This document shows positions 1-64,000 of a DNA stretch of 64,000 bases, one piece after another. Position 1 is the first letter of the stretch. The number at the start of each line of letters is the position of its first letter. The notes under the pieces are model-generated. The model was not told the DNA's origin. It saw nothing but the letters and a program-made list of their open reading frames with translations, and did no database searches. Position numbers and translations under genes: made by a program. The stretch is from Agromyces mediolanus (GTDB lineage Bacteria > Actinomycetota > Actinomycetes > Actinomycetales > Microbacteriaceae), in assembly GCF_014648575.1 (NCBI RefSeq), contig NZ_BMRJ01000001.1:86714-150713 (forward strand), given 5' to 3'.

Positions 1-1195
1 CGCGGTACACCCGGCGCACGAGCGGCACGCCCGGCCGGTAGGCGAGGTGCACGTGGCTCGGCGCGTCGAGCTCGACGAGGTCGGCCGACATCCCCGGGCG
101 CAGCGCGCCGACGTCCTCGCGGCGCAGCGCCCGAGCACCGCCCGCGGTCGCCGCCCAGACGGCTTCGGCCGGCGTCATCCGCATGTCGCGCACCGCGACG
201 GCGATGCAGAACGGCATCGAGCTCGTGAAGCTCGAGCCCGGGTTGCAGTCGCTCGCGATCGCGACGGTGGCGCCCGCGTCGAGCAGCCGCCGGGCGTCGG
301 GGTACGGCTGGCGGGTCGAGAACTCGACCCCCGGCAGCAGGGTCGCGACCGTGTCCGAGGCGGCGAGCGCCGCGACGTCCTCGTCGCTCAGGTAGGTGCA
401 GTGGTCGACGGATGCCGAGCCGAGCTCCACCGCGAGCCGCACCCCCTCGCCCGGCCCGAGCTGGTTGCCGTGCACGCGCACGCCGAGGCCGGCGGCCCGG
501 CCGGCCTCGAGCACCCGCCGGGACTGCTCCGCCGTGAACGCCCCGCGCTCGCAGAACGCGTCGACCCACTTCGCGTGCGGTGCGCACGCGGCGAGCATCT
601 CGCCCGTGACGAGTTCGACGTACGCGTCGGCGCCGGGGCCGTCGGGCTCGCGGTACTCGAACGGCACGACGTGCGCGCCGAGGAAGGTGACCTCGTCGGT
701 GACCTCGCGCGCGAGGCGCACCAGGCGCTCCTCGGCCTCGACGGAGAGCCCGTAGCCCGACTTGATCTCGAACGTCGTCGTGCCCTGCCGGTGCAGCTCC
801 TCGACGAAGGCGGCGAGGCGGGCGCGCAGCTCCTCGTCGCTCGCCGCGCGGGTCGCCTGCACGGTGGAGCGGATGCCTCCCGCCTCGTACGGCCGACCGG
901 CCATGCGGGCGGCGAACTCCTCGGCCCGGTCGCCGCCGAACACGAGGTGCGAGTGCGAGTCGACGAAGCCCGGGATGACGGCGCGGCCGCCGAGATCGAC
1001 GTGCTCGTCGGGCTCGAGCGCCGCGGCCGGGGCAGCGGAGGCCACGGCCGCGGCGGGCCCGACCCAGGCGACCCGTCCGTCGACGGTGAGCAGCGCGGCA
1101 TCGCGGACGATCCCGAGCGGGCCGTCCGCGCGATCGGGCGCCGGGTCGTTCGTGGTCAGCTCGCCGATGTTCGTGAAGAGGGTCGTCCGAGGCAT
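1..1195 (-). CDS. hutI: Imidazolonepropionase, C-terminus cut by window start
   Basis: Third step of histidine breakdown: hydrolyses imidazolone-5-propionate to N-formimino-glutamate in the cytoplasm. Reading leftward from ATG at 1195 gives about 398 residues that stay open to the window edge, close to the usual full length of around 400, so only a short tail should be missing. Visible amidohydrolase features are the metal-binding SHSHLVF motif near residue 65, the stretch EIKSGYGL, and SDCNPGSS in the C-terminal half. It starts 14 bases after the hutU stop, so the two are probably one transcript. Identification follows from the family motifs plus the hutU neighbour. The long rightward frames over this stretch are high-GC shadows. 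Confidence 0.95.
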
Positions 1196-1209
1196 CCGCC
1201 GTCCTCCGT

Positions 1210-2916
<1,707 letters not shown>

Positions 2917-3039
2917 GTCCCCAGGTTCGCGCAGCGGGGCGGCGCGGACAACGGATGCCGCGGGGCGGGTGTCTGCGATCCCGGACATGCGGCCCGAGGC
3001 ATCCGCCCGCCCGAAACGCGACCTGCCCGCCCCGAAACG

Positions 3040-3075
3040 CGACTTGCCCGACTTTCATGAAAGTCGGGCAAGTCG
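3040..3075. repeat. CATG-centred 36-bp perfect palindrome, copy 1
   Basis: Perfect inverted repeat centred between 3057 and 3058, core GACTTTCATGAAAGTC, with no spacer; as RNA it would form a 16-bp stem closed by a CATG loop. It lies between the end of the cupin gene and the start of hutU, both leftward, so it could end cupin transcription. Related palindromes occur at 7541-7576, 10950-10985 and 59115-59148. No T-run follows on either strand. Confidence 0.9.
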
Positions 3076-3111
3076 AGATCGAACTCCTCGCGCGCGCGGC
3101 GCGGGGCGCGC

Positions 3112-3594
3112 TCAGGCGGAGGCGTCGCGGGGGACGTCCTCGTCCGAGGAGTAGGCGCCGTCGCCCGAGAGCGAGAGCGCGCTGAAGCGGATCGGCCGGG
3201 TCACGCGCTTGAAGTCCAGCGGGCAGTGCCGGAGCCCCGCCGGGATGTACAGCGCGCCCGAAGTCGTCACGCTGTACGTCTCGCCCTCGATGTCGATGAG
3301 GATCTCGCCCCCGAGGTCGTGCGGGTTCTCCGGGTCGGAGCCCGTCCAGATGAGCACCTCGTCGTAGTCGTGCTCGTGCTCGTTCACCCAGTGCGAGGGC
3401 TCGTCGGTCGGCCCGATCCACGAGTAGGTCATGTGGATCTTCGACTCGGGCACGTCCTCGGCCCGCATCAGCGCGAACGCGTCGCCGATGTGCGCGGGGC
3501 GCGGCACGCCCGTCGCCACGGCGCCCTCGTTCACGAGGTCGGCGCTCGAGTCGCCCATGTGTCGCACGAAGAGGTGCTCGTACTTTCCGGCCAT
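3112..3594 (-). CDS. Cupin-domain protein of unknown role
   Basis: A 160-residue single-domain cupin. The metal-type cupin motif is visible as [16 protein letters not shown] followed by a later GLRHCPLDF, giving the usual His/His/Glu/His set. The start at 3594 is preceded by GGAGGA at good spacing. It lies upstream of hutU on the same strand, 195 bases away with a palindrome between, and is divergent from the amino-acid ABC transporter. Cupins of this size are often isomerases, dioxygenases or sensors, and nothing here fixes the substrate. A link to histidine metabolism rests on location only. Confidence 0.85.
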
Positions 3595-3874
3595 CGGCCA
3601 TCCTCCAGATCGTCGTCGGTCGGCCGACGGTGCGCCGGCCGCTGGCGACGCTACGGATGCCGCGACGGGGCGTCGATGGACGCGCGGCGGGGATGCTGTG
3701 ACTCCTCTCGGGTGCGGCGGGTGCGCCGCGTGGGCGGCAGGCGGCCGCGCGCATTGACCGGGAACGCCCCCGCCTTGCTCCAGCGCGCACGATCGCTCAT
3801 CGAAGCGGCCAGGTCTGGGATACCGGATAGCAGAGCCGGCCGAAGCCTTGCCGGCCGCACCCCCGATTCCTGGA
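3595..3874. other. Divergent intergenic region, about 280 bp
   Basis: Lies between the leftward cupin gene and the rightward ABC permease gene and must hold both promoters. Noticeably less GC-rich than its flanks around 3800-3850. I could not assign a convincing -35/-10 pair or a repeat; no coding frame looks real. Confidence 0.5.
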
Positions 3875-4803
3875 ATGAACCCCATGACCTCCTCCCAGCT
3901 CCTCACCGACCCGCCCGGCACCGCCGCCGGCGGCGGCGACCCGCTCGCCCGGCTCGCGGCCCTCCCGCTGCGCTCCCGATCCCGCATCCTCAGCCGCTGG
4001 GTCCCCGCGGTCGTCGTCGGCGCGCTCGCCGCCGCGATCGGCTGGGCCTTCGTCTCCGCCCCGGCCATGAACTGGCCGGTCGTGGCAGAGTACCTGTTCA
4101 GCCCGCGCATCCTCGCCGGCGTCGGCACGACGCTGCTGTTCACGGTGCTGACCTTCGCCCTCGGACTGCTGCTCGGCATCGTGCTCGAGGTCATGCGCCA
4201 GTCCGGCAACCCCGTGCTGCGCGTGATCGTCGACGGCTACATCTGGCTGTTCCGCGGCACGCCGCTGCTCGTGCAGCTCGTGTTCTGGTTCAACCTCGCC
4301 CTGATCTTCCCGGTCATCGGCGTGCGCATCCCGGCGCTCGGGCTCACCATCGGCGGCAGCACCAACGAGCTCGTGACGCCGTTCCTCGCGGCGCTCATCG
4401 GGCTCGTGCTGCACACGGCGGCGTACATGGCGGAGGTCGTGCGCGGCGGCTTCCTCGCCGTCCCGCCCGGGCAGACCGACGCGGCGAAGGCGATCGGCAT
4501 GACGAGCCTCGAGGCGCAGCGGCTCATCGTCATCCCGCAGGCGGTGCGGGTCATCCTGCCGCCCCTCGGCAACCAGTTCATCGACATCCTGAAGGCGACC
4601 GCCATCGTCTCCGTCATCGGCGGCGGCGACCTGATGACCATCGCCCAGCAGATCTACGGGCAGAACTACCAGGTGATCGCGATGCTCGTGGTCGCCTCCC
4701 TCTGGTACCTCGCGCTCGTCACGCTCGCGACGATCGGGCAGCACTTCCTGGAGCGCGGCCTCGACCGCAGCAGGCGGCGCGTGCTCAAGGCGGAGGCGGG
4801 CCG

Positions 4804-4807
<4 letters not shown>
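3875..4807 (+). CDS. Polar amino-acid ABC transporter permease
   Basis: Inner-membrane permease of the HisM/GlnP type, 310 residues. Several hydrophobic helices are visible from about residue 35, and the cytoplasmic EAA loop, which docks the ATPase, appears as [30 protein letters not shown] is typical of the amino-acid subfamily. ATG at 3875 or 3884 is possible; neither has a strong ribosome site. Its TGA overlaps the ATPase start (ATGA). The position between hutH and hutUI suggests histidine or a related amino acid as substrate, which is inference. Confidence 0.92.
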
Positions 4808-5666
<859 letters not shown>

Positions 5667-5670
<4 letters not shown>

Positions 5671-6521
5671 GCGTGCGCCCCGCCGCCCCGCCCACCCACC
5701 GCATCAACGTGTCGCCCGCGAGCCTCGATGGCGACTTCCTGATCGGCCCGCTCGAGACCCTGGGGCCGGGGCCGTGGGCGGGCCGCCCGCACCGGCACGA
5801 CTTCGTCGAGCTCGTGCTCGTCACGGGCGGCGCCGGCTTCCACCACATCGACACCGAGTCGATCGCGATCGCCGCGCCGCAGCTGTTCCTGATCGCCCCC
5901 GGGCAGCTGCACCACTGGGAGGAGACGGCACCCGTGACCGGCACGATCGTGCTCTTCGGCGAGGACTTCCTCACCGGAGAGGGCGGCCCCGAGGCCGGCC
6001 TGCCCGGCTGGACGAACGCCCGACTGCGGCCGACCGACGCCCAGCGCCGCCGCCTCGAGCGCGTGTTCGCCGAGCTCCGCGCCGAACTCGCCCTGCCCGA
6101 CGCGCTGCAGGCCCGGGCCATCCGCACCCTGCTGTCGCTGCTGCTCCTGCAGCTGCGCCGCCTCGCCCCCGACCCGACCGCCGGGCCGAGCCGCGGGCTC
6201 TCCGCCGCGTTCGAACGGCTCGTGCGGGAGCGCGCCTCGGCGACCCTCACCGTCGCCGAGTGCGCGAAGGCGCTCGGCATCACCCCCGGGCACCTCGCGG
6301 AGACGGTCGGGCAGCAGGCCGGCCGGAGCCCGGGCGAGCTCATCCGCGCCGAGGTCGTGCGCGAGGCGCAACGACTGCTCGCCCGCACGGAGCTCAGCTG
6401 CGCGCAGATCGCCGCGCGGCTCGGCTTCGACGACGCGTCCTACTTCTCGCGCTTCTTCCGGCGCGAGTGCGGGCTCACGCCGACCGCGTTCCGGCGCGCG
6501 CAGCTCGGCATCGCGGCCTGA
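5667..6521 (+). CDS. AraC-family transcriptional regulator
   Basis: 284 residues. The N-terminal half is a cupin-like sensor domain ([19 protein letters not shown]), and the last 100 residues hold the two helix-turn-helix motifs of AraC proteins, ending with [19 protein letters not shown]. It overlaps the ATPase gene by ATGA, so it is made from the same mRNA as the transporter it probably controls. The solute-binding protein gene follows after a 134-base gap. The small-molecule signal is unknown; an amino acid imported by this system is the simple guess. Confidence 0.92.
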
Positions 6522-6535
6522 GGGGGATGCCTCGA

Positions 6536-6571
6536 TCGCGGCATCCGCGGAAAGTGCAACGGATGCCGCGA
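6536..6571. repeat. Inverted repeat with 11-bp arms after the AraC gene
   Basis: Arms at 6536-6546 and 6561-6571 are exact inverted copies (core CGGCATCC / GGATGCCG) around a 14-base loop. It sits 15 bases past the AraC stop and about 85 bases before the binding-protein start. Hairpin attenuator, weak terminator or operator are all possible. Both arms carry the window's over-represented GGATGCC word. Confidence 0.7.
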
Positions 6572-6655
6572 CCGATCCCTGGAGGCCGCCCGACGCCGCT
6601 CCTACCGTCGGGGGAGCCGGCGGTGCCGGCAGCCACCGACCGGAAGGATCCCCCG

Positions 6656-7528
6656 ATGACCCGCAACATCCGACGACGCCTGTTGCCGGCCGCCCTCGCC
6701 GCCGCCACGGCCCTGGCCCTCGCGGCCTGCACCTTCGACGCGCCCGGCAGCGAGGCCGGTGCGTCCGACGGCGCCGCGGCCGGCCTCGACGGGCTCGTGA
6801 AGCCCGGCGTGCTGAGCGTGGGCGTGACCCTGCCCGACGCGCCGTACATGATCCCCGACGCCGACAACGTGCCGCAGTCCGGCATCACGAAGGACCTGCT
6901 CGACGCGGTCGCCGCCGAACTCGGCCTCGAGATCGAGTTCATTCCGGTCGCGTGGGAGGGCGGCATCACGGGCGTCGCCGCCGGCCGCTACGACATCTAC
7001 GGCGGCAGCCTCTACGACACCCTCGAGCGACAGCAGGCGGGCACCTTCGTCGACTTCATGACCGAGCAGGCGACGCTCATCACGACGGCCGGGAACGGCG
7101 GCGCCTATGCCACGCGCCTCGACGCCTGCGGGCAGACGATCGCGACGATCCGCGGCACGACCGACGTGAGCTACGCCGAGGCGCTCACCTCCGAGTGCGA
7201 GGAGGCGGGCAAGCCGGGCATGCAGGTCACCGAGTACCCGACCCAGCAGGACGCCGAGCTTGCGCTCGAGTCGGGGCGCACGGCGCTCGGCATCCAGAGC
7301 GAGGCGGGCGCCGCGTACGCGATCGAGCAGGGGGCGAACCGCGAGATCGTGGCCGAGCCGTTCGACGGCGGCTTCTACGTCGGCAGCATGATGAACACCG
7401 CGAAGCCGGAGCTCATCGACGCCGTGCTCGCCGCGATGACCACCCTCTACGAGGACGGCACGACCGAGGAGCTGTTCGCGAAGTACGGCGTGAAGCCCGT
7501 CGCACCCGGGATCAACCTGCAGAAGTAG
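6656..7528 (+). CDS. Amino-acid ABC transporter substrate-binding lipoprotein
   Basis: 290-residue extracytoplasmic binding protein of family 3. The N-terminus is a lipoprotein signal peptide with lipobox LAAC, so the mature protein is anchored through Cys at about residue 24. The body has the family pattern (GVLSVGVTLPDAPYM, then AGRYDIYGGSLYDT, then a C-terminal hinge segment). The start at 6656 is supported by GGAAGGA about 8 bases upstream. It belongs with the permease and ATPase genes upstream. Ligand not determinable by eye. Confidence 0.93.
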   Translation: MTRNIRRRLLPAALAAATALALAACTFDAPGSEAGASDGAAAGLDGLVKPGVLSVGVTLPDAPYMIPDADNVPQSGITKDLLDAVAAELGLEIEFIPVAWEGGITGVAAGRYDIYGGSLYDTLERQQAGTFVDFMTEQATLITTAGNGGAYATRLDACGQTIATIRGTTDVSYAEALTSECEEAGKPGMQVTEYPTQQDAELALESGRTALGIQSEAGAAYAIEQGANREIVAEPFDGGFYVGSMMNTAKPELIDAVLAAMTTLYEDGTTEELFAKYGVKPVAPGINLQK

Positions 7529-7540
7529 GCGCCCGACGAG

Positions 7541-7576
7541 CGAGTTGCCCGACGTTCATGAACGTCGGGCAACTCG
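7541..7576. repeat. CATG-centred 36-bp perfect palindrome, copy 2
   Basis: Perfect palindrome centred at 7558.5, core GACGTTCATGAACGTC, between the convergent binding-protein gene (stop 7528) and M23 peptidase gene (stop 7592). Relative to copy 1 the inner bases differ (G/C for T/A) and do so symmetrically, so pairing is kept: the changes are compensatory. That favours a function as a hairpin, probably a shared terminator. Confidence 0.9.
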
Positions 7577-7591
7577 GTCGTTCGGTGGAGC

Positions 7592-9139
7592 TCAGCCGAG
7601 CTGGATGCCGCGCGCCGCCATGAACGGGATCGCATCCACGGCGACGCCGCCGAGGCGCACCTCGTAGTGCAGGTGGCAGCCCGTCGACGCGCCCGTCGAA
7701 CCGACCGCGCCGATCAGCCCGCCGGCCTGGACCGCGTCGCCGACGGAGACGAGGATGCCGCCGTCCACGAGGTGGGCGTAGCCGGTGGAGACGCCGTCGC
7801 CGTGGTCGATGAGGATCCAGTTGCCGTAGCTGCCGCTGCGGCCGGCCTCGATCACGGTGCCGCCGGTCGCGGCGAACACGGGCGAGCCGCACGACGCCGC
7901 GAGGTCGGTGCCGCGGTGGAAGTCGTTCACCCCGGCGACGGGCTTGTTCGGTCGGGGGCCGAAGCCGTCGGTGAGGCGGCCGCTCACCGGCAGCGACCAG
8001 CCCTGGTCGCTCAGCTGGCCGGAGTCGGTCGGCAGGTTCTCGATGACGGTGACGCTCGAGGCCGCGAGCTGCGTCTGCGCGGCGGCGAGCGCGGCGCGCG
8101 CCTCCGCCACGGCGTCCTCCGCGTCGTCCACCTTCTGCTGGAGCGTTTCCACCGGCACCGCGTCGACCTCCGCCCAGGCGGCCGCGGCGCGAGCCTCGGC
8201 GGCGGTGGCGTCGGCATCGAAGCGATCGGCCGTCTCGCGCAGCCCCTGCACGTCGCCGGTCAGCTCGGAGACCCGCTGCATGCTGCCGAGTCCCGCGAGC
8301 AGGTCGCCGCCCGGCTTCAGGGCGGCGTCGATCGAACCGAGGGCGTCACCGTCGCCGCGGACGGCGCCGATGTACAGTCGCGCCGCCTCGTCGGCCTTGG
8401 CGCGCGCGGTCTCGGCGAGTTCGTCGAGCTCCATCGCGGTCGACCGGGCGGCCTCGCGCGTGTCCCGTGCGGCGGCCAGTTCGTTCTCCGCGGCGCGGAG
8501 CGCGGTCGTGGCCTCGGCGAGCACGCGCTGGGCCTGCAGGATCGCCGCCGAGACGCGGGATCCGGTCTCGAGGATGTCGCCGCTGATCCTGAGCGGCCGC
8601 GGCCCGGGGGTCGAGGCCCTCGGCGGTGCCGCCGGCGGCGCGACGACGGGCGGGGTCGTCGGCGGCGGGGTCGTCGGCGGCGGGGTCGTGACCGGCGGGG
8701 TCGTCGGCGGGGTTCCCGTGCCGGGGTCGGTGCCCGGGTCTGTTCCGGGGTCGGTGCCGGGGTCCGTTCCCGGGTCTGTGCCGGGGTCCGTACCCGGGTC
8801 TGTTCCGGGGTCCGTACCCGGGTCGGTGCCCGGATCTGTGCCGGGGTCGGGCGGCTCCGTCGCGCCGGGGTCCGGCGGGGGGTCGCTCGGCGGGGGGTCG
8901 CTCGGCGCGGGCTCGCTCAGCGTGCTCGCGTCCGCGTCCGCGGCCGGGGCGGGCGCGGAGACCGCGGCGGGGTCGGTGCCTGGGTCGGCGACCGGGGCGC
9001 CATCGTCGGCATAGGCCGAGGTGGTGCCGGTGACGCCGAGCAGTACGGCAGTCACGGCGGTGGCCGCAGCGAGTCCGGCGCGCCGGGGGCTCAGGGCCCG
9101 GCGTCCAGGGTGCGGCGCTTCGTCCAGTGTTGGCTTCAT
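7592..9139 (-). CDS. Secreted M23-family cell-wall peptidase with coiled coil and PGTD repeats
   Basis: 515 residues. A signal peptide occupies about residues 1-42. An extended Pro/Asp/Gly/Thr-rich stretch with about eleven PGTD tetrapeptides lies at roughly 90-160, a Thr/Pro linker to about 190, an alanine-rich coiled coil to about 370, and a LytM-type peptidase domain at 406-515. Zinc ligands are visible as HRGTD (His408, Asp412) and HLHYE (His489, His491). Such proteins cut peptidoglycan cross-links or activate other hydrolases during division. ATG at 9139 is better spaced from GGA than ATG at 9145, two codons earlier. The gene is transcribed towards the ABC operon. Confidence 0.93.
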   Translation of the reverse strand: MKPTLDEAPHPGRRALSPRRAGLAAATAVTAVLLGVTGTTSAYADDGAPVADPGTDPAAVSAPAPAADADASTLSEPAPSDPPPSDPPPDPGATEPPDPGTDPGTDPGTDPGTDPGTDPGTDPGTDPGTDPGTDPGTDPGTGTPPTTPPVTTPPPTTPPPTTPPVVAPPAAPPRASTPGPRPLRISGDILETGSRVSAAILQAQRVLAEATTALRAAENELAAARDTREAARSTAMELDELAETARAKADEAARLYIGAVRGDGDALGSIDAALKPGGDLLAGLGSMQRVSELTGDVQGLRETADRFDADATAAEARAAAAWAEVDAVPVETLQQKVDDAEDAVAEARAALAAAQTQLAASSVTVIENLPTDSGQLSDQGWSLPVSGRLTDGFGPRPNKPVAGVNDFHRGTDLAASCGSPVFAATGGTVIEAGRSGSYGNWILIDHGDGVSTGYAHLVDGGILVSVGDAVQAGGLIGAVGSTGASTGCHLHYEVRLGGVAVDAIPFMAARGIQLG

Positions 9140-9288
9140 CGACATTCCAAGGGTGTCGGTTTCGGGTACCGACGCGCTCAGTCTGGCACCGCATCCCTGC
9201 GGGCACAACGTTCATTCAGTGAGCCATTGTCACCTTTTCGGGGCGGTTTTCGCCCCTCCTCCGGCGTGTCGGACGCGCGCCGCCGGCC

Positions 9289-10851
9289 TCAGCGCAGCGG
9301 CGTCTCCGCCGCCGCGGAGGCCCGCGCGAGCACCTCGCCGGAGGCCACGAGCTCGGTCAGGCGCTCGATCTCCGGAGCGAGGAAGCGGTCCTCGCCGGGC
9401 ACCGACCCCTCGGCCGCGATGAGCTCCACGATCGCGCCCGTGACGGGTCCGGGCTGCAGTGGCGCCCGCAGTTGCAGCCCGCGCCCGGCCGTCATGATCT
9501 CGATCGCGAGCACTCGGGTGAGGCCGTCGATCGCGCGCCGCAGCTTGCGCGCCGCGGCCCAGCCCATCGACACGTGGTCCTCCTGCATGGCGGAGGAGGG
9601 GATCGAGTCGACCGAGGCCGGCACGGCCAGCCGCTTCAGCTCCGACACGATGCCCGCCGCCGTATACTGCGCGATCATGAGGCCCGAATCGACGCCAACC
9701 TCGTGCGCGAGGAACGGCGGCAGCCCCTGGTTGCGAGCCCGATCGAGGAAGCGGTCGGTGCGGCGCTCGCTCATCGAGGCCACGTCCGCCGCGGCGATCG
9801 CGAGGAAGTCGAGCACGTACGCGACGGGCGCGCCGTGGAAGTTGCCATTGGACTCGACCCGGCCGTCCGTCGTGAGCACCGGGTTGTCGACGGCGCTCGC
9901 GAGCTCGGCGTCGGCGACAGATTCCGCGTGCGCGACGGTGTCGCGGGCGGCGCCGTGCACCTGCGGCGCGCAGCGCAGCGAGTAGGCGTCCTGCACGCGG
10001 CCGTCCTCGGGGCCGGCGTGGCTGGCGACGATCGGCGAGCCGGCGAGCGCGGTCCGGAAGTTCGCCGCCGCGAGCGCCTGCCCCCGCTGCGGGCGGAGCG
10101 CCTGCAGATCGGCGGCGAACACGGCGTCGGTGCCCATGAGGCCCTCGACGCTCATCGAGGCGGCGAGGTCGGCGGTGGTCAGGAGCAGCCGCAGGTCGGT
10201 GATGGCGAGGGCGAGCATGCCGAGCATGCCGTCGGTGCCGTTGATGAGCGCGAGGCCCTCCTTCTCGCCGAGCTGGAGGGGGCTGATGCCCTCCGCGGCG
10301 AGGGCGGCCCCGGCATCCACCAGCTCGCCGTCCGCCGTGCGCACCTCGCCCTCGCCCATGGCGACGAGCGCGCAGTGCGCGAGCGGCGCGAGGTCGCCGG
10401 AGCAGCCGAGCGAACCGTACTCGCGCACGACAGGGGTGATCCCGGCGTTCAGGATCGCGGCGTAGGTCTCGACGGTCGCGCGGCAGACGCCGGTGCGGCC
10501 GGTCATCAGCGTGGAGAGGCGAAGCAGCATGAGCGCGCGCACGACCTCGCGCTCGACCTCGGCGCCCGAGCCGGCGGCGTGCGAGCGGACCAGGCTCGCC
10601 TGCAGCTGTGCGCGGCGGTCGGCGGCGATGAACGTCGTCGCGAGGGCGCCGAAGCCCGTGGAGATGCCGTAGTGCGGGTTCGGGTCGGCGGCGAGGCCGT
10701 CGACGATGGCTCGGCTGCGCTCGACCTCCTCGAGCGCGACGGGGTCGAGCGCGACGGGGGCGCCGTGGCGGGCGACGGCGACGACCTCCTCGATCGAGAG
10801 GCCGGGGATGCCGACGGTGACCGTGCTGGTGGAGGGCGCGCTCGTGCTCAT
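9289..10851 (-). CDS. hutH: Histidine ammonia-lyase
   Basis: Deaminates L-histidine to urocanate, the first step of the Hut pathway; cytoplasmic. 520 residues, the family length. NPHYGISTGFGA near residue 60 carries the catalytic tyrosine, and GSLGCSGDLAPLAH gives the tripeptide that cyclises to the MIO cofactor. It is Cys150-Ser151-Gly152 here instead of the textbook Ala-Ser-Gly. The C-terminal half has VESNGNFHG and SMQEDHVSMGW-type motifs expected for the lyase. The gene is separated from hutUI by about 6.4 kb and faces an IclR regulator divergently, so it has its own promoter. Confidence 0.96.
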   Translation of the reverse strand: MSTSAPSTSTVTVGIPGLSIEEVVAVARHGAPVALDPVALEEVERSRAIVDGLAADPNPHYGISTGFGALATTFIAADRRAQLQASLVRSHAAGSGAEVEREVVRALMLLRLSTLMTGRTGVCRATVETYAAILNAGITPVVREYGSLGCSGDLAPLAHCALVAMGEGEVRTADGELVDAGAALAAEGISPLQLGEKEGLALINGTDGMLGMLALAITDLRLLLTTADLAASMSVEGLMGTDAVFAADLQALRPQRGQALAAANFRTALAGSPIVASHAGPEDGRVQDAYSLRCAPQVHGAARDTVAHAESVADAELASAVDNPVLTTDGRVESNGNFHGAPVAYVLDFLAIAAADVASMSERRTDRFLDRARNQGLPPFLAHEVGVDSGLMIAQYTAAGIVSELKRLAVPASVDSIPSSAMQEDHVSMGWAAARKLRRAIDGLTRVLAIEIMTAGRGLQLRAPLQPGPVTGAIVELIAAEGSVPGEDRFLAPEIERLTELVASGEVLARASAAAETPLR

Positions 10852-10949
10852 GCTTCGATTCCAGCGGCTCGGGCGCCTCGGCGGGAGCGGCTGGACGAGG
10901 CATCCGTCTGCGATCCCAGACGAAGCGCGCTACGCTCGCCTCCGAACCC

Positions 10950-10985
10950 CGACGTGCCCGACTTTCATGGAAGTCGGGCACGTCG
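10950..10985. repeat. CATG-centred palindrome, copy 3 (one mismatch), in hutH-IclR promoter region
   Basis: 36 bases, centre 10967.5, identical in its inner arms to copy 1 except for a single T/G mismatch next to the CATG centre. Unlike the other copies it sits between divergent genes (hutH start 10851 leftward, regulator start 11012 rightward). Here it cannot be a simple 3-prime-end terminator and may be an operator for the IclR protein or an incidental insertion. Confidence 0.85.
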
Positions 10986-11011
10986 AGATGTGGGCGGCGG
11001 AAGGAGAACGG

Positions 11012-11794
11012 ATGGCGAAGGCGAAAGTGCCCGCGGCGGATCAGACGCTCGCGATGCTCAGTCACCTCGCGCACCAGCGCGGCCCGGTGCCGGCCGCGAC
11101 GATCGCCGCCGCGCTCGAGCTGCCCCGCTCGACGGTCTACCACCTGCTCGCGGTCATGCAGGAGCGCGGCTTCGTCGTGCACCTGCCCGAGGAACGCCGC
11201 TACGGGCTCGGCGTCGCCGCCTTCGAGCTCTCCAGCGGGTTCAGCCGGCAGCAGCCGCTCGCGCGCCTCGGCGGCCCGCTCGTCGCCGGCCTCGTCGACC
11301 GACTCGGCGAGAGCGGGCACCTCGCGGTGCTGCACGGGCGCGACGTGCTCTACCTCGTCGAGGAGCGCGCCCCGCGCCGACCCTCGCTCGTCACCGACGT
11401 GGGCGTGCGGCTGCCCGCCTACCTCACCGCCACCGGGCGGGCGATGCTCGCCGCCCTGCCGCCCGCGCAGCTCCGCGCGCTCTACCCGGACCGCGCCGCC
11501 TTCGCCTGGCGCGGCGACCCGGACGCTGCGGGGGAGTGGCGCGCCTCGCGGCTGAAGCAGCTGCTGCACGAGGTGCGCGAGACCGGCTGGGCGGCCGAGG
11601 CCGGCGAGGTCACCCCGGGGCTCGCCTCGGTCGGCGTCGCGGTGCTCGATCACGTCGGCTGGCCCGCGGCGGCCATCGCGGTGACCTATCCGGATGACTC
11701 GCCACGCACGCTGCCCGCGGCGGAGATCGCGGGCGCGGTGCGCGCGGCCGCCGACGAGCTCGGCCGGCGGATCGGTGCGGCCCGCGGGTGCTGA
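11012..11794 (+). CDS. IclR-family regulator, probable hut regulator
   Basis: 260 residues. The N-terminal winged helix-turn-helix is about residues 8-65 (DQTLAMLSHLAHQRG, then LELPRSTVYHLLAVMQERGF). The C-terminal IclR effector domain contains GVRLPAYLTATGRAMLAALP. ATG at 11012 follows a strong GGAAGGAGA ribosome site, so upstream in-frame ATGs are unlikely. Divergent arrangement with hutH makes it the obvious candidate to control histidine use, with urocanate or histidine as ligand; this is inference from position. Confidence 0.9.
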   Translation: MAKAKVPAADQTLAMLSHLAHQRGPVPAATIAAALELPRSTVYHLLAVMQERGFVVHLPEERRYGLGVAAFELSSGFSRQQPLARLGGPLVAGLVDRLGESGHLAVLHGRDVLYLVEERAPRRPSLVTDVGVRLPAYLTATGRAMLAALPPAQLRALYPDRAAFAWRGDPDAAGEWRASRLKQLLHEVRETGWAAEAGEVTPGLASVGVAVLDHVGWPAAAIAVTYPDDSPRTLPAAEIAGAVRAAADELGRRIGAARGC

Positions 11795-11885
11795 CGCGGC
11801 ATCCGGACCCCGATCTCAGCTCGCGTTCATGCGCGTCGCGTAGCGTGGCCCAACGCCGGGCACGATCACGACGACGGGAGCCGCC

Positions 11886-12545
11886 ATGACCGCCCTGACG
11901 ACCACCGACCACGGATTCACCGGACTCACCGGGTTCGCCGCCGATGTGCTGAACGCCCTCGGCGACGTCGGCGTCGGCGTGCTCGTCTTCCTCGAGGTGC
12001 TGATCCCGCCGATCCCGAGCGAGGTGATCCTGCCGTTCGCGGGCTACCTGAGCCAGGCCGGCGAGCTGAACCTCGGCTGGCTCATCGTCTGGAGCACGGC
12101 GGCCTCGCTCGCCGGTGCGCTCGTGCTGTACGGCCTCGGCGCCGCGATCGGCCTCGAGCGGGCCATCCGCTGGATCGCGTGGACGCGGCTCGTGAGCCTC
12201 TCCGACCTGGAGCGCGGCGCCGAGTGGTTCCATCGCTTCGGCAAGTGGTCGGTGCTCGTCGGGCGACTGATCCCCGGCGTACGCAGCCTCATCTCGCTTC
12301 CGGCGGGCGCGGACCGCATGCCGCTCGTGGTCTTCTCGCTGTTCACCGTGCTCGGGTCCGGTCTCTGGAACACGCTGCTGATCGGGGTGGGCGCGGCGCT
12401 CGGCACGCAGCATCAGCTCCTCGAGCAGTGGCTCGAGTACCTGGACCTCGTGGTGTACACGGCCATCGCGGCGGCGCTCGTCGTGCTCATCGTGCGCCGC
12501 ATCCGCGAGGCCCGGCGCGTGAAGCGGATCACCACCGACGCCTGA
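11886..12545 (+). CDS. DedA-family membrane protein
   Basis: 219 residues, mostly hydrophobic with about four to five membrane helices. Family marks are the early FLEVLIPPIPSEVILPFAGYL segment, a central FHRFGKWSVLVGRLIPGVRSL stretch, and the GLWNTLLIGVGAALG helix. DedA/VTT proteins are flippase-like proteins linked to undecaprenyl-phosphate or phospholipid recycling and proton-motive-force homeostasis. GGGAG precedes the ATG. It appears to be a single-gene unit; a 240-base gap with no clear signal follows. Confidence 0.94.
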   Translation: MTALTTTDHGFTGLTGFAADVLNALGDVGVGVLVFLEVLIPPIPSEVILPFAGYLSQAGELNLGWLIVWSTAASLAGALVLYGLGAAIGLERAIRWIAWTRLVSLSDLERGAEWFHRFGKWSVLVGRLIPGVRSLISLPAGADRMPLVVFSLFTVLGSGLWNTLLIGVGAALGTQHQLLEQWLEYLDLVVYTAIAAALVVLIVRRIREARRVKRITTDA

Positions 12546-12789
12546 CCCCCGTTCGAGGGGCAAACGCCGCATCCGGTCCTCCAAAGGGTGGACATGAAAC
12601 GGATGAAGCCATCATGCTTGGTCTTCGTGCCCACGGGCACGTTGCGGACCCGAACGCAGTACCCGATCCACCCGAACCTCCCCGGTCCCGTCGCGCCTGA
12701 CCCGCGCGGCAGGGCCGTGCGAAGCCGTACCCGCGCGCTTCCGAATCGGGTCCGCCTCACGCCGAGGACCCGATGGAGATCCCGACCCG

Positions 12790-14739
12790 ATGAAGAGAAC
12801 CGGTGCGCGCTCCGCGCTGCCCACATCCCGTCAACGCCCCATGCGCCGCCTCCTCGCGGCGATCGCCGCCTTCGCACTCGGCGCCGGCCTCGCCGTCGTC
12901 GGCGCTGCCGCACCCGCCAGCGCGCACACCGGCGACCTGCTCGCGAAGGCCGTGTGCAACACCGCCACCGGCCAGTACGACGTGACGTACACGCTGAAGC
13001 TCACGAACGTCGGCAGCACCCTGACCGGCACCACGAAGTGGCGCGTCGGCACCCCCTCCTTCCAGGGCACGCCGAAGAACGCCAACGGCATGGACCGCGG
13101 GCCGATCACCTCGCAGGGCAACACGACCCTGACGCTCGGCACCGAGAGCCTGCCCGGCACCACGAAGGGCGGCGGCCCCTGGGTCTACGCCTACACGAGC
13201 TGGACCGACGGCTACGGCCAGGGCTCCGACGGCCGCATCGAGGGGCTGAAGGGCGACTGCACGGCCCCCGAGCCCAAGCAGATCCCGGTGCCCGTGCAGC
13301 CGTCCATCGTGGACGCCTGCGGCACCTCGGGCGACTACGTCGTCGAGCCTCGTGCCACCGAAGGCGTCACCTGGTCGATCTCGCCGGTCGTCGCGGGCAA
13401 GGCGAAGGCCACCGCGACCGCGAAGCCCGGCTACGTGTTCAGCGACGGCAAGATCGTGAAGAGCTGGGACTTCGAATTCACGAACGTGCCCTGCATCGTC
13501 GAGATCCCCGTGCCGCCGAAGCCCGCCGCCACCGAGGCCTGCGGCGTCGACGGCGACGCGGTCCTGCTGCCCGAGGACAGCGACACTGTGAGCTGGAAGC
13601 TCGAGGGCGACCCGAAGGCCGGCACGGCGACCGCCGTCGCGACGGCGGCGAAGGGCTACGCCTTCCCCGGCGGCGCGACCGAGCACCGCTACGACTACAC
13701 CTTCACGAACGAGCCCTGCCCCGTGATCGTGCCCGAGCCGGTCAAGCCGGAGATCGTCGACCTCTGCGATGTGGACCGCGACGAGGTGCTGCTGCCCGAG
13801 GAGACCGAGCAGCTGGTCTGGCACCTCGAGGGCGAGCCCTCGAGCGGTTCCGTCACCGCCGTCGCCGTGACGAAGGGCACCCACGTCTTCGAGGACGGCA
13901 CCACCGAGCGCCGCTTCCCGCTCACGTTCACGAATGACCCGTGCCCGATCGAGCTGCCCCTGCCGGTGAAGCCCGCCGCCGTCGACCTCTGCGGCGTCGA
14001 CGACGACCGGATCGTGCTGCCCGCCGACACCGACACCGTGAGCTGGGCCATCGAGGGCGACGCCGCGACCGGCTCGGCCGTCGCCGTGGCGACCGCCGCC
14101 GAGGGACACGTCTTCGAGAGCGGCGAGAGCACCGAGCGATTCGTCTTCGAGTTCGACCAGACGGAGTGCGTGCCGCCGACGCTCGCCGGCTCGACCGCCG
14201 CGGCGCTCTGCGTCGCCAACGTGCCGTGGATCGACTTCGACGTCGTGCTCACCGACCCCGACCAGCAGTCGACCGGGCACACCGCGTACCTCGTGCTGAG
14301 CGACGGCACGAACACCGAGAAGGTCGAGCTCGGCCCGCTCGGCGAGGACGGCTCGGTCGACGGGCGCGTGCTGTGGCCCGGCGCCGCGATCGACGAGGCC
14401 GGCAACCCGACCGCGTGGCCGGGCTGGAAGCAGCTGCCGAACGGCCGCTGGGTCGTCACCGAGGAGAACTTCGGCTGGACGCACTCGCTCACCTCGGCGT
14501 ACATCGAGGTGAACCCCGAGCTCTCGATCGACCTCGAGTACCCGCCGGCCGTCGTCGGCTGCGGCCCCGCGTCGAAGCCCGCCGGCACGCCGGGCACCCC
14601 CGTCGCCGCAGGTGACGGGCAGGGCCTCGCGAGCACCGGCTTCGCCGGCGGCCCGGCGATCGCGATCGCGGGCGGCCTCGTGCTGGCCGGCGCCCTGGCG
14701 CTCGCCGTGCAGTTGATCCTGCGTCGCAAGCGCGCGTAG
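12790..14739 (+). CDS. Wall-anchored surface protein with four 75-residue repeats and LAxTG sorting signal
   Basis: 649 residues. The N-terminus carries an extended basic segment and signal peptide ending around ASAHTG (residue 50). Residues 50-160 form a first domain with paired cysteines. Four repeats then follow with a strict 75-residue period (starting near 162, 237, 312 and 387), each with a Pro-rich entry (IPVPxKPA), a conserved ACG/LCGV cysteine, a VSWxxEGD strand, and a second cysteine at the end. The C-terminus has LASTG at 613-617, a hydrophobic helix and RRKRA: a class E-type sortase signal. Probably an elongated adhesin-like or structural wall protein; binding partner unknown. ATG at 12841 is an alternative but lacks a ribosome site. 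Confidence 0.88.
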   Translation: MKRTGARSALPTSRQRPMRRLLAAIAAFALGAGLAVVGAAAPASAHTGDLLAKAVCNTATGQYDVTYTLKLTNVGSTLTGTTKWRVGTPSFQGTPKNANGMDRGPITSQGNTTLTLGTESLPGTTKGGGPWVYAYTSWTDGYGQGSDGRIEGLKGDCTAPEPKQIPVPVQPSIVDACGTSGDYVVEPRATEGVTWSISPVVAGKAKATATAKPGYVFSDGKIVKSWDFEFTNVPCIVEIPVPPKPAATEACGVDGDAVLLPEDSDTVSWKLEGDPKAGTATAVATAAKGYAFPGGATEHRYDYTFTNEPCPVIVPEPVKPEIVDLCDVDRDEVLLPEETEQLVWHLEGEPSSGSVTAVAVTKGTHVFEDGTTERRFPLTFTNDPCPIELPLPVKPAAVDLCGVDDDRIVLPADTDTVSWAIEGDAATGSAVAVATAAEGHVFESGESTERFVFEFDQTECVPPTLAGSTAAALCVANVPWIDFDVVLTDPDQQSTGHTAYLVLSDGTNTEKVELGPLGEDGSVDGRVLWPGAAIDEAGNPTAWPGWKQLPNGRWVVTEENFGWTHSLTSAYIEVNPELSIDLEYPPAVVGCGPASKPAGTPGTPVAAGDGQGLASTGFAGGPAIAIAGGLVLAGALALAVQLILRRKRA

Positions 14740-14756
14740 CGGCATCCGCCCGATGA

Positions 14757-14784
14757 GGGGTCCGGCGCGAGCCGGGCCCCTTTT
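14757..14784 (+). terminator. Rho-independent terminator after the surface protein gene
   Basis: GC-rich stem (GGGGTCCGGC pairing with GCCGGGCCCC around a GCGA loop) followed at once by TTTT at 14781. It lies 17 bases past the stop codon. It is one of the few canonical intrinsic terminators visible in this window. Confidence 0.9.
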
Positions 14785-14811
14785 CGTGCGCGCACCAGCG
14801 CGTGCTTCGGA

Positions 14812-15390
14812 TCAGCCCCGGGGCGTGAGCCAGCGGCGCAGCGAACGGGTGACGAAGGGCAGCACCCAGTAGGTCATGATCGGCGTGAGCACGAGCGTCG
14901 TCACGAGCACCCGCAGCCAGAGCGGCAGCTCACCCCAGCCGGGCACCGGCGTCATCAGGTACGAGAACACCAGGTTCACGGGGAAGAAGCCGAGCCAGAT
15001 CGTCACGGCCTGCTTCCAGCGCGGCGGGGCGGGCGGCGCCTCCATCGGTTCCGCGTCGACGGCGGGGATGGATCCGGTGGCGGGCTCGTCGAACCATCCT
15101 TCGATCCCGGTGCGGCGCTTCGAGCGTTCGCTGCGCACGAAGCCTTCGCCCATCGAGAGCCACCAGGCCCGCTCGGGCGAGCGTTCCCACGCCTCGAGCG
15201 TCTCCTCGCTCGTGAAGCGGTAGAGCATGTGCCAGACCTGGGAGTCCCCGCCGGCGCGGACCCAGCCGGAGCCGAGGAAGCCGGGATGCTTGTTCGCGAG
15301 GTTCACGCCGGTCTGCACCCAGGCGGTGGCCTCGGAGATGCGGGCGGGGTCGACCTCGCGGCGGATCGACACGGTGATGGGCTCTGACAT
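14812..15390 (-). CDS. Antibiotic-biosynthesis-monooxygenase-fold membrane protein
   Basis: 192 residues. The N-terminal 95 residues match the ABM dimeric alpha-beta barrel fold (ITVSIRREVDPARISEATAW, then HPGFLGSGWV and the Trp-rich ERAWWLSMGEGF), and two membrane helices follow (about 125-150 and 160-180). The ABM plus C-terminal helices layout is common for actinobacterial proteins of unknown function. ATG at 15390 has GAGGT upstream. Its upstream region is interrupted: 13 bases before the ATG begins the direct repeat that marks the edge of the 15.4-18.95 kb island, and a diverged copy of its promoter-like region lies at the far side. Confidence 0.85.
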   Translation of the reverse strand: MSEPITVSIRREVDPARISEATAWVQTGVNLANKHPGFLGSGWVRAGGDSQVWHMLYRFTSEETLEAWERSPERAWWLSMGEGFVRSERSKRRTGIEGWFDEPATGSIPAVDAEPMEAPPAPPRWKQAVTIWLGFFPVNLVFSYLMTPVPGWGELPLWLRVLVTTLVLTPIMTYWVLPFVTRSLRRWLTPRG

Positions 15391-15402
15391 GGGACCTCGG
15401 GG

Positions 15403-15424
15403 GTGGTGAGTTCTCGTGGCGCGC
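15403..15424 (+). repeat. 22-bp direct repeat, left end of island
   Basis: Begins GTGGTGAGTTCTCG. The same 22 bases recur exactly at 18930-18951 in the same orientation, bounding about 3.5 kb. Behaves like an attachment-site or target duplication, but no integrase or transposase is present inside. Confidence 0.85.
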
Positions 15425-15918
15425 GCGAAGAGTGTTCGCGAAACGCAGGGATCTTTGACCGTTTCGTTGGTGACTGGCTGGTCGGGGCCGTAGGTGAGTG
15501 TAATCGCGGCAGGTTGCGAGGGTGTTTCCGCGCGTTCGGACGCTGCAGACCCTGGTGTTGGCCGCAGCGACGGTCTCCTGGAAGGTCTCGGGCGCGCCAA
15601 ATCATTTCGTAGCGGTGAGCTGTGAGTTCGGGCTATCCGGTGCTGCCGACCGTGGCGAGCTCGCTCGCGTTGTCGTCTCTGAGGAGATACGACGAGAGCC
15701 GTCCGGTGCGTGGCTTTCGGCGTTCACGTGCCTGGTGCTTGCGTGCGAGATCCTCTTCGAGGCCGGCACCCCGAGCTCGTCATCTCGTCGAGTACCCGAA
15801 CGCCGCCGGGCACGCCTGGGAGTACAACAGGGCATCGGGTCAGTTCGCCGCGACGTTCGCGATTGGGTGGACGCGGTCATCCGACGGGGTGAGCGGCCGG
15901 AACACCACCCGGGTACCC

Positions 15919-15924
15919 CATGAT
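15919..15924 (+). promoter_or_regulatory. -10-like hexamer for leaderless HEPN gene
   Basis: CATGAT lies exactly six bases before the ATG at 15931, which is the spacing expected if transcription begins at the start codon. No ribosome site is visible. The next island gene has the same arrangement with CATAAT. Confidence 0.5.
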
Positions 15925-15930
15925 GGTCGT

Positions 15931-17064
15931 ATGCTGCACGCCTATCACTGGTACGTGCCCCTCGCCGAACCGCTCCCGCTTCCCGGCGGTGCACCGCTTC
16001 CAACCCCGGAACGCTCCGGCCCCGCGAAGCTGAAGCTGACCCCCGTGACGGTAACCGGGCCGAACCCGCTCGACGAGGCGATGCATGTCATGACTCTCGT
16101 CGCCGGGCACCTCCACGATACCTTCGATGTCCCAGTCGAGCAGGAGCTCCCCACCTCGGCGTCCGGGCAGGTCACAGTAGTCGAACTCACCGCCGTCTAC
16201 GACGGTGACCCGCCCGATGCTCTCGCGCTCTCCGACGAGTTCGACCGGGGGCTCGAGCTGATCCGGGACGTGCAACGCTCCTACTACCTCGCTACCCAGG
16301 ACCCCATCACGCTGGTCGCGCGAGAACAGCTGCCCACGATGCTGTTCTTCCTCCAAAACCACGGGCAGGGCCTTGAACCCGGCATCTACCTCACCCATCA
16401 CGCGTCCTTGCGTCGTTCCGTGCAACCGGCACCGCTCAGCGACGACCGCCGTCAGACGATGGCGGCTGTCCTCCGTATGAACCCCGGCAACCCGTTCTGG
16501 CCGTACGCGAACCTGCGACGCGAAGCGTACGTCGCGCTCTGGCTCCGCGGTGACTACGCCGCAGCTGTCATCACCGCGGCAACCGCGGCGGAAGTGATCC
16601 TTGACACCCTGCTACGGCACCTGCTGTGGGAAGAAGGCGTCTCCGCCGAGGACGCGGCAGCGCACTTTAGCTCCTCCACGCTGGCGACTCGCGTCAGACG
16701 AGACTACGGGCCCCGCCTCGGCGGAAAGTGGGCGCTCGACGGTGCGGATCCCGTCTCGACCTGGCATCGCGACACCGCGAAAGTCCGGAACAGGGTTGCG
16801 CACGCCGGCTACGAACCAACCCTCGAGCAGGCGAATGCTGCGCTGCAAGCCGTCATCGAACTCGAGGTGCACCTCATGGACCTCATATGCCACCCGAAAC
16901 GCCTGCATCGCTACATCAAGACGGCGCTTGCGTTCACCAACGTCCCCGGGATCAAGAAGCGCGGCAGGCTGAGCAAACGCGTGCAAGCACTCATCGATTC
17001 CACTCCTCAGTCAGACCTCGACCTCTTCCATCTTTGGCGTGACACGGCGATGCGCGTCGACTGA
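15931..17064 (+). CDS. HEPN-type protein, candidate RNase toxin or defence component
   Basis: 377 residues with no full-length family I can name. The C-terminal third has the HEPN look: helix AAAVITAATAAEVILDTLL at about 210-228, then KVRNRVAHAGYE at 284-294. Arg286-x4-His291 fits the R-x4-6-H motif that forms the metal-independent RNase site in many HEPN toxins. The N-terminal 200 residues are beta-rich in appearance and could sense or bind a partner. I start at 15931 because the likely promoter hexamer lies just upstream and the longer frame has no support. GC is visibly lower than the flanks (34 of 60 bases in the line at 16861). The Schlafen-type gene follows after 100 bases. Confidence 0.72.
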   Translation: MLHAYHWYVPLAEPLPLPGGAPLPTPERSGPAKLKLTPVTVTGPNPLDEAMHVMTLVAGHLHDTFDVPVEQELPTSASGQVTVVELTAVYDGDPPDALALSDEFDRGLELIRDVQRSYYLATQDPITLVAREQLPTMLFFLQNHGQGLEPGIYLTHHASLRRSVQPAPLSDDRRQTMAAVLRMNPGNPFWPYANLRREAYVALWLRGDYAAAVITAATAAEVILDTLLRHLLWEEGVSAEDAAAHFSSSTLATRVRRDYGPRLGGKWALDGADPVSTWHRDTAKVRNRVAHAGYEPTLEQANAALQAVIELEVHLMDLICHPKRLHRYIKTALAFTNVPGIKKRGRLSKRVQALIDSTPQSDLDLFHLWRDTAMRVD

Positions 17065-17152
17065 CTCGACCTCATCGGCGCGGCACGTCGATTGGCGTGA
17101 CCGTGTTCTCGAATCGGTTGGTGACGATCAGCGACACTCGACCCGTCGATGG

Positions 17153-17158
17153 CATAAT
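17153..17158 (+). promoter_or_regulatory. -10-like hexamer for leaderless Schlafen-type gene
   Basis: CATAAT six bases before the ATG at 17165, matching the layout of the HEPN gene upstream. No Shine-Dalgarno sequence precedes the ATG. This suggests a separate leaderless transcript; no good -35 is visible. Confidence 0.5.
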
Positions 17159-17164
17159 CCCCGC

Positions 17165-18550
17165 ATGGGGGCGATGGCGGCCGACGACGTGAAACCGAGC
17201 ATCGATATCGGGCGTGCCCCACTGGGCGTGCGAGCGGCGTCCGCGTTGGTGGAAGCCGTTGCCGCAAGCGACGACCGGGTCGAACGGCACTACCTCGAGG
17301 TGAAGAGCGACCTCGATCTCACCAGGAAGAACGACCTGGCGAAGGTCGCGAAGTTCATCCTCGGGGCCGCGAACCGGCTCCCCGCCGTCGCAGCCGCCGC
17401 ATTCGGCGGGTACGGCGTGATGATTCTCGGCGTCGCACCCGGACGGATCGGTGGACTCCCCCCGATTGAGGTGCTCGACATCGACAAGGTCGTCGCCCAG
17501 TATCTCGGTGCTGCCGGCCCGCACTGGGATGTGGTCCGAGTACCGGTCGCGAGCAGCGACAACGAAGTACTCGTGATCCTCGTCGACCCACCCGAAGACG
17601 GGCAAGACCCGTTCCCGTGCCGGCGCGAGGGCGACGGACTCATCGACGGGCGTATCTACATCCGTGCGGACGGAGAGACCCGCGAGGCGAAATCGGGTGA
17701 GCTCGACCTCCTCCTCGAGCGTGGGCGCCGGAGCACTGCACCCGTGGTGGACTTCGGCGTCACCATCGAGGGTGCCGCGCACCCGATCCGCATCGACGAG
17801 TCCACGACACTGAACTGGTACATCGGGTTGACCAGGGCGCGCCTGCTCAGCCGCCTGCCAAGAATCGATCCGCAAGACCGTGCCAAGTCAGCCGACGGGT
17901 TGCGTCGGCTGAGCAGCTACACCGTCGGCAGCTTCGTGTCGGGGAGCAACCCGGAACGTCGAACCGAAGAGGAGTATCGCGCCTCGATCACCGAGTGGGA
18001 GGAACGTGTGCACGCGGCATGGGCCGACGCCATCGACGAGCTCGCAGGGCGGGTCCTGGCAGGGGTGCCCATTCGCGTCATCAACCGCACCCGAACCTAC
18101 TTCCGCGGCGTCCAGCTGAAGATCCACCTCGAAGGAGCAGTCCGCGGCATCAGCTGGCGGAACACCGACCTTGCGGCCACCACCAGTACCCTCAAGCTGC
18201 CCGAACCACCGCAGGAGTGGGAGCCCCAGCCGATCTTGTTCACATTCGGCGGCGAGCCGCCCTACTTGACGGAGTTTGCCCGGAGCTCGTATGTCTCCCC
18301 CCTCGAGTGGAACAACTCCGAATCCGTTGACCTGACGCTCGACATCGGCGACTTGCGACCCGAGGAGGTGTACGTCTTCGATGACGACGAGCTCGTCCTC
18401 GTCATCCCCGAAGCGGAACGCGTACCGGTACATGGAACGTGGGCGATCACCGCAAGCGATCACCACGAGATCTACCGAGGTGACCTGGGCGTCCAACCCG
18501 GCGACCTCGTCGACCTCACCTCACACCTGCGAGAGATCCTTGAACGCTAG
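17165..18550 (+). CDS. AlbA_2/Schlafen-domain protein
   Basis: 461 residues. Residues about 35-185 match the AlbA_2 (Schlafen-type) domain: ERHYLEVKSDLDL (Glu40, Glu45, Lys47), then KNDLAKVAKFILGAAN, FGGYGVMILGV, and RIYIRADGETREAKSGE before an LLLERGR end. In Schlafen proteins this fold forms an RNA-cleaving or nucleic-acid-binding core whose key residues are acidic. The following 275 residues are of unknown fold with many beta-strand-like stretches and no membrane segment. Low GC compared with the chromosome. With the HEPN gene it makes a two-gene module; neither partner is a classical toxin-antitoxin pair I know. Confidence 0.75.
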   Translation: MGAMAADDVKPSIDIGRAPLGVRAASALVEAVAASDDRVERHYLEVKSDLDLTRKNDLAKVAKFILGAANRLPAVAAAAFGGYGVMILGVAPGRIGGLPPIEVLDIDKVVAQYLGAAGPHWDVVRVPVASSDNEVLVILVDPPEDGQDPFPCRREGDGLIDGRIYIRADGETREAKSGELDLLLERGRRSTAPVVDFGVTIEGAAHPIRIDESTTLNWYIGLTRARLLSRLPRIDPQDRAKSADGLRRLSSYTVGSFVSGSNPERRTEEEYRASITEWEERVHAAWADAIDELAGRVLAGVPIRVINRTRTYFRGVQLKIHLEGAVRGISWRNTDLAATTSTLKLPEPPQEWEPQPILFTFGGEPPYLTEFARSSYVSPLEWNNSESVDLTLDIGDLRPEEVYVFDDDELVLVIPEAERVPVHGTWAITASDHHEIYRGDLGVQPGDLVDLTSHLREILER

Positions 18551-19217
18551 AGGCATAGTTCGTCAGCGGTACGAGCCTCGCGTAATGAAGTCACCGCTGC
18601 GGACTCTGTTTATGAATGGGCAGCCTCATGCATGGCTAGAGACGCAGGCAAGTCGCGTTCCTTGGCAAGCTGACCGCGGACCACGTGTTGCCCACGGCCA
18701 ACGGGGGAATCGTGGCGTCAACGTCGACTGGCAAAGGTGCGTCCCGCACCCAGCAAGCGCAGCATCGTCATGCTGATCGTATGCACGGCACTGACGTCGT
18801 TGTTATGCCCCTCGGTGTGCAAGTCGCCGTCGCCGCGATCGGGCAGCTCGTCCTCGAACTGCTCCCATGGGATGGGATGTGCGAAGGGCTCGCGAAGACC
18901 GGCACCCCACCGTTCGCCGCCACCGCGGTGTGGTGAGTTCTCGTGGCGCGCCGCTGGCGGCGCGGGCGACGACGAACCGCTCGTGACGGTCGCGTGGCCG
19001 TCAGCGAGTGTAGCCGGGGGAGGTTTCGGGGTCGTTTCGTGCGCGAGCAGGCCCGGCGGGACTACATCCCAGGGACGATGCGGTTCATCCGGGCGGCGGA
19101 CGACCGGGGCCGCCGTTCGGTGGAGTCTGGAGGGGCGGGACCGGGTCCGCACGTGTCGAGCCGGTCCGCGCGATGCGGGCGCCGCCCGCGTCGACCAGCT
19201 GAGAGGCCAGGCAGCAC
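18551..19217. other. 667-bp stretch with no convincing gene: right island end and beyond
   Basis: 18551-18929 is AT-richer island DNA with short open frames and no ribosome sites. One frame near 18680 reads ADHVLPTANGG, faintly like an HNH core, but lacks everything else. 18930-18951 is the right direct repeat. 18996-19045 resembles 15486-15534 (promoter-like, with TACACT on the minus strand). 19046-19217 leads into the small membrane-protein gene. Confidence 0.55.
18930..18951 (+). repeat. 22-bp direct repeat, right end of island
   Basis: Exact copy of 15403-15424. On its right side GC returns to the level of the chromosome, which supports this as the right boundary. Confidence 0.85.
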
Positions 19218-19415
19218 ATGAGCGCGACGTCATCCATCCCCCGCATCCAGGTGGGCACGAACCGGTCCACCGGATTCCTCCAGGGCACGCTCCGCGTCTC
19301 CGGGGTGGTGGCGCTCGGAAGCGTCGCCGTCCTGCTCACCGGGGCCGTGATCGTCAACATGTCCCTGGTCTGGCTCCTGCCCCTCGCCGCCTGGGGTGCC
19401 GACCTCGTCAAGTAG
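19218..19415 (+). CDS. Small hypothetical membrane protein
   Basis: 65 residues: a polar N-terminus of about 25 residues, then two closely spaced hydrophobic stretches (VVALGSVAVLLTGAVIV and SLVWLLPLAAWGADLV). The ribosome site is only moderate (GAGAGG rather far upstream). It ends 20 bases before the convergent XRE regulator gene. Could be a real small protein; I do not recognise a family. Confidence 0.5.
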   Translation: MSATSSIPRIQVGTNRSTGFLQGTLRVSGVVALGSVAVLLTGAVIVNMSLVWLLPLAAWGADLVK

Positions 19416-19435
19416 GGGCGGCTCCGATCGACCGC

Positions 19436-19672
19436 TCACTCCCGCGGCCGCAGCACCAGCAGCTCCCCGATCTCGCAGTCGAGCGCTTGGCAGATCGCCT
19501 GCAGCGTCGAGAAGCGGATGGCCCGGGCCCGATCGTTCTTCAGCACGCTGAGGTTCACGACCGTCACGCCGACGATCTCGGCGAGCCTGGTGAGGGTCAG
19601 CCCGCGCTCCTCGAGCAGCTCGTCGAGCCGGCAGTGCACGTCCGTGCTGTCCTCGATCTCGGCCGGTGCCAT
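19436..19672 (-). CDS. XRE-family regulator (YozG-like)
   Basis: 78 residues, essentially a single Cro/CI helix-turn-helix: LDELLEERGLTLTRLAEIVG, then NLSVLKNDRARAIRFSTLQAICQALDCEIGELL. Proteins of this length are typically encoded with DUF2975 membrane proteins, as here, where its ATG shares one base with the stop of the DUF2975 gene. Likely autoregulates the pair through the palindrome at 20320-20335. Confidence 0.9.
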   Translation of the reverse strand: MAPAEIEDSTDVHCRLDELLEERGLTLTRLAEIVGVTVVNLSVLKNDRARAIRFSTLQAICQALDCEIGELLVLRPRE

Positions 19673-20301
19673 CAGACGAGGCCCTCGGTGTCGCGCTGCA
19701 GGCGTTCGCCGATCGAGAAGACGGTGCCGAGGAGGGCCACGGCGAACGCCCACAGCACGAGGGCGAAGGGGTTGACGCTCATGATCACGTTGTCGAAGGT
19801 GCGGTCGCTGAGCACGGCGAACCCGCCGTTCGCCGCCATGTTGCCGAAGAAGGGCACGGCGACGAAGCCGCCGAGGCCGACGAACCCCGCGGTGACGACC
19901 AGCACGGTGTTGGTGCGGCAGAAGACGACGCCGCGGGCGACGTTCCGAATGAGCCAGACCAGGGCGGCGACGCCGACGATGACCGCGACCATCAGCACGA
20001 GCTGCTGGACGACGATGGCCCACTGCGACGCGGCCGGGAGCGCGGGAACCGTGAGCACGGCCTGATCCAGGGCGACGGTCACGGGTGCGCCGTCGGGGCC
20101 GATGGGAGCTTCGGCGGGGGTGCCCGCGAAGGTCGCCAGCACGGCGACGTCCCGGTTCGGCAGCACTTCGATGATGCGCCCGACGGCCGACGAGGTGACC
20201 CAGGCCGCGATGACCGCCCCGGCCGCCGCGAAGAGCCAGAGACTCACCGCGTCGGCGAGCTTGATGGCGTGGGCCGTGTTGGGGGTGATGTTCGTTCGCA
20301 T
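19672..20301 (-). CDS. DUF2975 family membrane protein
   Basis: 209 residues with about four membrane helices (near 20-40, 90-115, 125-150, 175-195) and the family pattern RNVARGVVFCRTNTVL in the middle. Function of the family is unknown; it always travels with a small XRE regulator, as here (one-base overlap). The start ATG at 20301 lies six bases after a TATGCT -10 hexamer, so the mRNA is probably leaderless. Confidence 0.88.
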   Translation of the reverse strand: MRTNITPNTAHAIKLADAVSLWLFAAAGAVIAAWVTSSAVGRIIEVLPNRDVAVLATFAGTPAEAPIGPDGAPVTVALDQAVLTVPALPAASQWAIVVQQLVLMVAVIVGVAALVWLIRNVARGVVFCRTNTVLVVTAGFVGLGGFVAVPFFGNMAANGGFAVLSDRTFDNVIMSVNPFALVLWAFAVALLGTVFSIGERLQRDTEGLV

Positions 20302-20307
20302 GGCAGC

Positions 20308-20335
20308 AGCATACCGATATTCGATAATAATCGAA
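20308..20335 (-). promoter_or_regulatory. Promoter and operator of the DUF2975-XRE pair
   Basis: On the minus strand a TATGCT hexamer occupies 20313-20308, followed by six bases and ATG. Just upstream is a perfect inverted repeat TTCGAT-AATA-ATCGAA (20320-20335) placed between the expected -10 and -35, in an island of A/T rare for this genome. Fits an operator for the co-encoded XRE repressor. Confidence 0.65.
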
Positions 20336-20350
20336 CTCGATATGGTGGCG

Positions 20351-21253
20351 TCAGTGCCGCAGGGCGGAGCCGAGCCCGCCGAACCCCTCGACCACCACGT
20401 CGGCCAGGAGTCGCGCGTAGCGCCCGTCGGGGTCGAGCTCGGGGTCGAACACCGTCACGGAGGCGCCGATCGCGGCGGGGGCGAGCTCGGCGAGCAGCGC
20501 GGTCAGCGTCGCGACGTCGAGCCCGCCGGGGTCGGGGCTGTCGACCGCCGGCATGACGCTCGGGTCGAGCAGATCGACGTCGAGCTGCAGCCAGTACCCG
20601 GCGCCGGCGGTCGCCAGGATGCGCTCGGCGAGCCGCGACACCGGCCGGGCGAGCGCGTCGGCGGCGGACACGACGAGCCCGAGCGTGCGACGGGCCTCGT
20701 CAGCGTGCTCGTCGTCGTCGCGGTGGCCGAGGTGCACGGTGCGAGCCGCGTCGAAGTACGGGCCGGCGCCGTCGAGGTCGGCGATCGCGGGCCGGTGCAG
20801 TCCGACCGCGGCGGCGAGGTCTTCTCCGGCCACGCTGGCGCACGCCTCGCTGTTTCCGGGATGCCGGAAGTCGGTGTGCCCGTCGAGGTGGACGAGTCCG
20901 GTGCCGCCGCGGCGCGCCAGTGCGAGCCCCGCGCCGAGGAGGATGCTGCAGTCGCCGCCGATGACCAGGGGCGCGTCACCCGCGTCGAGCACCTCGTCGA
21001 GGCGCTGTGCGAGCCGCCGCGAGTGCTCGATCAGGGCGTGCTCGTTGCGCACGTGACCGGCCGCTCGGATCGCGTCGTCGTCGACGTAGGGCTGCGGGCG
21101 GACCTCGCCGGCGTCGCGGCCGCCGGCTGCGACGAGGCGATCGACGAGCCCCGCCTCGCGCAGCGCGGCGGGCGCCCGCCACGCCCCGGGCATCGCCCCC
21201 GGCCGCGGCGGACGGAGGCCGAGACTGCTCGGGGCTGCGACGAGGGCGATCAT
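20351..21253 (-). CDS. Arginase-fold hydrolase (ureohydrolase family)
   Basis: 300 residues. Metal-binding motifs of the arginase/agmatinase/formiminoglutamase fold are visible: GGDCS (101-102), HLDGHTDF (Asp124, His126, Asp128) and LDVDLLDP (two further Asp). The usual ligand histidine of GGDHS is Cys102 here, which is unusual compared with textbook arginases, although the other ligands are intact. Substrate could be arginine, agmatine or formiminoglutamate; the hut genes in the window make the last thinkable but are 10 kb away. The start at 21253 is chosen on the protein alignment, as no strong ribosome site is visible. Confidence 0.85.
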   Translation of the reverse strand: MIALVAAPSSLGLRPPRPGAMPGAWRAPAALREAGLVDRLVAAGGRDAGEVRPQPYVDDDAIRAAGHVRNEHALIEHSRRLAQRLDEVLDAGDAPLVIGGDCSILLGAGLALARRGGTGLVHLDGHTDFRHPGNSEACASVAGEDLAAAVGLHRPAIADLDGAGPYFDAARTVHLGHRDDDEHADEARRTLGLVVSAADALARPVSRLAERILATAGAGYWLQLDVDLLDPSVMPAVDSPDPGGLDVATLTALLAELAPAAIGASVTVFDPELDPDGRYARLLADVVVEGFGGLGSALRH

Positions 21254-21287
21254 GCGCCCAGCGTGCCATCCGCGTCCGACACGGCGG

Positions 21288-21431
21288 CTACGGGCGGTAC
21301 TCCTCGCGCCGCGCGGAGTCGGGGACCTCGGGTCGGGCCGGCGGCAGCCCGCCGAGCCCGTCGAGCGCGGCGGCCAGGCTCGCGAACAGGGCGCGGACGA
21401 CCCGCCGGAATCCCGAACCCCGCCTCGCCAT
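21288..21431 (-). CDS. 47-residue hypothetical protein with strong ribosome site
   Basis: Small leftward frame starting ATG at 21431 directly after GGAGGTGGGG, one of the best Shine-Dalgarno sequences in the window. Product is basic at the N-terminus (MARRGSGFRRVVRALF) with an Ala/Leu-rich middle and a Pro-rich polar end. Lies between the histidine kinase gene and the arginase-fold gene on the same strand. No family recognised; the ribosome site is the main reason to keep it. Confidence 0.55.
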   Translation of the reverse strand: MARRGSGFRRVVRALFASLAAALDGLGGLPPARPEVPDSARREEYRP

Positions 21432-21479
21432 CGCCCCACCTCCAGGTGGGTCGAACCTAGCGGACGAGGTGCTCGACGT

Positions 21480-22589
21480 CTACGAACCGGGCGGCGAGCT
21501 GACCGCGGCCGGCAGCCGCACGCTCACCCGCAGGCCGCCGCGCGGGCCGGGCTCGACGACGAGCACGCCGTCGTGCGCGCTCACGATGCTCTGCACGATC
21601 GCGAGCCCGAGTCCCACCCCGGCGTGATCGCCGCGGATCCGCTCCGCGCCGCGCTGGAAGGGCTCGGTCAGCGTCGCGACGACGTGGGGCGCGAGCGCGG
21701 GCCCGGTGTTCTCGACGACGAGCACGGCACGGCCCGGCGCCGCGACCGTCGTGAGCGTGACCTCGCCGCCCTCGGGCAGGTTGTGCACGATCGCGTTGTG
21801 CACGAGGTTCGTGGTGAGCTGCAGCAGCAGGGCGGGCGAGCCGAGGGCGGCGACGACCTCGCCGGATGCCTCGACGGCGACCCCCCGCCGCTCGGCCAGC
21901 GGCAGCAGCGTCTCGACCGACTCCTCGGCGAGCAGCGAGAGGTCGACCGGCTCGCGGTGGAACGCCCGCCGGTCGGCCCGGCTGAGCAGCAGCAGCGCCT
22001 CGGTGAGCTCGATCGCCCGGCCGTTCACGAGCCGGAGCCGTTCGACGAGCGCCTGGTCGGAGCGGGGATCGTCGCGGGCGACCTCGAGCATCGTCTGCGT
22101 GATCGCGAGCGGCGTGCGCAGCTCGTGCGAGGCGTTCGCGGCGAAGCGCTGCTGCTCGGCGATGTGCGCCTCGAGCCGGGCCAGCATCGCGTCGAAGCTG
22201 TCGGCGAGCTCGCGGAACTCGTCGCTCCGGCCCTCCAACTCGATCCGGTGCGAGAGCGAGCCCTCCGCGGTCTTGCGGGTCGCGTTCGTGATGCGGGTGA
22301 GCGGAGCGAGCATCCGGCCGGCGAGGAACCAGCCGCCCAGCAGGCCGAAGCCCAGCAGGAACAGCAGCGCCCAGGCCGCCGCCGGGGTGAAGGCGCGCAC
22401 GAGGTCGTCGCGACCGGGCGTGAAGCCGTCCATCGTCACCGCGGCCTGCGCGGGAACGTAGCGCAGCAGGAACAGCCAGACGACGGCGAGCAGCAGCAGC
22501 ATCGCGAGCAGCAGGAAGCCGGCGTAGCTGAGGGTCAGCTTCCAGCGGACGGAGAGGCCCGGCCGCCTAGCCACCCGCGCCCCCGGCAT
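21480..22589 (-). CDS. Sensor histidine kinase
   Basis: 369 residues. Two membrane helices (about 18-42 and 70-92) flank a very short extracytoplasmic loop of about 28 residues. A HAMP linker runs to about 140, then the dimerisation/phosphoacceptor domain with ASHELRTPL (His155), and the ATPase domain with NLVHNAIVHN, a degenerate G1 (VVVENTGP-type) and GVGLGLAIVQSI. Its start overlaps the response-regulator stop by 23 bases, so the two are coupled. The tiny sensor loop suggests it senses within or near the membrane. Confidence 0.93.
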   Translation of the reverse strand: MPGARVARRPGLSVRWKLTLSYAGFLLLAMLLLLAVVWLFLLRYVPAQAAVTMDGFTPGRDDLVRAFTPAAAWALLFLLGFGLLGGWFLAGRMLAPLTRITNATRKTAEGSLSHRIELEGRSDEFRELADSFDAMLARLEAHIAEQQRFAANASHELRTPLAITQTMLEVARDDPRSDQALVERLRLVNGRAIELTEALLLLSRADRRAFHREPVDLSLLAEESVETLLPLAERRGVAVEASGEVVAALGSPALLLQLTTNLVHNAIVHNLPEGGEVTLTTVAAPGRAVLVVENTGPALAPHVVATLTEPFQRGAERIRGDHAGVGLGLAIVQSIVSAHDGVLVVEPGPRGGLRVSVRLPAAVSSPPGS

Positions 22590-23277
22590 CCGCTCGCTCG
22601 CGGTCCGCGCCGCCCTCGCCGGTGTCGATGCGGTAGCCGACGCCAGGCACCGTGGCGATCACCCAGGGGGTTCCGAGGCGCTTGCGCAGTGCGGACACCG
22701 TGATGCGCACCGCGTTGGTGAACGGGTCGGCGTTCTCGTCCCACGCGCGTTCGAGCAGTTCCTCGGCGCTGATCACGCCGCCCTCGGCGGCGACGAGCAC
22801 CTCGAGCACCGCGAACTGCTTGCGGGTGAGCGCCACGTAGCGGCCGTCCCGGTAGACCTCCCGGCGGAACGGGTCGAGCCGGAGCCCCGCGAGCTCCCGC
22901 ACGGGCGGGCGCACCTGGCTGCGCCGCCGGTCGAGGGCCCGCAAACGCAGCACCAGCTCGCGCAGCTCGAACGGCTTCGTCAGGTAGTCGTCGGCGCCGA
23001 GCTCGAACCCCGAGGCCTTGTCGTCGATGCGATCGGCGGCGGTGAGCATGAGGATCGGCATGCCGACGCCCGAGGCGACGATGCTCGCCGCGACCTCGTC
23101 GCCGCTCGGGCCGGGGATGTCGCGGTCGAGCACGGCGATGTCGTAGCTGTTGATCGACAGCAGCTCGAGGGCGGTGTCGCCGTCGCCGGCCACGTCGGCG
23201 GCGATCGCCTCCCGGCGGAGCCCCGTGCGGATGGCCTCGGCCATCAGGGGTTCGTCCTCGACGATCAGCACGCGCAT
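22567..23277 (-). CDS. OmpR-family response regulator
   Basis: 236 residues. The receiver domain starts at the N-terminus (VLIVEDEP) with phosphoacceptor Asp51 and the switch lysine in LTKPF. The C-terminal winged helix carries ALTRKQFAVLEVL and VRITVSALRKRLG. Paired with the overlapping histidine kinase gene downstream. On the minus strand TACCAT lies seven bases before the ATG, suggesting a leaderless message. The divergent VanZ gene is a plausible target. Confidence 0.94.
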   Translation of the reverse strand: MRVLIVEDEPLMAEAIRTGLRREAIAADVAGDGDTALELLSINSYDIAVLDRDIPGPSGDEVAASIVASGVGMPILMLTAADRIDDKASGFELGADDYLTKPFELRELVLRLRALDRRRSQVRPPVRELAGLRLDPFRREVYRDGRYVALTRKQFAVLEVLVAAEGGVISAEELLERAWDENADPFTNAVRITVSALRKRLGTPWVIATVPGVGYRIDTGEGGADRERADAGGAGG

Positions 23278-23305
23278 GACACCGATGGTACGAGGCGGGC
23301 CGTAT

Positions 23306-23337
23306 CGCCGGCGTATGCGGAACGGCATACGCCGGCG
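23306..23337. promoter_or_regulatory. 13-bp-arm inverted repeat between response regulator and VanZ genes
   Basis: Arms CGCCGGCGTATGC and its exact complement, separated by six bases, in the 87-bp divergent region. Position suggests an operator for the response regulator acting on both promoters; response regulators more often use direct repeats, so another regulator is possible. Confidence 0.65.
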
Positions 23338-23364
23338 CAACACGCCCGCGCGTGGAGTGGGAGC

Positions 23365-23823
23365 ATGACCACCACGACGACGCCCACGGCCCGACGAGGA
23401 GGGGCCGCCCCGGTGCTCGGCGTGCTCTTCGGGGTGTACCTCGTGCTCCTCGTCTGGCTCGTGCTGTGGAAGCTGCAGCTGCCCTGGGAGGCGTTCCAGG
23501 TGCAGCGGAGCCTGAAGCTCGTGCCCTTCGTCGCCGCCGAGGGCTACGGCGCGAGCGCGGTGCGCGAGGTCGCGGGCAACGTCGTCGTCTTCGTGCCGTT
23601 CGGGCTCGGATTCGCGCTGCTGCGGCCGGGGTGGGCCTGGTGGCGCATCGCGTCGCTGGCGGCGGCGGTGAGCGCGAGCCTGGAGCTCGCGCAGTTCGCG
23701 CTCGCGGTCGGCAGCACGGACGCCACGGACGTGATCACGAACACCGCCGGCGCCGCCGCCGGGGTCCTGCTGGCTCGGTCGTTCGGCCGCAACCCCCTTG
23801 CTGAGGCCTCCCGGAGCACGTAG
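23365..23823 (+). CDS. VanZ-family membrane protein
   Basis: 152 residues with about four membrane helices. VanZ hallmarks are the N-terminal helix ending WKLQLPW, the central NVVVFVPFGLGFALL stretch, and DVITNTAGAAAGVLLA at the C-terminus. VanZ proteins affect teicoplanin susceptibility in enterococci, but most chromosomal members have no proven role. GGGAG precedes the ATG. Divergent from the two-component system, which may control it. Confidence 0.88.
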   Translation: MTTTTTPTARRGGAAPVLGVLFGVYLVLLVWLVLWKLQLPWEAFQVQRSLKLVPFVAAEGYGASAVREVAGNVVVFVPFGLGFALLRPGWAWWRIASLAAAVSASLELAQFALAVGSTDATDVITNTAGAAAGVLLARSFGRNPLAEASRST

Positions 23824-23854
23824 ACAGAAGGTGACCGGGGAGGAGGACCCATTC

Positions 23855-24205
23855 ATGACGATCCGGTTGAACGAGACGGCCCTGCGCCACGCCCGCTCGC
23901 TCGTGCGCGACGGTCAGGTGGTGCGCGACGAACGCGACGCCTGGAGCGAGGACGCGCCGAGCGCCGACGAGGAGAACGCCTTCGTCGAGCGCGAGGGATG
24001 GACGGAGTACCGGCACTGGCACCTCGGCGTGGACGACGACGAGAACGACGAGACGAAGGGGGCGTACTCCTTCCCCTACGGCGACTTCCGCCGGGTGCAC
24101 CGCTGCGCGGTCATCTCGCTCGAGAGCCGCGCGGGGCAGTACGACCACGACGACATCCGCGACGCCGCCCGGGCGCTGCTCGAGCTGATCGACGCGGAGG
24201 GCTGA
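23855..24205 (+). CDS. Conserved hypothetical protein
   Basis: 116 residues, strongly acidic, soluble; contains WHLGVDDDENDETKGAYSFP and FRRVHRCAVISLESRAGQ. No catalytic motif recognised. The start at 23855 is supported by GGAGGA. The basic 156-residue gene starts two bases after its stop, so the pair is co-translated. I believe this is a small family common in related actinobacteria, from memory only. Confidence 0.75.
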   Translation: MTIRLNETALRHARSLVRDGQVVRDERDAWSEDAPSADEENAFVEREGWTEYRHWHLGVDDDENDETKGAYSFPYGDFRRVHRCAVISLESRAGQYDHDDIRDAARALLELIDAEG

Positions 24206-24207
24206 GG

Positions 24208-24678
24208 ATGGCGACGGTCACCGAGCGCCGCGACCGGCGGCGCGCGAAGGCGGCGCTCGCGCACGCGAAGTCCGCCGAGAAGGAGGCGAAGCGCCTGGCC
24301 GACGGACTGCCGCCGGGGCGGGCGAAGCAGCGTCTGGAGGCGATCGTGGCGCAGTCCCGGGCGACGCGACGCGCGGCGAAGGCGGACCGCACGCGCGCCC
24401 CGCGTCGGGCGGCGCGGACTGCGGCGCGGGCGACGGCCGGACTGGATGCCTGGTCGCGCCGGGTCGTGCCCTCGACGGCGCGCCGGGGCGCGGCGGCCGA
24501 GCCGGGGGCCGCGATCACGGATGCCGCCGCCGCGGCGAAGCGCCGGGCCGCCCTGCTGAAGCAGCGGCGTAAGCAGGCCGACCGGGTGCGCAAGTGGGCG
24601 AAGAGCGCCGCCGCGCACACGGTCGTGCAGGCCGTCACGACGCCGGAGGAGCCTGCGCCGCGGAAGCGTCGGAGGTAG
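24208..24678 (+). CDS. Basic Ala/Arg/Lys-rich protein
   Basis: 156 residues, extremely rich in Arg, Lys and Ala, with a predicted helical N-terminus (RRAKAALAHAKSAEKEAKRL) and a basic tail PRKRRR. Looks like a nucleic-acid-binding or histone-like low-complexity protein, but no conserved domain is evident. Directly follows the acidic hypothetical protein gene; an acidic/basic pair in one operon could interact. Confidence 0.7.
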   Translation: MATVTERRDRRRAKAALAHAKSAEKEAKRLADGLPPGRAKQRLEAIVAQSRATRRAAKADRTRAPRRAARTAARATAGLDAWSRRVVPSTARRGAAAEPGAAITDAAAAAKRRAALLKQRRKQADRVRKWAKSAAAHTVVQAVTTPEEPAPRKRRR

Positions 24679-24706
24679 TCGGCCGCGGATCGGCGGCGGA
24701 AGCCGT

Positions 24707-25300
24707 TCAGCCGATCGCGCCGGGTGAACCGGGAGAGCCGGGCGAACCCCAGAGCCGGGCGAGCAGCGCGGGCATGTGCTCGGCGGCGACGCGAGCCCGG
24801 CCGGGTTCGGCGAGCGCGTAGCGGTCGAGGGCGTCGAGCAGCCCCTGCGTCGCGGCGAGCAGCAGTTGCGGTTCGTCCGGGACGGTCACGAGTTCGAGCC
24901 GTCGGGCGTCCGCGACGACCTCGGCGGTCCAGGGGTCGGGCTCCGACCCTCCGCTCGCGGAGGAGAGCAGGGAGCGGTCGTCGGGATGCGCGGCCAGATG
25001 GCCGAGGAGGCGTTCATTCGCCGCAGCGAGCTCGCGCCAGAACGCGCCTGCCTCGGGCTGCGGGAGCCACGGCCCGAGTGCTGCGGCGATGCGGGCCGAG
25101 GCATCCGCGACGACCGCGTCGTAGAGGTCCGCCTTGCCATCGAAGTAGTGGTAGGCGGACGCCTTCGAGATGCCGGCATCGGCGATGATGCGGTTGTACG
25201 AGGCGCCGTCGTGCCCGTCGCGCGCGAAGTGGGCGCGGGCCACGCCGAGGATGCGGGCCTGATCGGCCGGGGCGAGTCGCTGGAATCTCGGCAGCGGCAT
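24707..25300 (-). CDS. TetR-family regulator
   Basis: 197 residues. The N-terminal helix-turn-helix (ARILGVARAHFARDGHDGASYNRI, then GISKASAYHYFDGKADLYDAV) is typical. The C-terminal half is a variable ligand domain and ends in a short GSPGSPGSPG repeat. Its ATG overlaps the stop of the upstream membrane-protein gene (ATGA), so it probably represses their common promoter through the palindrome at 25803-25832. Confidence 0.92.
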   Translation of the reverse strand: MPLPRFQRLAPADQARILGVARAHFARDGHDGASYNRIIADAGISKASAYHYFDGKADLYDAVVADASARIAAALGPWLPQPEAGAFWRELAAANERLLGHLAAHPDDRSLLSSASGGSEPDPWTAEVVADARRLELVTVPDEPQLLLAATQGLLDALDRYALAEPGRARVAAEHMPALLARLWGSPGSPGSPGAIG

Positions 25301-25794
25301 CAGCGCAGCCGCCGGGAGATCGAGAGCGTGAGCACCCACTGAGCCAACCACAGCAGGATGGCGAGCGCACCCCCGGCCTGTCCTGCCTCGCCGGGCAGCA
25401 GCGAGACGATCTGGAGCGCGCACCAGCCGTAGCCGAGCAGGCGCCACCAGCGCAGCGCCGCGGTGCCGGTGCGTGGGGCGACGGCGGCGGCCACCCGATG
25501 GATGATGAAGAAGTCCTCGACGAAGTTCGCCGGGATCGCGAACATCCACCAGACGGATGCCCCGGAGCCGGCGCCCGCCCGGCGGACGAGCCGCTGCAGC
25601 GTGAGGCAGTAGAGCGCGACGAGCGCGAGGAAGCCCCCGATGATCGCCGCGTTCCCGGGGAAGGGGACGACGGCGATCTCGCCGATCAGGCCGGGCCCCC
25701 AGCCGGGCACCCAGAGCGGCGCGCTGAGCAGCACCACGACGAGGGCGGTGCCGAGGACGCGGATGATGAGGTGCAGGAGCGCCGTGCGGGTCAT
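25300..25794 (-). CDS. Membrane protein co-transcribed with TetR regulator
   Basis: 164 residues with about four to five membrane helices; contains WWMFAIPANFVEDFFIIHRVA and a final WLAQWVLTLSISRRLR. Family not certain. First gene of a two-gene operon with the TetR regulator, so likely the regulated effector, perhaps for a membrane-active compound. Start 25794 is the first ATG after the palindromic operator. Confidence 0.8.
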   Translation of the reverse strand: MTRTALLHLIIRVLGTALVVVLLSAPLWVPGWGPGLIGEIAVVPFPGNAAIIGGFLALVALYCLTLQRLVRRAGAGSGASVWWMFAIPANFVEDFFIIHRVAAAVAPRTGTAALRWWRLLGYGWCALQIVSLLPGEAGQAGGALAILLWLAQWVLTLSISRRLR

Positions 25795-25802
25795 GGGCCA
25801 AA

Positions 25803-25832
25803 GTGTACTAACAGTATGTACCGGTAGTACAC
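25803..25832 (-). promoter_or_regulatory. Putative TetR operator with promoter
   Basis: Inverted arms GTGTACTA (25803-25810) and TAGTACAC (25825-25832) with a 14-base spacer, starting nine bases before the membrane-protein ATG. On the minus strand TACTGT inside the spacer could be the -10. Size and position fit autorepression by the TetR protein of this operon. Confidence 0.65.
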
Positions 25833-25901
25833 CATCGCTCGGGATCTGCCAGGAGTAGCCTCGGACGCGCGGGCGGGGGCCCGCGGGGAGGAGTGCCGCT
25901 G

Positions 25902-26339
25902 ATGGCGAAGGACGAGGCATCCGGACTGAGCGCCGAGGAGCGCGCGGCGGTCAAGCAGCGTGCGAAGGAGCTGCGCGAGCAGGAGAAGGCGGGCAAGAGC
26001 CGCGCCGCCGGCGAGGCGGCGGTGCGCGAGGCGATCGCCGCGCTCGAGCCCGAGGACCGGGAGCTGGCCGAGGGGCTCGACCGTGTCGTGCACGAGGTCG
26101 CGCCGGAGCTCGTGCCGAAGACGTACTACGGCATGCCCGGCTACGCGAACGGCGAGGGCAAGATCGTCGTCTTCCTGCAGCCGGCGAAGAAGTTCAAGAC
26201 CCGCTACGCGACGATCGGCTTCGAGGATCGGGCGAAGCTCGACGACGGCGACGTCTGGCCCGTCGGCTTCGCGGTCCGCGCGTGGACGGACGCCGTCGAG
26301 CGCGAGGTCACCGAGCTCGTCCGCCGCGCCGTCGGCTGA
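25902..26339 (+). CDS. DUF1801-type protein
   Basis: 145 residues. A charged helical N-terminus (to about 45) is followed by a YdhG/DUF1801-type domain with VPKTYYGMPGYANGEGKIVVFLQ and FKTRYATIGFEDRAKLDDG. Function of the family is not established; some members are called iron chaperone-like. ATG at 25902 is favoured over the in-frame ATG three codons earlier because GGGGAGGAG is better placed. Confidence 0.85.
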   Translation: MAKDEASGLSAEERAAVKQRAKELREQEKAGKSRAAGEAAVREAIAALEPEDRELAEGLDRVVHEVAPELVPKTYYGMPGYANGEGKIVVFLQPAKKFKTRYATIGFEDRAKLDDGDVWPVGFAVRAWTDAVEREVTELVRRAVG

Positions 26340-26415
26340 CCGGCCGTCCGGGTACGGCCCGGGGCTGACCTCGCGAGCTCGCGCAGTCGGCCGGCTCGCG
26401 GCCGCGGCATCCGTC

Positions 26416-26459
26416 GTTCGCGCGACTCCGCCTGGTGGAGTCGCACGAATCGCGCGAAC
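26416..26459. terminator. Nested inverted repeat between convergent genes
   Basis: Outer arms GTTCGCGCGA / TCGCGCGAAC and inner arms GCGACTCC / GGAGTCGC form a long imperfect hairpin between the DUF1801 gene and the NCS1 gene, which converge here. Probably a bidirectional terminator; no T-run. Confidence 0.6.
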
Positions 26460-26513
26460 AGCCCCCGGGGAGGGACCGTTCGCGCGACGTCGTGACGGCG
26501 GATGCTCGGGCGT

Positions 26514-28106
26514 CTAGCCCGCGGCCGTGAGCGCGGCGTGCTCGCGCCGGCTCGCCTGCAGGTACGCCGTGCTCAGCACACCGCACGCGGCGCAGATCGG
26601 CGGCTGCCCCTCGGCGCTGGGGTCGCGGTCCATCTCGACGGCGACGTAGCTGTGGTCGCAGACGTGGCAGCGCACGCGCGCCTCCCAGGGGTCGTCGACC
26701 TCGCTGCGGGGGTCGTGCGCCCGGCGAAGCAGCGCGCCGCGACCGGTGCGGTCGACGACGGCGGCGAGCACGACCGCGAGCACGAGCGTGATGGGCGTCG
26801 ACCACGCGGCGCCGAAGGCCCCGCCGAACTGGTACAGCAGGATGCCGAGCAGCGAGGTCGCGACCCAGACGGCGCCGTTCCAGGTGAAGCGGCGGACGCG
26901 CCCGGCGCGGAACTCCTCGATGTCGCGCGTGTTCCAGGTGCGCACGAGGTGCACGAGCGCCACGCCGACCCACGAGGCGATGAAGGCGCCCTGCCAAGCG
27001 AGGGCGACGAGCAGGTAGCTGACGACGTCGGTGAGCATGAACACGTAGGTGATCGCGCCGCAGAACAGCACCGCGACGACGCGCGGCACGCGCACCCGGA
27101 ACAGCCGGAAGACGAGCGCCTCCATGTTCGTCGAGGCGACGTAGAAGTTCGCCGTGTTGATGCGCGCCTGGGTCACCCAGACGAGGAAGAGCCCCCAGCC
27201 GCCGAGCAGGCTCACCATGGTGTTGCCGACGAGCTCGGAGGAGACGGCGCCGTCGAGGCCCGCGCTGTAGGCGATGAAGATGCCGATGAGGCCGTTCGCC
27301 AGGTACACGAAGGCGTAGAAGACCGGGCCGAACACGGCGATGCCGTTCGAGCGCGCCTGCTCGGGCTTGCCGAAGCGGGCGAAGTCGACGGTGAACATCA
27401 TGAGCACGAGCACGCCGAGGTAGACGAAGAAGGCGTACAGCCAGCCCGGGGCGGCGAAGTCCGCGCCCTCCTGCGGCGGGTGCGCGAGCCAGCCCGAGGA
27501 GTCGTTGCGCATGGCGAGCATGACGACGACGACCATGAGGCCGATCCAGTAGACGGGCAGCAGGATGGCGTTGTACTTGTCCATCCAGCGGCGGATGCCG
27601 CCCATCACGAGCGGCAGGTTGATCGCGACCGCGATGGCGCTCCAGAGCGCGAGCGAGAGCTGCGGGAACGCGACGTGGAAGGCGTTCGCGATCATCGAGG
27701 ACTCGAACACCGCGTAGTAGATGGCCGTGGCGGCGAGCACGAGGGCGCCGAGCAGCGAGCCGGAGGTGCCGAAGATGCGCTGCGACATGAGGGCGACGGT
27801 GAGGCCCGTGCGCGCGGCGTAGCGGCTGAACGCGTAGCCGAGTGCGCCGAAGGCGGCGCAGGCCAGCACGATGCCGATGAGCGCATCGGTCGTGCCGACC
27901 GTCGCCGCGAGCGTGGCGGCGGTCACGAGGTAGAACATGCCGCTCACGAGGGCGTAGAAGGACATCGCGAGGGATGGCCGGGGCATCCGCCAGGAGAGCG
28001 GCACGACGTGGGTCGTGTAGTCCTCGGTGGCAGCCTCCTTGACGACCTTGGGGTCGTCGTGGTGCTGCACGTCGAGCGGGGCGAGAGCAGGGAGTTGAGT
28101 CGTCAT
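26514..28106 (-). CDS. NCS1-family nucleobase/ureide permease with C-terminal zinc-ribbon tail
   Basis: 530 residues, about twelve membrane helices between residues 45 and 470, in the purine-cytosine permease family (N-terminal DYTTHVVPLSWRMPR, then GMFYLVTAA). Substrates of the family include cytosine, uracil, allantoin and hydantoins. Unusually, a cytoplasmic tail after the last helix carries CHVC (Cys480, Cys483) and CAAC (Cys505, Cys508), a zinc-ribbon-like pair. Divergent from the RidA-GntR genes, with two GntR-like operators between them. Confidence 0.9.
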   Translation of the reverse strand: MTTQLPALAPLDVQHHDDPKVVKEAATEDYTTHVVPLSWRMPRPSLAMSFYALVSGMFYLVTAATLAATVGTTDALIGIVLACAAFGALGYAFSRYAARTGLTVALMSQRIFGTSGSLLGALVLAATAIYYAVFESSMIANAFHVAFPQLSLALWSAIAVAINLPLVMGGIRRWMDKYNAILLPVYWIGLMVVVVMLAMRNDSSGWLAHPPQEGADFAAPGWLYAFFVYLGVLVLMMFTVDFARFGKPEQARSNGIAVFGPVFYAFVYLANGLIGIFIAYSAGLDGAVSSELVGNTMVSLLGGWGLFLVWVTQARINTANFYVASTNMEALVFRLFRVRVPRVVAVLFCGAITYVFMLTDVVSYLLVALAWQGAFIASWVGVALVHLVRTWNTRDIEEFRAGRVRRFTWNGAVWVATSLLGILLYQFGGAFGAAWSTPITLVLAVVLAAVVDRTGRGALLRRAHDPRSEVDDPWEARVRCHVCDHSYVAVEMDRDPSAEGQPPICAACGVLSTAYLQASRREHAALTAAG

Positions 28107-28133
28107 CGAGCTCCTCCGGACGTCGGGGTCTGA

Positions 28134-28144
28134 TGGTCAGACCA
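28134..28144. promoter_or_regulatory. GntR/FadR-type operator 1
   Basis: TGGTCAGACCA, the TGGT-n-ACCA class of palindrome bound by FadR-subfamily GntR proteins. Its centre is exactly 40 bases (about four helix turns) from operator 2. Located 28 bases upstream of the NCS1 start. Confidence 0.75.
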
Positions 28145-28173
28145 GTTGGGGGATCGGAACTAGTATGGTCTGA

Positions 28174-28184
28174 TGGTCGGACCA
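28174..28184. promoter_or_regulatory. GntR/FadR-type operator 2
   Basis: TGGTCGGACCA, second copy of the operator, both copies preceded by TCTGA and followed by GT. The two sites on the same face of the helix could allow cooperative binding by the GntR regulator encoded downstream, controlling both directions. Confidence 0.75.
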
Positions 28185-28241
28185 GTGCAATACTGATCCG
28201 CGCAGCGCCGGGAATCCGGCGAAACCGGACAAGGAGGTCAC

Positions 28242-28766
28242 ATGACGGACACGCAGGACCAGGCCGCCGCCGCAGCCGAGACCCCGGAGCAGCGCGTCGC
28301 GCGGCTCGGGCTCGAGATCCCCGACTTCGCCAAGGAGGGGTACTACGGCGCCGACGTCTACGGCTCGATGAAGCCGCACCACATCTCGGGGAACATCCTC
28401 TTCCTGAGCGGTCACACCCCCGACCAGCCCGACGGCACGGTGCGCTACCCGGGCCGCCTCGGCGACACCCTCACCGTCGAGGAGGGCTACGAGGCCGCAC
28501 GGCTCACCGCGCTCAACTGCCTCGGCGGCATCCGCCTCGCCCTCGGCTCCCTCGACCGCGTCGAGGCCGTCGTCCGCTCGCTCTGCTTCGTCGTGTCGAC
28601 GCCCGAGTTCACCGAGGTGCACCGCGTCTCCTCGGGCTACAGCGACCTCTTCGCCGAGGTGTTCGGCCCCGTCGCCGGCCTCGGCGGCCGGGCGACGATC
28701 GGCGTGACGAGCCTCGCCGGCGGATCCTCCTTCGAGAACTGGGTCACCGTGGAGATAAAGTCGTAG
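28242..28766 (+). CDS. RidA-family protein
   Basis: 174 residues, somewhat longer than the 130-residue core because of an N-terminal charged extension. RidA/YjgF features are ISGNILFLSGHTP, AARLTALNCLGGIRLALGSLDRVEAVVR and the C-terminal VTSLAGGSSFENWVTVEI. RidA members deaminate reactive imines or act in pyrimidine and ureide catabolism. A strong GGAGG lies upstream. First gene of the unit with the GntR regulator; divergent NCS1 permease suggests a joint role in nitrogen-heterocycle use. Confidence 0.92.
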   Translation: MTDTQDQAAAAAETPEQRVARLGLEIPDFAKEGYYGADVYGSMKPHHISGNILFLSGHTPDQPDGTVRYPGRLGDTLTVEEGYEAARLTALNCLGGIRLALGSLDRVEAVVRSLCFVVSTPEFTEVHRVSSGYSDLFAEVFGPVAGLGGRATIGVTSLAGGSSFENWVTVEIKS

Positions 28767-28798
28767 CACTCGGGAGGGGCGCGCGACGGGAGGCCGAG

Positions 28799-29527
28799 GT
28801 GGATCTCAAGGTCTCGCGCGACGCCGGCGCGCCGGAGAAGCTCGCCAACCGGCTGCTCGAACTCATCGAGTCCGGTGAGCTGAAGCCGGGCGACAAGCTG
28901 CCGAGCGAGCGCGAGCTCGCCGAGCTCGGCGGCGTCGCCCGCAGCACCGTGCGCGAGGCGCTCTCGGCGCTCGAGATGCGCGGGCTCGTGAGTCGCCGAC
29001 CCGGGCGGGGCAGCGTCGTCGAGGCCGTCGCCCGGCCCAAGCTCGCCGACTCGCTGCGCGGCGTGCTGCCGCCCAGCGAGCGGCTGCTCGCCGAGGTGAT
29101 GGACCTCCGCGGGGTGGTCGAGCCGCCGCTCGCCGAGCGGGCGGCGCTCCGGGCGGATGCCTCGGGCCTCGCCGCGCTCGACCGGGTGCTCGCCGCCGCG
29201 GAGGAGGAGCTCGGCCGGCCCGAGCCCTCCGCCGCCCGCCTCGTCGCCCTCGACCTGGAGTTCCACACCACGGTCGCGACGCTCGCGCAGAACGCGATGC
29301 TCGTCGAGCTCATCGACGTCGTGAACGAGTGGACCGCGCCCTCGCGCGACGAGACGCTGCAGAGCCTCGAACGGATGCTGCGCTCGCACCGGGCGCACGG
29401 CCGCATCGCCGACGCCATCCGGGCGGGCGACCCCGCCGCCGCCCACGAGGCGATGGCCGCGCACCTCGGGCAGATCGCCGAGGTCATCGCGGCGCCGCAG
29501 CCGGGCGCCGAGGCGCTGCCGGCCTGA
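28799..29527 (+). CDS. GntR-family (FadR subfamily) regulator
   Basis: 242 residues. The N-terminal winged helix (LANRLLELIESGELKPGDKLPSERELAELGGVARSTVREALSALEMRGLV) is cut here only for description; the all-helical FCD effector domain follows with MDLRGVVEPPLAERAAL and SHRAHGRIADAIRAGD. I chose the GTG at 28799 because GGGAGG precedes it by six bases and no ATG is near. It lies 32 bases after RidA. Its likely sites are the two TGGTCnGACCA palindromes upstream of RidA. Confidence 0.9.
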   Translation: MDLKVSRDAGAPEKLANRLLELIESGELKPGDKLPSERELAELGGVARSTVREALSALEMRGLVSRRPGRGSVVEAVARPKLADSLRGVLPPSERLLAEVMDLRGVVEPPLAERAALRADASGLAALDRVLAAAEEELGRPEPSAARLVALDLEFHTTVATLAQNAMLVELIDVVNEWTAPSRDETLQSLERMLRSHRAHGRIADAIRAGDPAAAHEAMAAHLGQIAEVIAAPQPGAEALPA

Positions 29528-29620
29528 GCGCCGAGGCATCCGAATCTCCTCCAATCCGGTGCCGCGACGGTTCCGAATCCCCCATGACGGCCCGCACGGG
29601 CCCGTGATCAAGGAGGAACC

Positions 29621-30028
29621 ATGCGAAACTCACCGAACCGCATCGTCGCCACGGTGTTCGGCGCGGTCTATCTGCTCGTCGGACTGCTCGGCTTCGCGGT
29701 CACGGGCGGCGTCTCGTTCGTCGCGACCGAGGGCGGGCTGCTGCTCGGCATCTTCGCGGTCAACCCGCTGCACAACATCGCGCACCTCCTGATCGGCGCG
29801 GCGCTGCTCGTCGCCGGCCTCATGAGCGCGCGGGCCGCGAAGACGGTGAACACGATCGTGGGCGCCGCCTACCTGCTGCTCGGCATCGTCGGATTCTTCC
29901 TCGCGGGCACCGCGGCGAACATCCTCGCGCTGAACACGCCCGACCACTTCCTGCACCTCGCGAGCGCGCTCGTGCTGCTCGGCGTCGGCCTCGGGGCCGA
30001 GCGCGGCGGCCGGCTGGCGACGGCCTGA
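29621..30028 (+). CDS. DUF4383 membrane protein
   Basis: 135 residues with four membrane helices and the family segment NPLHNIAHLLIGAALL. Function unknown. The start is clear: AAGGAGG lies seven bases before the ATG. The next membrane-protein gene starts eight bases after its stop. Confidence 0.9.
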   Translation: MRNSPNRIVATVFGAVYLLVGLLGFAVTGGVSFVATEGGLLLGIFAVNPLHNIAHLLIGAALLVAGLMSARAAKTVNTIVGAAYLLLGIVGFFLAGTAANILALNTPDHFLHLASALVLLGVGLGAERGGRLATA

Positions 30029-30035
30029 GGCCGCC

Positions 30036-30593
30036 GTGCTCCCCGCCGCGCTCCGCAGCTGGCCGGCGCTCGCCGCGCTCGGCGCCGGGCTCGTCCTCGC
30101 GGCGCTCGCCGCGGGGGCGACCGGCCCGCTTGCCGTCGGCGTGCTCGCCGCGGCGGGACTTGCGGCGCTCGCCTGGGCGTTCGCTGCGCTCCGGGCGGGC
30201 GGCCCGGTGCTGCCGCGCACGACGCTCGCCGTCGGCCTGACGGTCGTCGTCGGGCTCGCGCTCGTCGTGGGGGCGGGCGCGGCGCCGCAGCTCGGTCTCG
30301 CCGGGCTGCCGACGATCGCGGCGGCGGGCTTCGCGCTCGTCGTCGCGGTCGGGGCGGCGGCGCGGCTGCGCGGGGCACACGCTCCGGGCCAGGGGCCCGA
30401 TGAGACCCGGGATGCCGCGCCGGCATCCGCATCCCCGGCCGCACCAGCGGCCACCCGGACGCGGCATCCCGTGGCAGCCACCCTCGGACTCGTCGCGGGC
30501 GCCGCGCTCGTCGCCGCCCTCGCGACCCCGGCCCTCGCCGGCACCGAGCCGGGCGAGCTCGCCGTCCCGCACGGGGAGCTGCACCAGCACTGA
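30036..30593 (+). CDS. Hypothetical membrane protein
   Basis: 185 residues, GTG start, Ala/Leu-rich. About four hydrophobic helices are visible in the first 110 residues, then an Ala/Pro/Thr-rich linker, one more helix (VAATLGLVAGAALVAALATPALA) and a histidine-containing tail HGELHQH. Co-transcribed with the DUF4383 gene. No family recognised. Confidence 0.7.
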   Translation: MLPAALRSWPALAALGAGLVLAALAAGATGPLAVGVLAAAGLAALAWAFAALRAGGPVLPRTTLAVGLTVVVGLALVVGAGAAPQLGLAGLPTIAAAGFALVVAVGAAARLRGAHAPGQGPDETRDAAPASASPAAPAATRTRHPVAATLGLVAGAALVAALATPALAGTEPGELAVPHGELHQH

Positions 30594-30608
30594 CGGCGCG
30601 GTTCCCGG

Positions 30609-32237
30609 CTACTCGCTCGCGGGCGAGGGGTCGGGGATCTCCTCCGGCTTGTACCGCGGCAGCCGCGAGGCCGGCAGCGCCGCCGCCAGGCTGAGCCCCG
30701 CGAGCACGAGGAAGCCCATCCGCAGCGTGCGCAGCCGCTCCTCCTCGTTGATCGCGACGGCCGCATCGATCTGCTCGGGGCTCGCGTCGGTCTCGGCGAA
30801 CTTCTCGCGCAGCTCGTCGTTGCTGATGAAGTTCACCTGATCGAGGTCGACCTGGGCGACGAGCTCGTCCGGCAGCTCCGGATGCTCCGTCACGGCCTGC
30901 GTGAAGTTCAGGCTCAGCATCGTGACGAGCAGCGCGCCCATCACGGCCGTGCCGACCGCGGAGGCCAGGTTCTGCGTCGTACCGCGGATCGAGCCGACGT
31001 CGCCCGCGAGCTCCTTCGGCGCGGCCGTCACGAGCACGTTGAACACGAGCGTGACGAGCGCCCCCTGCCCGATGCCGAACACGACGAGGCCGAGGATCGT
31101 CGGCAGCGTCTCCCAGTTGTTCGTCACGACGAAGGCGAGCCAGACGAGCGCGACCGTCGTCAGGCCGAAGGAGAACAGGCCGATCACGCGCGGACTGTAG
31201 CGGCGGTAGAACCGCACGATGAGCGTCGCCGTGACGAACACCGTCAGATTGAACGGCATCATCGCGAGCGAGGTGTCGAAGGGCGTGCGCCCCTGCACCA
31301 CCTGGATGTACGTCGGCACCGTGAAGTTCACCGCCGCCTCCATCGCGACGATGATGAACATCGCGTACACGGCGGCGCGCTCGCGGGCGCTGCCGAGCAC
31401 CGAGAGGTCGACGAGCGGCACTCGGCCGAGCCGCATCCGGCGCCTCGTCCACAGGAAGAACGCCTGCCCGAGCACGAGACCCAGCACCACGAAGACCGGG
31501 GCGGGCGAGAGGCCGAGCACGTCGAACGGCGCGCCGGGCTCGGCGAGCACGATGCCCCAGGCGTTCAGGTTGTTGAAGCCGAGCGTGAGCAGCACGATCG
31601 CCCCGCCGATGAGGGCGGACGCGACGAGGTCGATGCGGACCGAGGCATCCCCCTTGTCCGAGCGCAGCCCGAAGCTCAGCGCGAAGACCGCGACCGCGAG
31701 GCCGAAGGTGATCATGAACACCGGCCGCCAGCCGACGAGGGTGCCGAGCGTGCCGCCGATGAGGAACGCGCTGATGCCCGAGAAGGCGCGCGCCGAGCCG
31801 AGCGAGCCGACTGCCGTCGCCTGCTGGGCGCCGCGGTAGTTCTCGGCGATGAGGGCGACGAGGGACGGCACGATGATGGCGGCGGATGCCCCGGCCAGCA
31901 CCTGGCCCGTGATCGCCCAGCCGATCGTCGGCGACAGGATCATCAGCACCGAGGACACGCCGAACACGACGACGACGCAGCGGAAGATGAGCACCCAGCC
32001 GACCCGCTGGCCGAGCTTCGCGCCGGTCATCACGAGGGCCGCCACGGCGAGCCCGTAGACGACGATCGTCGAGCTCGCGACGGTGGGCGGCACGCCGAAG
32101 TCCTCGACCATGCCGCCCAGCGAGATCGGCAGCGCGGCGACGTTGAACGACATCAGCACCTGGGCGAGGAACAGCCCGACCATGGGCGCCCAGGAGCGGC
32201 GCTCCTCGGTGCGGGGTGCGGCGGTCTGCGCGGTCAT
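30609..32237 (-). CDS. MFS transporter (DHA2-like)
   Basis: 542 residues with roughly 14 hydrophobic segments, in the major facilitator superfamily. The segment SFNVAALPISLGGMVEDFGV at the first helix is typical of drug/antiporter members. An extra polar loop of about 60 residues rich in Asp/Glu lies before the last helix (LDQVNFISNDELREKF). The ATG overlaps the glutaminase stop by four bases, so the transporter is coupled to glutaminase. Glutamine/glutamate-linked transport or acid resistance would fit; not provable here. Confidence 0.88.
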   Translation of the reverse strand: MTAQTAAPRTEERRSWAPMVGLFLAQVLMSFNVAALPISLGGMVEDFGVPPTVASSTIVVYGLAVAALVMTGAKLGQRVGWVLIFRCVVVVFGVSSVLMILSPTIGWAITGQVLAGASAAIIVPSLVALIAENYRGAQQATAVGSLGSARAFSGISAFLIGGTLGTLVGWRPVFMITFGLAVAVFALSFGLRSDKGDASVRIDLVASALIGGAIVLLTLGFNNLNAWGIVLAEPGAPFDVLGLSPAPVFVVLGLVLGQAFFLWTRRRMRLGRVPLVDLSVLGSARERAAVYAMFIIVAMEAAVNFTVPTYIQVVQGRTPFDTSLAMMPFNLTVFVTATLIVRFYRRYSPRVIGLFSFGLTTVALVWLAFVVTNNWETLPTILGLVVFGIGQGALVTLVFNVLVTAAPKELAGDVGSIRGTTQNLASAVGTAVMGALLVTMLSLNFTQAVTEHPELPDELVAQVDLDQVNFISNDELREKFAETDASPEQIDAAVAINEEERLRTLRMGFLVLAGLSLAAALPASRLPRYKPEEIPDPSPASE

Positions 32238-33298
32238 GCGCGGCTCCCTTCGGTGGGCGGTGCGGATGCCTCGGGCGTCGCGGATGCCTCGGGCGGTGCG
32301 GATGCCGCGGCGGGCGCGGGCGTCGAGGCGAAGAGGTTCAGGCCGAGCGCGCGGGAGAGGTAGGCGCAGGCGCGCTGCCCGCGCACGCTGTTGCCGGCCG
32401 GGTCCAGGCGGGGCGAGTAGGCGCCCACGGCGCCCTTGCCCGGGGCGACGGCGACGATGCCGCCCGCCACGCCCGACTTCGCCGGCAGTCCGATCTCGAA
32501 CAGCCACTCGCCCGAGCGCTCGTACATGCCGCACGAGGCGAGCAGCGCGAGCGTGTCGCGACACACCTCCGCGGAGACGACGCGCTCGCCCGTCACCGGG
32601 TTCACGCCGCCGTCGGCGAGGGTCGCCCCCATCACGGCGAGATCCTCGGCCGTCACCGAGAGGGCGCACTGCTTCGTGTACACGTCGACGACGGCGAGCG
32701 GGTCGGCATCCAGCCGTCCGTAGCTCTGCAGCAGCCGTCCGATCGCCTGGTTGCGCTGGTTCGTCAGGACCTCTGAGCGGTACACCTCGCCGTCGAGCGC
32801 GAGCTCGCGGCCCGCGAAACGGGACAGCCCGGTGCGCACGAGCTCCCACTGCTCGGCGGGCGTCGCCGCGGGCACGAGGGCGGTTGTCGCAATCGCCCCC
32901 GCGTTCACCATCGGGTTCATCGGGCTGCCGCCGTTCAGCTCGATCGCCATGACCGAGTTGAACGGCAGCCCCGTGTTGTTCACGCCCACGATCTCGTGCA
33001 CGGCCTCGTGCCCGATCGCCTCGCAGACGAGCGCGAACACGAACGCCTTCGAGATCGACTGGATCGAGAACGCCACCCCGGCGTCGCCCGCCCGGTGCAC
33101 CGCGCCGTCGACCTGCGCGACGACGAGACCGAAGTGCGCCGGATCCGCCTCGGCGAGGATCGGGATGTAGTCGGCGACGACCCCCTCGTCGAGCCCGGCG
33201 TAGCGGCGGTGCGCGGCCGCCACCGTCTCGCCGAGCCGGGCCGGGAGCCCACCGGTCGATGCGTGCTGGGCGACGTCCGCCACATCGGCTTCGAACAT
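32234..33298 (-). CDS. glsA: Glutaminase
   Basis: Hydrolyses L-glutamine to glutamate and ammonia; serine-beta-lactamase-like fold. 354 residues. The catalytic Ser-x-x-Lys is SISK (Ser81, Lys84), followed by GVNNTGLPFNS, NPMVNAGAI, and GLPAKSGVAGGI in the C-terminal half, all standard for the family. The last 35 residues are an unusual Ala/Pro/Glu/Ser repeat (PEASAPPEASATPEASA-like). GGGGGGAGGG precedes the ATG at 33298. Coupled with the downstream MFS gene. Confidence 0.94.
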   Translation of the reverse strand: MFEADVADVAQHASTGGLPARLGETVAAAHRRYAGLDEGVVADYIPILAEADPAHFGLVVAQVDGAVHRAGDAGVAFSIQSISKAFVFALVCEAIGHEAVHEIVGVNNTGLPFNSVMAIELNGGSPMNPMVNAGAIATTALVPAATPAEQWELVRTGLSRFAGRELALDGEVYRSEVLTNQRNQAIGRLLQSYGRLDADPLAVVDVYTKQCALSVTAEDLAVMGATLADGGVNPVTGERVVSAEVCRDTLALLASCGMYERSGEWLFEIGLPAKSGVAGGIVAVAPGKGAVGAYSPRLDPAGNSVRGQRACAYLSRALGLNLFASTPAPAAASAPPEASATPEASAPPTEGSRA

Positions 33299-33439
33299 GC
33301 ACCCTCCCCCCAGAGATGTCGCTCGGAGTCTAGACCCGTGCGACGCTCCACGGGAGGGGCGCCCCCGCGGAGCCGGGCGGCTCGCTACGCTGCATCCAGG
33401 CGCGATCGTGGGGGATGGCGGAACGAGGCGGGGAGACGC

Positions 33440-34573
33440 GTGAACGACGGCATCAAGTGGGGCCTCCCGGTGCTCGGGGCCGCGGCCCTCGGCACGATCG
33501 GGCTCGTGCTCGGCACGACCGCGCTCGCCGACGCCGTCAGCGCGCAGACCGTGGTCGCCGGGGCGGCCGCCGAGTCCCGCGCCGAGGCGGCGCTCGGCGA
33601 TCTGCGCGGCGCGACGACGCTCGCGGAAGGGCAGGCGCTGGAGGGCGAGGCGCTCGCCGGCGCGCTCGTGGACGGCCTCGGCGATCCGGCGCTCGCCGAG
33701 GCGCTGACGGCGGACGTCGCATCCGCCCGCGAGCTCATCGACGCCGCCGAACTCGAGCTGCCCGAGCAGCCCGCCTACGACCGGGGACCGCTCACGCCGA
33801 TCTGGACGAGCCTCGCCGAGGCCGTCGCGACGCAGGAGCGCACCGGGCGGCTCGTCGAACTGCAGCGGGAGGCCGAGTCGGGTCTCGGCGGGCTCGAGGA
33901 CGTCGAGGCGCAGCTCGCCGAGGCACGCGCCGCACTCTACGCCGACGCGGCCGCCGATGCGCAGGCCGTGCTCGACGCGAGCCCCGTCGCGAGCTACGAG
34001 TCGCGCGTTCCGGCGATGCACGCTATCGCGCAGGACGGCGACTCCTGGTACGTCGAGCAGGACGACAGCGCCGAGGGGTACCAGCAGCTCGCCGCGGCCG
34101 TGGCGGCCGTGCAGGCGTCGCAGACGGCGGAGGCCGCGCGGCGGGCGGCACCCGAGTACGCGAGCCGCGGGCCGATCGAGGAATTCGCCCGCTCCATCGC
34201 GCACGGCGTGCACCTCGACTTCGCGTGGGACCACGTCGTCAACGGGCTCTCGAGCGACGAGTGGTACTCGGGCACGGCGCAGTACTGGTACGCCGACGGA
34301 GGCTGGGCGAAGATCAACCTCAGCTACTCGATCGACTGGAGCTACGCCGACGACGTGAACGCCAAGGCGGTCGTCGTGCACGAGGTCGGGCACACGCAGG
34401 TCGTGCGGCCCGAGTGCACGCCGATCTTCGAGAGCGAGGTGTTCCGCGGCGACGACGAGATGTGGGCGACCGCGTGGGCGATCGCCGCGGGCTACGACGT
34501 GCCCGGCTCCGGCATCGAGGCGTACGGGCGGCCGAGCGACCAGCAGATCGCCGAGGCCGGCCGCTGCGTGTAG
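33440..34573 (+). CDS. Exported HExxH-type putative metalloprotease
   Basis: 377 residues from GTG at 33440 (GGGAG upstream). One N-terminal membrane anchor or signal (about 8-32), an Ala/Glu-rich helical segment to about 250, and a C-terminal domain with AVVVHEVGHTQVV, a zinc-type HExxH, followed by an acidic FRGDDEMWATAWA helix that could give the third ligand (gluzincin type). WYSGTAQYWYADGGWAKINLSY precedes it. No named peptidase family recognised. Substrates would be extracytoplasmic. The repeat cluster begins immediately after its stop. Confidence 0.78.
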   Translation: MNDGIKWGLPVLGAAALGTIGLVLGTTALADAVSAQTVVAGAAAESRAEAALGDLRGATTLAEGQALEGEALAGALVDGLGDPALAEALTADVASARELIDAAELELPEQPAYDRGPLTPIWTSLAEAVATQERTGRLVELQREAESGLGGLEDVEAQLAEARAALYADAAADAQAVLDASPVASYESRVPAMHAIAQDGDSWYVEQDDSAEGYQQLAAAVAAVQASQTAEAARRAAPEYASRGPIEEFARSIAHGVHLDFAWDHVVNGLSSDEWYSGTAQYWYADGGWAKINLSYSIDWSYADDVNAKAVVVHEVGHTQVVRPECTPIFESEVFRGDDEMWATAWAIAAGYDVPGSGIEAYGRPSDQQIAEAGRCV

Positions 34574-34577
34574 CGGT

Positions 34578-34930
34578 GGTTCGCTGAGCTTGTCGAAGCG
34601 GTGGTTCGCTGAGCTCGGTTGGTTCGCTGAGCTTGTCGAAGCGAGTCGAGTTCGCTGAGTTCGGTTGGTTCGCTGAGCTTGTCGAAGCGGGTCGAGTTCG
34701 CTTCGACAGGCTCAGCGAACCAACGTGGAGGTCGCTTCGACAGGCTCAGCGAACCAACGTGGTGTTCGCTTCGACGGGCTCAGCGAACCAACGTGGTGTT
34801 CGCTTCGACGGGCTCAGCGAGCCAAGGTGGAGTTCGCTTCGACGGGCTCAGCGAGCCAAGGTGGAGTTCGCTTCGACAGGCTCAGCGAACCAGCTCGGGC
34901 TCAGCGAACCAACCGAGCTCAGCGAACCGG
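34578..34930. repeat. Repeat cluster A: head-to-head arrays of a 20-24 bp repeat
   Basis: Left part: three full copies of TTCGCTGAGCTTGTCGAAGC-type (34578-34600, 34621-34643, 34667-34689) plus two partial copies. Right part: six full copies in the opposite orientation, GCTTCGACAGGCTCAGCGAA-type (34699-34722, 34733-34756, 34767-34790, 34801-34824, 34835-34858, 34869-34892), plus two partial. The switch lies at about 34694. Genes on both sides run into the cluster, so each transcript reads the repeat in the same sense. The final partial copy contains the lacI stop codon. Confidence 0.92.
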
Positions 34931-35956
34931 GCGCACCGTACTGCCGCGCACGCGGAGCACCGCGTCGGAGAGCAGCGGGCCGTCGACCGGCTCGCCCTCG
35001 ATGCGGCGCAGCAGCATGCCGACGGCGAGCTCCGCCTGCCGGTCGGGCTGCAGGTCGATCGCGGTCAGCGGCGGGTCGTGCCGCTCTGAGCCCGGGCTGT
35101 CGATGCCGACGGCGACGAGCACGTCCTCGGGGATGCGCACCTCGGCGTCCCGGGCCGCCCGCAGCACGCCCTCGCGGTACTGCTCCGCGGTCGCGATGAC
35201 GGCGTCGGGGCGGTCGGCGCCGCGAAGCAGGGCGAGCGTCGACTCGTAGGGGTCGTTGTGGGCGTGGTCGAGGGGGATCAGCCGCACGAGCTCCGGCATC
35301 TCGTGCTCGGCCGCCCAGTCGCGGTACGCCGCCGCGCTCTCCTCCGCCCACGACCAGCTCGCGTCGGCGCTGATCAGCGCGATCCGCCGGGCGCCCTGCT
35401 CGTGCAGGTGGTCGAGCAGCGTCCGCATGTTCTCGCCGTGGTCGCTCGTGACCGCGTAGGGCCACTCGGGGCGCGCGGCATCCCGCTCGACCGTGACGAC
35501 CGGCGTGCCGAGCCGTTCGAGCGCGGCGAGCCGCTCGTCGTTGCGCACGGGGTCGCAGAGCACGACCCCGTCGGCGCCGATGAGACGCCAGCCGTCCTCG
35601 CTCGTCACCGTCGGCGGTGTGAGCGTGAGCGCGTACCCGGCCTCGAAGGCCTTCGTCGCCGCCGCGCGCGCCGCGGTCATGTAGAAGTCGAGGTCGAGCA
35701 TCGGCACCGCGCCCTCGTCGACCGAGGGCAGGGCGAACGCGATCGTGCCGGTGCGGCCGAGGCGGAAGGCGAGCGCCGCGCGGCTCGGCCGGTAGCCGAG
35801 CTCGTCCGCGGTGCGCTGCACCCGGTCCCTGGTCGACTGGCGGAGCTTGCCGCTGCCGTTGAGCGCGGCCGAGACCGTGCTCGTGGACAGGCCGAGCTCG
35901 CGGGCGACGTCGTGGATGGTGACGCGTTTCGTCGCCGGCTGATCACGCTCCGTCAT
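34919..35956 (-). CDS. LacI-family transcriptional regulator
   Basis: 345 residues. N-terminal LacI helix-turn-helix TIHDVARELGLSTSTVSAAL and hinge, then a periplasmic-binding-protein-like effector domain (GTIAFALPSV, then GADGVVLCDPV, then LVAVGIDSPG). ATG at 35956 has GAGGT upstream; a GTG eight codons earlier is possible. It is the last gene of the leftward pcp operon, 42 bases after the amidohydrolase. Its final codons VRPVR and TGA lie within a repeat of cluster A. Likely controls both arms of the divergon via sites at 42597-42623. Confidence 0.92.
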   Translation of the reverse strand: MTERDQPATKRVTIHDVARELGLSTSTVSAALNGSGKLRQSTRDRVQRTADELGYRPSRAALAFRLGRTGTIAFALPSVDEGAVPMLDLDFYMTAARAAATKAFEAGYALTLTPPTVTSEDGWRLIGADGVVLCDPVRNDERLAALERLGTPVVTVERDAARPEWPYAVTSDHGENMRTLLDHLHEQGARRIALISADASWSWAEESAAAYRDWAAEHEMPELVRLIPLDHAHNDPYESTLALLRGADRPDAVIATAEQYREGVLRAARDAEVRIPEDVLVAVGIDSPGSERHDPPLTAIDLQPDRQAELAVGMLLRRIEGEPVDGPLLSDAVLRVRGSTVRPVR

Positions 35957-35998
35957 GGACCTCGACCTCTCCGTCGGCACCAGGCGCGGGGAACGCCA

Positions 35999-37276
35999 TC
36001 AACTGTAGACGAGCTCGGTGCTGACGCGGCGCGACGCGACGAGCGCGCCGCGGCGCACCGTCCAGCGCGATCCCGCCTCGTTGCGCAGCGCGTGCAGGCG
36101 GTCGCCCGCGGCGAGCACGACGAAGGAGGCCTCCGCGCCCGCCTCGAGCCGCGGCGCCGGTCGGCCGACGGCGGTGCGGGCGGAGCTCGTCACCATCCGC
36201 CAGGCGTCGTCCATGCCCTCGCCCGCGCGGTCGGCGAGGGGCAGCGCGTGCCAGGCGAAGCGGGCGCGTTCGAGCGGGTCGAGGGTGCCGAGCGACTCCC
36301 AGTTGTCCTCGTGGTTGCCGGTGCCGATCGTCACGGTGACCCCGGCGTCGAGCAGCTCGTTCGGCCGCGAGACGCCGCGGTACGGGTACGAGCTCTGCAG
36401 GTTCGAGGGGCAGACGGTGATGGCGATGCCGGCTGCGGCGACCTTCTCGATCACGCGGGCCGCGTCGTCGTCGGGGTAGGTCTCGAGGGCGCCGACGTGG
36501 TTCGCGTTGACGAGCCCCTGCATGCCGTACGCGACGGTGAGCTCGGCGAGCGGTTCGAGCAGGCGCTCGCTCGGATCGGTGAAGTAGTCGACGTTGATGT
36601 CGATCGGGCGGCCGAACCGCTCGGCGAGCTCGAAGACGAGCCGCAGGTGCGTGAGCCGCGCCTCGTCGTCGGCCTCGTTGTTGGGCCAGCCGCCGACGCG
36701 GTCCGCGCCCATCGCGAGGGCCTCGGCGACGAGCCCGTAGGCGCGCGCGTCGCCGACCATCCCCTCCTGCGGGAACGCCGTGACGACGGTCTCGATGACG
36801 CCGTCGCACTCGGCCCTGGCGCGCAGCACCCCCTCGACCGAGGCGAGCCCGGTCACCGAGTCGATGTCGGCCTGCCCGGCGAGGAGCCCGACGCCCTCGA
36901 GCGCCGAGGCGCGCAGGAAGCGGCCGGCGCGTTCGGCGACGTCGTCGACGGTGAACGCCGCCTTGAGGTCGCGCTGGCGCTGCATGAGCACGGGGCGCGG
37001 GCCGTGGGCGACGAGGCCGAGCTCGGCGATCCGCTGCCGGCTGTAGACCTTGTCGGGGTGGCTGTGCGGCTCGACGAACGGGGTGGTCACGAGGCCTCCG
37101 CCGGCGTCGATCACCTCGTCGGCGGTCGTGCCGGCCGCGGCATCCGGTCCGATGGCGGCGATCGCGCCGTCGCGGACGACGACGTCCACGAGCGCGCCGG
37201 CCGGCGCGCCGGCGCCCGCGGCGTCCCGGTCGAGCCGGGCGCCGCGCACGATGAGCTGGGCGGTCTCAGAAGCCAT
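35999..37276 (-). CDS. Cytosine-deaminase-like amidohydrolase 1, key ligands missing
   Basis: 425 residues, paralogous to the amidohydrolase at 40488-41816 (shared EPHxHPDK, AFPQEG, GGWPN). The first metal pair is kept (His71, His73) and His260 too. However, at the position of the next metal histidine it has Asn228 (DINVDY), at the catalytic Glu position Tyr231, and at the metal Asp position Gly320. Comparison is with E. coli CodA from memory. It is full length with no frameshift, so it may be a non-catalytic partner or have a changed mechanism. Overlaps the upstream cupin gene by 11 bases. Confidence 0.82.
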   Translation of the reverse strand: MASETAQLIVRGARLDRDAAGAGAPAGALVDVVVRDGAIAAIGPDAAAGTTADEVIDAGGGLVTTPFVEPHSHPDKVYSRQRIAELGLVAHGPRPVLMQRQRDLKAAFTVDDVAERAGRFLRASALEGVGLLAGQADIDSVTGLASVEGVLRARAECDGVIETVVTAFPQEGMVGDARAYGLVAEALAMGADRVGGWPNNEADDEARLTHLRLVFELAERFGRPIDINVDYFTDPSERLLEPLAELTVAYGMQGLVNANHVGALETYPDDDAARVIEKVAAAGIAITVCPSNLQSSYPYRGVSRPNELLDAGVTVTIGTGNHEDNWESLGTLDPLERARFAWHALPLADRAGEGMDDAWRMVTSSARTAVGRPAPRLEAGAEASFVVLAAGDRLHALRNEAGSRWTVRRGALVASRRVSTELVYS

Positions 37277-38021
37277 CGCGGTTCACGTCCTTGTAGAGCA
37301 GGTAGGCGGATGCCTCGGGGCCGGTCGCCGTGAAGGCCTGCGTGCAGTACGGCGCCATGTAGATGAAGTCGCCCTGCTGCACGTCGACGTGCTCGCCGTC
37401 GAGGTGGTACACGCCGCCGCCCTCGAGGAGGTAGAGGCCGTGCTCCTGATGGTGGATCTCGACCATGCGGAATCGGGCGCCGCCCTGGAAGCGCATCACG
37501 TTCATCGCGAGGTCGAAGCGCTCGTCGTCGGGCAGCAGCTGCCCGTAGCTGCCGTCGATGCCGTCGTCGTCGATCCCGACGACGTCGCCGAGCCGGCCGG
37601 CCACGACGGGCGGCGCCTCGACGCCCTCGACGGCGAGGTACCGCTTCTTCACCCACAGGACGCGGGAGGCCGTGGCGGCCTCGAGCTCGAAGCTGCGTCC
37701 CTCGGGGAGGAAGAGGTAGCCGCCGTCCTCGAGCAGCCACTCCTCGCCGGCGGACCGCACGCGGAGCGCGCCGTCGAGCGCGATGAGGAAGTTCTCGAAG
37801 CCCGCGCCCTGCGGCAGCGTGCTCGCGGCGCCGGCCTCGAGCTGCAGCAGGTACTGGCCGAAGCGGGCGGGGCTGCCCTGCGGGGCGGCGAGCACGGTCG
37901 CGGCGTACGGCGGCAGGCCGGGCAGCGTGTTCTCGACCATCGTGTCGGGCGTCATCAGGTAGTAGCGGTCGCCGACGCGGCCGCGGCTCGCGCTCAGGTA
38001 GTCGTTGCGGTAGCTCGTCAT
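37266..38021 (-). CDS. (S)-ureidoglycine aminohydrolase-type bicupin
   Basis: 251 residues, two cupin domains. The C-terminal one has EIHHQEHG, LLEGGGVYHLDGE and YMAPYCTQAF: the Glu, His, His and Gln spacing equals the Mn site of plant and E. coli ureidoglycine aminohydrolase (family knowledge, from memory). That enzyme releases ammonia from ureidoglycine in purine (allantoin) breakdown. The next operon gene encodes a cytosine-deaminase-like protein; the M29 gene upstream overlaps by four bases. Whether the real substrate is ureidoglycine or a related amino-amide is unknown. Confidence 0.86.
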   Translation of the reverse strand: MTSYRNDYLSASRGRVGDRYYLMTPDTMVENTLPGLPPYAATVLAAPQGSPARFGQYLLQLEAGAASTLPQGAGFENFLIALDGALRVRSAGEEWLLEDGGYLFLPEGRSFELEAATASRVLWVKKRYLAVEGVEAPPVVAGRLGDVVGIDDDGIDGSYGQLLPDDERFDLAMNVMRFQGGARFRMVEIHHQEHGLYLLEGGGVYHLDGEHVDVQQGDFIYMAPYCTQAFTATGPEASAYLLYKDVNRDGF

Positions 38022-39103
38022 TCGGGGCTCCAATCGGCCGGAAGGGGGTCGGGGTAGCGGCCGTCGACGAGGAGCGGCGCGCCGTCGACGGTGATGGTGG
38101 GGCGTTCGACGACGAGGTCGACGTGCACCTCGGAGTGCCAGTGCGCGCCGGTGTAGTCGCCGAAGGGATGGCCGAGGGCGATGTGGCAGCCGGGCACGTT
38201 CTCGTCGAAGAGGAGGGTGCCGCTGAGCGCCGTGCAGGCGCGGTTGGTGCCGACGGCGAACTCGCCGATGCGGCCGGCGTGCTCGTCGCGGTCGAACCAG
38301 GCGCGCAGGCGTGCGGCGAGCTCGGCGTCGGGGTGCTCGAGCCCGACGAGCCGGCCGCCCCGCACCTCGAAGCGCACGGGCTCGGCGAGCAGGCCGGTCG
38401 AGGCGTTGAAAGGGTAGCCGAGCACGCTCGCCGCGATGACGCCGTCGGCGCCGATCGGCGAGCAGAACACCTCGCCCTGTGGCAGTCGGCCGCCCTCGCT
38501 CGGCGCGTGGTAGAGCCCGGTGAACGCGGTCCAGGGCCGGGCCGGGTCGAGGGTGAAGCGGATCTCGGTGCCGAGGGCGTTGCGCACCTCGGCCGTCGTC
38601 GCCCCGGCGAGCCGATCGCGGACGAGCTCGCTGAAGCGGGCGACCTCGCGGTAGTCGGCGGCGAGGCCGATGCCGAGGCTCGGCCGGTCGAGCGCGGTGA
38701 GCTGGGCGTGCCGGGCACCCACACCGTCGAGCAGCGCCCAGAAGCGCTCGTCCCAGGCCAGGCGGTCGTCGCCGTCGCGTGCGGCGAACGCCGTCACGGT
38801 GGGCCGGTGCCCGGCGATCGCCCGCTCGATCTCGGCGAAGGCGGCGGGGTAGTCGTCGTCGAGCCCGGGCACGAGGTGCAGCCTGGCGTCGTCGGCGACG
38901 CGGGCCGCCGCGGTGACGATGCGCTCGGCGAGCCCGCGGGTCGCCTCGTCGGCGAGGACGAGCACCCGGTCGCTCGCGCCGACGGCGAGGCAGGTGTCGA
39001 TGAGCTCGCGCGCCCCGCGGTCGAGGTCCGCGTCGCTGACGGGCGGCAACGCGCTCGGGCGCCGGAGCCCGGTCGCGGCGCTGCTCGCGGCCGGCCCGCT
39101 CAC
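38018..39103 (-). CDS. M29-family aminopeptidase or related metalloenzyme
   Basis: 361 residues, GTG start at 39103 in a GTGA overlap with the allantoinase-like gene. Family M29 marks in the C-terminal half: GEFAVGTN, LFDENVPGCHIALGHPFGDY, and HWHSEVHVDLV, giving the Glu/Glu/His/His/Asp metal set. M29 members are leucyl aminopeptidases; the fold also includes 2,5-dihydroxypyridine dioxygenase, so a ring-cleaving role cannot be excluded in this operon. Confidence 0.85.
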   Translation of the reverse strand: MSGPAASSAATGLRRPSALPPVSDADLDRGARELIDTCLAVGASDRVLVLADEATRGLAERIVTAAARVADDARLHLVPGLDDDYPAAFAEIERAIAGHRPTVTAFAARDGDDRLAWDERFWALLDGVGARHAQLTALDRPSLGIGLAADYREVARFSELVRDRLAGATTAEVRNALGTEIRFTLDPARPWTAFTGLYHAPSEGGRLPQGEVFCSPIGADGVIAASVLGYPFNASTGLLAEPVRFEVRGGRLVGLEHPDAELAARLRAWFDRDEHAGRIGEFAVGTNRACTALSGTLLFDENVPGCHIALGHPFGDYTGAHWHSEVHVDLVVERPTITVDGAPLLVDGRYPDPLPADWSPE

Positions 39104-40491
39104 GCGGAGCTCTTCGCGGGCGCGGGCGCGGGGATGGCGAGCGGCACGAAGGCGCCGGGGCCGTGGTCGGTGACGAGCCCGCCGTCGAGCACGACGAACT
39201 CGCCGCGGGCGACGGTCGCACGCACCCGGACGGTGCTCGGCCGGCCCTCGTAGGGCGACCAGCGGTGGGGTCCGAACTGGCCGGACGCCTGTACCGGCCG
39301 GGGCTCGCCGAGCTGCAGCACCGCGAGGTCGGCGTCCGCGCCGGGCGCGATGCGGCCCTTCGCGGGCGCCGCGCCGCAGCGCTCGGCCGGGCGGCTGGTC
39401 ACGAGGGCGAGCGCTTCGGGCAGTGCCCAGCCGCGCCGCAGCGCCTCGTCGAGGAAGAGCGGGGCGAACTCGCGGGCGCTCTGGATGCCGAACGGGCCGC
39501 CGAGCGCGTCGTGCTCGGCCACGGCCTTGTCCGCGACGGAGTAGACGCAGTGATCCGAGACGACGGCGTCGATCGCCCCGTCGCGGAGCCGCTGCCACAT
39601 CCCCTCGACCTCGGGCCGGGCGCGCAGCGGCGGTGCGCAGAGCGCGGTCCAGCCGAGCCGCAGGAAGTCCTCGGCGTCGAGCAGCAGGTGGTGGGCGGTG
39701 ACCTCGCAGCTCGCGGCGACGCCGCGCTCCCGTGCCGCGGTGACGAGGTCGACCGCTGCGGGCAGCGAGAGGTGCACGAAGTGCACGGCCCCGCCGGTCT
39801 TCTCGGCGATCTCGAGCACGCGGCGCACGGCCTCGAGCTCGAGCTCCGGGCTGCGGGCCGCGAGCGCGGCGCCGTAGTCAGTACGGCCGGCGGCGCGCTC
39901 GGCGGCGATCGCGGCGCTCAGCCCCTCGCGGTCCTCGGCGTGCACGAGCACGAGCCCGCCGTGGCGGGCGGTCTCGGCGAGCCCCTGGCGGAGGTCGTCG
40001 TCGCTCGCCGAGGGGTAGTCCATGTCGTTCTCGGGCAGGAAGGCCTTGAAGCCGGGGGCGCCGAGCTCGCGCTGCCCGCCGAGCTCGCCGAGGCCGGGTC
40101 CGGTGAGCGCGCCCCACAGGCCGAAGTCGACGATGGCCCCGTGTGCGCCGAGCTCGGACTTCGCCGCGTAGCGCGCGGCCGTGGTCGTCGGCGGGGTCGT
40201 GAAGGGGTGCTCGATGACGAAGGTGCAGCCGCCGAGCGCGGCGTTCGCCGTGCCGATGCGGTAGTCGGCGGCGAGGTCGTCGCCGGGGTTGTCGAAGTGC
40301 ACGTGCAGGTCGACGAAGCCGGGGGAGACGACGTCGTCGCCGGCGTCGAAGACGCGCTCGGCGTCGACCTCGCGGTCGGCCCCGCGGCGCACGGCCGCGA
40401 TCCGGCCGGCCTCGACGAACACCGTGGCGGGCACGAGCTCGTCGCCGAGGAGCACCCGCTCGCCGACGACCGCGAGCTCGGCGCGGCTCAT
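39100..40491 (-). CDS. Allantoinase/hydantoinase-type cyclic amidohydrolase
   Basis: 463 residues of the dihydroorotase superfamily. Metal ligands seen: DLHVH (His63, His65), carboxylated Lys149 in GFKAFLPEN, His184 in LVHAED, His240 in HFVHLS and Asp313 in VVSDH. The region after HVH reads FDNPGDD where allantoinases have a Glu-Pro-Gly. Such enzymes open cyclic ureides or imides. Four-base overlaps on both sides place it in the middle of the leftward operon. Confidence 0.9.
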   Translation of the reverse strand: MSRAELAVVGERVLLGDELVPATVFVEAGRIAAVRRGADREVDAERVFDAGDDVVSPGFVDLHVHFDNPGDDLAADYRIGTANAALGGCTFVIEHPFTTPPTTTAARYAAKSELGAHGAIVDFGLWGALTGPGLGELGGQRELGAPGFKAFLPENDMDYPSASDDDLRQGLAETARHGGLVLVHAEDREGLSAAIAAERAAGRTDYGAALAARSPELELEAVRRVLEIAEKTGGAVHFVHLSLPAAVDLVTAARERGVAASCEVTAHHLLLDAEDFLRLGWTALCAPPLRARPEVEGMWQRLRDGAIDAVVSDHCVYSVADKAVAEHDALGGPFGIQSAREFAPLFLDEALRRGWALPEALALVTSRPAERCGAAPAKGRIAPGADADLAVLQLGEPRPVQASGQFGPHRWSPYEGRPSTVRVRATVARGEFVVLDGGLVTDHGPGAFVPLAIPAPAPAKSSA

Positions 40492-41816
40492 GCGCCGGCT
40501 CCCGCCGCGATCGGCGCGTCGGCCTCGGCGCCGGCCACGGCCTCGTCGACGCTCCGCCGGGCGACGACCCGCCCGGCCTTGATCGTCGTGAGCGGGCCGC
40601 CGGGGCGGCGGAGCGCCTCGAGCCGGTCGCGGGCGCCCAGCAGCACGAGGTCGGCGGGCATGCCCGTCGTCACGTCCGGGGTGCGCCAGGCCTCGGCATC
40701 CGCCCGGCCGCGATCGTCGAGCGCGTGCGCCGCGCCCGCGGCGACCATGTGCCAGACGAGGTCGACGTCGTCGTCTCCGTAGCCGCCGCCGACGAGGGTC
40801 ATGTAGGCGCGGTCGAGCGGGCTCAGCGTGCCGAGCGGGTACCAGCCGTCGTTGAGGTTGTCGCTGCCGACGACGAGCTCGGCGCCGGCGCGGCGCAGCT
40901 CGTGCGGGCGGGAGAGCCCCCGGGGGCCGCCGTCGACGAGGTTCAGCGGGATGATCGCGACGCGCACGTCGGCCTCGGCGACCCGGGCGGCGACGCGGCG
41001 GGCGTCCTCCTCCGAGTAGCGCTCGATGCCGCAGCAGTGGCTCGCGAGCACGCGGCCCTGGTAGCCGCGGGCGATGGTCTCGTCGGCGACGACCTCGAGC
41101 ATCCGCTCGCGCTCGTCGAGCCAGCAGTCGGCGTGGATGTCGACGTCGACGTCGAACTCCTCGGCGAGCTCGAACACGGTGCGCACGTGGGCGCGCTGCT
41201 CGGCCTCCCCCTCCTCGACGTTGGGCCAGCCGCCGATGAGGTCCGCCCCCGAACGGAGCGCCTCGCGGAGCAGCGGGAGCGCGCCGGGGTCGCGGCCGAG
41301 CCCCTCCTGCGGGAACGCCACGAGGTCGACGTCGAGGATGCCGCGCACCTCTTCGCGCGCCTGCAGCACGCCCTCGAAGCCGCGGAGCCCGGCGATGGAG
41401 TCGATGTCGATGTTCGCCCGGAGCCGGGTGACGCCGTTCGCGACGGCGAGCTCGAACGCCCGGCGGGCCCGGCGGGCGACCCGCTCCGGCGTGAAGCCGG
41501 CCTTGATGCGGCTGGAGCGGGCGAAGTGGTCGAGCCCGGATGCCTCGGCGGGGTCGAGCTCGGAGAGGCTGAAGGACTTGTCGGGGTGCAGGTGCGGTTC
41601 GACGAAGGCGCGGGCGAGCAGGCCGCCGCGGGCGTCGAGCCGCTCGGCGCCGGCGCGGTCGGCCCACTCGGCGAGGGCGTCGGCGCCGATGGAACCGCTC
41701 GGCTCGATCGCGGCGACCGCGCCGTCGCGGAGCAGCACGTCGTGGGGGCCGGGCCGACCGTGCAGGGCGGCACCGGTGACGAGGAGGGCTGGGGCGTTCG
41801 TCGGCATGCCGCTCAC
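40488..41816 (-). CDS. Cytosine-deaminase-like amidohydrolase 2
   Basis: 442 residues. CodA-like metal ligands His75 and His77 (EPHLHPDK), His228 (DIHADC), His260 (ASHCCG) and Asp319 (GSDNLNDGWYPLG) are present, but the catalytic Glu of the CodA HCDE motif is Cys231 here. Start: GTG at 41816 overlaps the pcp stop (GTGA); ATG at 41807, three codons in, is the alternative. Paralog of the product of 35999-37276. Substrate is presumably a cyclic amide or amidine; cytosine is not implied. Confidence 0.85.
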   Translation of the reverse strand: MSGMPTNAPALLVTGAALHGRPGPHDVLLRDGAVAAIEPSGSIGADALAEWADRAGAERLDARGGLLARAFVEPHLHPDKSFSLSELDPAEASGLDHFARSSRIKAGFTPERVARRARRAFELAVANGVTRLRANIDIDSIAGLRGFEGVLQAREEVRGILDVDLVAFPQEGLGRDPGALPLLREALRSGADLIGGWPNVEEGEAEQRAHVRTVFELAEEFDVDVDIHADCWLDERERMLEVVADETIARGYQGRVLASHCCGIERYSEEDARRVAARVAEADVRVAIIPLNLVDGGPRGLSRPHELRRAGAELVVGSDNLNDGWYPLGTLSPLDRAYMTLVGGGYGDDDVDLVWHMVAAGAAHALDDRGRADAEAWRTPDVTTGMPADLVLLGARDRLEALRRPGGPLTTIKAGRVVARRSVDEAVAGAEADAPIAAGAGA

Positions 41817-42502
41817 CACTCCCACTCGTTCGCCGGGACGTCGAGGTCGGCGCCGGGGTTCGCGACCGCGGCCGCGGCGGCGATGCGCACGGCCTCGGCC
41901 TGGAGGCGGAGGTCCATGCTCGGCCCGTTGCTGCCGAGGCTGGCGACGTGGCCGGGGGTGTCGGGCAGATGGATGAATCCGGCGCGGCTGCCGAGGCCGC
42001 GCTCGGCCACGAGGTGCAGGGCGGTGTACATGACGGCGTTGCAGCCGTGCGTGGACGCCGAGTTGGAGAGCAGCGCGGGGATGCCGCGCTCGCGGATCGC
42101 GTGCGTGATGGCCTTGATCGGCACCGTCGCGAGGTAGGCCGTGGGGCCGTCGGCGTAGACGGGGTCGCCGGCGGGGCGGTAGCCGTCGTCGTCCGCGAAT
42201 TGGAAGTCCTGCACGTTCGCGGCGAGGCGCTCGATCGAGACGGTGCTGCGGCCGGAGAAGACCCCGGTGGACAAGATGACGGCGGGCGGCGTGGCGGCCT
42301 CGTCGAGGATCGGGGCGAGGGCCTCGGCGGGGTGGCGGTGCCAGGCGAGGCTCCGGCCGACCAGCAGGTGCCCCGCCACGGTCTCCCCGTCGAGCTCGGC
42401 GGCGAGCTCGGAACTCGGGTTGACCGGGTAGCGCAGGTCGGCTCGTTCGGCGGTGTCGCCGAACCCGCCGTTGCCGGTGATCAGGATCCACGGTTGGCTC
42501 AC
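41813..42502 (-). CDS. pcp: Pyroglutamyl-peptidase I family (C15)
   Basis: 229 residues. Catalytic triad positions match family C15: Glu91 (SIERLAAN), Cys154 (THGCNAVMY) and His178 (GFIHLPD), with the same spacings (63 and 24) as the Bacillus enzyme as I remember it. The N-terminus ILITGNGGFGD corresponds to the usual GFEPFGG loop but differs, so specificity may differ from N-terminal pyroglutamate. Start is GTG at 42502 with AAGGAG seven bases upstream. First gene of the leftward operon. Confidence 0.88.
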   Translation of the reverse strand: MSQPWILITGNGGFGDTAERADLRYPVNPSSELAAELDGETVAGHLLVGRSLAWHRHPAEALAPILDEAATPPAVILSTGVFSGRSTVSIERLAANVQDFQFADDDGYRPAGDPVYADGPTAYLATVPIKAITHAIRERGIPALLSNSASTHGCNAVMYTALHLVAERGLGSRAGFIHLPDTPGHVASLGSNGPSMDLRLQAEAVRIAAAAAVANPGADLDVPANEWEW

Positions 42503-42596
42503 GTCTCGCTCCTTCGCATCACGGATTCGACGTGCCGGAAGCCACCGGACCACGTCGTCGCCGGACCTCACGGTAGCCGATGCCGAGGCGAAAAGG

Positions 42597-42623
42597 AACG
42601 TTACATTCAAAAAAAAGAACGTT
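42597..42623. promoter_or_regulatory. Two LacI-type operator cores in the divergon promoter
   Basis: AACGTT at 42597-42602 and 42618-42623, centres 21 bases apart (two helix turns), together forming an inverted repeat GGAACGTT...AACGTTCC around an A-tract. The central CG is typical of LacI-family sites. Placed between the pcp start and the ABC-operon promoter, in the most A/T-rich part of the region. Confidence 0.7.
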
Positions 42624-42631
42624 CCATTCGC

Positions 42632-42661
42632 TTGACAGCGATCCAGGCCGCCGTGTTTACT
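42632..42661 (+). promoter_or_regulatory. Promoter of the peptide ABC operon
   Basis: TTGACA at 42632-42637 is a perfect -35; TTTACT 18 bases downstream is a reasonable -10. The operator pair lies immediately upstream, so LacI binding would block or bend this promoter. About 100 bases of leader precede the ATG at 42763. Confidence 0.6.
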
Positions 42662-42762
42662 CATCGGCAGACGGCCCCCATCGGCCACCGCAGGCGGAAC
42701 CCCCCCGACCGCAACCGCAACGCCGTCGATCGCACGTACCCACGACGAAGTGAGGAGCAGTG

Positions 42763-44400
42763 ATGAGGCGCACAGCCAAGGCCGCACGACGGGCCATGAT
42801 CGCGGGAGGCGCCGCGGCCGTCGTGGTGCTCGCCGGGTGCGCGTCGCCCGCGGCACCCGAACGCGGCGACGCGGCCGTCGAGGTCGTCGAGCTCACCCCG
42901 GCCCCCGCCGGCGAGCTCGACCGCATCACCTGGGCCGTGTCGAGCGAGCCCGCCTCGCTCGACTGGATCTACAACGCCGACAACACGACCGGCTCGATCC
43001 TCGCGAACGTCTGCGAGGGCCTGCTCCGGCTCGCCCCCGACCTCTCGCTCGAGCCCGCGCTCGCCGAGTCCTTCGCGCACCCCGACCCGACCACCTGGGT
43101 CTACACGCTCCGCGACGGGGCGACGTTCCACGACGGCTCGCCGCTCACCGCCGAGGACGTCGTGTTCAGCCTGCGGCGCCACCTCGACCCCGCCGCCGGC
43201 TCGTTCTGGTCGGGCGCGTTCGCGAACGTCGACTCGATCACCGCGAGCGGGCCGCTCGAGGTCACCGTCACGCTGAGCGCCCCCGACGAGCTGTTCAACG
43301 CCTACCTGTCGAGCCCGGCCGGCATCGTCGAGCGTGCCGCGACCGTGCAGGAGCTCGGCGAGCGCTACGGCACCCCGCAGGGCGGCGTGAACTGCATCGG
43401 CCCGTACGAGTTCGACAGTTGGGACTCCGGGCAGACGATCACCCTCGTCCGCGACGACGACTACTTCGACCCCGAGCTGCGGGCGAAGACCGAGACCGTC
43501 GAGTTCGCCATCGTGCGCGACCCCGCCGCGGTCGTGAACGGCCTGCTCTCCGGCTCGCTCGACGGCACCTGGGAGGTCGCGCCCTCCGCGATCACCCGGC
43601 TCTCGGGCAGCGGCGTCGGCACCGTCTACTACGGGCCGAGCACGCAGGGCTACAACGCCATCGTGATGGACCCGACCGGCCCGCTCGCCGACCCCGTCGT
43701 GCGCGAAGCGCTCTCCATGGTCATCGACCGGCAGGCCATCATCGACGTCGCCATCGCCGGGGCCGGCCAGGAGCAGCGCGCCCCCGCCGTGCCCGGCACC
43801 TGGGGCTACGAGCGCGACGCCTTCCAGGCCGCCTGGGACGACATCGACTCCGCGACCCTCGACCTGGATGCCGCGAAGGAACTCCTGGCCACCACCACGG
43901 CGCCCACCGAGCCCATCGTGCTCGCCACGACGAGCGCCGAGGCGCAGACGCCCGTGATCGGCGCCGAGATCCAGTCCGCCGCGGCGAAGATCGGCCTCGA
44001 CGTCGAGATCAGCTCGGTCCCCGTCGACCAGTACTACGCCGTCTACACCGACGCCGAAGCGCGCAAGGGCATCGACCTCTACCTCACCGCCTGGGGCACC
44101 GACTTCGCCGACCCGCTGCAGATGTACCGCTACTTCGAGACGGGCAACTTCTACAACTTCTTCGGCTTCTCGAACCCCGGCTACGACGCGCTCATCGCGC
44201 AGGCGGGCACCCAGTCCGACCCCGCCGAGCGCGCGGCATCCATCATCGAGGCGCAGCGGATCGTCGTCGACGAGTCGCTCTGGATCCCGCTCTACGCGCC
44301 CTACAACACGATGTTCCTGAACGCCCGCGCCACCGGGGCCCCGGCCTCGTACGTGCAGCTGCACTCGCCGTGGGCGGCGATGATCGGGGCCGCCGGATGA
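42763..44400 (+). CDS. Family 5 ABC substrate-binding lipoprotein 1
   Basis: 545 residues. Lipoprotein signal with lipobox LAGC near residue 27, then the DppA/OppA/NikA fold: LDWIYNADNTTGS, ALAESFAHPDPTTWVYTLRDG, GPLADPVVREALSMVIDRQ, and a C-terminal AAMIGAAG end. Binds peptides, nickel complexes or other oligomeric solutes outside the membrane. ATG at 42763 follows GAGGAG; the overlapping GTG one codon earlier is less likely. First gene of a six-gene importer operon. Confidence 0.93.
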   Translation: MRRTAKAARRAMIAGGAAAVVVLAGCASPAAPERGDAAVEVVELTPAPAGELDRITWAVSSEPASLDWIYNADNTTGSILANVCEGLLRLAPDLSLEPALAESFAHPDPTTWVYTLRDGATFHDGSPLTAEDVVFSLRRHLDPAAGSFWSGAFANVDSITASGPLEVTVTLSAPDELFNAYLSSPAGIVERAATVQELGERYGTPQGGVNCIGPYEFDSWDSGQTITLVRDDDYFDPELRAKTETVEFAIVRDPAAVVNGLLSGSLDGTWEVAPSAITRLSGSGVGTVYYGPSTQGYNAIVMDPTGPLADPVVREALSMVIDRQAIIDVAIAGAGQEQRAPAVPGTWGYERDAFQAAWDDIDSATLDLDAAKELLATTTAPTEPIVLATTSAEAQTPVIGAEIQSAAAKIGLDVEISSVPVDQYYAVYTDAEARKGIDLYLTAWGTDFADPLQMYRYFETGNFYNFFGFSNPGYDALIAQAGTQSDPAERAASIIEAQRIVVDESLWIPLYAPYNTMFLNARATGAPASYVQLHSPWAAMIGAAG

Positions 44401-45353
44401 GCGCCTGGCTGCTCCCGCTCGCGCGGCGCGTCGGCTCCCTCGCCCTCGTGCTCCTCGCGACCTCCTTCATCGTCTTCGGCGCCATGTACCTCGCGCCCGG
44501 CTCGCCCGAGTCCTTCCTCGTGCGCGGCAACTCGGTGACGCAGGAGACGCTGCAGGCCATCCGCGACCAGTACCACCTCGACGAGCCGTTCCTCTCGCAG
44601 TACGTGCTGTGGCTCGGCGGCGTCGTGCAGGGCGACTTCGGCCTCTCCATCCAGTTCCGCCAGCCGGTCTCCGAGCTCATCGCGAGCCGGGTGCCGACGA
44701 CGGCCCTGCTCGTCGGCTACGCCGCGGTGCTGATCCTCGTGGTCGGCGTGCTCGTCGGCGTCCTCGCCGCGGTCAAGCGCGGCGGCGTCGACGGCACGGC
44801 GATCGTGGTCAGCACGGTCGCGATGGCCACTCCGTCGTTCGTCGTCGCGATGGCGCTCACCTCGCTGTTCGCGGTGACCCTCGGCTGGTTCCCGGCGTTC
44901 GGGGCGGGGGAGGGCTTCGGCGACCGGCTCTGGCACCTGACCCTGCCGGCGGTCGCGCTCGCGCTCTCCTCCGCCGCGCTCGTGCTGAGAACCACGCGCA
45001 CCTCGATGATCGGCGCCCTCGGCAAGGAGTACGTCGAGACCGCCAGGGTGCGCGGCTTCTCCTCCTCGCGCGTGGTGTGGGGGCAGGCGTTCCGCGGCGG
45101 CATCGTGCCCGTCGTGACCCTCGCCGGCCTCGTCATCTCGGGCCTGCTCGTGACGACCACGATCGTCGAGACGGTGTTCGGCCTGAACGGCATCGGCTCG
45201 CTGCTCGTGCAGGCCGTCAACGTGAAGGACTTCCCCGTCGTGCAGGCCGTCATCCTCATCATCGTCGCCGTGTTCGTGCTCTCGAACCTCGTCGTCGACC
45301 TGCTCTACCCGGTGCTCGAACCCCGCGCCCGGGCGAAGGGAGGCGCGCGATGA
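44397..45353 (+). CDS. Peptide-type ABC transporter permease (DppB-like)
   Basis: 318 residues, six membrane helices. DppB features: LATSFIVFGAMYLAPGSP at the first helix, QYHLDEPFLSQYVLWLGGVVQGDFGLS, and the EAA loop EYVETARVRGFSSSRVVW. Overlaps its neighbours by four bases on each side (ATGA), so subunits are made in step. Confidence 0.94.
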   Translation: MSAWLLPLARRVGSLALVLLATSFIVFGAMYLAPGSPESFLVRGNSVTQETLQAIRDQYHLDEPFLSQYVLWLGGVVQGDFGLSIQFRQPVSELIASRVPTTALLVGYAAVLILVVGVLVGVLAAVKRGGVDGTAIVVSTVAMATPSFVVAMALTSLFAVTLGWFPAFGAGEGFGDRLWHLTLPAVALALSSAALVLRTTRTSMIGALGKEYVETARVRGFSSSRVVWGQAFRGGIVPVVTLAGLVISGLLVTTTIVETVFGLNGIGSLLVQAVNVKDFPVVQAVILIIVAVFVLSNLVVDLLYPVLEPRARAKGGAR

Positions 45354-46228
45354 CGCTCCCCACCACCGAGACGCGCTCGACGCACCTGCTCACGCGGCGC
45401 TCCTGGCTCGCCATCCGCCACCGTGGCAACGCGCTCACGCTCGCCGCCGTCATCGCGCTCGGCGTGCTCGTGCTCGTCGCGATCCTCGCGCCCGTCATCG
45501 CGCCGTACGACCCCAACCAGGTCTCCCTCATCGACGCGCTGCAGCCGCCCTCGGCGGCACACCTGCTCGGCACCGACGAGGCCGGCCGCGACGTGCTCTC
45601 CCGGGTCATCTGGGGCGCGCGGATCTCCCTGCTCGGCCCGCTCGGCGTCGTGCTCGGCTCGACCCTCATCGGCGTCACCGTCGGCGTGCTGTCGGCGTGG
45701 CGCGGCGGCTGGGTCGACGCGACCGCCTCGCGCTTCGTCGAGATCCTCTTCGCCTTCCCCGGCGTGCTGCTCGCCATCCTGATCGTCGCCGTCTTCGGCC
45801 CGGGGCTCGCCTCGACCGTCGTCGCCCTCGCCGTCGCGTACATCCCGTACATGGCGCGCACGACCCGCAGCGTCGCGCTCGCCGAGCGGCAGACGCCCTA
45901 CATCCGGGCGCTCGAGCTGCAGGGCATGTCGGCCTGGCGGATCACCTCGCTGCACCTCGTGCCGAACATCGCCCCGTTCGTGCTCGCCCAGGCGACGCTG
46001 TGCTTCGGCTACGCCATGATCGACCTCGCCGGCCTCTCCTTCCTCGGCTTCGGCGTGCAGCCGCCCGAGGCGGACTGGGGCGCCATGGTCGCGGCCGGCC
46101 AGGCCGCCCTGATCCAGGGTTCGCCCGCCCCGGCGCTCGCGCCCGGCGCGGTCATCGTCATCGCCGTCGTCAGCTTCAGCCTGCTGGGCGAGGGCATCGC
46201 GGAGCGCGTGAGGAGGACGAGCGCATGA
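45350..46228 (+). CDS. Peptide-type ABC transporter permease (DppC-like)
   Basis: 292 residues, six helices. DppC features are the early APVIAPYDPNQ, HLLGTDEAGRDVLSRVIWGAR, EAA loop around YIRALELQGMSAWRITSLH, and FLGFGVQPPEADWG. Stop overlaps the start of the first ATPase gene. Confidence 0.95.
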   Translation: MTLPTTETRSTHLLTRRSWLAIRHRGNALTLAAVIALGVLVLVAILAPVIAPYDPNQVSLIDALQPPSAAHLLGTDEAGRDVLSRVIWGARISLLGPLGVVLGSTLIGVTVGVLSAWRGGWVDATASRFVEILFAFPGVLLAILIVAVFGPGLASTVVALAVAYIPYMARTTRSVALAERQTPYIRALELQGMSAWRITSLHLVPNIAPFVLAQATLCFGYAMIDLAGLSFLGFGVQPPEADWGAMVAAGQAALIQGSPAPALAPGAVIVIAVVSFSLLGEGIAERVRRTSA

Positions 46229-47070
46229 GCGGTTCGACGCAGATGGTGGATGGCCCGGTGCTCGCGATCGAGCAGCTGCGCCTCGACGTCGGCACGGGCG
46301 AGACCGCCGTGCGGATCCTCGACGGCGTCGGCCTCAGCTGCGCCGCCGGCGAGATCGTCGGCCTCGTCGGCGAATCCGGCTCGGGAAAGTCGATGACCCT
46401 CCGCACCGCCGTCGGCCTCGCGCCCAAGGGGGCCCGGCTCACCGGCTCGGTGCGGGTCGCCGGGCGGGAGCTCGTCGGGGCGGGCCGGCGCGAGGTGCTG
46501 CGCGTGCGGCGCGAGGTCGCCGCGATGATCTTCCAGGACCCCCGCGCCCACGTGAACCCGTACCAGCGCATCGGGGCGTTCGTCGCCGACGGCCTGCGCC
46601 GCACCCGCGGCTGGGGCCGCGCCCGCGCCGCGCAGCAGGTCGTGTCGCTCCTCGACGAGGTCGGCCTGCCCGACCCGGAGACGCTCGCCGATCGCTACCC
46701 GCACGAGCTCTCGGGCGGCATGCTGCAGCGCGTGATGATCGCCTCGGCGCTCTCCACCGAGCCCCGGCTGCTCCTCGCCGACGAGGCGACCACCGCGCTC
46801 GACGTCACCACGCAGGCCGAGATCATGGGCCTGCTGCGCCGCCTCCGGGAGGAGCGCGGCCTCGCGATCGTCTTCGTCACCCACGACCTCGACCTCGCCG
46901 CGGCGAGCTGCGACCGCATCCACGTCATGCAGTCCGGCGTCGTCGTCGAGCAGGGCCCCGCCCTCGACGTCTTCGAGCGGCCCGAGCACCCCTACACCCG
47001 CAAGCTCCTCGACGCGATGCCCTCCCGGCTCGACGCCGAGGCGCCGACGCCGATCGGAGGCGCCGCATGA
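46225..47070 (+). CDS. Peptide-type ABC transporter ATPase (DppD-like)
   Basis: 281 residues. Walker A GESGSGKS, Q-loop IFQDPRAHVNP, signature LSGGMLQR, Walker B LLLADEATTALD, switch His in VTHDLD. The C-terminal HPYTRKLLDA is the oligopeptide/dipeptide-type extension. Forms a heterodimer with the next ATPase (four-base overlap). Confidence 0.95.
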   Translation: MSGSTQMVDGPVLAIEQLRLDVGTGETAVRILDGVGLSCAAGEIVGLVGESGSGKSMTLRTAVGLAPKGARLTGSVRVAGRELVGAGRREVLRVRREVAAMIFQDPRAHVNPYQRIGAFVADGLRRTRGWGRARAAQQVVSLLDEVGLPDPETLADRYPHELSGGMLQRVMIASALSTEPRLLLADEATTALDVTTQAEIMGLLRRLREERGLAIVFVTHDLDLAAASCDRIHVMQSGVVVEQGPALDVFERPEHPYTRKLLDAMPSRLDAEAPTPIGGAA

Positions 47071-47882
47071 GCATCCTCACCGTCGACGGGCTGAGCAAGA
47101 GCTACGACCACGGCCGCGTGCAGGCCGTCACCGACGTCTCCTTCGAGCTCGCCCAGGGCGGCACCCTCGGCGTCGTCGGCGAATCAGGCTCCGGCAAGAC
47201 GACGCTCTCCCGGCTCATCACGGGCATCGAGCAGCCCGACTCCGGCCGCATCGTCGTCGCCGGCACCGAGCTCGAGGCCCGCACCTCACGGCGGGCCCGG
47301 CACGAGCGCGCCGGCATCATGCAGATGGTCTTCCAGGATCCGTACCAGAGCCTCGACCCGCGGCAGACCCCCGAGGAGGCGATCGACGAGATCATCACGC
47401 TGCACGGCGGACTCCGCGGCGCCGCCCGCACCGCCCGCCGCCGCGAGGTGCTCGACCAGGTCGACCTGCCCGAGCGGGCCCGCCGCGCCCTGCCCCGCGA
47501 CCTCTCCGGCGGGCAGCGGCAGCGCGTCGCGATCGCCCGGGCGCTCGCGGCATCCCCGCGCCTCCTGCTCCTCGACGAGGCGACGAGCGCGCTCGACGTC
47601 TCGGTGCAGGCGCAGATCCTCCGGCTGCTCGCGCGCATCCGCGCCGACACCGGCGTCGCCATCGTCTTCGTCAGCCACGACCTCGAGGTCGTCCGCTCGA
47701 TCACCGAGGAGCTCATCGTGATGTTCCGCGGCGAGGTGGTCGAATCGGGCGAGACGAGCCGGGTGCTGCGCGACCCGCAGCACCCGTACACGCGCCTGCT
47801 CCTCAGCAGCGTGCCCCGCCCCGGATGGGACCCCGATCAGGTCTCCCGGGATCGCCGCACCTTCCTCCGTCAGCTCGCGTGA
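47067..47882 (+). CDS. Peptide-type ABC transporter ATPase (DppF-like)
   Basis: 271 residues. Walker A GESGSGKTT, Q-loop VFQDPYQSLDPR, signature LSGGQRQR, Walker B LLLLDEATSALD, switch His in VSHDLE; C-terminal HPYTRLLLSSV. Pairs with the preceding ATPase. The gap to the second binding-protein gene is 38 bases. Confidence 0.95.
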   Translation: MSILTVDGLSKSYDHGRVQAVTDVSFELAQGGTLGVVGESGSGKTTLSRLITGIEQPDSGRIVVAGTELEARTSRRARHERAGIMQMVFQDPYQSLDPRQTPEEAIDEIITLHGGLRGAARTARRREVLDQVDLPERARRALPRDLSGGQRQRVAIARALAASPRLLLLDEATSALDVSVQAQILRLLARIRADTGVAIVFVSHDLEVVRSITEELIVMFRGEVVESGETSRVLRDPQHPYTRLLLSSVPRPGWDPDQVSRDRRTFLRQLA

Positions 47883-47920
47883 CGGCCCGTCCGTCCCGCA
47901 TCCCCCGCAAGGAGAGATCA

Positions 47921-49555
47921 ATGTCGATGTCCCGCCGCACGCCGCGACTGGCCGGGGGCGCCGCCGCCCTCGCCGCCGCCGTGCTCCTCGCCGGCTGCAC
48001 CGCCGCCGGCCCGTCCCCCGCCAAGGGCACCGCCCCCGAGCTCACCGAGTCGCTGCCCGCCCCGAGCACCGAGGTCGAGCGCCTCGACTGGGCGCTCTAC
48101 GCCGAACCGTCCTCGCTCGACCCCATCTACCCGAACGACTTCCCGCCGATGGAGGTGCTCTCGAACGTCTGCGAGAGCCTCATGCGCATCGCGCCGGACT
48201 TCACGATCGAGCCCGCGCTCGCCGAGTCGTTCGAGCAGCCCGACCCGCTGACGCTCGTCTACACGCTCCGCGACGGGGTGACGTTCCACAGCGGGGCGCC
48301 GCTCACCGCGGACGACGTCGTCTACAGCCTGAACCGCTCGCGCAGCGACGAGCTCGGCTCGTTCCACACCGCCGTGTACGCGAACGTCGCCGACATCGTC
48401 GCGACCGCCCCGAACCAGGTGACGATCACGCTCACGGCACCCGACCAGACGCTGTCGCAGGCGCTCGCGACCGGCGCCGGCCGCATCGTGAACCGGGCGT
48501 CGACCGAGGCGCAGGGCACCGACTTCGGCACCCCCGGCTCCGACATCGACTGCACCGGCCCGTACACGCTCGCCTCCTGGCGGGCCGGCGAGGCGATCAC
48601 CCTCGAGCGCTTCGACGACTACTGGGACGACTCGCTGCCCTCGCTCGTGGCCGAGGTCGACTTCTCCTTCGTGCGCGACCCCGCCGCGCGGGTGAACGCG
48701 CTGCTGTCCGGCGAGGTCGACGGCACCTGGGGCGTCCCCGCCTCGGGCTTCGCCCGGCTGCAGGGCGGCGGGCAGGGTACGCTCGCCTTCGGCCGCACCT
48801 CCGGCAGCTACGTCGCGATGGTGACCTCGCTCGACGGCGCGCTCGCCGATCCGCGGATCAGGCAGGCGCTCGCGATGAGCATCGACCGGGAGGGGATCAT
48901 CGCCGCCGCCGTCGCCGGCGCGGCCGACCCGCTCGACGCGCCCGCCTCGCCCGGTACCTGGGGCTTCGCCCGCGAGGAGTTCGAGCAGGCCTACCAGGAG
49001 ATCGCGGACGCGAGCGGCGGCCTCGAGGAGGCGAAGGCGCTCGTCGCCGAGGCCGGCGTGCCGAGCGAGACGCTCACCATCGCGGTGACGAACTCGCAGG
49101 CGGAGATGCCGATCATCGGCGCCGAGGTGCAGCGCGCCGCGCAGGCGATCGGGCTCGAGGCGGAACTCACCTCGCTGCCCGCCGACGGCTACAACGCGCT
49201 GTACAGCGACCCGGCCGCCCGCGACGGCATCGACCTGATCTTCTCGCTCTGGCAGACCGACTTCCCGGACCCGACGCAGATCTACCAGTACCTCGAGAGC
49301 GACAACTTCTTCAACCTCTCGGGATGGTCGGACGCGGAGTTCGACCAGGCGATCGACGCCTCGCGGGCGAGCTCGGACGACGCCGAGCGGGCCGCCTCGC
49401 TCATCGCGGCCCAGTCGATCGAGATCGACGACCCGACGTGGCTGCCGATCTACACCCCGTACAACGCGGTGTTCCTCGGGAAGGGCCTGACCGGGGCGCC
49501 GACCGCCGCCGTGCAGCTCAACTACCCCTGGGCGGCGATGATCGGCGGCGAGTAG
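47921..49555 (+). CDS. Family 5 ABC substrate-binding lipoprotein 2
   Basis: 544 residues, lipobox LAGC, clear paralog of the first binding protein in the same operon (same motifs ALAESFEQPDPLTLVYTLRDG, AAMIGG end) but well diverged. AAGGAGAG precedes the ATG at 47921. One importer with two binding proteins suggests two ligand classes for the same catabolic operon. The repeat cluster B starts right after its stop. Confidence 0.93.
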   Translation: MSMSRRTPRLAGGAAALAAAVLLAGCTAAGPSPAKGTAPELTESLPAPSTEVERLDWALYAEPSSLDPIYPNDFPPMEVLSNVCESLMRIAPDFTIEPALAESFEQPDPLTLVYTLRDGVTFHSGAPLTADDVVYSLNRSRSDELGSFHTAVYANVADIVATAPNQVTITLTAPDQTLSQALATGAGRIVNRASTEAQGTDFGTPGSDIDCTGPYTLASWRAGEAITLERFDDYWDDSLPSLVAEVDFSFVRDPAARVNALLSGEVDGTWGVPASGFARLQGGGQGTLAFGRTSGSYVAMVTSLDGALADPRIRQALAMSIDREGIIAAAVAGAADPLDAPASPGTWGFAREEFEQAYQEIADASGGLEEAKALVAEAGVPSETLTIAVTNSQAEMPIIGAEVQRAAQAIGLEAELTSLPADGYNALYSDPAARDGIDLIFSLWQTDFPDPTQIYQYLESDNFFNLSGWSDAEFDQAIDASRASSDDAERAASLIAAQSIEIDDPTWLPIYTPYNAVFLGKGLTGAPTAAVQLNYPWAAMIGGE

Positions 49556-49560
49556 GGCTC

Positions 49561-49891
49561 TGGTTCGCTGAGCGTCCTGGTTCGCTGAGCTCGTCGAAGC
49601 GAGGAGCCGCTTGGCTCGCTGAGCTCGTCGAAGCGAGGAGTCCGCTTGGTTCGCTGAGCTTGTCGAAGCGAGGAGTCCGCTTCGACGGGCTCAGCGGACC
49701 AGTCCATCTGCCGCCGCTTCGACGGGCTCAGCGGACCAGCCCGCGCCGCTTCGACGGGCTCAGCGGACTAGCCCGCGCCGCTTCGACAGGCTCAGCGGTC
49801 CAGTCCGCCCGCGCCGCTTCGACGGGCTCAGCGAACCAGCCCGCCCGCGCCGCTTCGACAGGCTCAGCGGTCCACCGGGCTCAGCGAGCCG
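49561..49891. repeat. Repeat cluster B: second head-to-head array of the same repeat
   Basis: Left: one partial and three full copies in the TTCGCTGAGCTCGTCGAAGC orientation (49579-49601, 49613-49635, 49648-49670). Right: six full opposite copies (49678-49701, 49715-49738, 49747-49770, 49779-49802, 49815-49838, 49851-49874) and a partial copy. Lies between convergent genes like cluster A, with the same 3+6 full-copy layout. Several right-hand copies carry GCGGACC in place of GCGAACC. The last partial copy contains the esterase stop codon. Confidence 0.92.
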
Positions 49892-50924
49892 CCGGCCCCA
49901 GCGCCGCGTGCAGGAACGCCGCCACCCGCGCGCGCATCGACGCGTCGAGGATGCCGATCGAGTGCGCCGACCCCGGCACCACGAGCGATTCGACGGGAAC
50001 CCCGGCCGCCTGCAACGCGGCGACGAACGAGGTCTGCTGCCCGAGCGGGATGACCTCCGCATCCGACTGGGCGAGGAACACGGGCGGATCGCTCGCATCC
50101 ACATGCGTCGCCGCGGATGCCTCGACCGCCGCCCCGCACGAGGCGTCGCCGGGATCGCAGCCGAGGTAGTCGCTCACGACGGAGCGCAGCCACGGGGACG
50201 CGCCGTCGGCGTCGAGCGCGCGCCCGGTGAGTCCGAGCGGGCCGGACAGCTCGGCGACGGCCGCCACTCGCGAGCCGGTGTCGAGCGGCCCGTCGCCGCG
50301 GGTGCCGAGCAGGGCGGCCAGGCTGCCGCCGGCCGAACCGCCGAAGGCGCCGATGCGGCCTGGGTCGATGCCGTACTCCGCGAGCTGCTCGGGCTCGCGC
50401 AGCCACTCCACCGCGAGCGCCACGTCATCGAGCTGCGCGGGGAACACCGCGTCGGGCACGAGCCGGTAGTTCACCGAGACGGCCACGAAGCCCTCGCTCG
50501 CGAGCCAGAGGCAGACGTTGCGCCAGTCCGCGTTCGCCTTGTCGCCGCGCGCCCAGCTGCCGCCGTGGATCGAGACGACCGCGGGCAGCGCGCCCGCCGC
50601 GCCATCCGTTCCGTCGTCAGTCGTCGCGGCCGTGCTCGCGGGGCGGCACACGTCGAGCGTGAGCAGCGTGCCGTCCTCGCGCGCGCCGTACGGGAGGTCC
50701 TCGTCGACGACGAGATCGCTCGGCGCCTCGAAGGTGCGGATGCCGATCGGCACGACGCTCGCGAGCTCGCTGCGGGACTCCGCGGCGTCGGGGTCGATGG
50801 GCTGCAGCGGCAGGTGGAAGCCGGAGAGCACGCCCGTCACGGCGATGCAGGCGAGGGCGGCAGCGGCGACCAGCACCAGGCGCGTGCGCCCGCCGCGACC
50901 GCCGGAGGAACGAGTGCGGGTCAC
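49881..50924 (-). CDS. Secreted or membrane-anchored alpha/beta hydrolase (esterase)
   Basis: 347 residues, GTG start at 50924 with GGAG upstream. One N-terminal hydrophobic segment (15-35). Hydrolase features are the oxyanion-hole HGGSWARGDKAN, nucleophile GGSAGGS, an Asp in FLAQSDAEVIP and the His in PGSAHSIGI, as in BD-FAE/lipase-type esterases. The TGA stop and the last two codons lie within a repeat of cluster B. It follows the GNAT gene by 13 bases. Confidence 0.88.
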   Translation of the reverse strand: MTRTRSSGGRGGRTRLVLVAAAALACIAVTGVLSGFHLPLQPIDPDAAESRSELASVVPIGIRTFEAPSDLVVDEDLPYGAREDGTLLTLDVCRPASTAATTDDGTDGAAGALPAVVSIHGGSWARGDKANADWRNVCLWLASEGFVAVSVNYRLVPDAVFPAQLDDVALAVEWLREPEQLAEYGIDPGRIGAFGGSAGGSLAALLGTRGDGPLDTGSRVAAVAELSGPLGLTGRALDADGASPWLRSVVSDYLGCDPGDASCGAAVEASAATHVDASDPPVFLAQSDAEVIPLGQQTSFVAALQAAGVPVESLVVPGSAHSIGILDASMRARVAAFLHAALGPAAR

Positions 50925-50937
50925 GGGGGCTCCGGGT

Positions 50938-51477
50938 TCAGGGGTGCAGCGATGCTACCTCTGCGTGGGCCGAACGCGAAGTCAGCGCCTTCGCCATGCA
51001 GACGCTGTACTCCTCGCCGATGTAGGGACCGAACAGCGGCACGGGCCGGTAGCCGTGCTTCGCGTACAGCGCCTGCGCGGGCAGGTGCCGGGTGCCGGTC
51101 TCGAGCACGATCTCCCGCACGCCTCGGCTCGCGGCATCCGCCTCGACCGCCTCGAGCAGGCGACCGGCGACGCCGAGCCCCCTGGCGCGCTCGTCGACGA
51201 ACATACGCTTGAGCTCGCCCCGCCCGGCGAAGTCGGCCGCGTGCTCGTCGTCCGCGTGACCGCCAACGACGAGCGCGGCGATGCCGAGCGCGGCACCCGA
51301 CTCGTCGCGGGCGACGAAGAGCCGGATGCCCGGCTGCTCGAGCTGCCCCACGTCGAGCAGGAAGCACGCCTCGGGCGGGTAGCCGAGCGAGAAGGAGTAC
51401 TCGCTGCTGCCGGCGAGGAGGCGCTCGACCTCAGGCTGGCGGGGCGGTTCGATGCGGACGGTCACGGCGCTGGTCAC
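50938..51477 (-). CDS. GNAT-family N-acetyltransferase
   Basis: 179 residues, GTG start. Acetyl-CoA-binding core: GELKRMFVDERARGLGVAGRLLEAVEADA (R-x-x-G-x-G/A type loop), then IVLETGTRHLPAQALYAKHGYRPV. Substrate unknown. Probably co-transcribed with the esterase downstream. Confidence 0.9.
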   Translation of the reverse strand: MTSAVTVRIEPPRQPEVERLLAGSSEYSFSLGYPPEACFLLDVGQLEQPGIRLFVARDESGAALGIAALVVGGHADDEHAADFAGRGELKRMFVDERARGLGVAGRLLEAVEADAASRGVREIVLETGTRHLPAQALYAKHGYRPVPLFGPYIGEEYSVCMAKALTSRSAHAEVASLHP

Positions 51478-51756
51478 GCGGCGAGGCTACGCGGCGCGTG
51501 TTTCCGCGGGATTTCGGCGCCCGGTGCGGATGCCCGGCGCTTTCCCAGCGGCGATCGGGTATCGTTGGCGGGTCGGTTCTGGACACCGCGCTGTGCGCGG
51601 ATGGGTTTGTGAGTCCTGAGGGCCGGTTCCGCAGCATCAGGCTGCGGATAGTCACCGTATGTGAACGGCCCCGGTCGACGATGCTCCCGGGTTCTCGGTG
51701 CGCCGCGCCTCGCGGCGGCACCGCCATGTACTCGAATACAACCCAGGAAGCACCAT
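51478..51756 (+). promoter_or_regulatory. Promoter and long 5-prime leader of the DEAD-box helicase
   Basis: A TATCGT hexamer at 51560-51565 would start transcription near 51572 and leave a leader of about 185 bases. It contains a clean hairpin (CCGCAG-CATCAG-CTGCGG, 51630-51648). Long structured leaders are typical of cold-induced helicase genes; regulation by temperature is inference. Confidence 0.45.
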
Positions 51757-54069
51757 ATGCCGAAGAACAAGAAGCCCGCGGGCGGACGAGCCCACGACTT
51801 CGACCCCTCGTACGCGAAGAGCAGCCGCGCCGGTCGCCCGGCCGGCAGCGGCAAGCCCGGCTCGCGCAGCCCCGGCCACCGCGGCTACCGCCCCGAGGAG
51901 ACCTCCGAGCGCAAGCCGCGCTGGTCGCGCGACGAGCGCACCGCGAGCGGCCGCGCCCCGCACCGCTCCGTGCGGGACGGCCGCGACGATCGTCCGGCTC
52001 GTTCCTACGATCGGGATGAGCGTGCGCCGCGTCGCTTCGACCGTGACGACCGTCCGCGTCGGGATGACCGGCCGGCTCGCTCGTTCGATCGGGATGATCG
52101 TGCGCCGCGTCGTTCGTTCGATCGGGATGACCGTCCGGCTCGGTCGTACGATCGGGATGATCGTGCTCCTCGTCGCTTCGATCGTGACGACCGCGCGCCT
52201 CGTCGTTCGTTCGATCGGGATGACCGGGCGCCGCGTCGCGACTTCGATCGGGATGACCGGGCGCCGCGTCGCTTCGAGCGTGATGGCGCTTCGACGGGCT
52301 CAGCGAACCAGCGTGGCCCGCGTCGCGACTTCGATCGGGATGACCGGGCGCCGCGTCGCTTCGAGCGTGACGACCGTGCCCCCCGTCGTTCGTTCGATCG
52401 GGACGAGCGTCCGCGTCGTTCGTTCGATCGGGACGACCGTCCGGCTCGCTCGTTCGACCGTGATGACCGTGCCCCCCGTCGTTCGTTCGATCGGGACGGC
52501 GCTTCGACGGGCTCAGCGAACCAGCGCGGACCGCGTCGTTTCGAGCGTGATGGCGCTTCGACGGGCTCAGCGAACCAGCGCGGCCCAGGTCGTTCCTTCG
52601 ACCGTGACGAGCGCGGTTCGCGCCGCGACTTCGACCGTCCCGGCTTCCGCGACTCGGAGCGCCGCCCTTCGGCGTTCTACCCGGCGAAGGACGAGCGCAG
52701 CCGCTTCACCCCCGAGGACGACGTCGTGCTCGAGCGTCTCGAGGCCCAGGCCATCCAGGCCGACGCGGTCGACGGCATCGGCTTCGGGGAGCTCGGCCTC
52801 GGCGGCAACATCGTCCGCGCCCTGAAGGAGCTCGGCGCCGAGTCGCCGTTCCCGATCCAGGCGGCGACGATCCCCGTCGTGCTCGAGGGGCGCGACGTGC
52901 TCGGCCGAGGCCGCACCGGCTCCGGCAAGACGATCGCCTTCGGCGCGCCGACGGTCGAGCGGCTCATGCAGCTCTGGGCCGAGCAGCAGCGCGACGTCGA
53001 GAACGGCCCCGACGGCCGCCGCAAGCGCCAGATGGGTCGCGCGCCCCGCGCCCTGATCCTCGCGCCGACTCGTGAGCTCGCGCTCCAGATCGACCGCACC
53101 GTGCAGCCGATCGCCCAGTCGGTCGGGCTCTTCACCACGCAGGTCTACGGCGGCGTGCCGCAGGCCCGCCAGGTGGGCGCGCTCCGCCGGGGCGTCGACA
53201 TCGTCATCGGCACCCCCGGCCGCATCGAGGACCTGCTCGCGCAGGGGCACCTCGACCTCTCGGACATCCGCATCACGGTGCTCGACGAGGCCGACCACAT
53301 GTGCGACCTCGGCTTCCTCGAGCCGGTGCAGCGCATCCTCCGCGAGACCCGCGACGGCGGTCAGAAGCTGCTCTTCTCGGCGACCCTCGACACCGGGGTG
53401 GCCGCGCTCGTCGAGGAGTTCCTCGTCGACCCGGCCGTGCACGAGGTCGCGGGCGAGGACCAGGCCTCCGGCACCATCGAGCACCGCGTCTTCGTGATCG
53501 ACAACCGCGACAAGCGCGACATCGTCGCCCAGCTCGCCGACCGCGACGGCAAGACCCTCGTGTTCTCGCGCACCCGTGCGTTCGCCGAGGACCTCACCGA
53601 GCACCTCGAGGATGCCGGCGTGCGCGCCGTCGCCCTGCACGGCGACCTGAACCAGTCGCGCCGCACCCGCAACCTGCAGCAGCTCACGAGCGGCCGCGTC
53701 GACGTGCTCGTTGCGACGGACGTCGCGGCCCGAGGCATCCACGTCGACGACATCGACCTGGTCATCCAGGCCGACGCGCCCGACGAGTACAAGACCTATC
53801 TGCACCGCTCGGGCCGCACCGGCCGCGCCGGTCGCACCGGCCGGGTCGTGACCCTCATCCCGCGCAACCGCCAGCGTCGCATGAACGAGCTGCTCGACCG
53901 CGCCGAGATCGAGGTCGACTTCGAGGACGTGCGCCTCGGCGACGAGCTGCTCTTCGACCTCGGGCCCGTCGAGGTCGCGGCGCCGGTCGAGGCTGCTGCT
54001 GCGGAGGCATCCGACGCGGACGCCGAGCAGTCCGCCGACGCCGAGCCGGTGGCGAGCGCCGCCGAGTAG
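51757..54069 (+). CDS. DEAD-box RNA helicase with Arg/Asp repeat arm carrying inserted repeats
   Basis: 770 residues. N-terminal arm (about 65-300) is tandem RDDRAPRR/SFDRD-type low complexity, likely RNA-binding and disordered. Helicase core from about 325: Q motif FPIQAAT, motif I GRTGSGKT, Ia APTRELALQ, TPGR, DEAD (about 510), SAT, VATDVAARGIHVDD and HRSGRTGRAG. Acidic Ala-rich C-terminal tail. Three copies of a dispersed repeat interrupt the arm in frame as GASTGSANQ (177-185, 248-256, 266-274). ATG at 51757 has AGGAAG upstream. Confidence 0.93.
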   Translation: MPKNKKPAGGRAHDFDPSYAKSSRAGRPAGSGKPGSRSPGHRGYRPEETSERKPRWSRDERTASGRAPHRSVRDGRDDRPARSYDRDERAPRRFDRDDRPRRDDRPARSFDRDDRAPRRSFDRDDRPARSYDRDDRAPRRFDRDDRAPRRSFDRDDRAPRRDFDRDDRAPRRFERDGASTGSANQRGPRRDFDRDDRAPRRFERDDRAPRRSFDRDERPRRSFDRDDRPARSFDRDDRAPRRSFDRDGASTGSANQRGPRRFERDGASTGSANQRGPGRSFDRDERGSRRDFDRPGFRDSERRPSAFYPAKDERSRFTPEDDVVLERLEAQAIQADAVDGIGFGELGLGGNIVRALKELGAESPFPIQAATIPVVLEGRDVLGRGRTGSGKTIAFGAPTVERLMQLWAEQQRDVENGPDGRRKRQMGRAPRALILAPTRELALQIDRTVQPIAQSVGLFTTQVYGGVPQARQVGALRRGVDIVIGTPGRIEDLLAQGHLDLSDIRITVLDEADHMCDLGFLEPVQRILRETRDGGQKLLFSATLDTGVAALVEEFLVDPAVHEVAGEDQASGTIEHRVFVIDNRDKRDIVAQLADRDGKTLVFSRTRAFAEDLTEHLEDAGVRAVALHGDLNQSRRTRNLQQLTSGRVDVLVATDVAARGIHVDDIDLVIQADAPDEYKTYLHRSGRTGRAGRTGRVVTLIPRNRQRRMNELLDRAEIEVDFEDVRLGDELLFDLGPVEVAAPVEAAAAEASDADAEQSADAEPVASAAE
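52287..52310 (+). repeat. Dispersed repeat inside the helicase gene, copy 1
   Basis: GCTTCGACGGGCTCAGCGAA-type 24-bp repeat, same as the right-hand copies of clusters A and B. Read in the helicase frame it encodes ASTGSANQ. The flanking protein repeats continue normally on both sides. Confidence 0.95.
52500..52523 (+). repeat. Dispersed repeat inside the helicase gene, copy 2
   Basis: Same 24-bp repeat, 213 bases (71 codons) after copy 1, same orientation and same reading frame, identical peptide. Confidence 0.95.
52554..52577 (+). repeat. Dispersed repeat inside the helicase gene, copy 3
   Basis: Same repeat, 54 bases (18 codons) after copy 2. Copies 2 and 3 share flanks, so one may be a tandem duplication of the other with the surrounding arm. 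Confidence 0.95.
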
Positions 54070-54102
54070 TCGCGACGGTCGCGCCCGCGACCCCGCATCG
54101 AG

Positions 54103-54142
54103 AGAATCCGTCCGTCGCCCACCGGGGCGCCGGGCGGATTCT
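54103..54142 (+). terminator. Long hairpin terminator after the helicase gene
   Basis: AGAATCCG at 54103 pairs with CGGATTCT ending 54142, and the inside CGCCC-ACCG-GGGCG continues the stem, giving about 17 paired positions with two mismatches. A T/C-rich run (TCTTCCGTTTCC) follows. 33 bases past the stop. Confidence 0.75.
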
Positions 54143-54188
54143 TCCGTTTCCGGGGACGCCCCTGACCCGCTCCGGGCGCGCGGGCCGC

Positions 54189-54194
54189 TACCGT
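54189..54194 (+). promoter_or_regulatory. -10 hexamer of a leaderless lipoprotein gene
   Basis: TACCGT six bases before the ATG at 54201 with no ribosome site; same geometry as at 15919, 17153 and 20308. Confidence 0.5.
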
Positions 54195-54200
54195 GGCGAC

Positions 54201-55307
54201 ATGCGCTCAGTTGTCGTGCTCCCGGCCGTCGCGGCCGTCGCCCTCCTCCTCGCCGGATGCGCGGCGCCCGCGCCGACGCCGACCACCTCGGCCCCGAGCG
54301 AAACGCCCGAGCCGACGACCATCGCGGGCCCCCTCGACTGCGATGCGCTCGTGCCCGCCGATGTCGTCGCTGCGGCGATGAGCCCGGCGGGCGACGGGAC
54401 GCCGCAGCCCGAGGCGGCGATCCAGGGCAATGCCGCACTCGGTGCCATCGAGTTGGCGGCGGCCGGCGGACTCGGCTGCTCCTGGCGCATTGGCCCCGCC
54501 CCGAGTGACATTTTCGGCGGCAGCGGCGAGGTCGCGTACTTGAGCGTCGAGGTGCTGCCCGGCGCTGCCGGGCAGTGGCAGCCCGCCTGGTTCGGGGATT
54601 CGCCCTCGACCGACACCGTCGAGGTCGCGGGCGTCACCGCCTCGCGGGGCGCGGGGGAGACCGGGTGGGAGCTGACCGCGCCGGTGGGTGACACCTGGAC
54701 GACGATCCGGCTCACCGCGCCGGGGCTGGTGACGGGCGGGTCCGTCTACGGCGAGTACGACGCCGAGCAGATGAACGGGCGGCTCGTCTCCGTGGGTGAG
54801 GCGGCGTTCCCCGTGCTCGCCGGGGCGAGCGCCGAGCAGCTCGACTGGCCGCGCGCCGCCGGACAGCGGCAGAGCGATGCGGTCTGCACCGGCGGTCTCG
54901 ATCCCCAGGGCATCGGGATGGCCCTCGGGGCGGGCTCGATCGAGGCGAGCGCCGTCGATCCGACCTCGTCGGCGCCGACCAGCTTCCGCGACGCGGTCGC
55001 GGCGGCCTCTCGGGCGTACCGCTGCGAGTACACCGTCGACGGCATCCCCGGTCCGACGATCGACGCGGTCATCGGTGCAGGCGAGCAGTTCGAGCTCATG
55101 TCGGAGGCCGACCTCTCCGGCGTGTACGAGCCGCTCGATCTGAGCGGCTCGCCGAGCTTCGCGGACGGGGATGCGGCCTACGTGGTGCGAGTCACCGACG
55201 GCCCGGCATCGACGGTGCTGCTCAAGGTCGGCGATTCGGTGTACCGGGTGCAGAGCCACGACGGCGCCGCCGCCGTCGCGGAAGCGGTGCTCGAGCAGAT
55301 CCGCTGA
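54201..55307 (+). CDS. Hypothetical lipoprotein
   Basis: 368 residues. Signal peptide with lipobox LAGC (about residue 20), a Thr/Pro/Ser-rich linker, then two similar-looking halves each beginning with a Cys-containing segment (LDCDALVPADVVAAAM and DAVCTGGLDPQGIGMALG) and later a CxW/CEY stretch, suggesting an internal duplication. DUF3558-like overall, but I cannot confirm a family. Role unknown, outer face of the membrane. Confidence 0.82.
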   Translation: MRSVVVLPAVAAVALLLAGCAAPAPTPTTSAPSETPEPTTIAGPLDCDALVPADVVAAAMSPAGDGTPQPEAAIQGNAALGAIELAAAGGLGCSWRIGPAPSDIFGGSGEVAYLSVEVLPGAAGQWQPAWFGDSPSTDTVEVAGVTASRGAGETGWELTAPVGDTWTTIRLTAPGLVTGGSVYGEYDAEQMNGRLVSVGEAAFPVLAGASAEQLDWPRAAGQRQSDAVCTGGLDPQGIGMALGAGSIEASAVDPTSSAPTSFRDAVAAASRAYRCEYTVDGIPGPTIDAVIGAGEQFELMSEADLSGVYEPLDLSGSPSFADGDAAYVVRVTDGPASTVLLKVGDSVYRVQSHDGAAAVAEAVLEQIR

Positions 55308-55364
55308 GCCGGCGCCCGAAGAGCCTCGCTGACGCGCCGCCACCCGGGCGTGCGCAGTCGGGAC

Positions 55365-57497
55365 TCAGCCGCGGAGTGCGAGCACGAAGGGGAGCACCTC
55401 GCCGGCGCCGGCCTCGCGCAGCGTGCGGGCGGCGACCGTGAGGGTCCACCGGCTGTCCGCCTGGTCGTCGACGAGCAGTACGGGCCCGTCGGGCAGTTCG
55501 AGGCCGTCGGCGGAGAACCGCCCCCACACGCCGGCCAGCCGGAACGCGCTGTTGCCGCCGGGCTCGCCGCTCGGGCCGCCGCCGACGGGCTGCAGCGCGC
55601 CGAGGTAGGGCAGTCGGCCGATCTCGGCGAGCCCGCGGGCGAGCGAGTCGACGAGCTGCGGGCGCGAGCGCGAGGGCATTGCGACGACGGCCGCCGGGCG
55701 CTCGGCCCAGCCCCAGCCCGCGAGCACGCGCACGCAGGCGTCGAGCACGCGCGGCGGTACGGGCTGGTCGGGGGCGCCCGCGGCGAAGAGTTCGCGCAGC
55801 ACGCCGCCCCAGCCGAGGTCGGTGAGGCGGGCGAGCGCCCGCCCCTCGGCCGCCCTGGCTTCGACGGGGATGCGCCCCTTCACCGGCACGCCGAGGGAGT
55901 CGGCGCCCGTGGGCCACTGCGCGCGCGGCTCGATGGGGACGCCCACCCGGTCGAGCGCGCCGCGGGCGGCGGTCGTCGCCTCCTCGCCGATCGCGGCGGG
56001 GTACCAGGGCCCGGCGCAGGTGTCGCATCGCCCGCACGGGGTCGCGGTGTCGTCGTCGAGGCTGCGCTGCAGGTAGGCCATGCGGCACTCGGTCGTGCGC
56101 TCGTACTCGAGCATGTGCTGCTGCTCGGCGATCCGCTCGGCCGCGATGCGGCGGTAGCGCTCGGCGTCGTAGACCCAGGGCTCGCCGGTCGCGACCCAGC
56201 CACCCTGCACCCGCCGCACCGCCCCGTCGACGTCGAGCACCTTGAGCAGCAGCTCGAGCGGCGTGCGGCGGATGTCGACCATCGCCTCGAGCGCCGGCGT
56301 CGACACGGGCTGCTCGCCGAGGGCGGCGATGACGCGGCTCGCGCGCTCTTCGTCGGGCATGGAGGCGGTGGCGAAGTAGTGCCAGATGTCGCGGTCTTCG
56401 ACCCCTGGGAGGAGCAGCACGTCGGCATTGTCGGTCGCACGGCCCGCGCGGCCCACCTGCTGGTAGTAGGCCACGGGCGAGGAGGGCGCGCCGAGGTGCA
56501 GCACGAAGCCGAGGTCGGGCTTGTCGAATCCCATGCCGAGCGCGCTCGTGGCCACGAGGGCCTTGACCTCGTTGCGCTTCAGCATGCCCTCGGACTCGGC
56601 CCGTTCGTCGGGGTCGGTCTGGCCGGTGTACGCGCGGACCTCGTGGCCGTGCTCGCGCAGCAGCCGGGCGGTGTCGACGGCCGCGGCGACCGTGAGCGTG
56701 TAGATGATGCCCGAGCCCGGCAGCTCGTCGAGGTGGCCGAGCAGCCAGGCGAGCCGGCTCGGCGAGTCGGGCAGTTCGAGCACCCCGAGGCGCAGCGAGG
56801 CCCGGGCGAGCGGCCCGCGGATGGTCAGCACCTCGGCCGAGGCATCCGCCCCGCCCGTCGTGAGCCGGCCCGAGTCGTCGGCGACCGTCGCGCCGAGCTG
56901 CTCGGCGACGTCGGCGACGACGCGGCTGTTCGCGGTGGCGGTGGTCGCGAGCACCGGCACGCCCGCGGGCATGCGGGCGATGAGCTCGCGCAGGCGTCGG
57001 TAGTCGGGCCGGAAGTCGTGCCCCCAGTCGCTGATGCAGTGCGCCTCGTCGATGACGAGCAGACCGATGCGCTCGACGAGCCGCGGCAGCTGCGTCTCGC
57101 GGAAGGCCGGGTTGTTGAGCCGCTCGGGGGAGACGAGCAGCACGTCGACCTCGTCGGCGGCGAGGCGCTGCTCGACCTCGCGCCACTCGTGCGCGTTGGT
57201 GGAGTTGATGGCGACCGCGCGCACCCCGGCGCGCTCGGCCGCGGCGATCTGGTCGCGCATGAGGGCGATGAGCGGCGAGACGAGCAGGGTGGGGCCCGCG
57301 CCGGCGCGGCGAAGCAGCAGCGTCGAGACGAAGTACACGGCGGACTTGCCCCAGCCGGTGCGCTGCACGACGAGCGCGCGGCGGCGCTCCTCGACGAGGG
57401 CGCGGATGGCCTCGAACTGGCCGTCGTGGAAGTCGACGTCGTCGCGGCCGACGAGCTCGCGGAGGGCGTCGAGGGCGGCGGAGCGCAGTTCGGTCAT
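55365..57497 (-). CDS. recQ: RecQ-family DNA helicase fused to a phosphoribosyltransferase-like domain
   Basis: 710 residues. RecQ core: motif 0 DGQFEAIRALVE, motif I GWGKSAVYF, DEAH-type IDEAHCISDWGHDFR, TATAN, and QQVGRAGRA. The zinc-binding module has CRMAYL...CGRCDTC (four Cys) near 500. Instead of an HRDC domain the C-terminus ends in a PRPP-loop-like segment LLVDDQADSRWTLTVAARTLREAGA typical of type I phosphoribosyltransferases. ATG at 57497. Unwinds DNA in repair; the role of the appended domain is not known to me. Confidence 0.9.
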   Translation of the reverse strand: MTELRSAALDALRELVGRDDVDFHDGQFEAIRALVEERRRALVVQRTGWGKSAVYFVSTLLLRRAGAGPTLLVSPLIALMRDQIAAAERAGVRAVAINSTNAHEWREVEQRLAADEVDVLLVSPERLNNPAFRETQLPRLVERIGLLVIDEAHCISDWGHDFRPDYRRLRELIARMPAGVPVLATTATANSRVVADVAEQLGATVADDSGRLTTGGADASAEVLTIRGPLARASLRLGVLELPDSPSRLAWLLGHLDELPGSGIIYTLTVAAAVDTARLLREHGHEVRAYTGQTDPDERAESEGMLKRNEVKALVATSALGMGFDKPDLGFVLHLGAPSSPVAYYQQVGRAGRATDNADVLLLPGVEDRDIWHYFATASMPDEERASRVIAALGEQPVSTPALEAMVDIRRTPLELLLKVLDVDGAVRRVQGGWVATGEPWVYDAERYRRIAAERIAEQQHMLEYERTTECRMAYLQRSLDDDTATPCGRCDTCAGPWYPAAIGEEATTAARGALDRVGVPIEPRAQWPTGADSLGVPVKGRIPVEARAAEGRALARLTDLGWGGVLRELFAAGAPDQPVPPRVLDACVRVLAGWGWAERPAAVVAMPSRSRPQLVDSLARGLAEIGRLPYLGALQPVGGGPSGEPGGNSAFRLAGVWGRFSADGLELPDGPVLLVDDQADSRWTLTVAARTLREAGAGEVLPFVLALRG

Positions 57498-57563
57498 AGC
57501 ATCCAGCCTGCCCGATCCCGCTGACAGCCGATTCAGCCGGCGGCGCCAGGGGCGAGTGCGGTC

Positions 57564-57603
57564 GGTATTTGCGGGTGCCCGGCCGCCGCGACCCGCAAAT
57601 ACC
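57564..57603. repeat. 13-bp-arm inverted repeat between recQ and the symporter gene
   Basis: GGTATTTGCGGGT and its exact complement, 14-base loop, in a divergent intergenic region 67 bases upstream of recQ. A/T-rich inner arm suggests a protein-binding site or transcription insulator; not at a gene end. Confidence 0.75.
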
Positions 57604-57669
57604 GCCGTCACGCTCAGGGGCGTCCCGAACGCCCGAGGGATGGCCTTCCAGGAACCGGGACGGATGCGC

Positions 57670-57708
57670 TACGCTCGGGATTCCTAACCGAACAATCGGT
57701 CAGGAAAT
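57670..57708 (+). promoter_or_regulatory. Promoter and operator of the MHS symporter gene
   Basis: TACGCT (57670-57675) as -10, followed by an imperfect palindrome TTCCTAACCGA...TCGGTCAGGAA. Its right part CCGAACAATCGGTCAGGA (from 57688) is nearly identical to the site at 59200 before the thiolase gene (19 of 21 bases). Confidence 0.7.
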
Positions 57709-57784
57709 GTCCCCATGATCATGCCAGGGGTCCCTGCCCGGCATCCCCCGTGCCGGCCCCGCCCGAACGAACAACGGAGTTCGC

Positions 57785-59104
57785 ATGTCGACAGCTGTCA
57801 CCGATCCCGCTCGCGCCGAGCGGATGTCCCCCGAGGAGCGGAAGGTGCTCGCGGGCACCCTCGTCGGCACCTCGATCGAGTGGTACGACTTCTTCATCTA
57901 CGCCCAGGCGGCCGGCCTCGTGCTCGCGCCGCTCTTCCTCGCCCCGGTCGCGGAGTCGAACCCGGGCCTCGCCCAGGTGCTCTCCTTCGCGACCATCGGC
58001 ATCTCGTTCCTCTTCCGCCCGCTCGGGGCCATCGTCGCCGGCTACCTCGGCGACAAGCTCGGCCGCAAGAAGATGCTCGTCTTCACGCTCATCATGATGG
58101 GCCTGTCGACCTCGCTCATCGGCGTGCTGCCGACGTACGCGGCGATCGGCATCGCGGCGCCGATCCTGCTCATCCTGCTGCGCATCCTGCAGGGCTTCTC
58201 CGCCGGCGGCGAGTGGGGCGGCGCCGCGCTCATGGCCGTCGAGCACGCCCCGAACGGCAAGCGCGGCTTCTTCGGCGCGTTCCCGCAGATCGGCGTGCCC
58301 GTCGGCATGATCCTCGCGACCTTCACGCTCTGGCTGCTGACGAGCTCGATGTCGCCCGAGGCGTTCCTCGAGTGGGGCTGGCGCGTGCCGTTCCTGCTCT
58401 CGATCGTGCTCATCATCGTCGGCTACGTCATCCGCCGCGCCGTCGAGGAGAGCCCCGTCTTCGAGGAGCTGCTGCGCCGCCGCAAGGAGTCCTCGGCGCC
58501 GCTCGGACAGCTCTTCCGCCGCAACACCAAGCAGGTGCTGCTCACGGCGGTCATCTTCATCGCGAACAACGCCGCGGGGTACCTCCTCATCGCGTACTTC
58601 GCGACCTACGCCGTCGCGGCGCTCGGCATGGACCGTCCCACCGTGCTGCTCGCCACGACGCTCGCCTCGTTCGGCTGGCTGATCTTCACCCTCTGGGGCG
58701 GTCGCCTGTCCGACCGGCTCGGGCGGGTGCGCACGTTCCAGATCGGCTACGTGTTCCTCGCGCTGTGGGCGGTGCCGATGTGGTTCCTGATCGACACCGG
58801 CAACATCGTCTGGTACTTCGTCGCCCTGTTCGTGATGACGTTCGGGCTCGGGCTCTCGTACGGCCCGCAGGCGGCGCTCTACGCCGAGATGTTTCCGGCG
58901 AACGTGCGGTACTCGGGCGTCTCGATCGGCTACGCGCTGGGAGCCATCCTGGGCGGCGCGTTCGCGCCCATGATCGCCGAGGCGCTGATGAACGCCTTCC
59001 ACGCCTCGTGGACGATCGGCCTCTACATCGCGATCGCGGCGGTCATCTCGCTCATCGGCGTCTCCCTCGTGAAGGAGACGAAGGGCGTCGACCTGCTCGA
59101 CTGA
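57785..59104 (+). CDS. MHS-family MFS symporter
   Basis: 439 residues, twelve helices, metabolite:H+ symporter subfamily (GTSIEWYDFFIYAQAAGLV, then FRPLGAIVAGYLGDKLGRKKML and the RILQGFSAGGEWGG motif). Members import shikimate, citrate, aromatic acids, proline/betaine and similar acids. GGAG lies upstream of the ATG. The operator shared with the beta-oxidation operon suggests uptake of the acid degraded by that operon, such as phenylacetate. Confidence 0.92.
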   Translation: MSTAVTDPARAERMSPEERKVLAGTLVGTSIEWYDFFIYAQAAGLVLAPLFLAPVAESNPGLAQVLSFATIGISFLFRPLGAIVAGYLGDKLGRKKMLVFTLIMMGLSTSLIGVLPTYAAIGIAAPILLILLRILQGFSAGGEWGGAALMAVEHAPNGKRGFFGAFPQIGVPVGMILATFTLWLLTSSMSPEAFLEWGWRVPFLLSIVLIIVGYVIRRAVEESPVFEELLRRRKESSAPLGQLFRRNTKQVLLTAVIFIANNAAGYLLIAYFATYAVAALGMDRPTVLLATTLASFGWLIFTLWGGRLSDRLGRVRTFQIGYVFLALWAVPMWFLIDTGNIVWYFVALFVMTFGLGLSYGPQAALYAEMFPANVRYSGVSIGYALGAILGGAFAPMIAEALMNAFHASWTIGLYIAIAAVISLIGVSLVKETKGVDLLD

Positions 59105-59114
59105 CGCTCCCACC

Positions 59115-59148
59115 GACTTGCCCGACTTTCATGAAAGTCGGGCAAGTC
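59115..59148 (+). terminator. CATG-centred palindrome, copy 4, with T-run
   Basis: 34-bp perfect palindrome (core as copy 1) ten bases past the symporter stop and followed by TGTTTT, so this copy has the form of an intrinsic terminator. It is the best evidence that the family works as hairpins. Confidence 0.85.
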
Positions 59149-59186
59149 TGTTTTGAGGGTGGGCGTGCGGGCCGGCGGCGGGCATG

Positions 59187-59220
59187 CCATAATTACTTTC
59201 CGAACGCTCGGTCAGGAAAT
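59187..59220 (+). promoter_or_regulatory. Promoter and operator of the phenylacetate-type operon
   Basis: CATAAT at 59187-59192 as -10, then CCGAACGCTCGGTCAGGA (from 59200), matching the symporter operator. CCGAxCnnTCGG is a TetR-type palindrome; a PaaR-like TetR regulator encoded outside the window is the likely binder. Confidence 0.7.
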
Positions 59221-59266
59221 AAGCTGGGCGAACCGCCGTCGCAGACAACGCAGTCAGGAGACCCGC

Positions 59267-60459
<1,193 letters not shown>

Positions 60460-60463
<4 letters not shown>

Positions 60464-61209
60464 GCGCCGCCGGCGGCCGCGTGCTCCGCATCGAGCGCCT
60501 CGACGACCGGGTGGTCGCGACCCTCGACCGCCCCGAGAAGCGCAACGCGATCGACCAGGCCATGATCGACGAGCTGCACGAGCTCTGCGCCGAGCTGGAG
60601 GCCGAGCCGCGCATCCTCATCCTGACCGGCGCGGGCGGCGTCTTCGCCTCGGGCGCCGACATCGCCGAGCTGCGCGAGCGCCGCGCCGACGACGCCAGGA
60701 AGGGCATCAACGCGCACGCCTTCATCCGCGTCGCCGAGCTGCCGATGCCCGTCATCGCCGCCCTCGACGGCTACGCCCTCGGCGGCGGGGCCGAGCTGGC
60801 CTACGCCGCCGATCTGCGGCTCGGCACCCCGGCCCTGAAGATCGGCAACCCCGAGACGGGGCTCGGCATCCTCGCGGCGGCCGGCGCGAGCTGGCGGCTG
60901 CGCGAGATCGTCGGGGACGCGCGCGCCATGGAGCTGCTGCTCACCGGCCGCGCCGTCGGCGCCGAGGAGGCCCTCGCGATCGGCCTGATCACGGCGGTGC
61001 ATCCGCCCGACGAGCTGCTGCCCGCCGCGCACGCGCTCGCCGACCGCATCGCCCGCAACGACCGGGCGGCGACGATCGCGACGAAGCGCGTGTTCCGCGC
61101 GCCGCGCGCGGCGCACCCCGACGTCGACCTCGAGGAGCAGGCGGCACTGTTCGAGAGTCCGGAGAAGTTCCGGCGGATGACCGAGTTCTTGGAACGGCGG
61201 AACGGATGA
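60460..61209 (+). CDS. Enoyl-CoA hydratase/isomerase
   Basis: 249 residues, crotonase fold: DRPEKRNAIDQAMIDEL, oxyanion-hole segment FASGADIAEL, and YALGGGAELAYAADLRLG with KIGNPETGLGILAAAG. The usual second catalytic Glu region reads PETGLGI. PaaF/PaaG-type role in the operon. ATGA overlaps on both sides. Confidence 0.92.
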
Positions 61210-62114
61210 GCGCGGCGGAACGGGTGCCGGAGGCACCACACGTGCGGGAAGGCGGCGTGGGCGGCGCCCCCGCCGCGGTCGGAGTGCTCGGCGGCGGCCG
61301 GATGGGCGCGGGGATCGCGCACGCCTTCCTGCTCGCCGGGTCCCGGGTCACGGTCGTCGAGCGCGACGCCGACGCCGCGGATGCCGCCGGCCGACGGGTG
61401 CGCGACGCCGTCGCCGTCTCGATCGAACGCGGCACCGCCGACGAGACCGCCGGCGCGTACGACGCGCGCTTCGCGACGAGCACCGAGGTGGGCGACTTCG
61501 CCGCGTGCGAGCTCGTCGTCGAGGCGGTCCCGGAGGAGCTCGCCCTGAAGGCCGACGCCCTCACCCGCGTCGAGGCCGTGCTGGCGCCCGACGCGGCCCT
61601 CGCGACGAACACCTCCTCGATCTCGATCGACGAGCTCGCGGCGCTGCTCGACCGCCCGCATCGCTTCCTCGGCATGCACTTCTTCAACCCGGTGCCGGCG
61701 TCGGCGCTCGTCGAACTCGTGCGCGGCCACTCGACCGACGCCACGCTCGCCGTCGAGGCGCAGTCCTGGGTGCAGGCGATCGGCAAGACCCCGATCGTCG
61801 TCGCCGACGCGCCGGGCTTCGCGTCCTCCCGTCTCGGCGTCGCGCTGGGGCTGGAAGCGATCCGCATGCTCGAGGCCGGGGTCGCCTCCGCCGAGGACAT
61901 CGACCGGGCCATGACGCTCGGCTACAAGCATCCGGTCGGCCCGCTCCGGCTCACCGACCTCGTCGGGCTCGACGTGCGCCTCGGCATCGCCGAGTACCTC
62001 GCGAGCACGCTCGGCGAGCGCTTCGAACCGCCGGCCCTGCTGCGGCGGATGGTCGCCGAGGGCCGCCTCGGCCGCAAGAGCGGCGAGGGCTTCTACCTGT
62101 GGGATGCGCCGTGA
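61206..62114 (+). CDS. 3-hydroxyacyl-CoA dehydrogenase
   Basis: 302 residues. NAD-binding GVLGGGRMGAGIAHAFLLAG, VVEAVPEELALK, NTSSISI, HFFNPVPASALVELV (catalytic His) and C-terminal LGYKHPVGPLRLTDLVGLD. A 22-residue N-terminal extension precedes the fold. PaaH-type step between the hydratase and the thiolase. Confidence 0.93.
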   Translation: MSAAERVPEAPHVREGGVGGAPAAVGVLGGGRMGAGIAHAFLLAGSRVTVVERDADAADAAGRRVRDAVAVSIERGTADETAGAYDARFATSTEVGDFAACELVVEAVPEELALKADALTRVEAVLAPDAALATNTSSISIDELAALLDRPHRFLGMHFFNPVPASALVELVRGHSTDATLAVEAQSWVQAIGKTPIVVADAPGFASSRLGVALGLEAIRMLEAGVASAEDIDRAMTLGYKHPVGPLRLTDLVGLDVRLGIAEYLASTLGERFEPPALLRRMVAEGRLGRKSGEGFYLWDAP

Positions 62115-62140
62115 GCGCGCAGACGAGCGAGAGGAACACG

Positions 62141-64000
62141 ATGAGCGAGACCCTGACGGACGCGGCACTGCCGAGCTACGTGCGGGATGCCTGGTGGAGC
62201 CCGGATGCCTCGGCCGCGACGAGCGAGGTGCGCGACGCCGCGACCGGCGAGCTCGTCGCCCGCGTCTCGACCGAGGGGCTCGACCTCGCCGGTGCGCTCG
62301 AGCACGCCCGCACGGTGGGGCAGACCAGCCTCGGCGAACTCACCTTCCACCAGCGCGCGGTGCTGCTGAAGCGCATGGCGCTCGCGCTCACCGAGCGCAA
62401 GGCCGAGCTGTACGAGCTCTCGAGCCGCACCGGCGCCACGAAGCAGGATTCCTGGGTCGACATCGACGGCGGCATCGGGGTGCTCTTCACCTACTCGAGC
62501 AAGGGCCGGCGCGAGATGCCGAACGCGAAGGTCTACGTCGACGGCGCGGTCGAGCAGCTCTCGAAGGACGGCACATTCCTCGGGCGGCATGTGTACACCC
62601 GGCTCCCCGGCGTGGCCGTGCAGATCAACGCCTTCAACTTCCCGGTGTGGGGCTCCCTCGAGAAGTTCGCGCCCGCCTTCCTCGCCGGGGTGCCGACGCT
62701 CGTGAAGCCCGCGACGCCGAGCGGCTACCTCGCCGTCGCGATGGTGCGCATCCTCGTGGAGTCCGGCCTGCTGCCGGCCGGCTCGCTGCAGCTCGTGGCC
62801 GGCAGCGTGCCCGGGCTCTTCGACGAGCTGCGGCTCGGCGACCTCGTCGCGTTCACCGGCTCCGCCTCGACGGCGGAGCAGCTGCGCGCCCACGACTCCG
62901 TGCAGACGGGCGGGGTGCGCTTCACGAGCGAGACCGACTCGATCAACGCCTCCGTGCTCGGCACCGACGCCTCCGCCGGCACGCCCGAGTTCGACGCCTA
63001 CGTCAAGCAGCTCGTCGTCGAACTCACCACCAAGGCGGGGCAGAAGTGCACCGCCATCCGGCGGGCGATCGTGCCCGAGGCATCCGTCGACGACGTCATC
63101 GCCGCGGTGCGCGAGCGCATCGCGGAGCGCGTCGTCGTCGGCGACCCGCGTGCCGAGGGCGTCACGATGGGTCCGCTCGCCTCGACCGAGCAGCGCGACG
63201 AGGTGCTGCGGCAGCTCGCCAAGCTCGAGGCGGCGGGCGGCGAGCGCGTCATCGGCGAACCGGGGGAGCCCGAGGTGCTGCGCGCCGACGGCACGCGCGG
63301 CACCCTGCCGGAGGGCGCCTTCGTCGTGCCCACGCTGCTGCGCTTCGCCGACGCCGACAGTCCCGCGCTGCACGAGGTCGAGGCCTTCGGGCCGGTGTCC
63401 TCGATCGTCGGCTACCGCTCGCTCGCCGAGGCGGCCGAGCTCGTCGCGCGCGGCGGCGGCTCGCTCGTGACGAGCGTCGCGACGCACGACCCGGAGGTCG
63501 CGGTCGCGCTCGCCGGCACGGTCGCGGCCTACAACGGGCGGCTGCTGTTCCTGGATCGCGACGACGCCCGCACCTCGACGGGGCACGGCTCGCCGCTGCC
63601 GAACCTCGTGCACGGCGGCCCCGGGCGGGCCGGCGGCGGCGAGGAGCTCGGCGGCATCCGCGCCGTGCTGCACCACATGCAGCGCACCGCCGTGCAGGGC
63701 TCGCCCGAGATGCTCACCGCCCTCACGGGCGTCTGGCACGCCGGGGCATCCGCCCGGCCGTACGCGGCGAGCGGCGAGCGGCACCCGTTCCGCAAGTCGC
63801 TCGCGGAGCTGCGCATCGGCGACCAGGTGCAGAGCCCCGCGCGCACGGTCACCCTCGACGACATCGAGACGTTCGCGGCGTTCACGGGCGACACCTTCTA
63901 CGCCCACATGGACGAAACCTCGGCGGCGGCGAACCCGTTCTTCCCGGGGCGGGTCGCGCACGGCTACCTGCTCGTGTCGTGGGCGGCCGGCCTGTTCGTG
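62141..64000 (+). CDS. paaZ: Bifunctional oxepin-CoA hydrolase/aldehyde dehydrogenase, cut by window end
   Basis: About 620 residues visible, open to the window edge. N-terminal aldehyde dehydrogenase with INAFNFPVWGSLEKFAPAFL, FTGSASTAE and active-site Cys in GQKCTAIRRA. After about residue 540 a MaoC hot-dog hydratase begins (FYAHMDETSAAANPFFPGRVAHGY). In the phenylacetate pathway it opens oxepin-CoA and oxidises the aldehyde. ATG at 62141 follows AGAGGA; a GTG ten codons earlier overlapping the previous stop is the alternative. Confidence 0.94.
   Translation, partial: MSETLTDAALPSYVRDAWWSPDASAATSEVRDAATGELVARVSTEGLDLAGALEHARTVGQTSLGELTFHQRAVLLKRMALALTERKAELYELSSRTGATKQDSWVDIDGGIGVLFTYSSKGRREMPNAKVYVDGAVEQLSKDGTFLGRHVYTRLPGVAVQINAFNFPVWGSLEKFAPAFLAGVPTLVKPATPSGYLAVAMVRILVESGLLPAGSLQLVAGSVPGLFDELRLGDLVAFTGSASTAEQLRAHDSVQTGGVRFTSETDSINASVLGTDASAGTPEFDAYVKQLVVELTTKAGQKCTAIRRAIVPEASVDDVIAAVRERIAERVVVGDPRAEGVTMGPLASTEQRDEVLRQLAKLEAAGGERVIGEPGEPEVLRADGTRGTLPEGAFVVPTLLRFADADSPALHEVEAFGPVSSIVGYRSLAEAAELVARGGGSLVTSVATHDPEVAVALAGTVAAYNGRLLFLDRDDARTSTGHGSPLPNLVHGGPGRAGGGEELGGIRAVLHHMQRTAVQGSPEMLTALTGVWHAGASARPYAASGERHPFRKSLAELRIGDQVQSPARTVTLDDIETFAAFTGDTFYAHMDETSAAANPFFPGRVAHGYLLVSWAAGLFV

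Follow-up and report, generated by a model that had tools for sequence, protein, structure and literature searches.

The best-known cases of palindromic repeats that invade genes in frame are those of Rickettsia and Wolbachia, intracellular bacteria for which weak selection offers a ready explanation. The palindromic elements of Rickettsia (RPEs) have no known transposase. REPINs are inverted pairs of short repeats that form a hairpin. RPEs and their in-frame fusions are reviewed in passages of PMC2229807 and PMC10969869, which give a unit size of 105–150 bp. Bacterial MITEs are described in the same passages as short, non-autonomous, partly palindromic elements that can fuse in frame with genes. 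Intragenic REPs have been described in several bacteria, with targets that include DnaE2, UvrA, and RNA helicases (sections of PMC3733652; Di Nocera et al. 2013). According to those sections of PMC3733652, CGTC REPs lack a dedicated transposase, and their single unit is composed of an 8–9 bp stem and a 4–5 nt loop; the string "Actinobacteri" is absent from the main text of that paper.

The locus compared here lies in the window, the whole 64,000-nucleotide stretch of Agromyces mediolanus DNA that was analyzed. The preferred reading, held with a probability of roughly 0.8, is that this genome carries a non-autonomous mobile palindromic element, whose half-units and pairs would have entered coding sequences and would persist where frame and fold survive. 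Mobility is suggested by the distribution of the copies. The window contains a gene (51757–54069, + strand) for a 770 amino acid DEAD-box helicase whose N-terminal arm is rich in Arg and Asp; the protein is matched by both Pfam DEAD (PF00270) and Helicase_C (PF00271), and the start at 51757 was also picked by the gene finder. Within this open reading frame, GCTTCGACGGGCTCAGCGAA occurs exactly at 52288–52307, 52501–52520, and 52555–52574, always on one strand. The corresponding type-A half-units (copy 1, 52288–52313; copy 2, 52501–52526; copy 3, 52555–52580; all on the + strand) are translated as ASTGSANQ, in each case within GASTGSANQ. The surrounding context is RD-GASTGSANQ-RGPRR in two copies and RD-GASTGSANQ-RGPGR in one. 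The ordinary arm unit is RD-DRAPRR, than which the RD-GASTGSANQRGPRR units are 8 residues (24 nt) longer. The initial annotation, which had reported three in-frame copies of a 24-bp repeat in the same orientation, is confirmed as to the copies and the recurring unit, but the stretch identical among the three is at least 26 nt (GCTTCGACGGGCTCAGCGAACCAGCG). Its spacings of 213 and 54 are also correct, but multiples of three are automatic in an open frame and add no evidence.

The region immediately upstream of the helicase start (51555–51756) is strongly conserved in five other Agromyces loci and partly conserved in Leifsonia and Herbiconiux (8 sequences aligned). Its consensus fold has 52 pairs, 14 of them with at least one pair-keeping double change, and a covariation term of only 0.05; it had no Rfam match at E values up to 1. 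This region may be a structured 5' leader.

When up to three mismatches were allowed, GCTTCGACGGGCTCAGCGAA matched 21 times in the 64 kb; 100 dinucleotide shuffles gave a mean of 0.03 matches. Three of these copies are those in the helicase and the other 18 sit in two intergenic arrays. Each array lies between convergent genes, has no assigned strand, and is composed of three reverse and then six forward type-A half-units with an inverted pair in the middle. In the first array (34580–34889), the pair at 34664–34724 forms a 28-bp hairpin (−52.9 kcal/mol, z −10.3), and in the second (49581–49871), the pair at 49648–49700 forms a 23-bp hairpin (−43.9 kcal/mol, z −7.0). The repeat unit is a half-palindrome of about 24 bp that exists as type A (CGCTTCGACRRGCTCAGCGAACCA) or type B (CCTTCGACRRGCTCAGGGA). 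When two half-units are inverted relative to each other, the pair, about 55 bp in length, folds into a long hairpin. No stable hairpin was obtained when four single units were folded (stems of about 4–6 bp, z −0.88 to 0.69), and the helicase half-unit likewise had no stable fold (z −0.26). The Rfam family RF02901 (AaHKsRNA41), whose cut-off is 97 bits, matches the two strands of the palindrome at 49612–49701 with lower scores of 37 and 35 bits, and this was the sole Rfam match in 48000–56000 at E values up to 1; perhaps this family also contains a palindromic repeat.

These structures bear on the possibility that the repeats are REPs of the GTAG or CGTC superfamily moved by a RAYT. The genomic habits of REPs that are set out in parts of PMC3733652 (location at 3' ends, inverted dimers, and intragenic copies) are the same as those of the Agromyces repeat, and CCA closes 20 of the 21 window copies, like the tail of CGTC elements. 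In those elements, the end consists of an unpaired CGTC, TGTC, or CCTC with a CCA tail; window copies with GACR do have (C/T)GTC on the other strand, but inside the paired stem of the inverted pair. No shared GTAG was found among the 21 aligned window copies, the stems of the single units are too short, and the Y1/RAYT transposase (PF01797) was found in 0 of 60 Agromyces genomes, with the control responding in 5 of 14. A RAYT mobilizer was rejected on this last ground, and full membership in the GTAG or CGTC REPs was rejected on the first two. REPs moved by a RAYT are therefore a very unlikely explanation.

The history of the helicase insert was followed in relatives. Loci of helicase orthologues were obtained from 59 of 60 Agromyces genomes, the window genome included; the remaining genome (G006) yielded no close orthologue and stands outside the 59 loci. 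Forty-two of the 59 could be read from the start codon, and the other 17 were left out of this set. Copies of the repeat were present in 2 of the 42 arms, namely those of the window genome (three) and A. mediolanus RA 14A.10 (four), and absent from the other 40, A. soli among them; no copy was found in the 17 incompletely read loci. The nearest named records are A. soli KACC 16215, with 95.0–97.0% nucleotide identity to the window outside the helicase-bearing segment, and A. mediolanus RA 14A.10, with 88.8–94.2% on the same basis. A. soli is the nearest relative found and has 38 genomic copies of the repeat, yet its helicase is without the insert, which requires either loss or a second event. 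The alignment of orthologous helicases, which the initial annotation had proposed as a way to find empty sites, did reveal them and upholds insertion into this gene; three separate insertions, which it had also assumed, find no support in the sequence that the copies share.

A 26-mer is common to all seven helicase copies (three in the window, four in A. mediolanus RA 14A.10) and was found nowhere else in 121 sources. The next 12 nt are identical in three of the seven, one from the window and two from A. mediolanus RA 14A.10. These shared sequences favor a single insertion that was copied within the arm over three separate ones, and the arm is itself a repeat able to copy units. Independent insertions, three in the window helicase and four in that of A. 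mediolanus RA 14A.10, would account for the different places of the copies in the two arms, and a separate event in an orthologous arm, described below, is in line with them; given the shared 26-mer, they are nonetheless unlikely. In the favored course of events, one type-A half-unit probably entered the helicase arm in an ancestor common to the window genome and A. mediolanus RA 14A.10, recombination between arm repeats would have copied it to three and four places, and the insert would have been lost from A. soli. A type-B copy (CCCTTCGACAAGCTCAGGGA) occurs in frame in the orthologous helicase arm of a Microbacteriaceae MAG (L091, 4571–4584), where it is translated as PSTSSG; this copy is an independent event.

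It is scarcely credible that the helicase peptide arose by ordinary evolution of a low-complexity Arg/Asp arm with a convergent DNA match to the intergenic repeats. In favor of this, all relatives examined have an arm that is full of repeats and differs in length, and the codons of the arm also contain GCTTCGAC, as CGC TTC GAC (R F D). The repeat, however, reads GCTTCGAC in another frame, as GCT TCG ACG (A S T), which indicates that the helicase copy is not a drifted arm unit. Each helicase copy also has the same 26 identical nt, and the same DNA is found between genes and, in other frames, in unrelated genes.

The repeat is patchily distributed. Counts of TTCGACNNGCTCAGC were 174 in the window genome, 178 in a further Agromyces genome (G069), 118 in A. 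mediolanus RA 14A.10, and 38 in A. soli, and the reversed-pattern control gave 1, 1, 2, and 3 in these four repeat-rich genomes. They are the only ones of the 60 Agromyces genomes with at least 38 copies; the next highest count is 16, and 17 of the 60 have none. At the family level, the RR form has at least one copy in 158 of 398 genomes, and the rich genomes are scattered over several genera. Other rich Microbacteriaceae genomes are G267 (162 copies), G311 (98), G153 (96), G215 (91), G103 (73), G248 (53), and G119 (40). Among 148 genomes sampled from the phylum, only that of the window was rich, and the others had at most 2 copies each.

Pairs and tandem half-unit arrays are found mostly close to gene 3' ends. 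Among gaps of at least 40 bp, those with repeats were 45 convergent, 62 tandem, and 12 divergent, and those without were 71, 202, and 117 (p 3.6e-7), the background gaps being taken from the same fetched stretches, most of which were chosen around repeats. In the 62 tandem gaps, the repeat lies at a median of 34.5 nt from the upstream 3' end and 100 nt from the downstream gene. This position, the convergent bias, and stems of 23 and 28 bp would suit intergenic hairpins that are selected 3'-end elements, such as terminators or RNA stabilizers, with the coding copies as strays. Such a role is compatible with mobility, but it leaves the coding copies unexplained and does not sit well with the patchy presence between species; this reading is somewhat unlikely.

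The preferred reading, entry of a mobile element into coding sequences, was examined in other protein genes, which were called on the fetched stretches with a home-made finder based on codon log-odds. Coding copies of both half-unit types numbered 65 in G069 (20 predicted genes), 18 in A. mediolanus RA 14A.10 (9 genes), 12 in the window genome (8 genes), and 5 in A. soli (3 genes); some of these are single matches in ordinary-looking frames, such as FDGLS, and may be due to chance (reversed control, 0–3 per genome). For the four genomes in this order, the stretches hold 110 of 178, 103 of 118, 157 of 174, and 36 of 38 type-A copies; since they were selected for their type-A places, type-B copies are underrepresented in the counts. 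By Pfam, the repeat-bearing genes of G069 encode a PheT-type protein, an M1 aminopeptidase, glycine dehydrogenase, B12-dependent methionine synthase, a P-type ATPase, a DNA polymerase III alpha-type protein, a biotin ligase, GrpE, an EF-Tu-type GTPase, a ClpB/ClpC-type ATPase, a GH3 enzyme, transport proteins, and others; pheT, metH, gcvP, and a dnaE-type gene are among the affected genes. In a PutA-type protein, copies lie between its two domains in A. soli and A. mediolanus RA 14A.10, and copies are present at the PaaB N-terminus in the window genome and A. mediolanus RA 14A.10. Insertion also occurs in folded enzymes (ClpC, MetH, GcvP, and others) and is not limited to arms like that of the helicase.

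ClpC illustrates this in a loop of its AAA_2 domain. In A. mediolanus RA 14A.10, the loop reads LFPSGSASTGSANENVIRFDMSEF and contains ASTGSAN; in 12 of 14 congeneric orthologues it is short, of the kind LFDDEGAIIRFDMSEF; and in the window genome and G069 it reads LFPSTGSG, from a type-B-like unit. The top PDB match, a ClpC/MecB chain, has an 8-residue gap at the loop. The clpC gene of A. mediolanus RA 14A.10 (L211) holds five copies in two frames, one read as ASTGSAN and four as SLRQAQG in two linkers, the latter being type B.

Eighteen G069 proteins were compared with 400 kb of the repeat-poor genome G003, with an ortholog threshold of at least 75% identity. Ten of them had orthologues, at 80–98% identity, and nine of these ten genes have extra sequence at the repeats, including eight internal sites in six genes: GcvP (two), MetH (two), P-type ATPase, DUF6421, GH3, and GrpE. 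The difference lies at the C-terminus in GNAT and at the N-terminus in ABC and BPD1, where the choice of start or stop matters. In the Clp gene, the repeat takes the place of other sequence, and the gene is just 3 nt longer on balance. The other eight proteins (PheT, PepN, CysN-like, BPD2, PntB-like, FAA/RraA, BirA, and DnaE-type) had no orthologue at or above 75% in the fetched G003 DNA, and for several of them the matching region lies outside that DNA. In G003 itself, one real-looking type-B copy was found in a predicted gene, together with one gcvP match that looks like chance. The wider search for coding copies, which the initial annotation had also proposed, showed that many genes carry the repeat in frame where their orthologues do not. 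In the flanks of seven lengthened G069 genes, codon position 3 accounts for most of the differences (e.g., MetH, 174 of 234; GrpE, 11 of 19), which indicates that constraint at the protein level still acts on these genes.

Of the unit's six reading frames, five are open. The 65 coding copies of G069 are divided by frame into ASTGSA/PSTGSG (34), LAEPVE/PEPVE (25), LRRAQR/LRQAQG (3), and SLSPSK/SLSLSK (3), and by a hand count 18 of 20 clusters fall in the first two of the five open frames (p about 5e-6). The residues encoded in the two commonest frames are polar and linker-like (for example, ASTGSA, PSTGSG, and LAEPVEA). One DNA sequence is thus used in several frames and between genes, so it is the DNA, and not the peptide, that spreads; chance or codon convergence was rejected because of this use of several frames. 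The frame bias fits the survival of polar linkers, and tolerance of such inserts would act as a filter on frames.

The way in which the copies spread may not involve transposition at all. Copies might be produced from the arrays by gene conversion, slippage, or template switching, with hairpins perhaps providing the priming, and then spread by recombination; this is a tentative but appreciable possibility. In the spacer of the 49581–49871 array, A. soli has one inverted pair, A. mediolanus RA 14A.10 has two, and the window has nine units, and these differing numbers in three close species point to quick changes of array size. At the aligned G069 and G003 sites, no target duplication or element ends could be defined, and the joints are replacement-like, not clean; together with the lack of a Y1 transposase match in the 60 genomes, this also agrees with copying without transposition. 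Dispersal to many unrelated genes in G069, and not in G003, is harder to explain in this way, and no homology at the targets was seen.

On the preferred reading of a mobile element, a broader proposal can be made, for which the chances are evenly balanced: half-palindromes of about 24 bp, for which no transposase is known, may invade, or may recently have invaded, the protein-coding genes of free-living actinobacteria. Many of the 20 affected predicted proteins of G069, translation, replication, one-carbon, and chaperone enzymes among them, would then have been lengthened in frame, mostly in frames that add polar linkers, and the repeat would be a natural linker-insertion engine, driven by some mobilizer or copying mechanism. 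Selfish-looking DNA would thus be lengthening ordinary enzymes. Because copies are dense in an actinobacterial genome and the inserts are missing from close relatives, the process can be tested, including how the DNA enters, how folded enzymes survive, and whether the inserts alter function. The odd peptides ASTGSANQ, LAEPVEA, PSTGSG, and SLRQAQG, which could pass for protein features, are also explained. Repeat words of 15–17 nt had no match in open-licence PubMed Central text, which cannot show absence from print, and the papers there that match 12-mers of the repeat look unrelated by title and abstract. No papers that link REPs, RAYTs, or dispersed repeats to Actinobacteria or Microbacterium were found in the same collection.

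Compared with the described systems, the Agromyces repeat resembles the GTAG and CGTC REPs, as presented in parts of PMC3733652, in the 3'-end location, inverted dimers, and intragenic copies in folded enzymes. It differs from GTAG REPs in that the 21 window copies have no shared end GTAG, and it is set apart from CGTC REPs, by their description rather than by a consensus, because its single unit does not form a stable hairpin. With REPINs and their RAYT it shares hairpin-forming inverted pairs, but not the Y1 transposase. Like the MITEs of PMC2229807 and PMC10969869, to the extent that these are described there, it is short, non-autonomous, partly palindromic, and in frame in genes; it does have inverted pairs, but no terminal repeats with a target duplication could be defined at the aligned sites, and no parent transposon was identified. 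It also has a likeness to RPEs and the protein-coding palindromes of Wolbachia, which in the relevant passages of PMC2229807 and PMC10969869 are short palindromic repeats placed between genes and in frame in unrelated conserved genes. The Agromyces repeat is likewise both intergenic and in frame, so the comparison with Rickettsia made in the initial annotation was apt, except that the helicase piece is a nonfolding half-unit and the palindrome is formed by the pairs. It is set apart from RPEs, as described in those passages, by its half-units and pairs, their arrangement in arrays, a presumably different sequence family, and an actinobacterial host. On these comparisons, the tested REP features (GTAG tag, single-unit stem, and RAYT) are absent, and the Agromyces repeat works like an RPE, but with a different unit size, architecture, and host.
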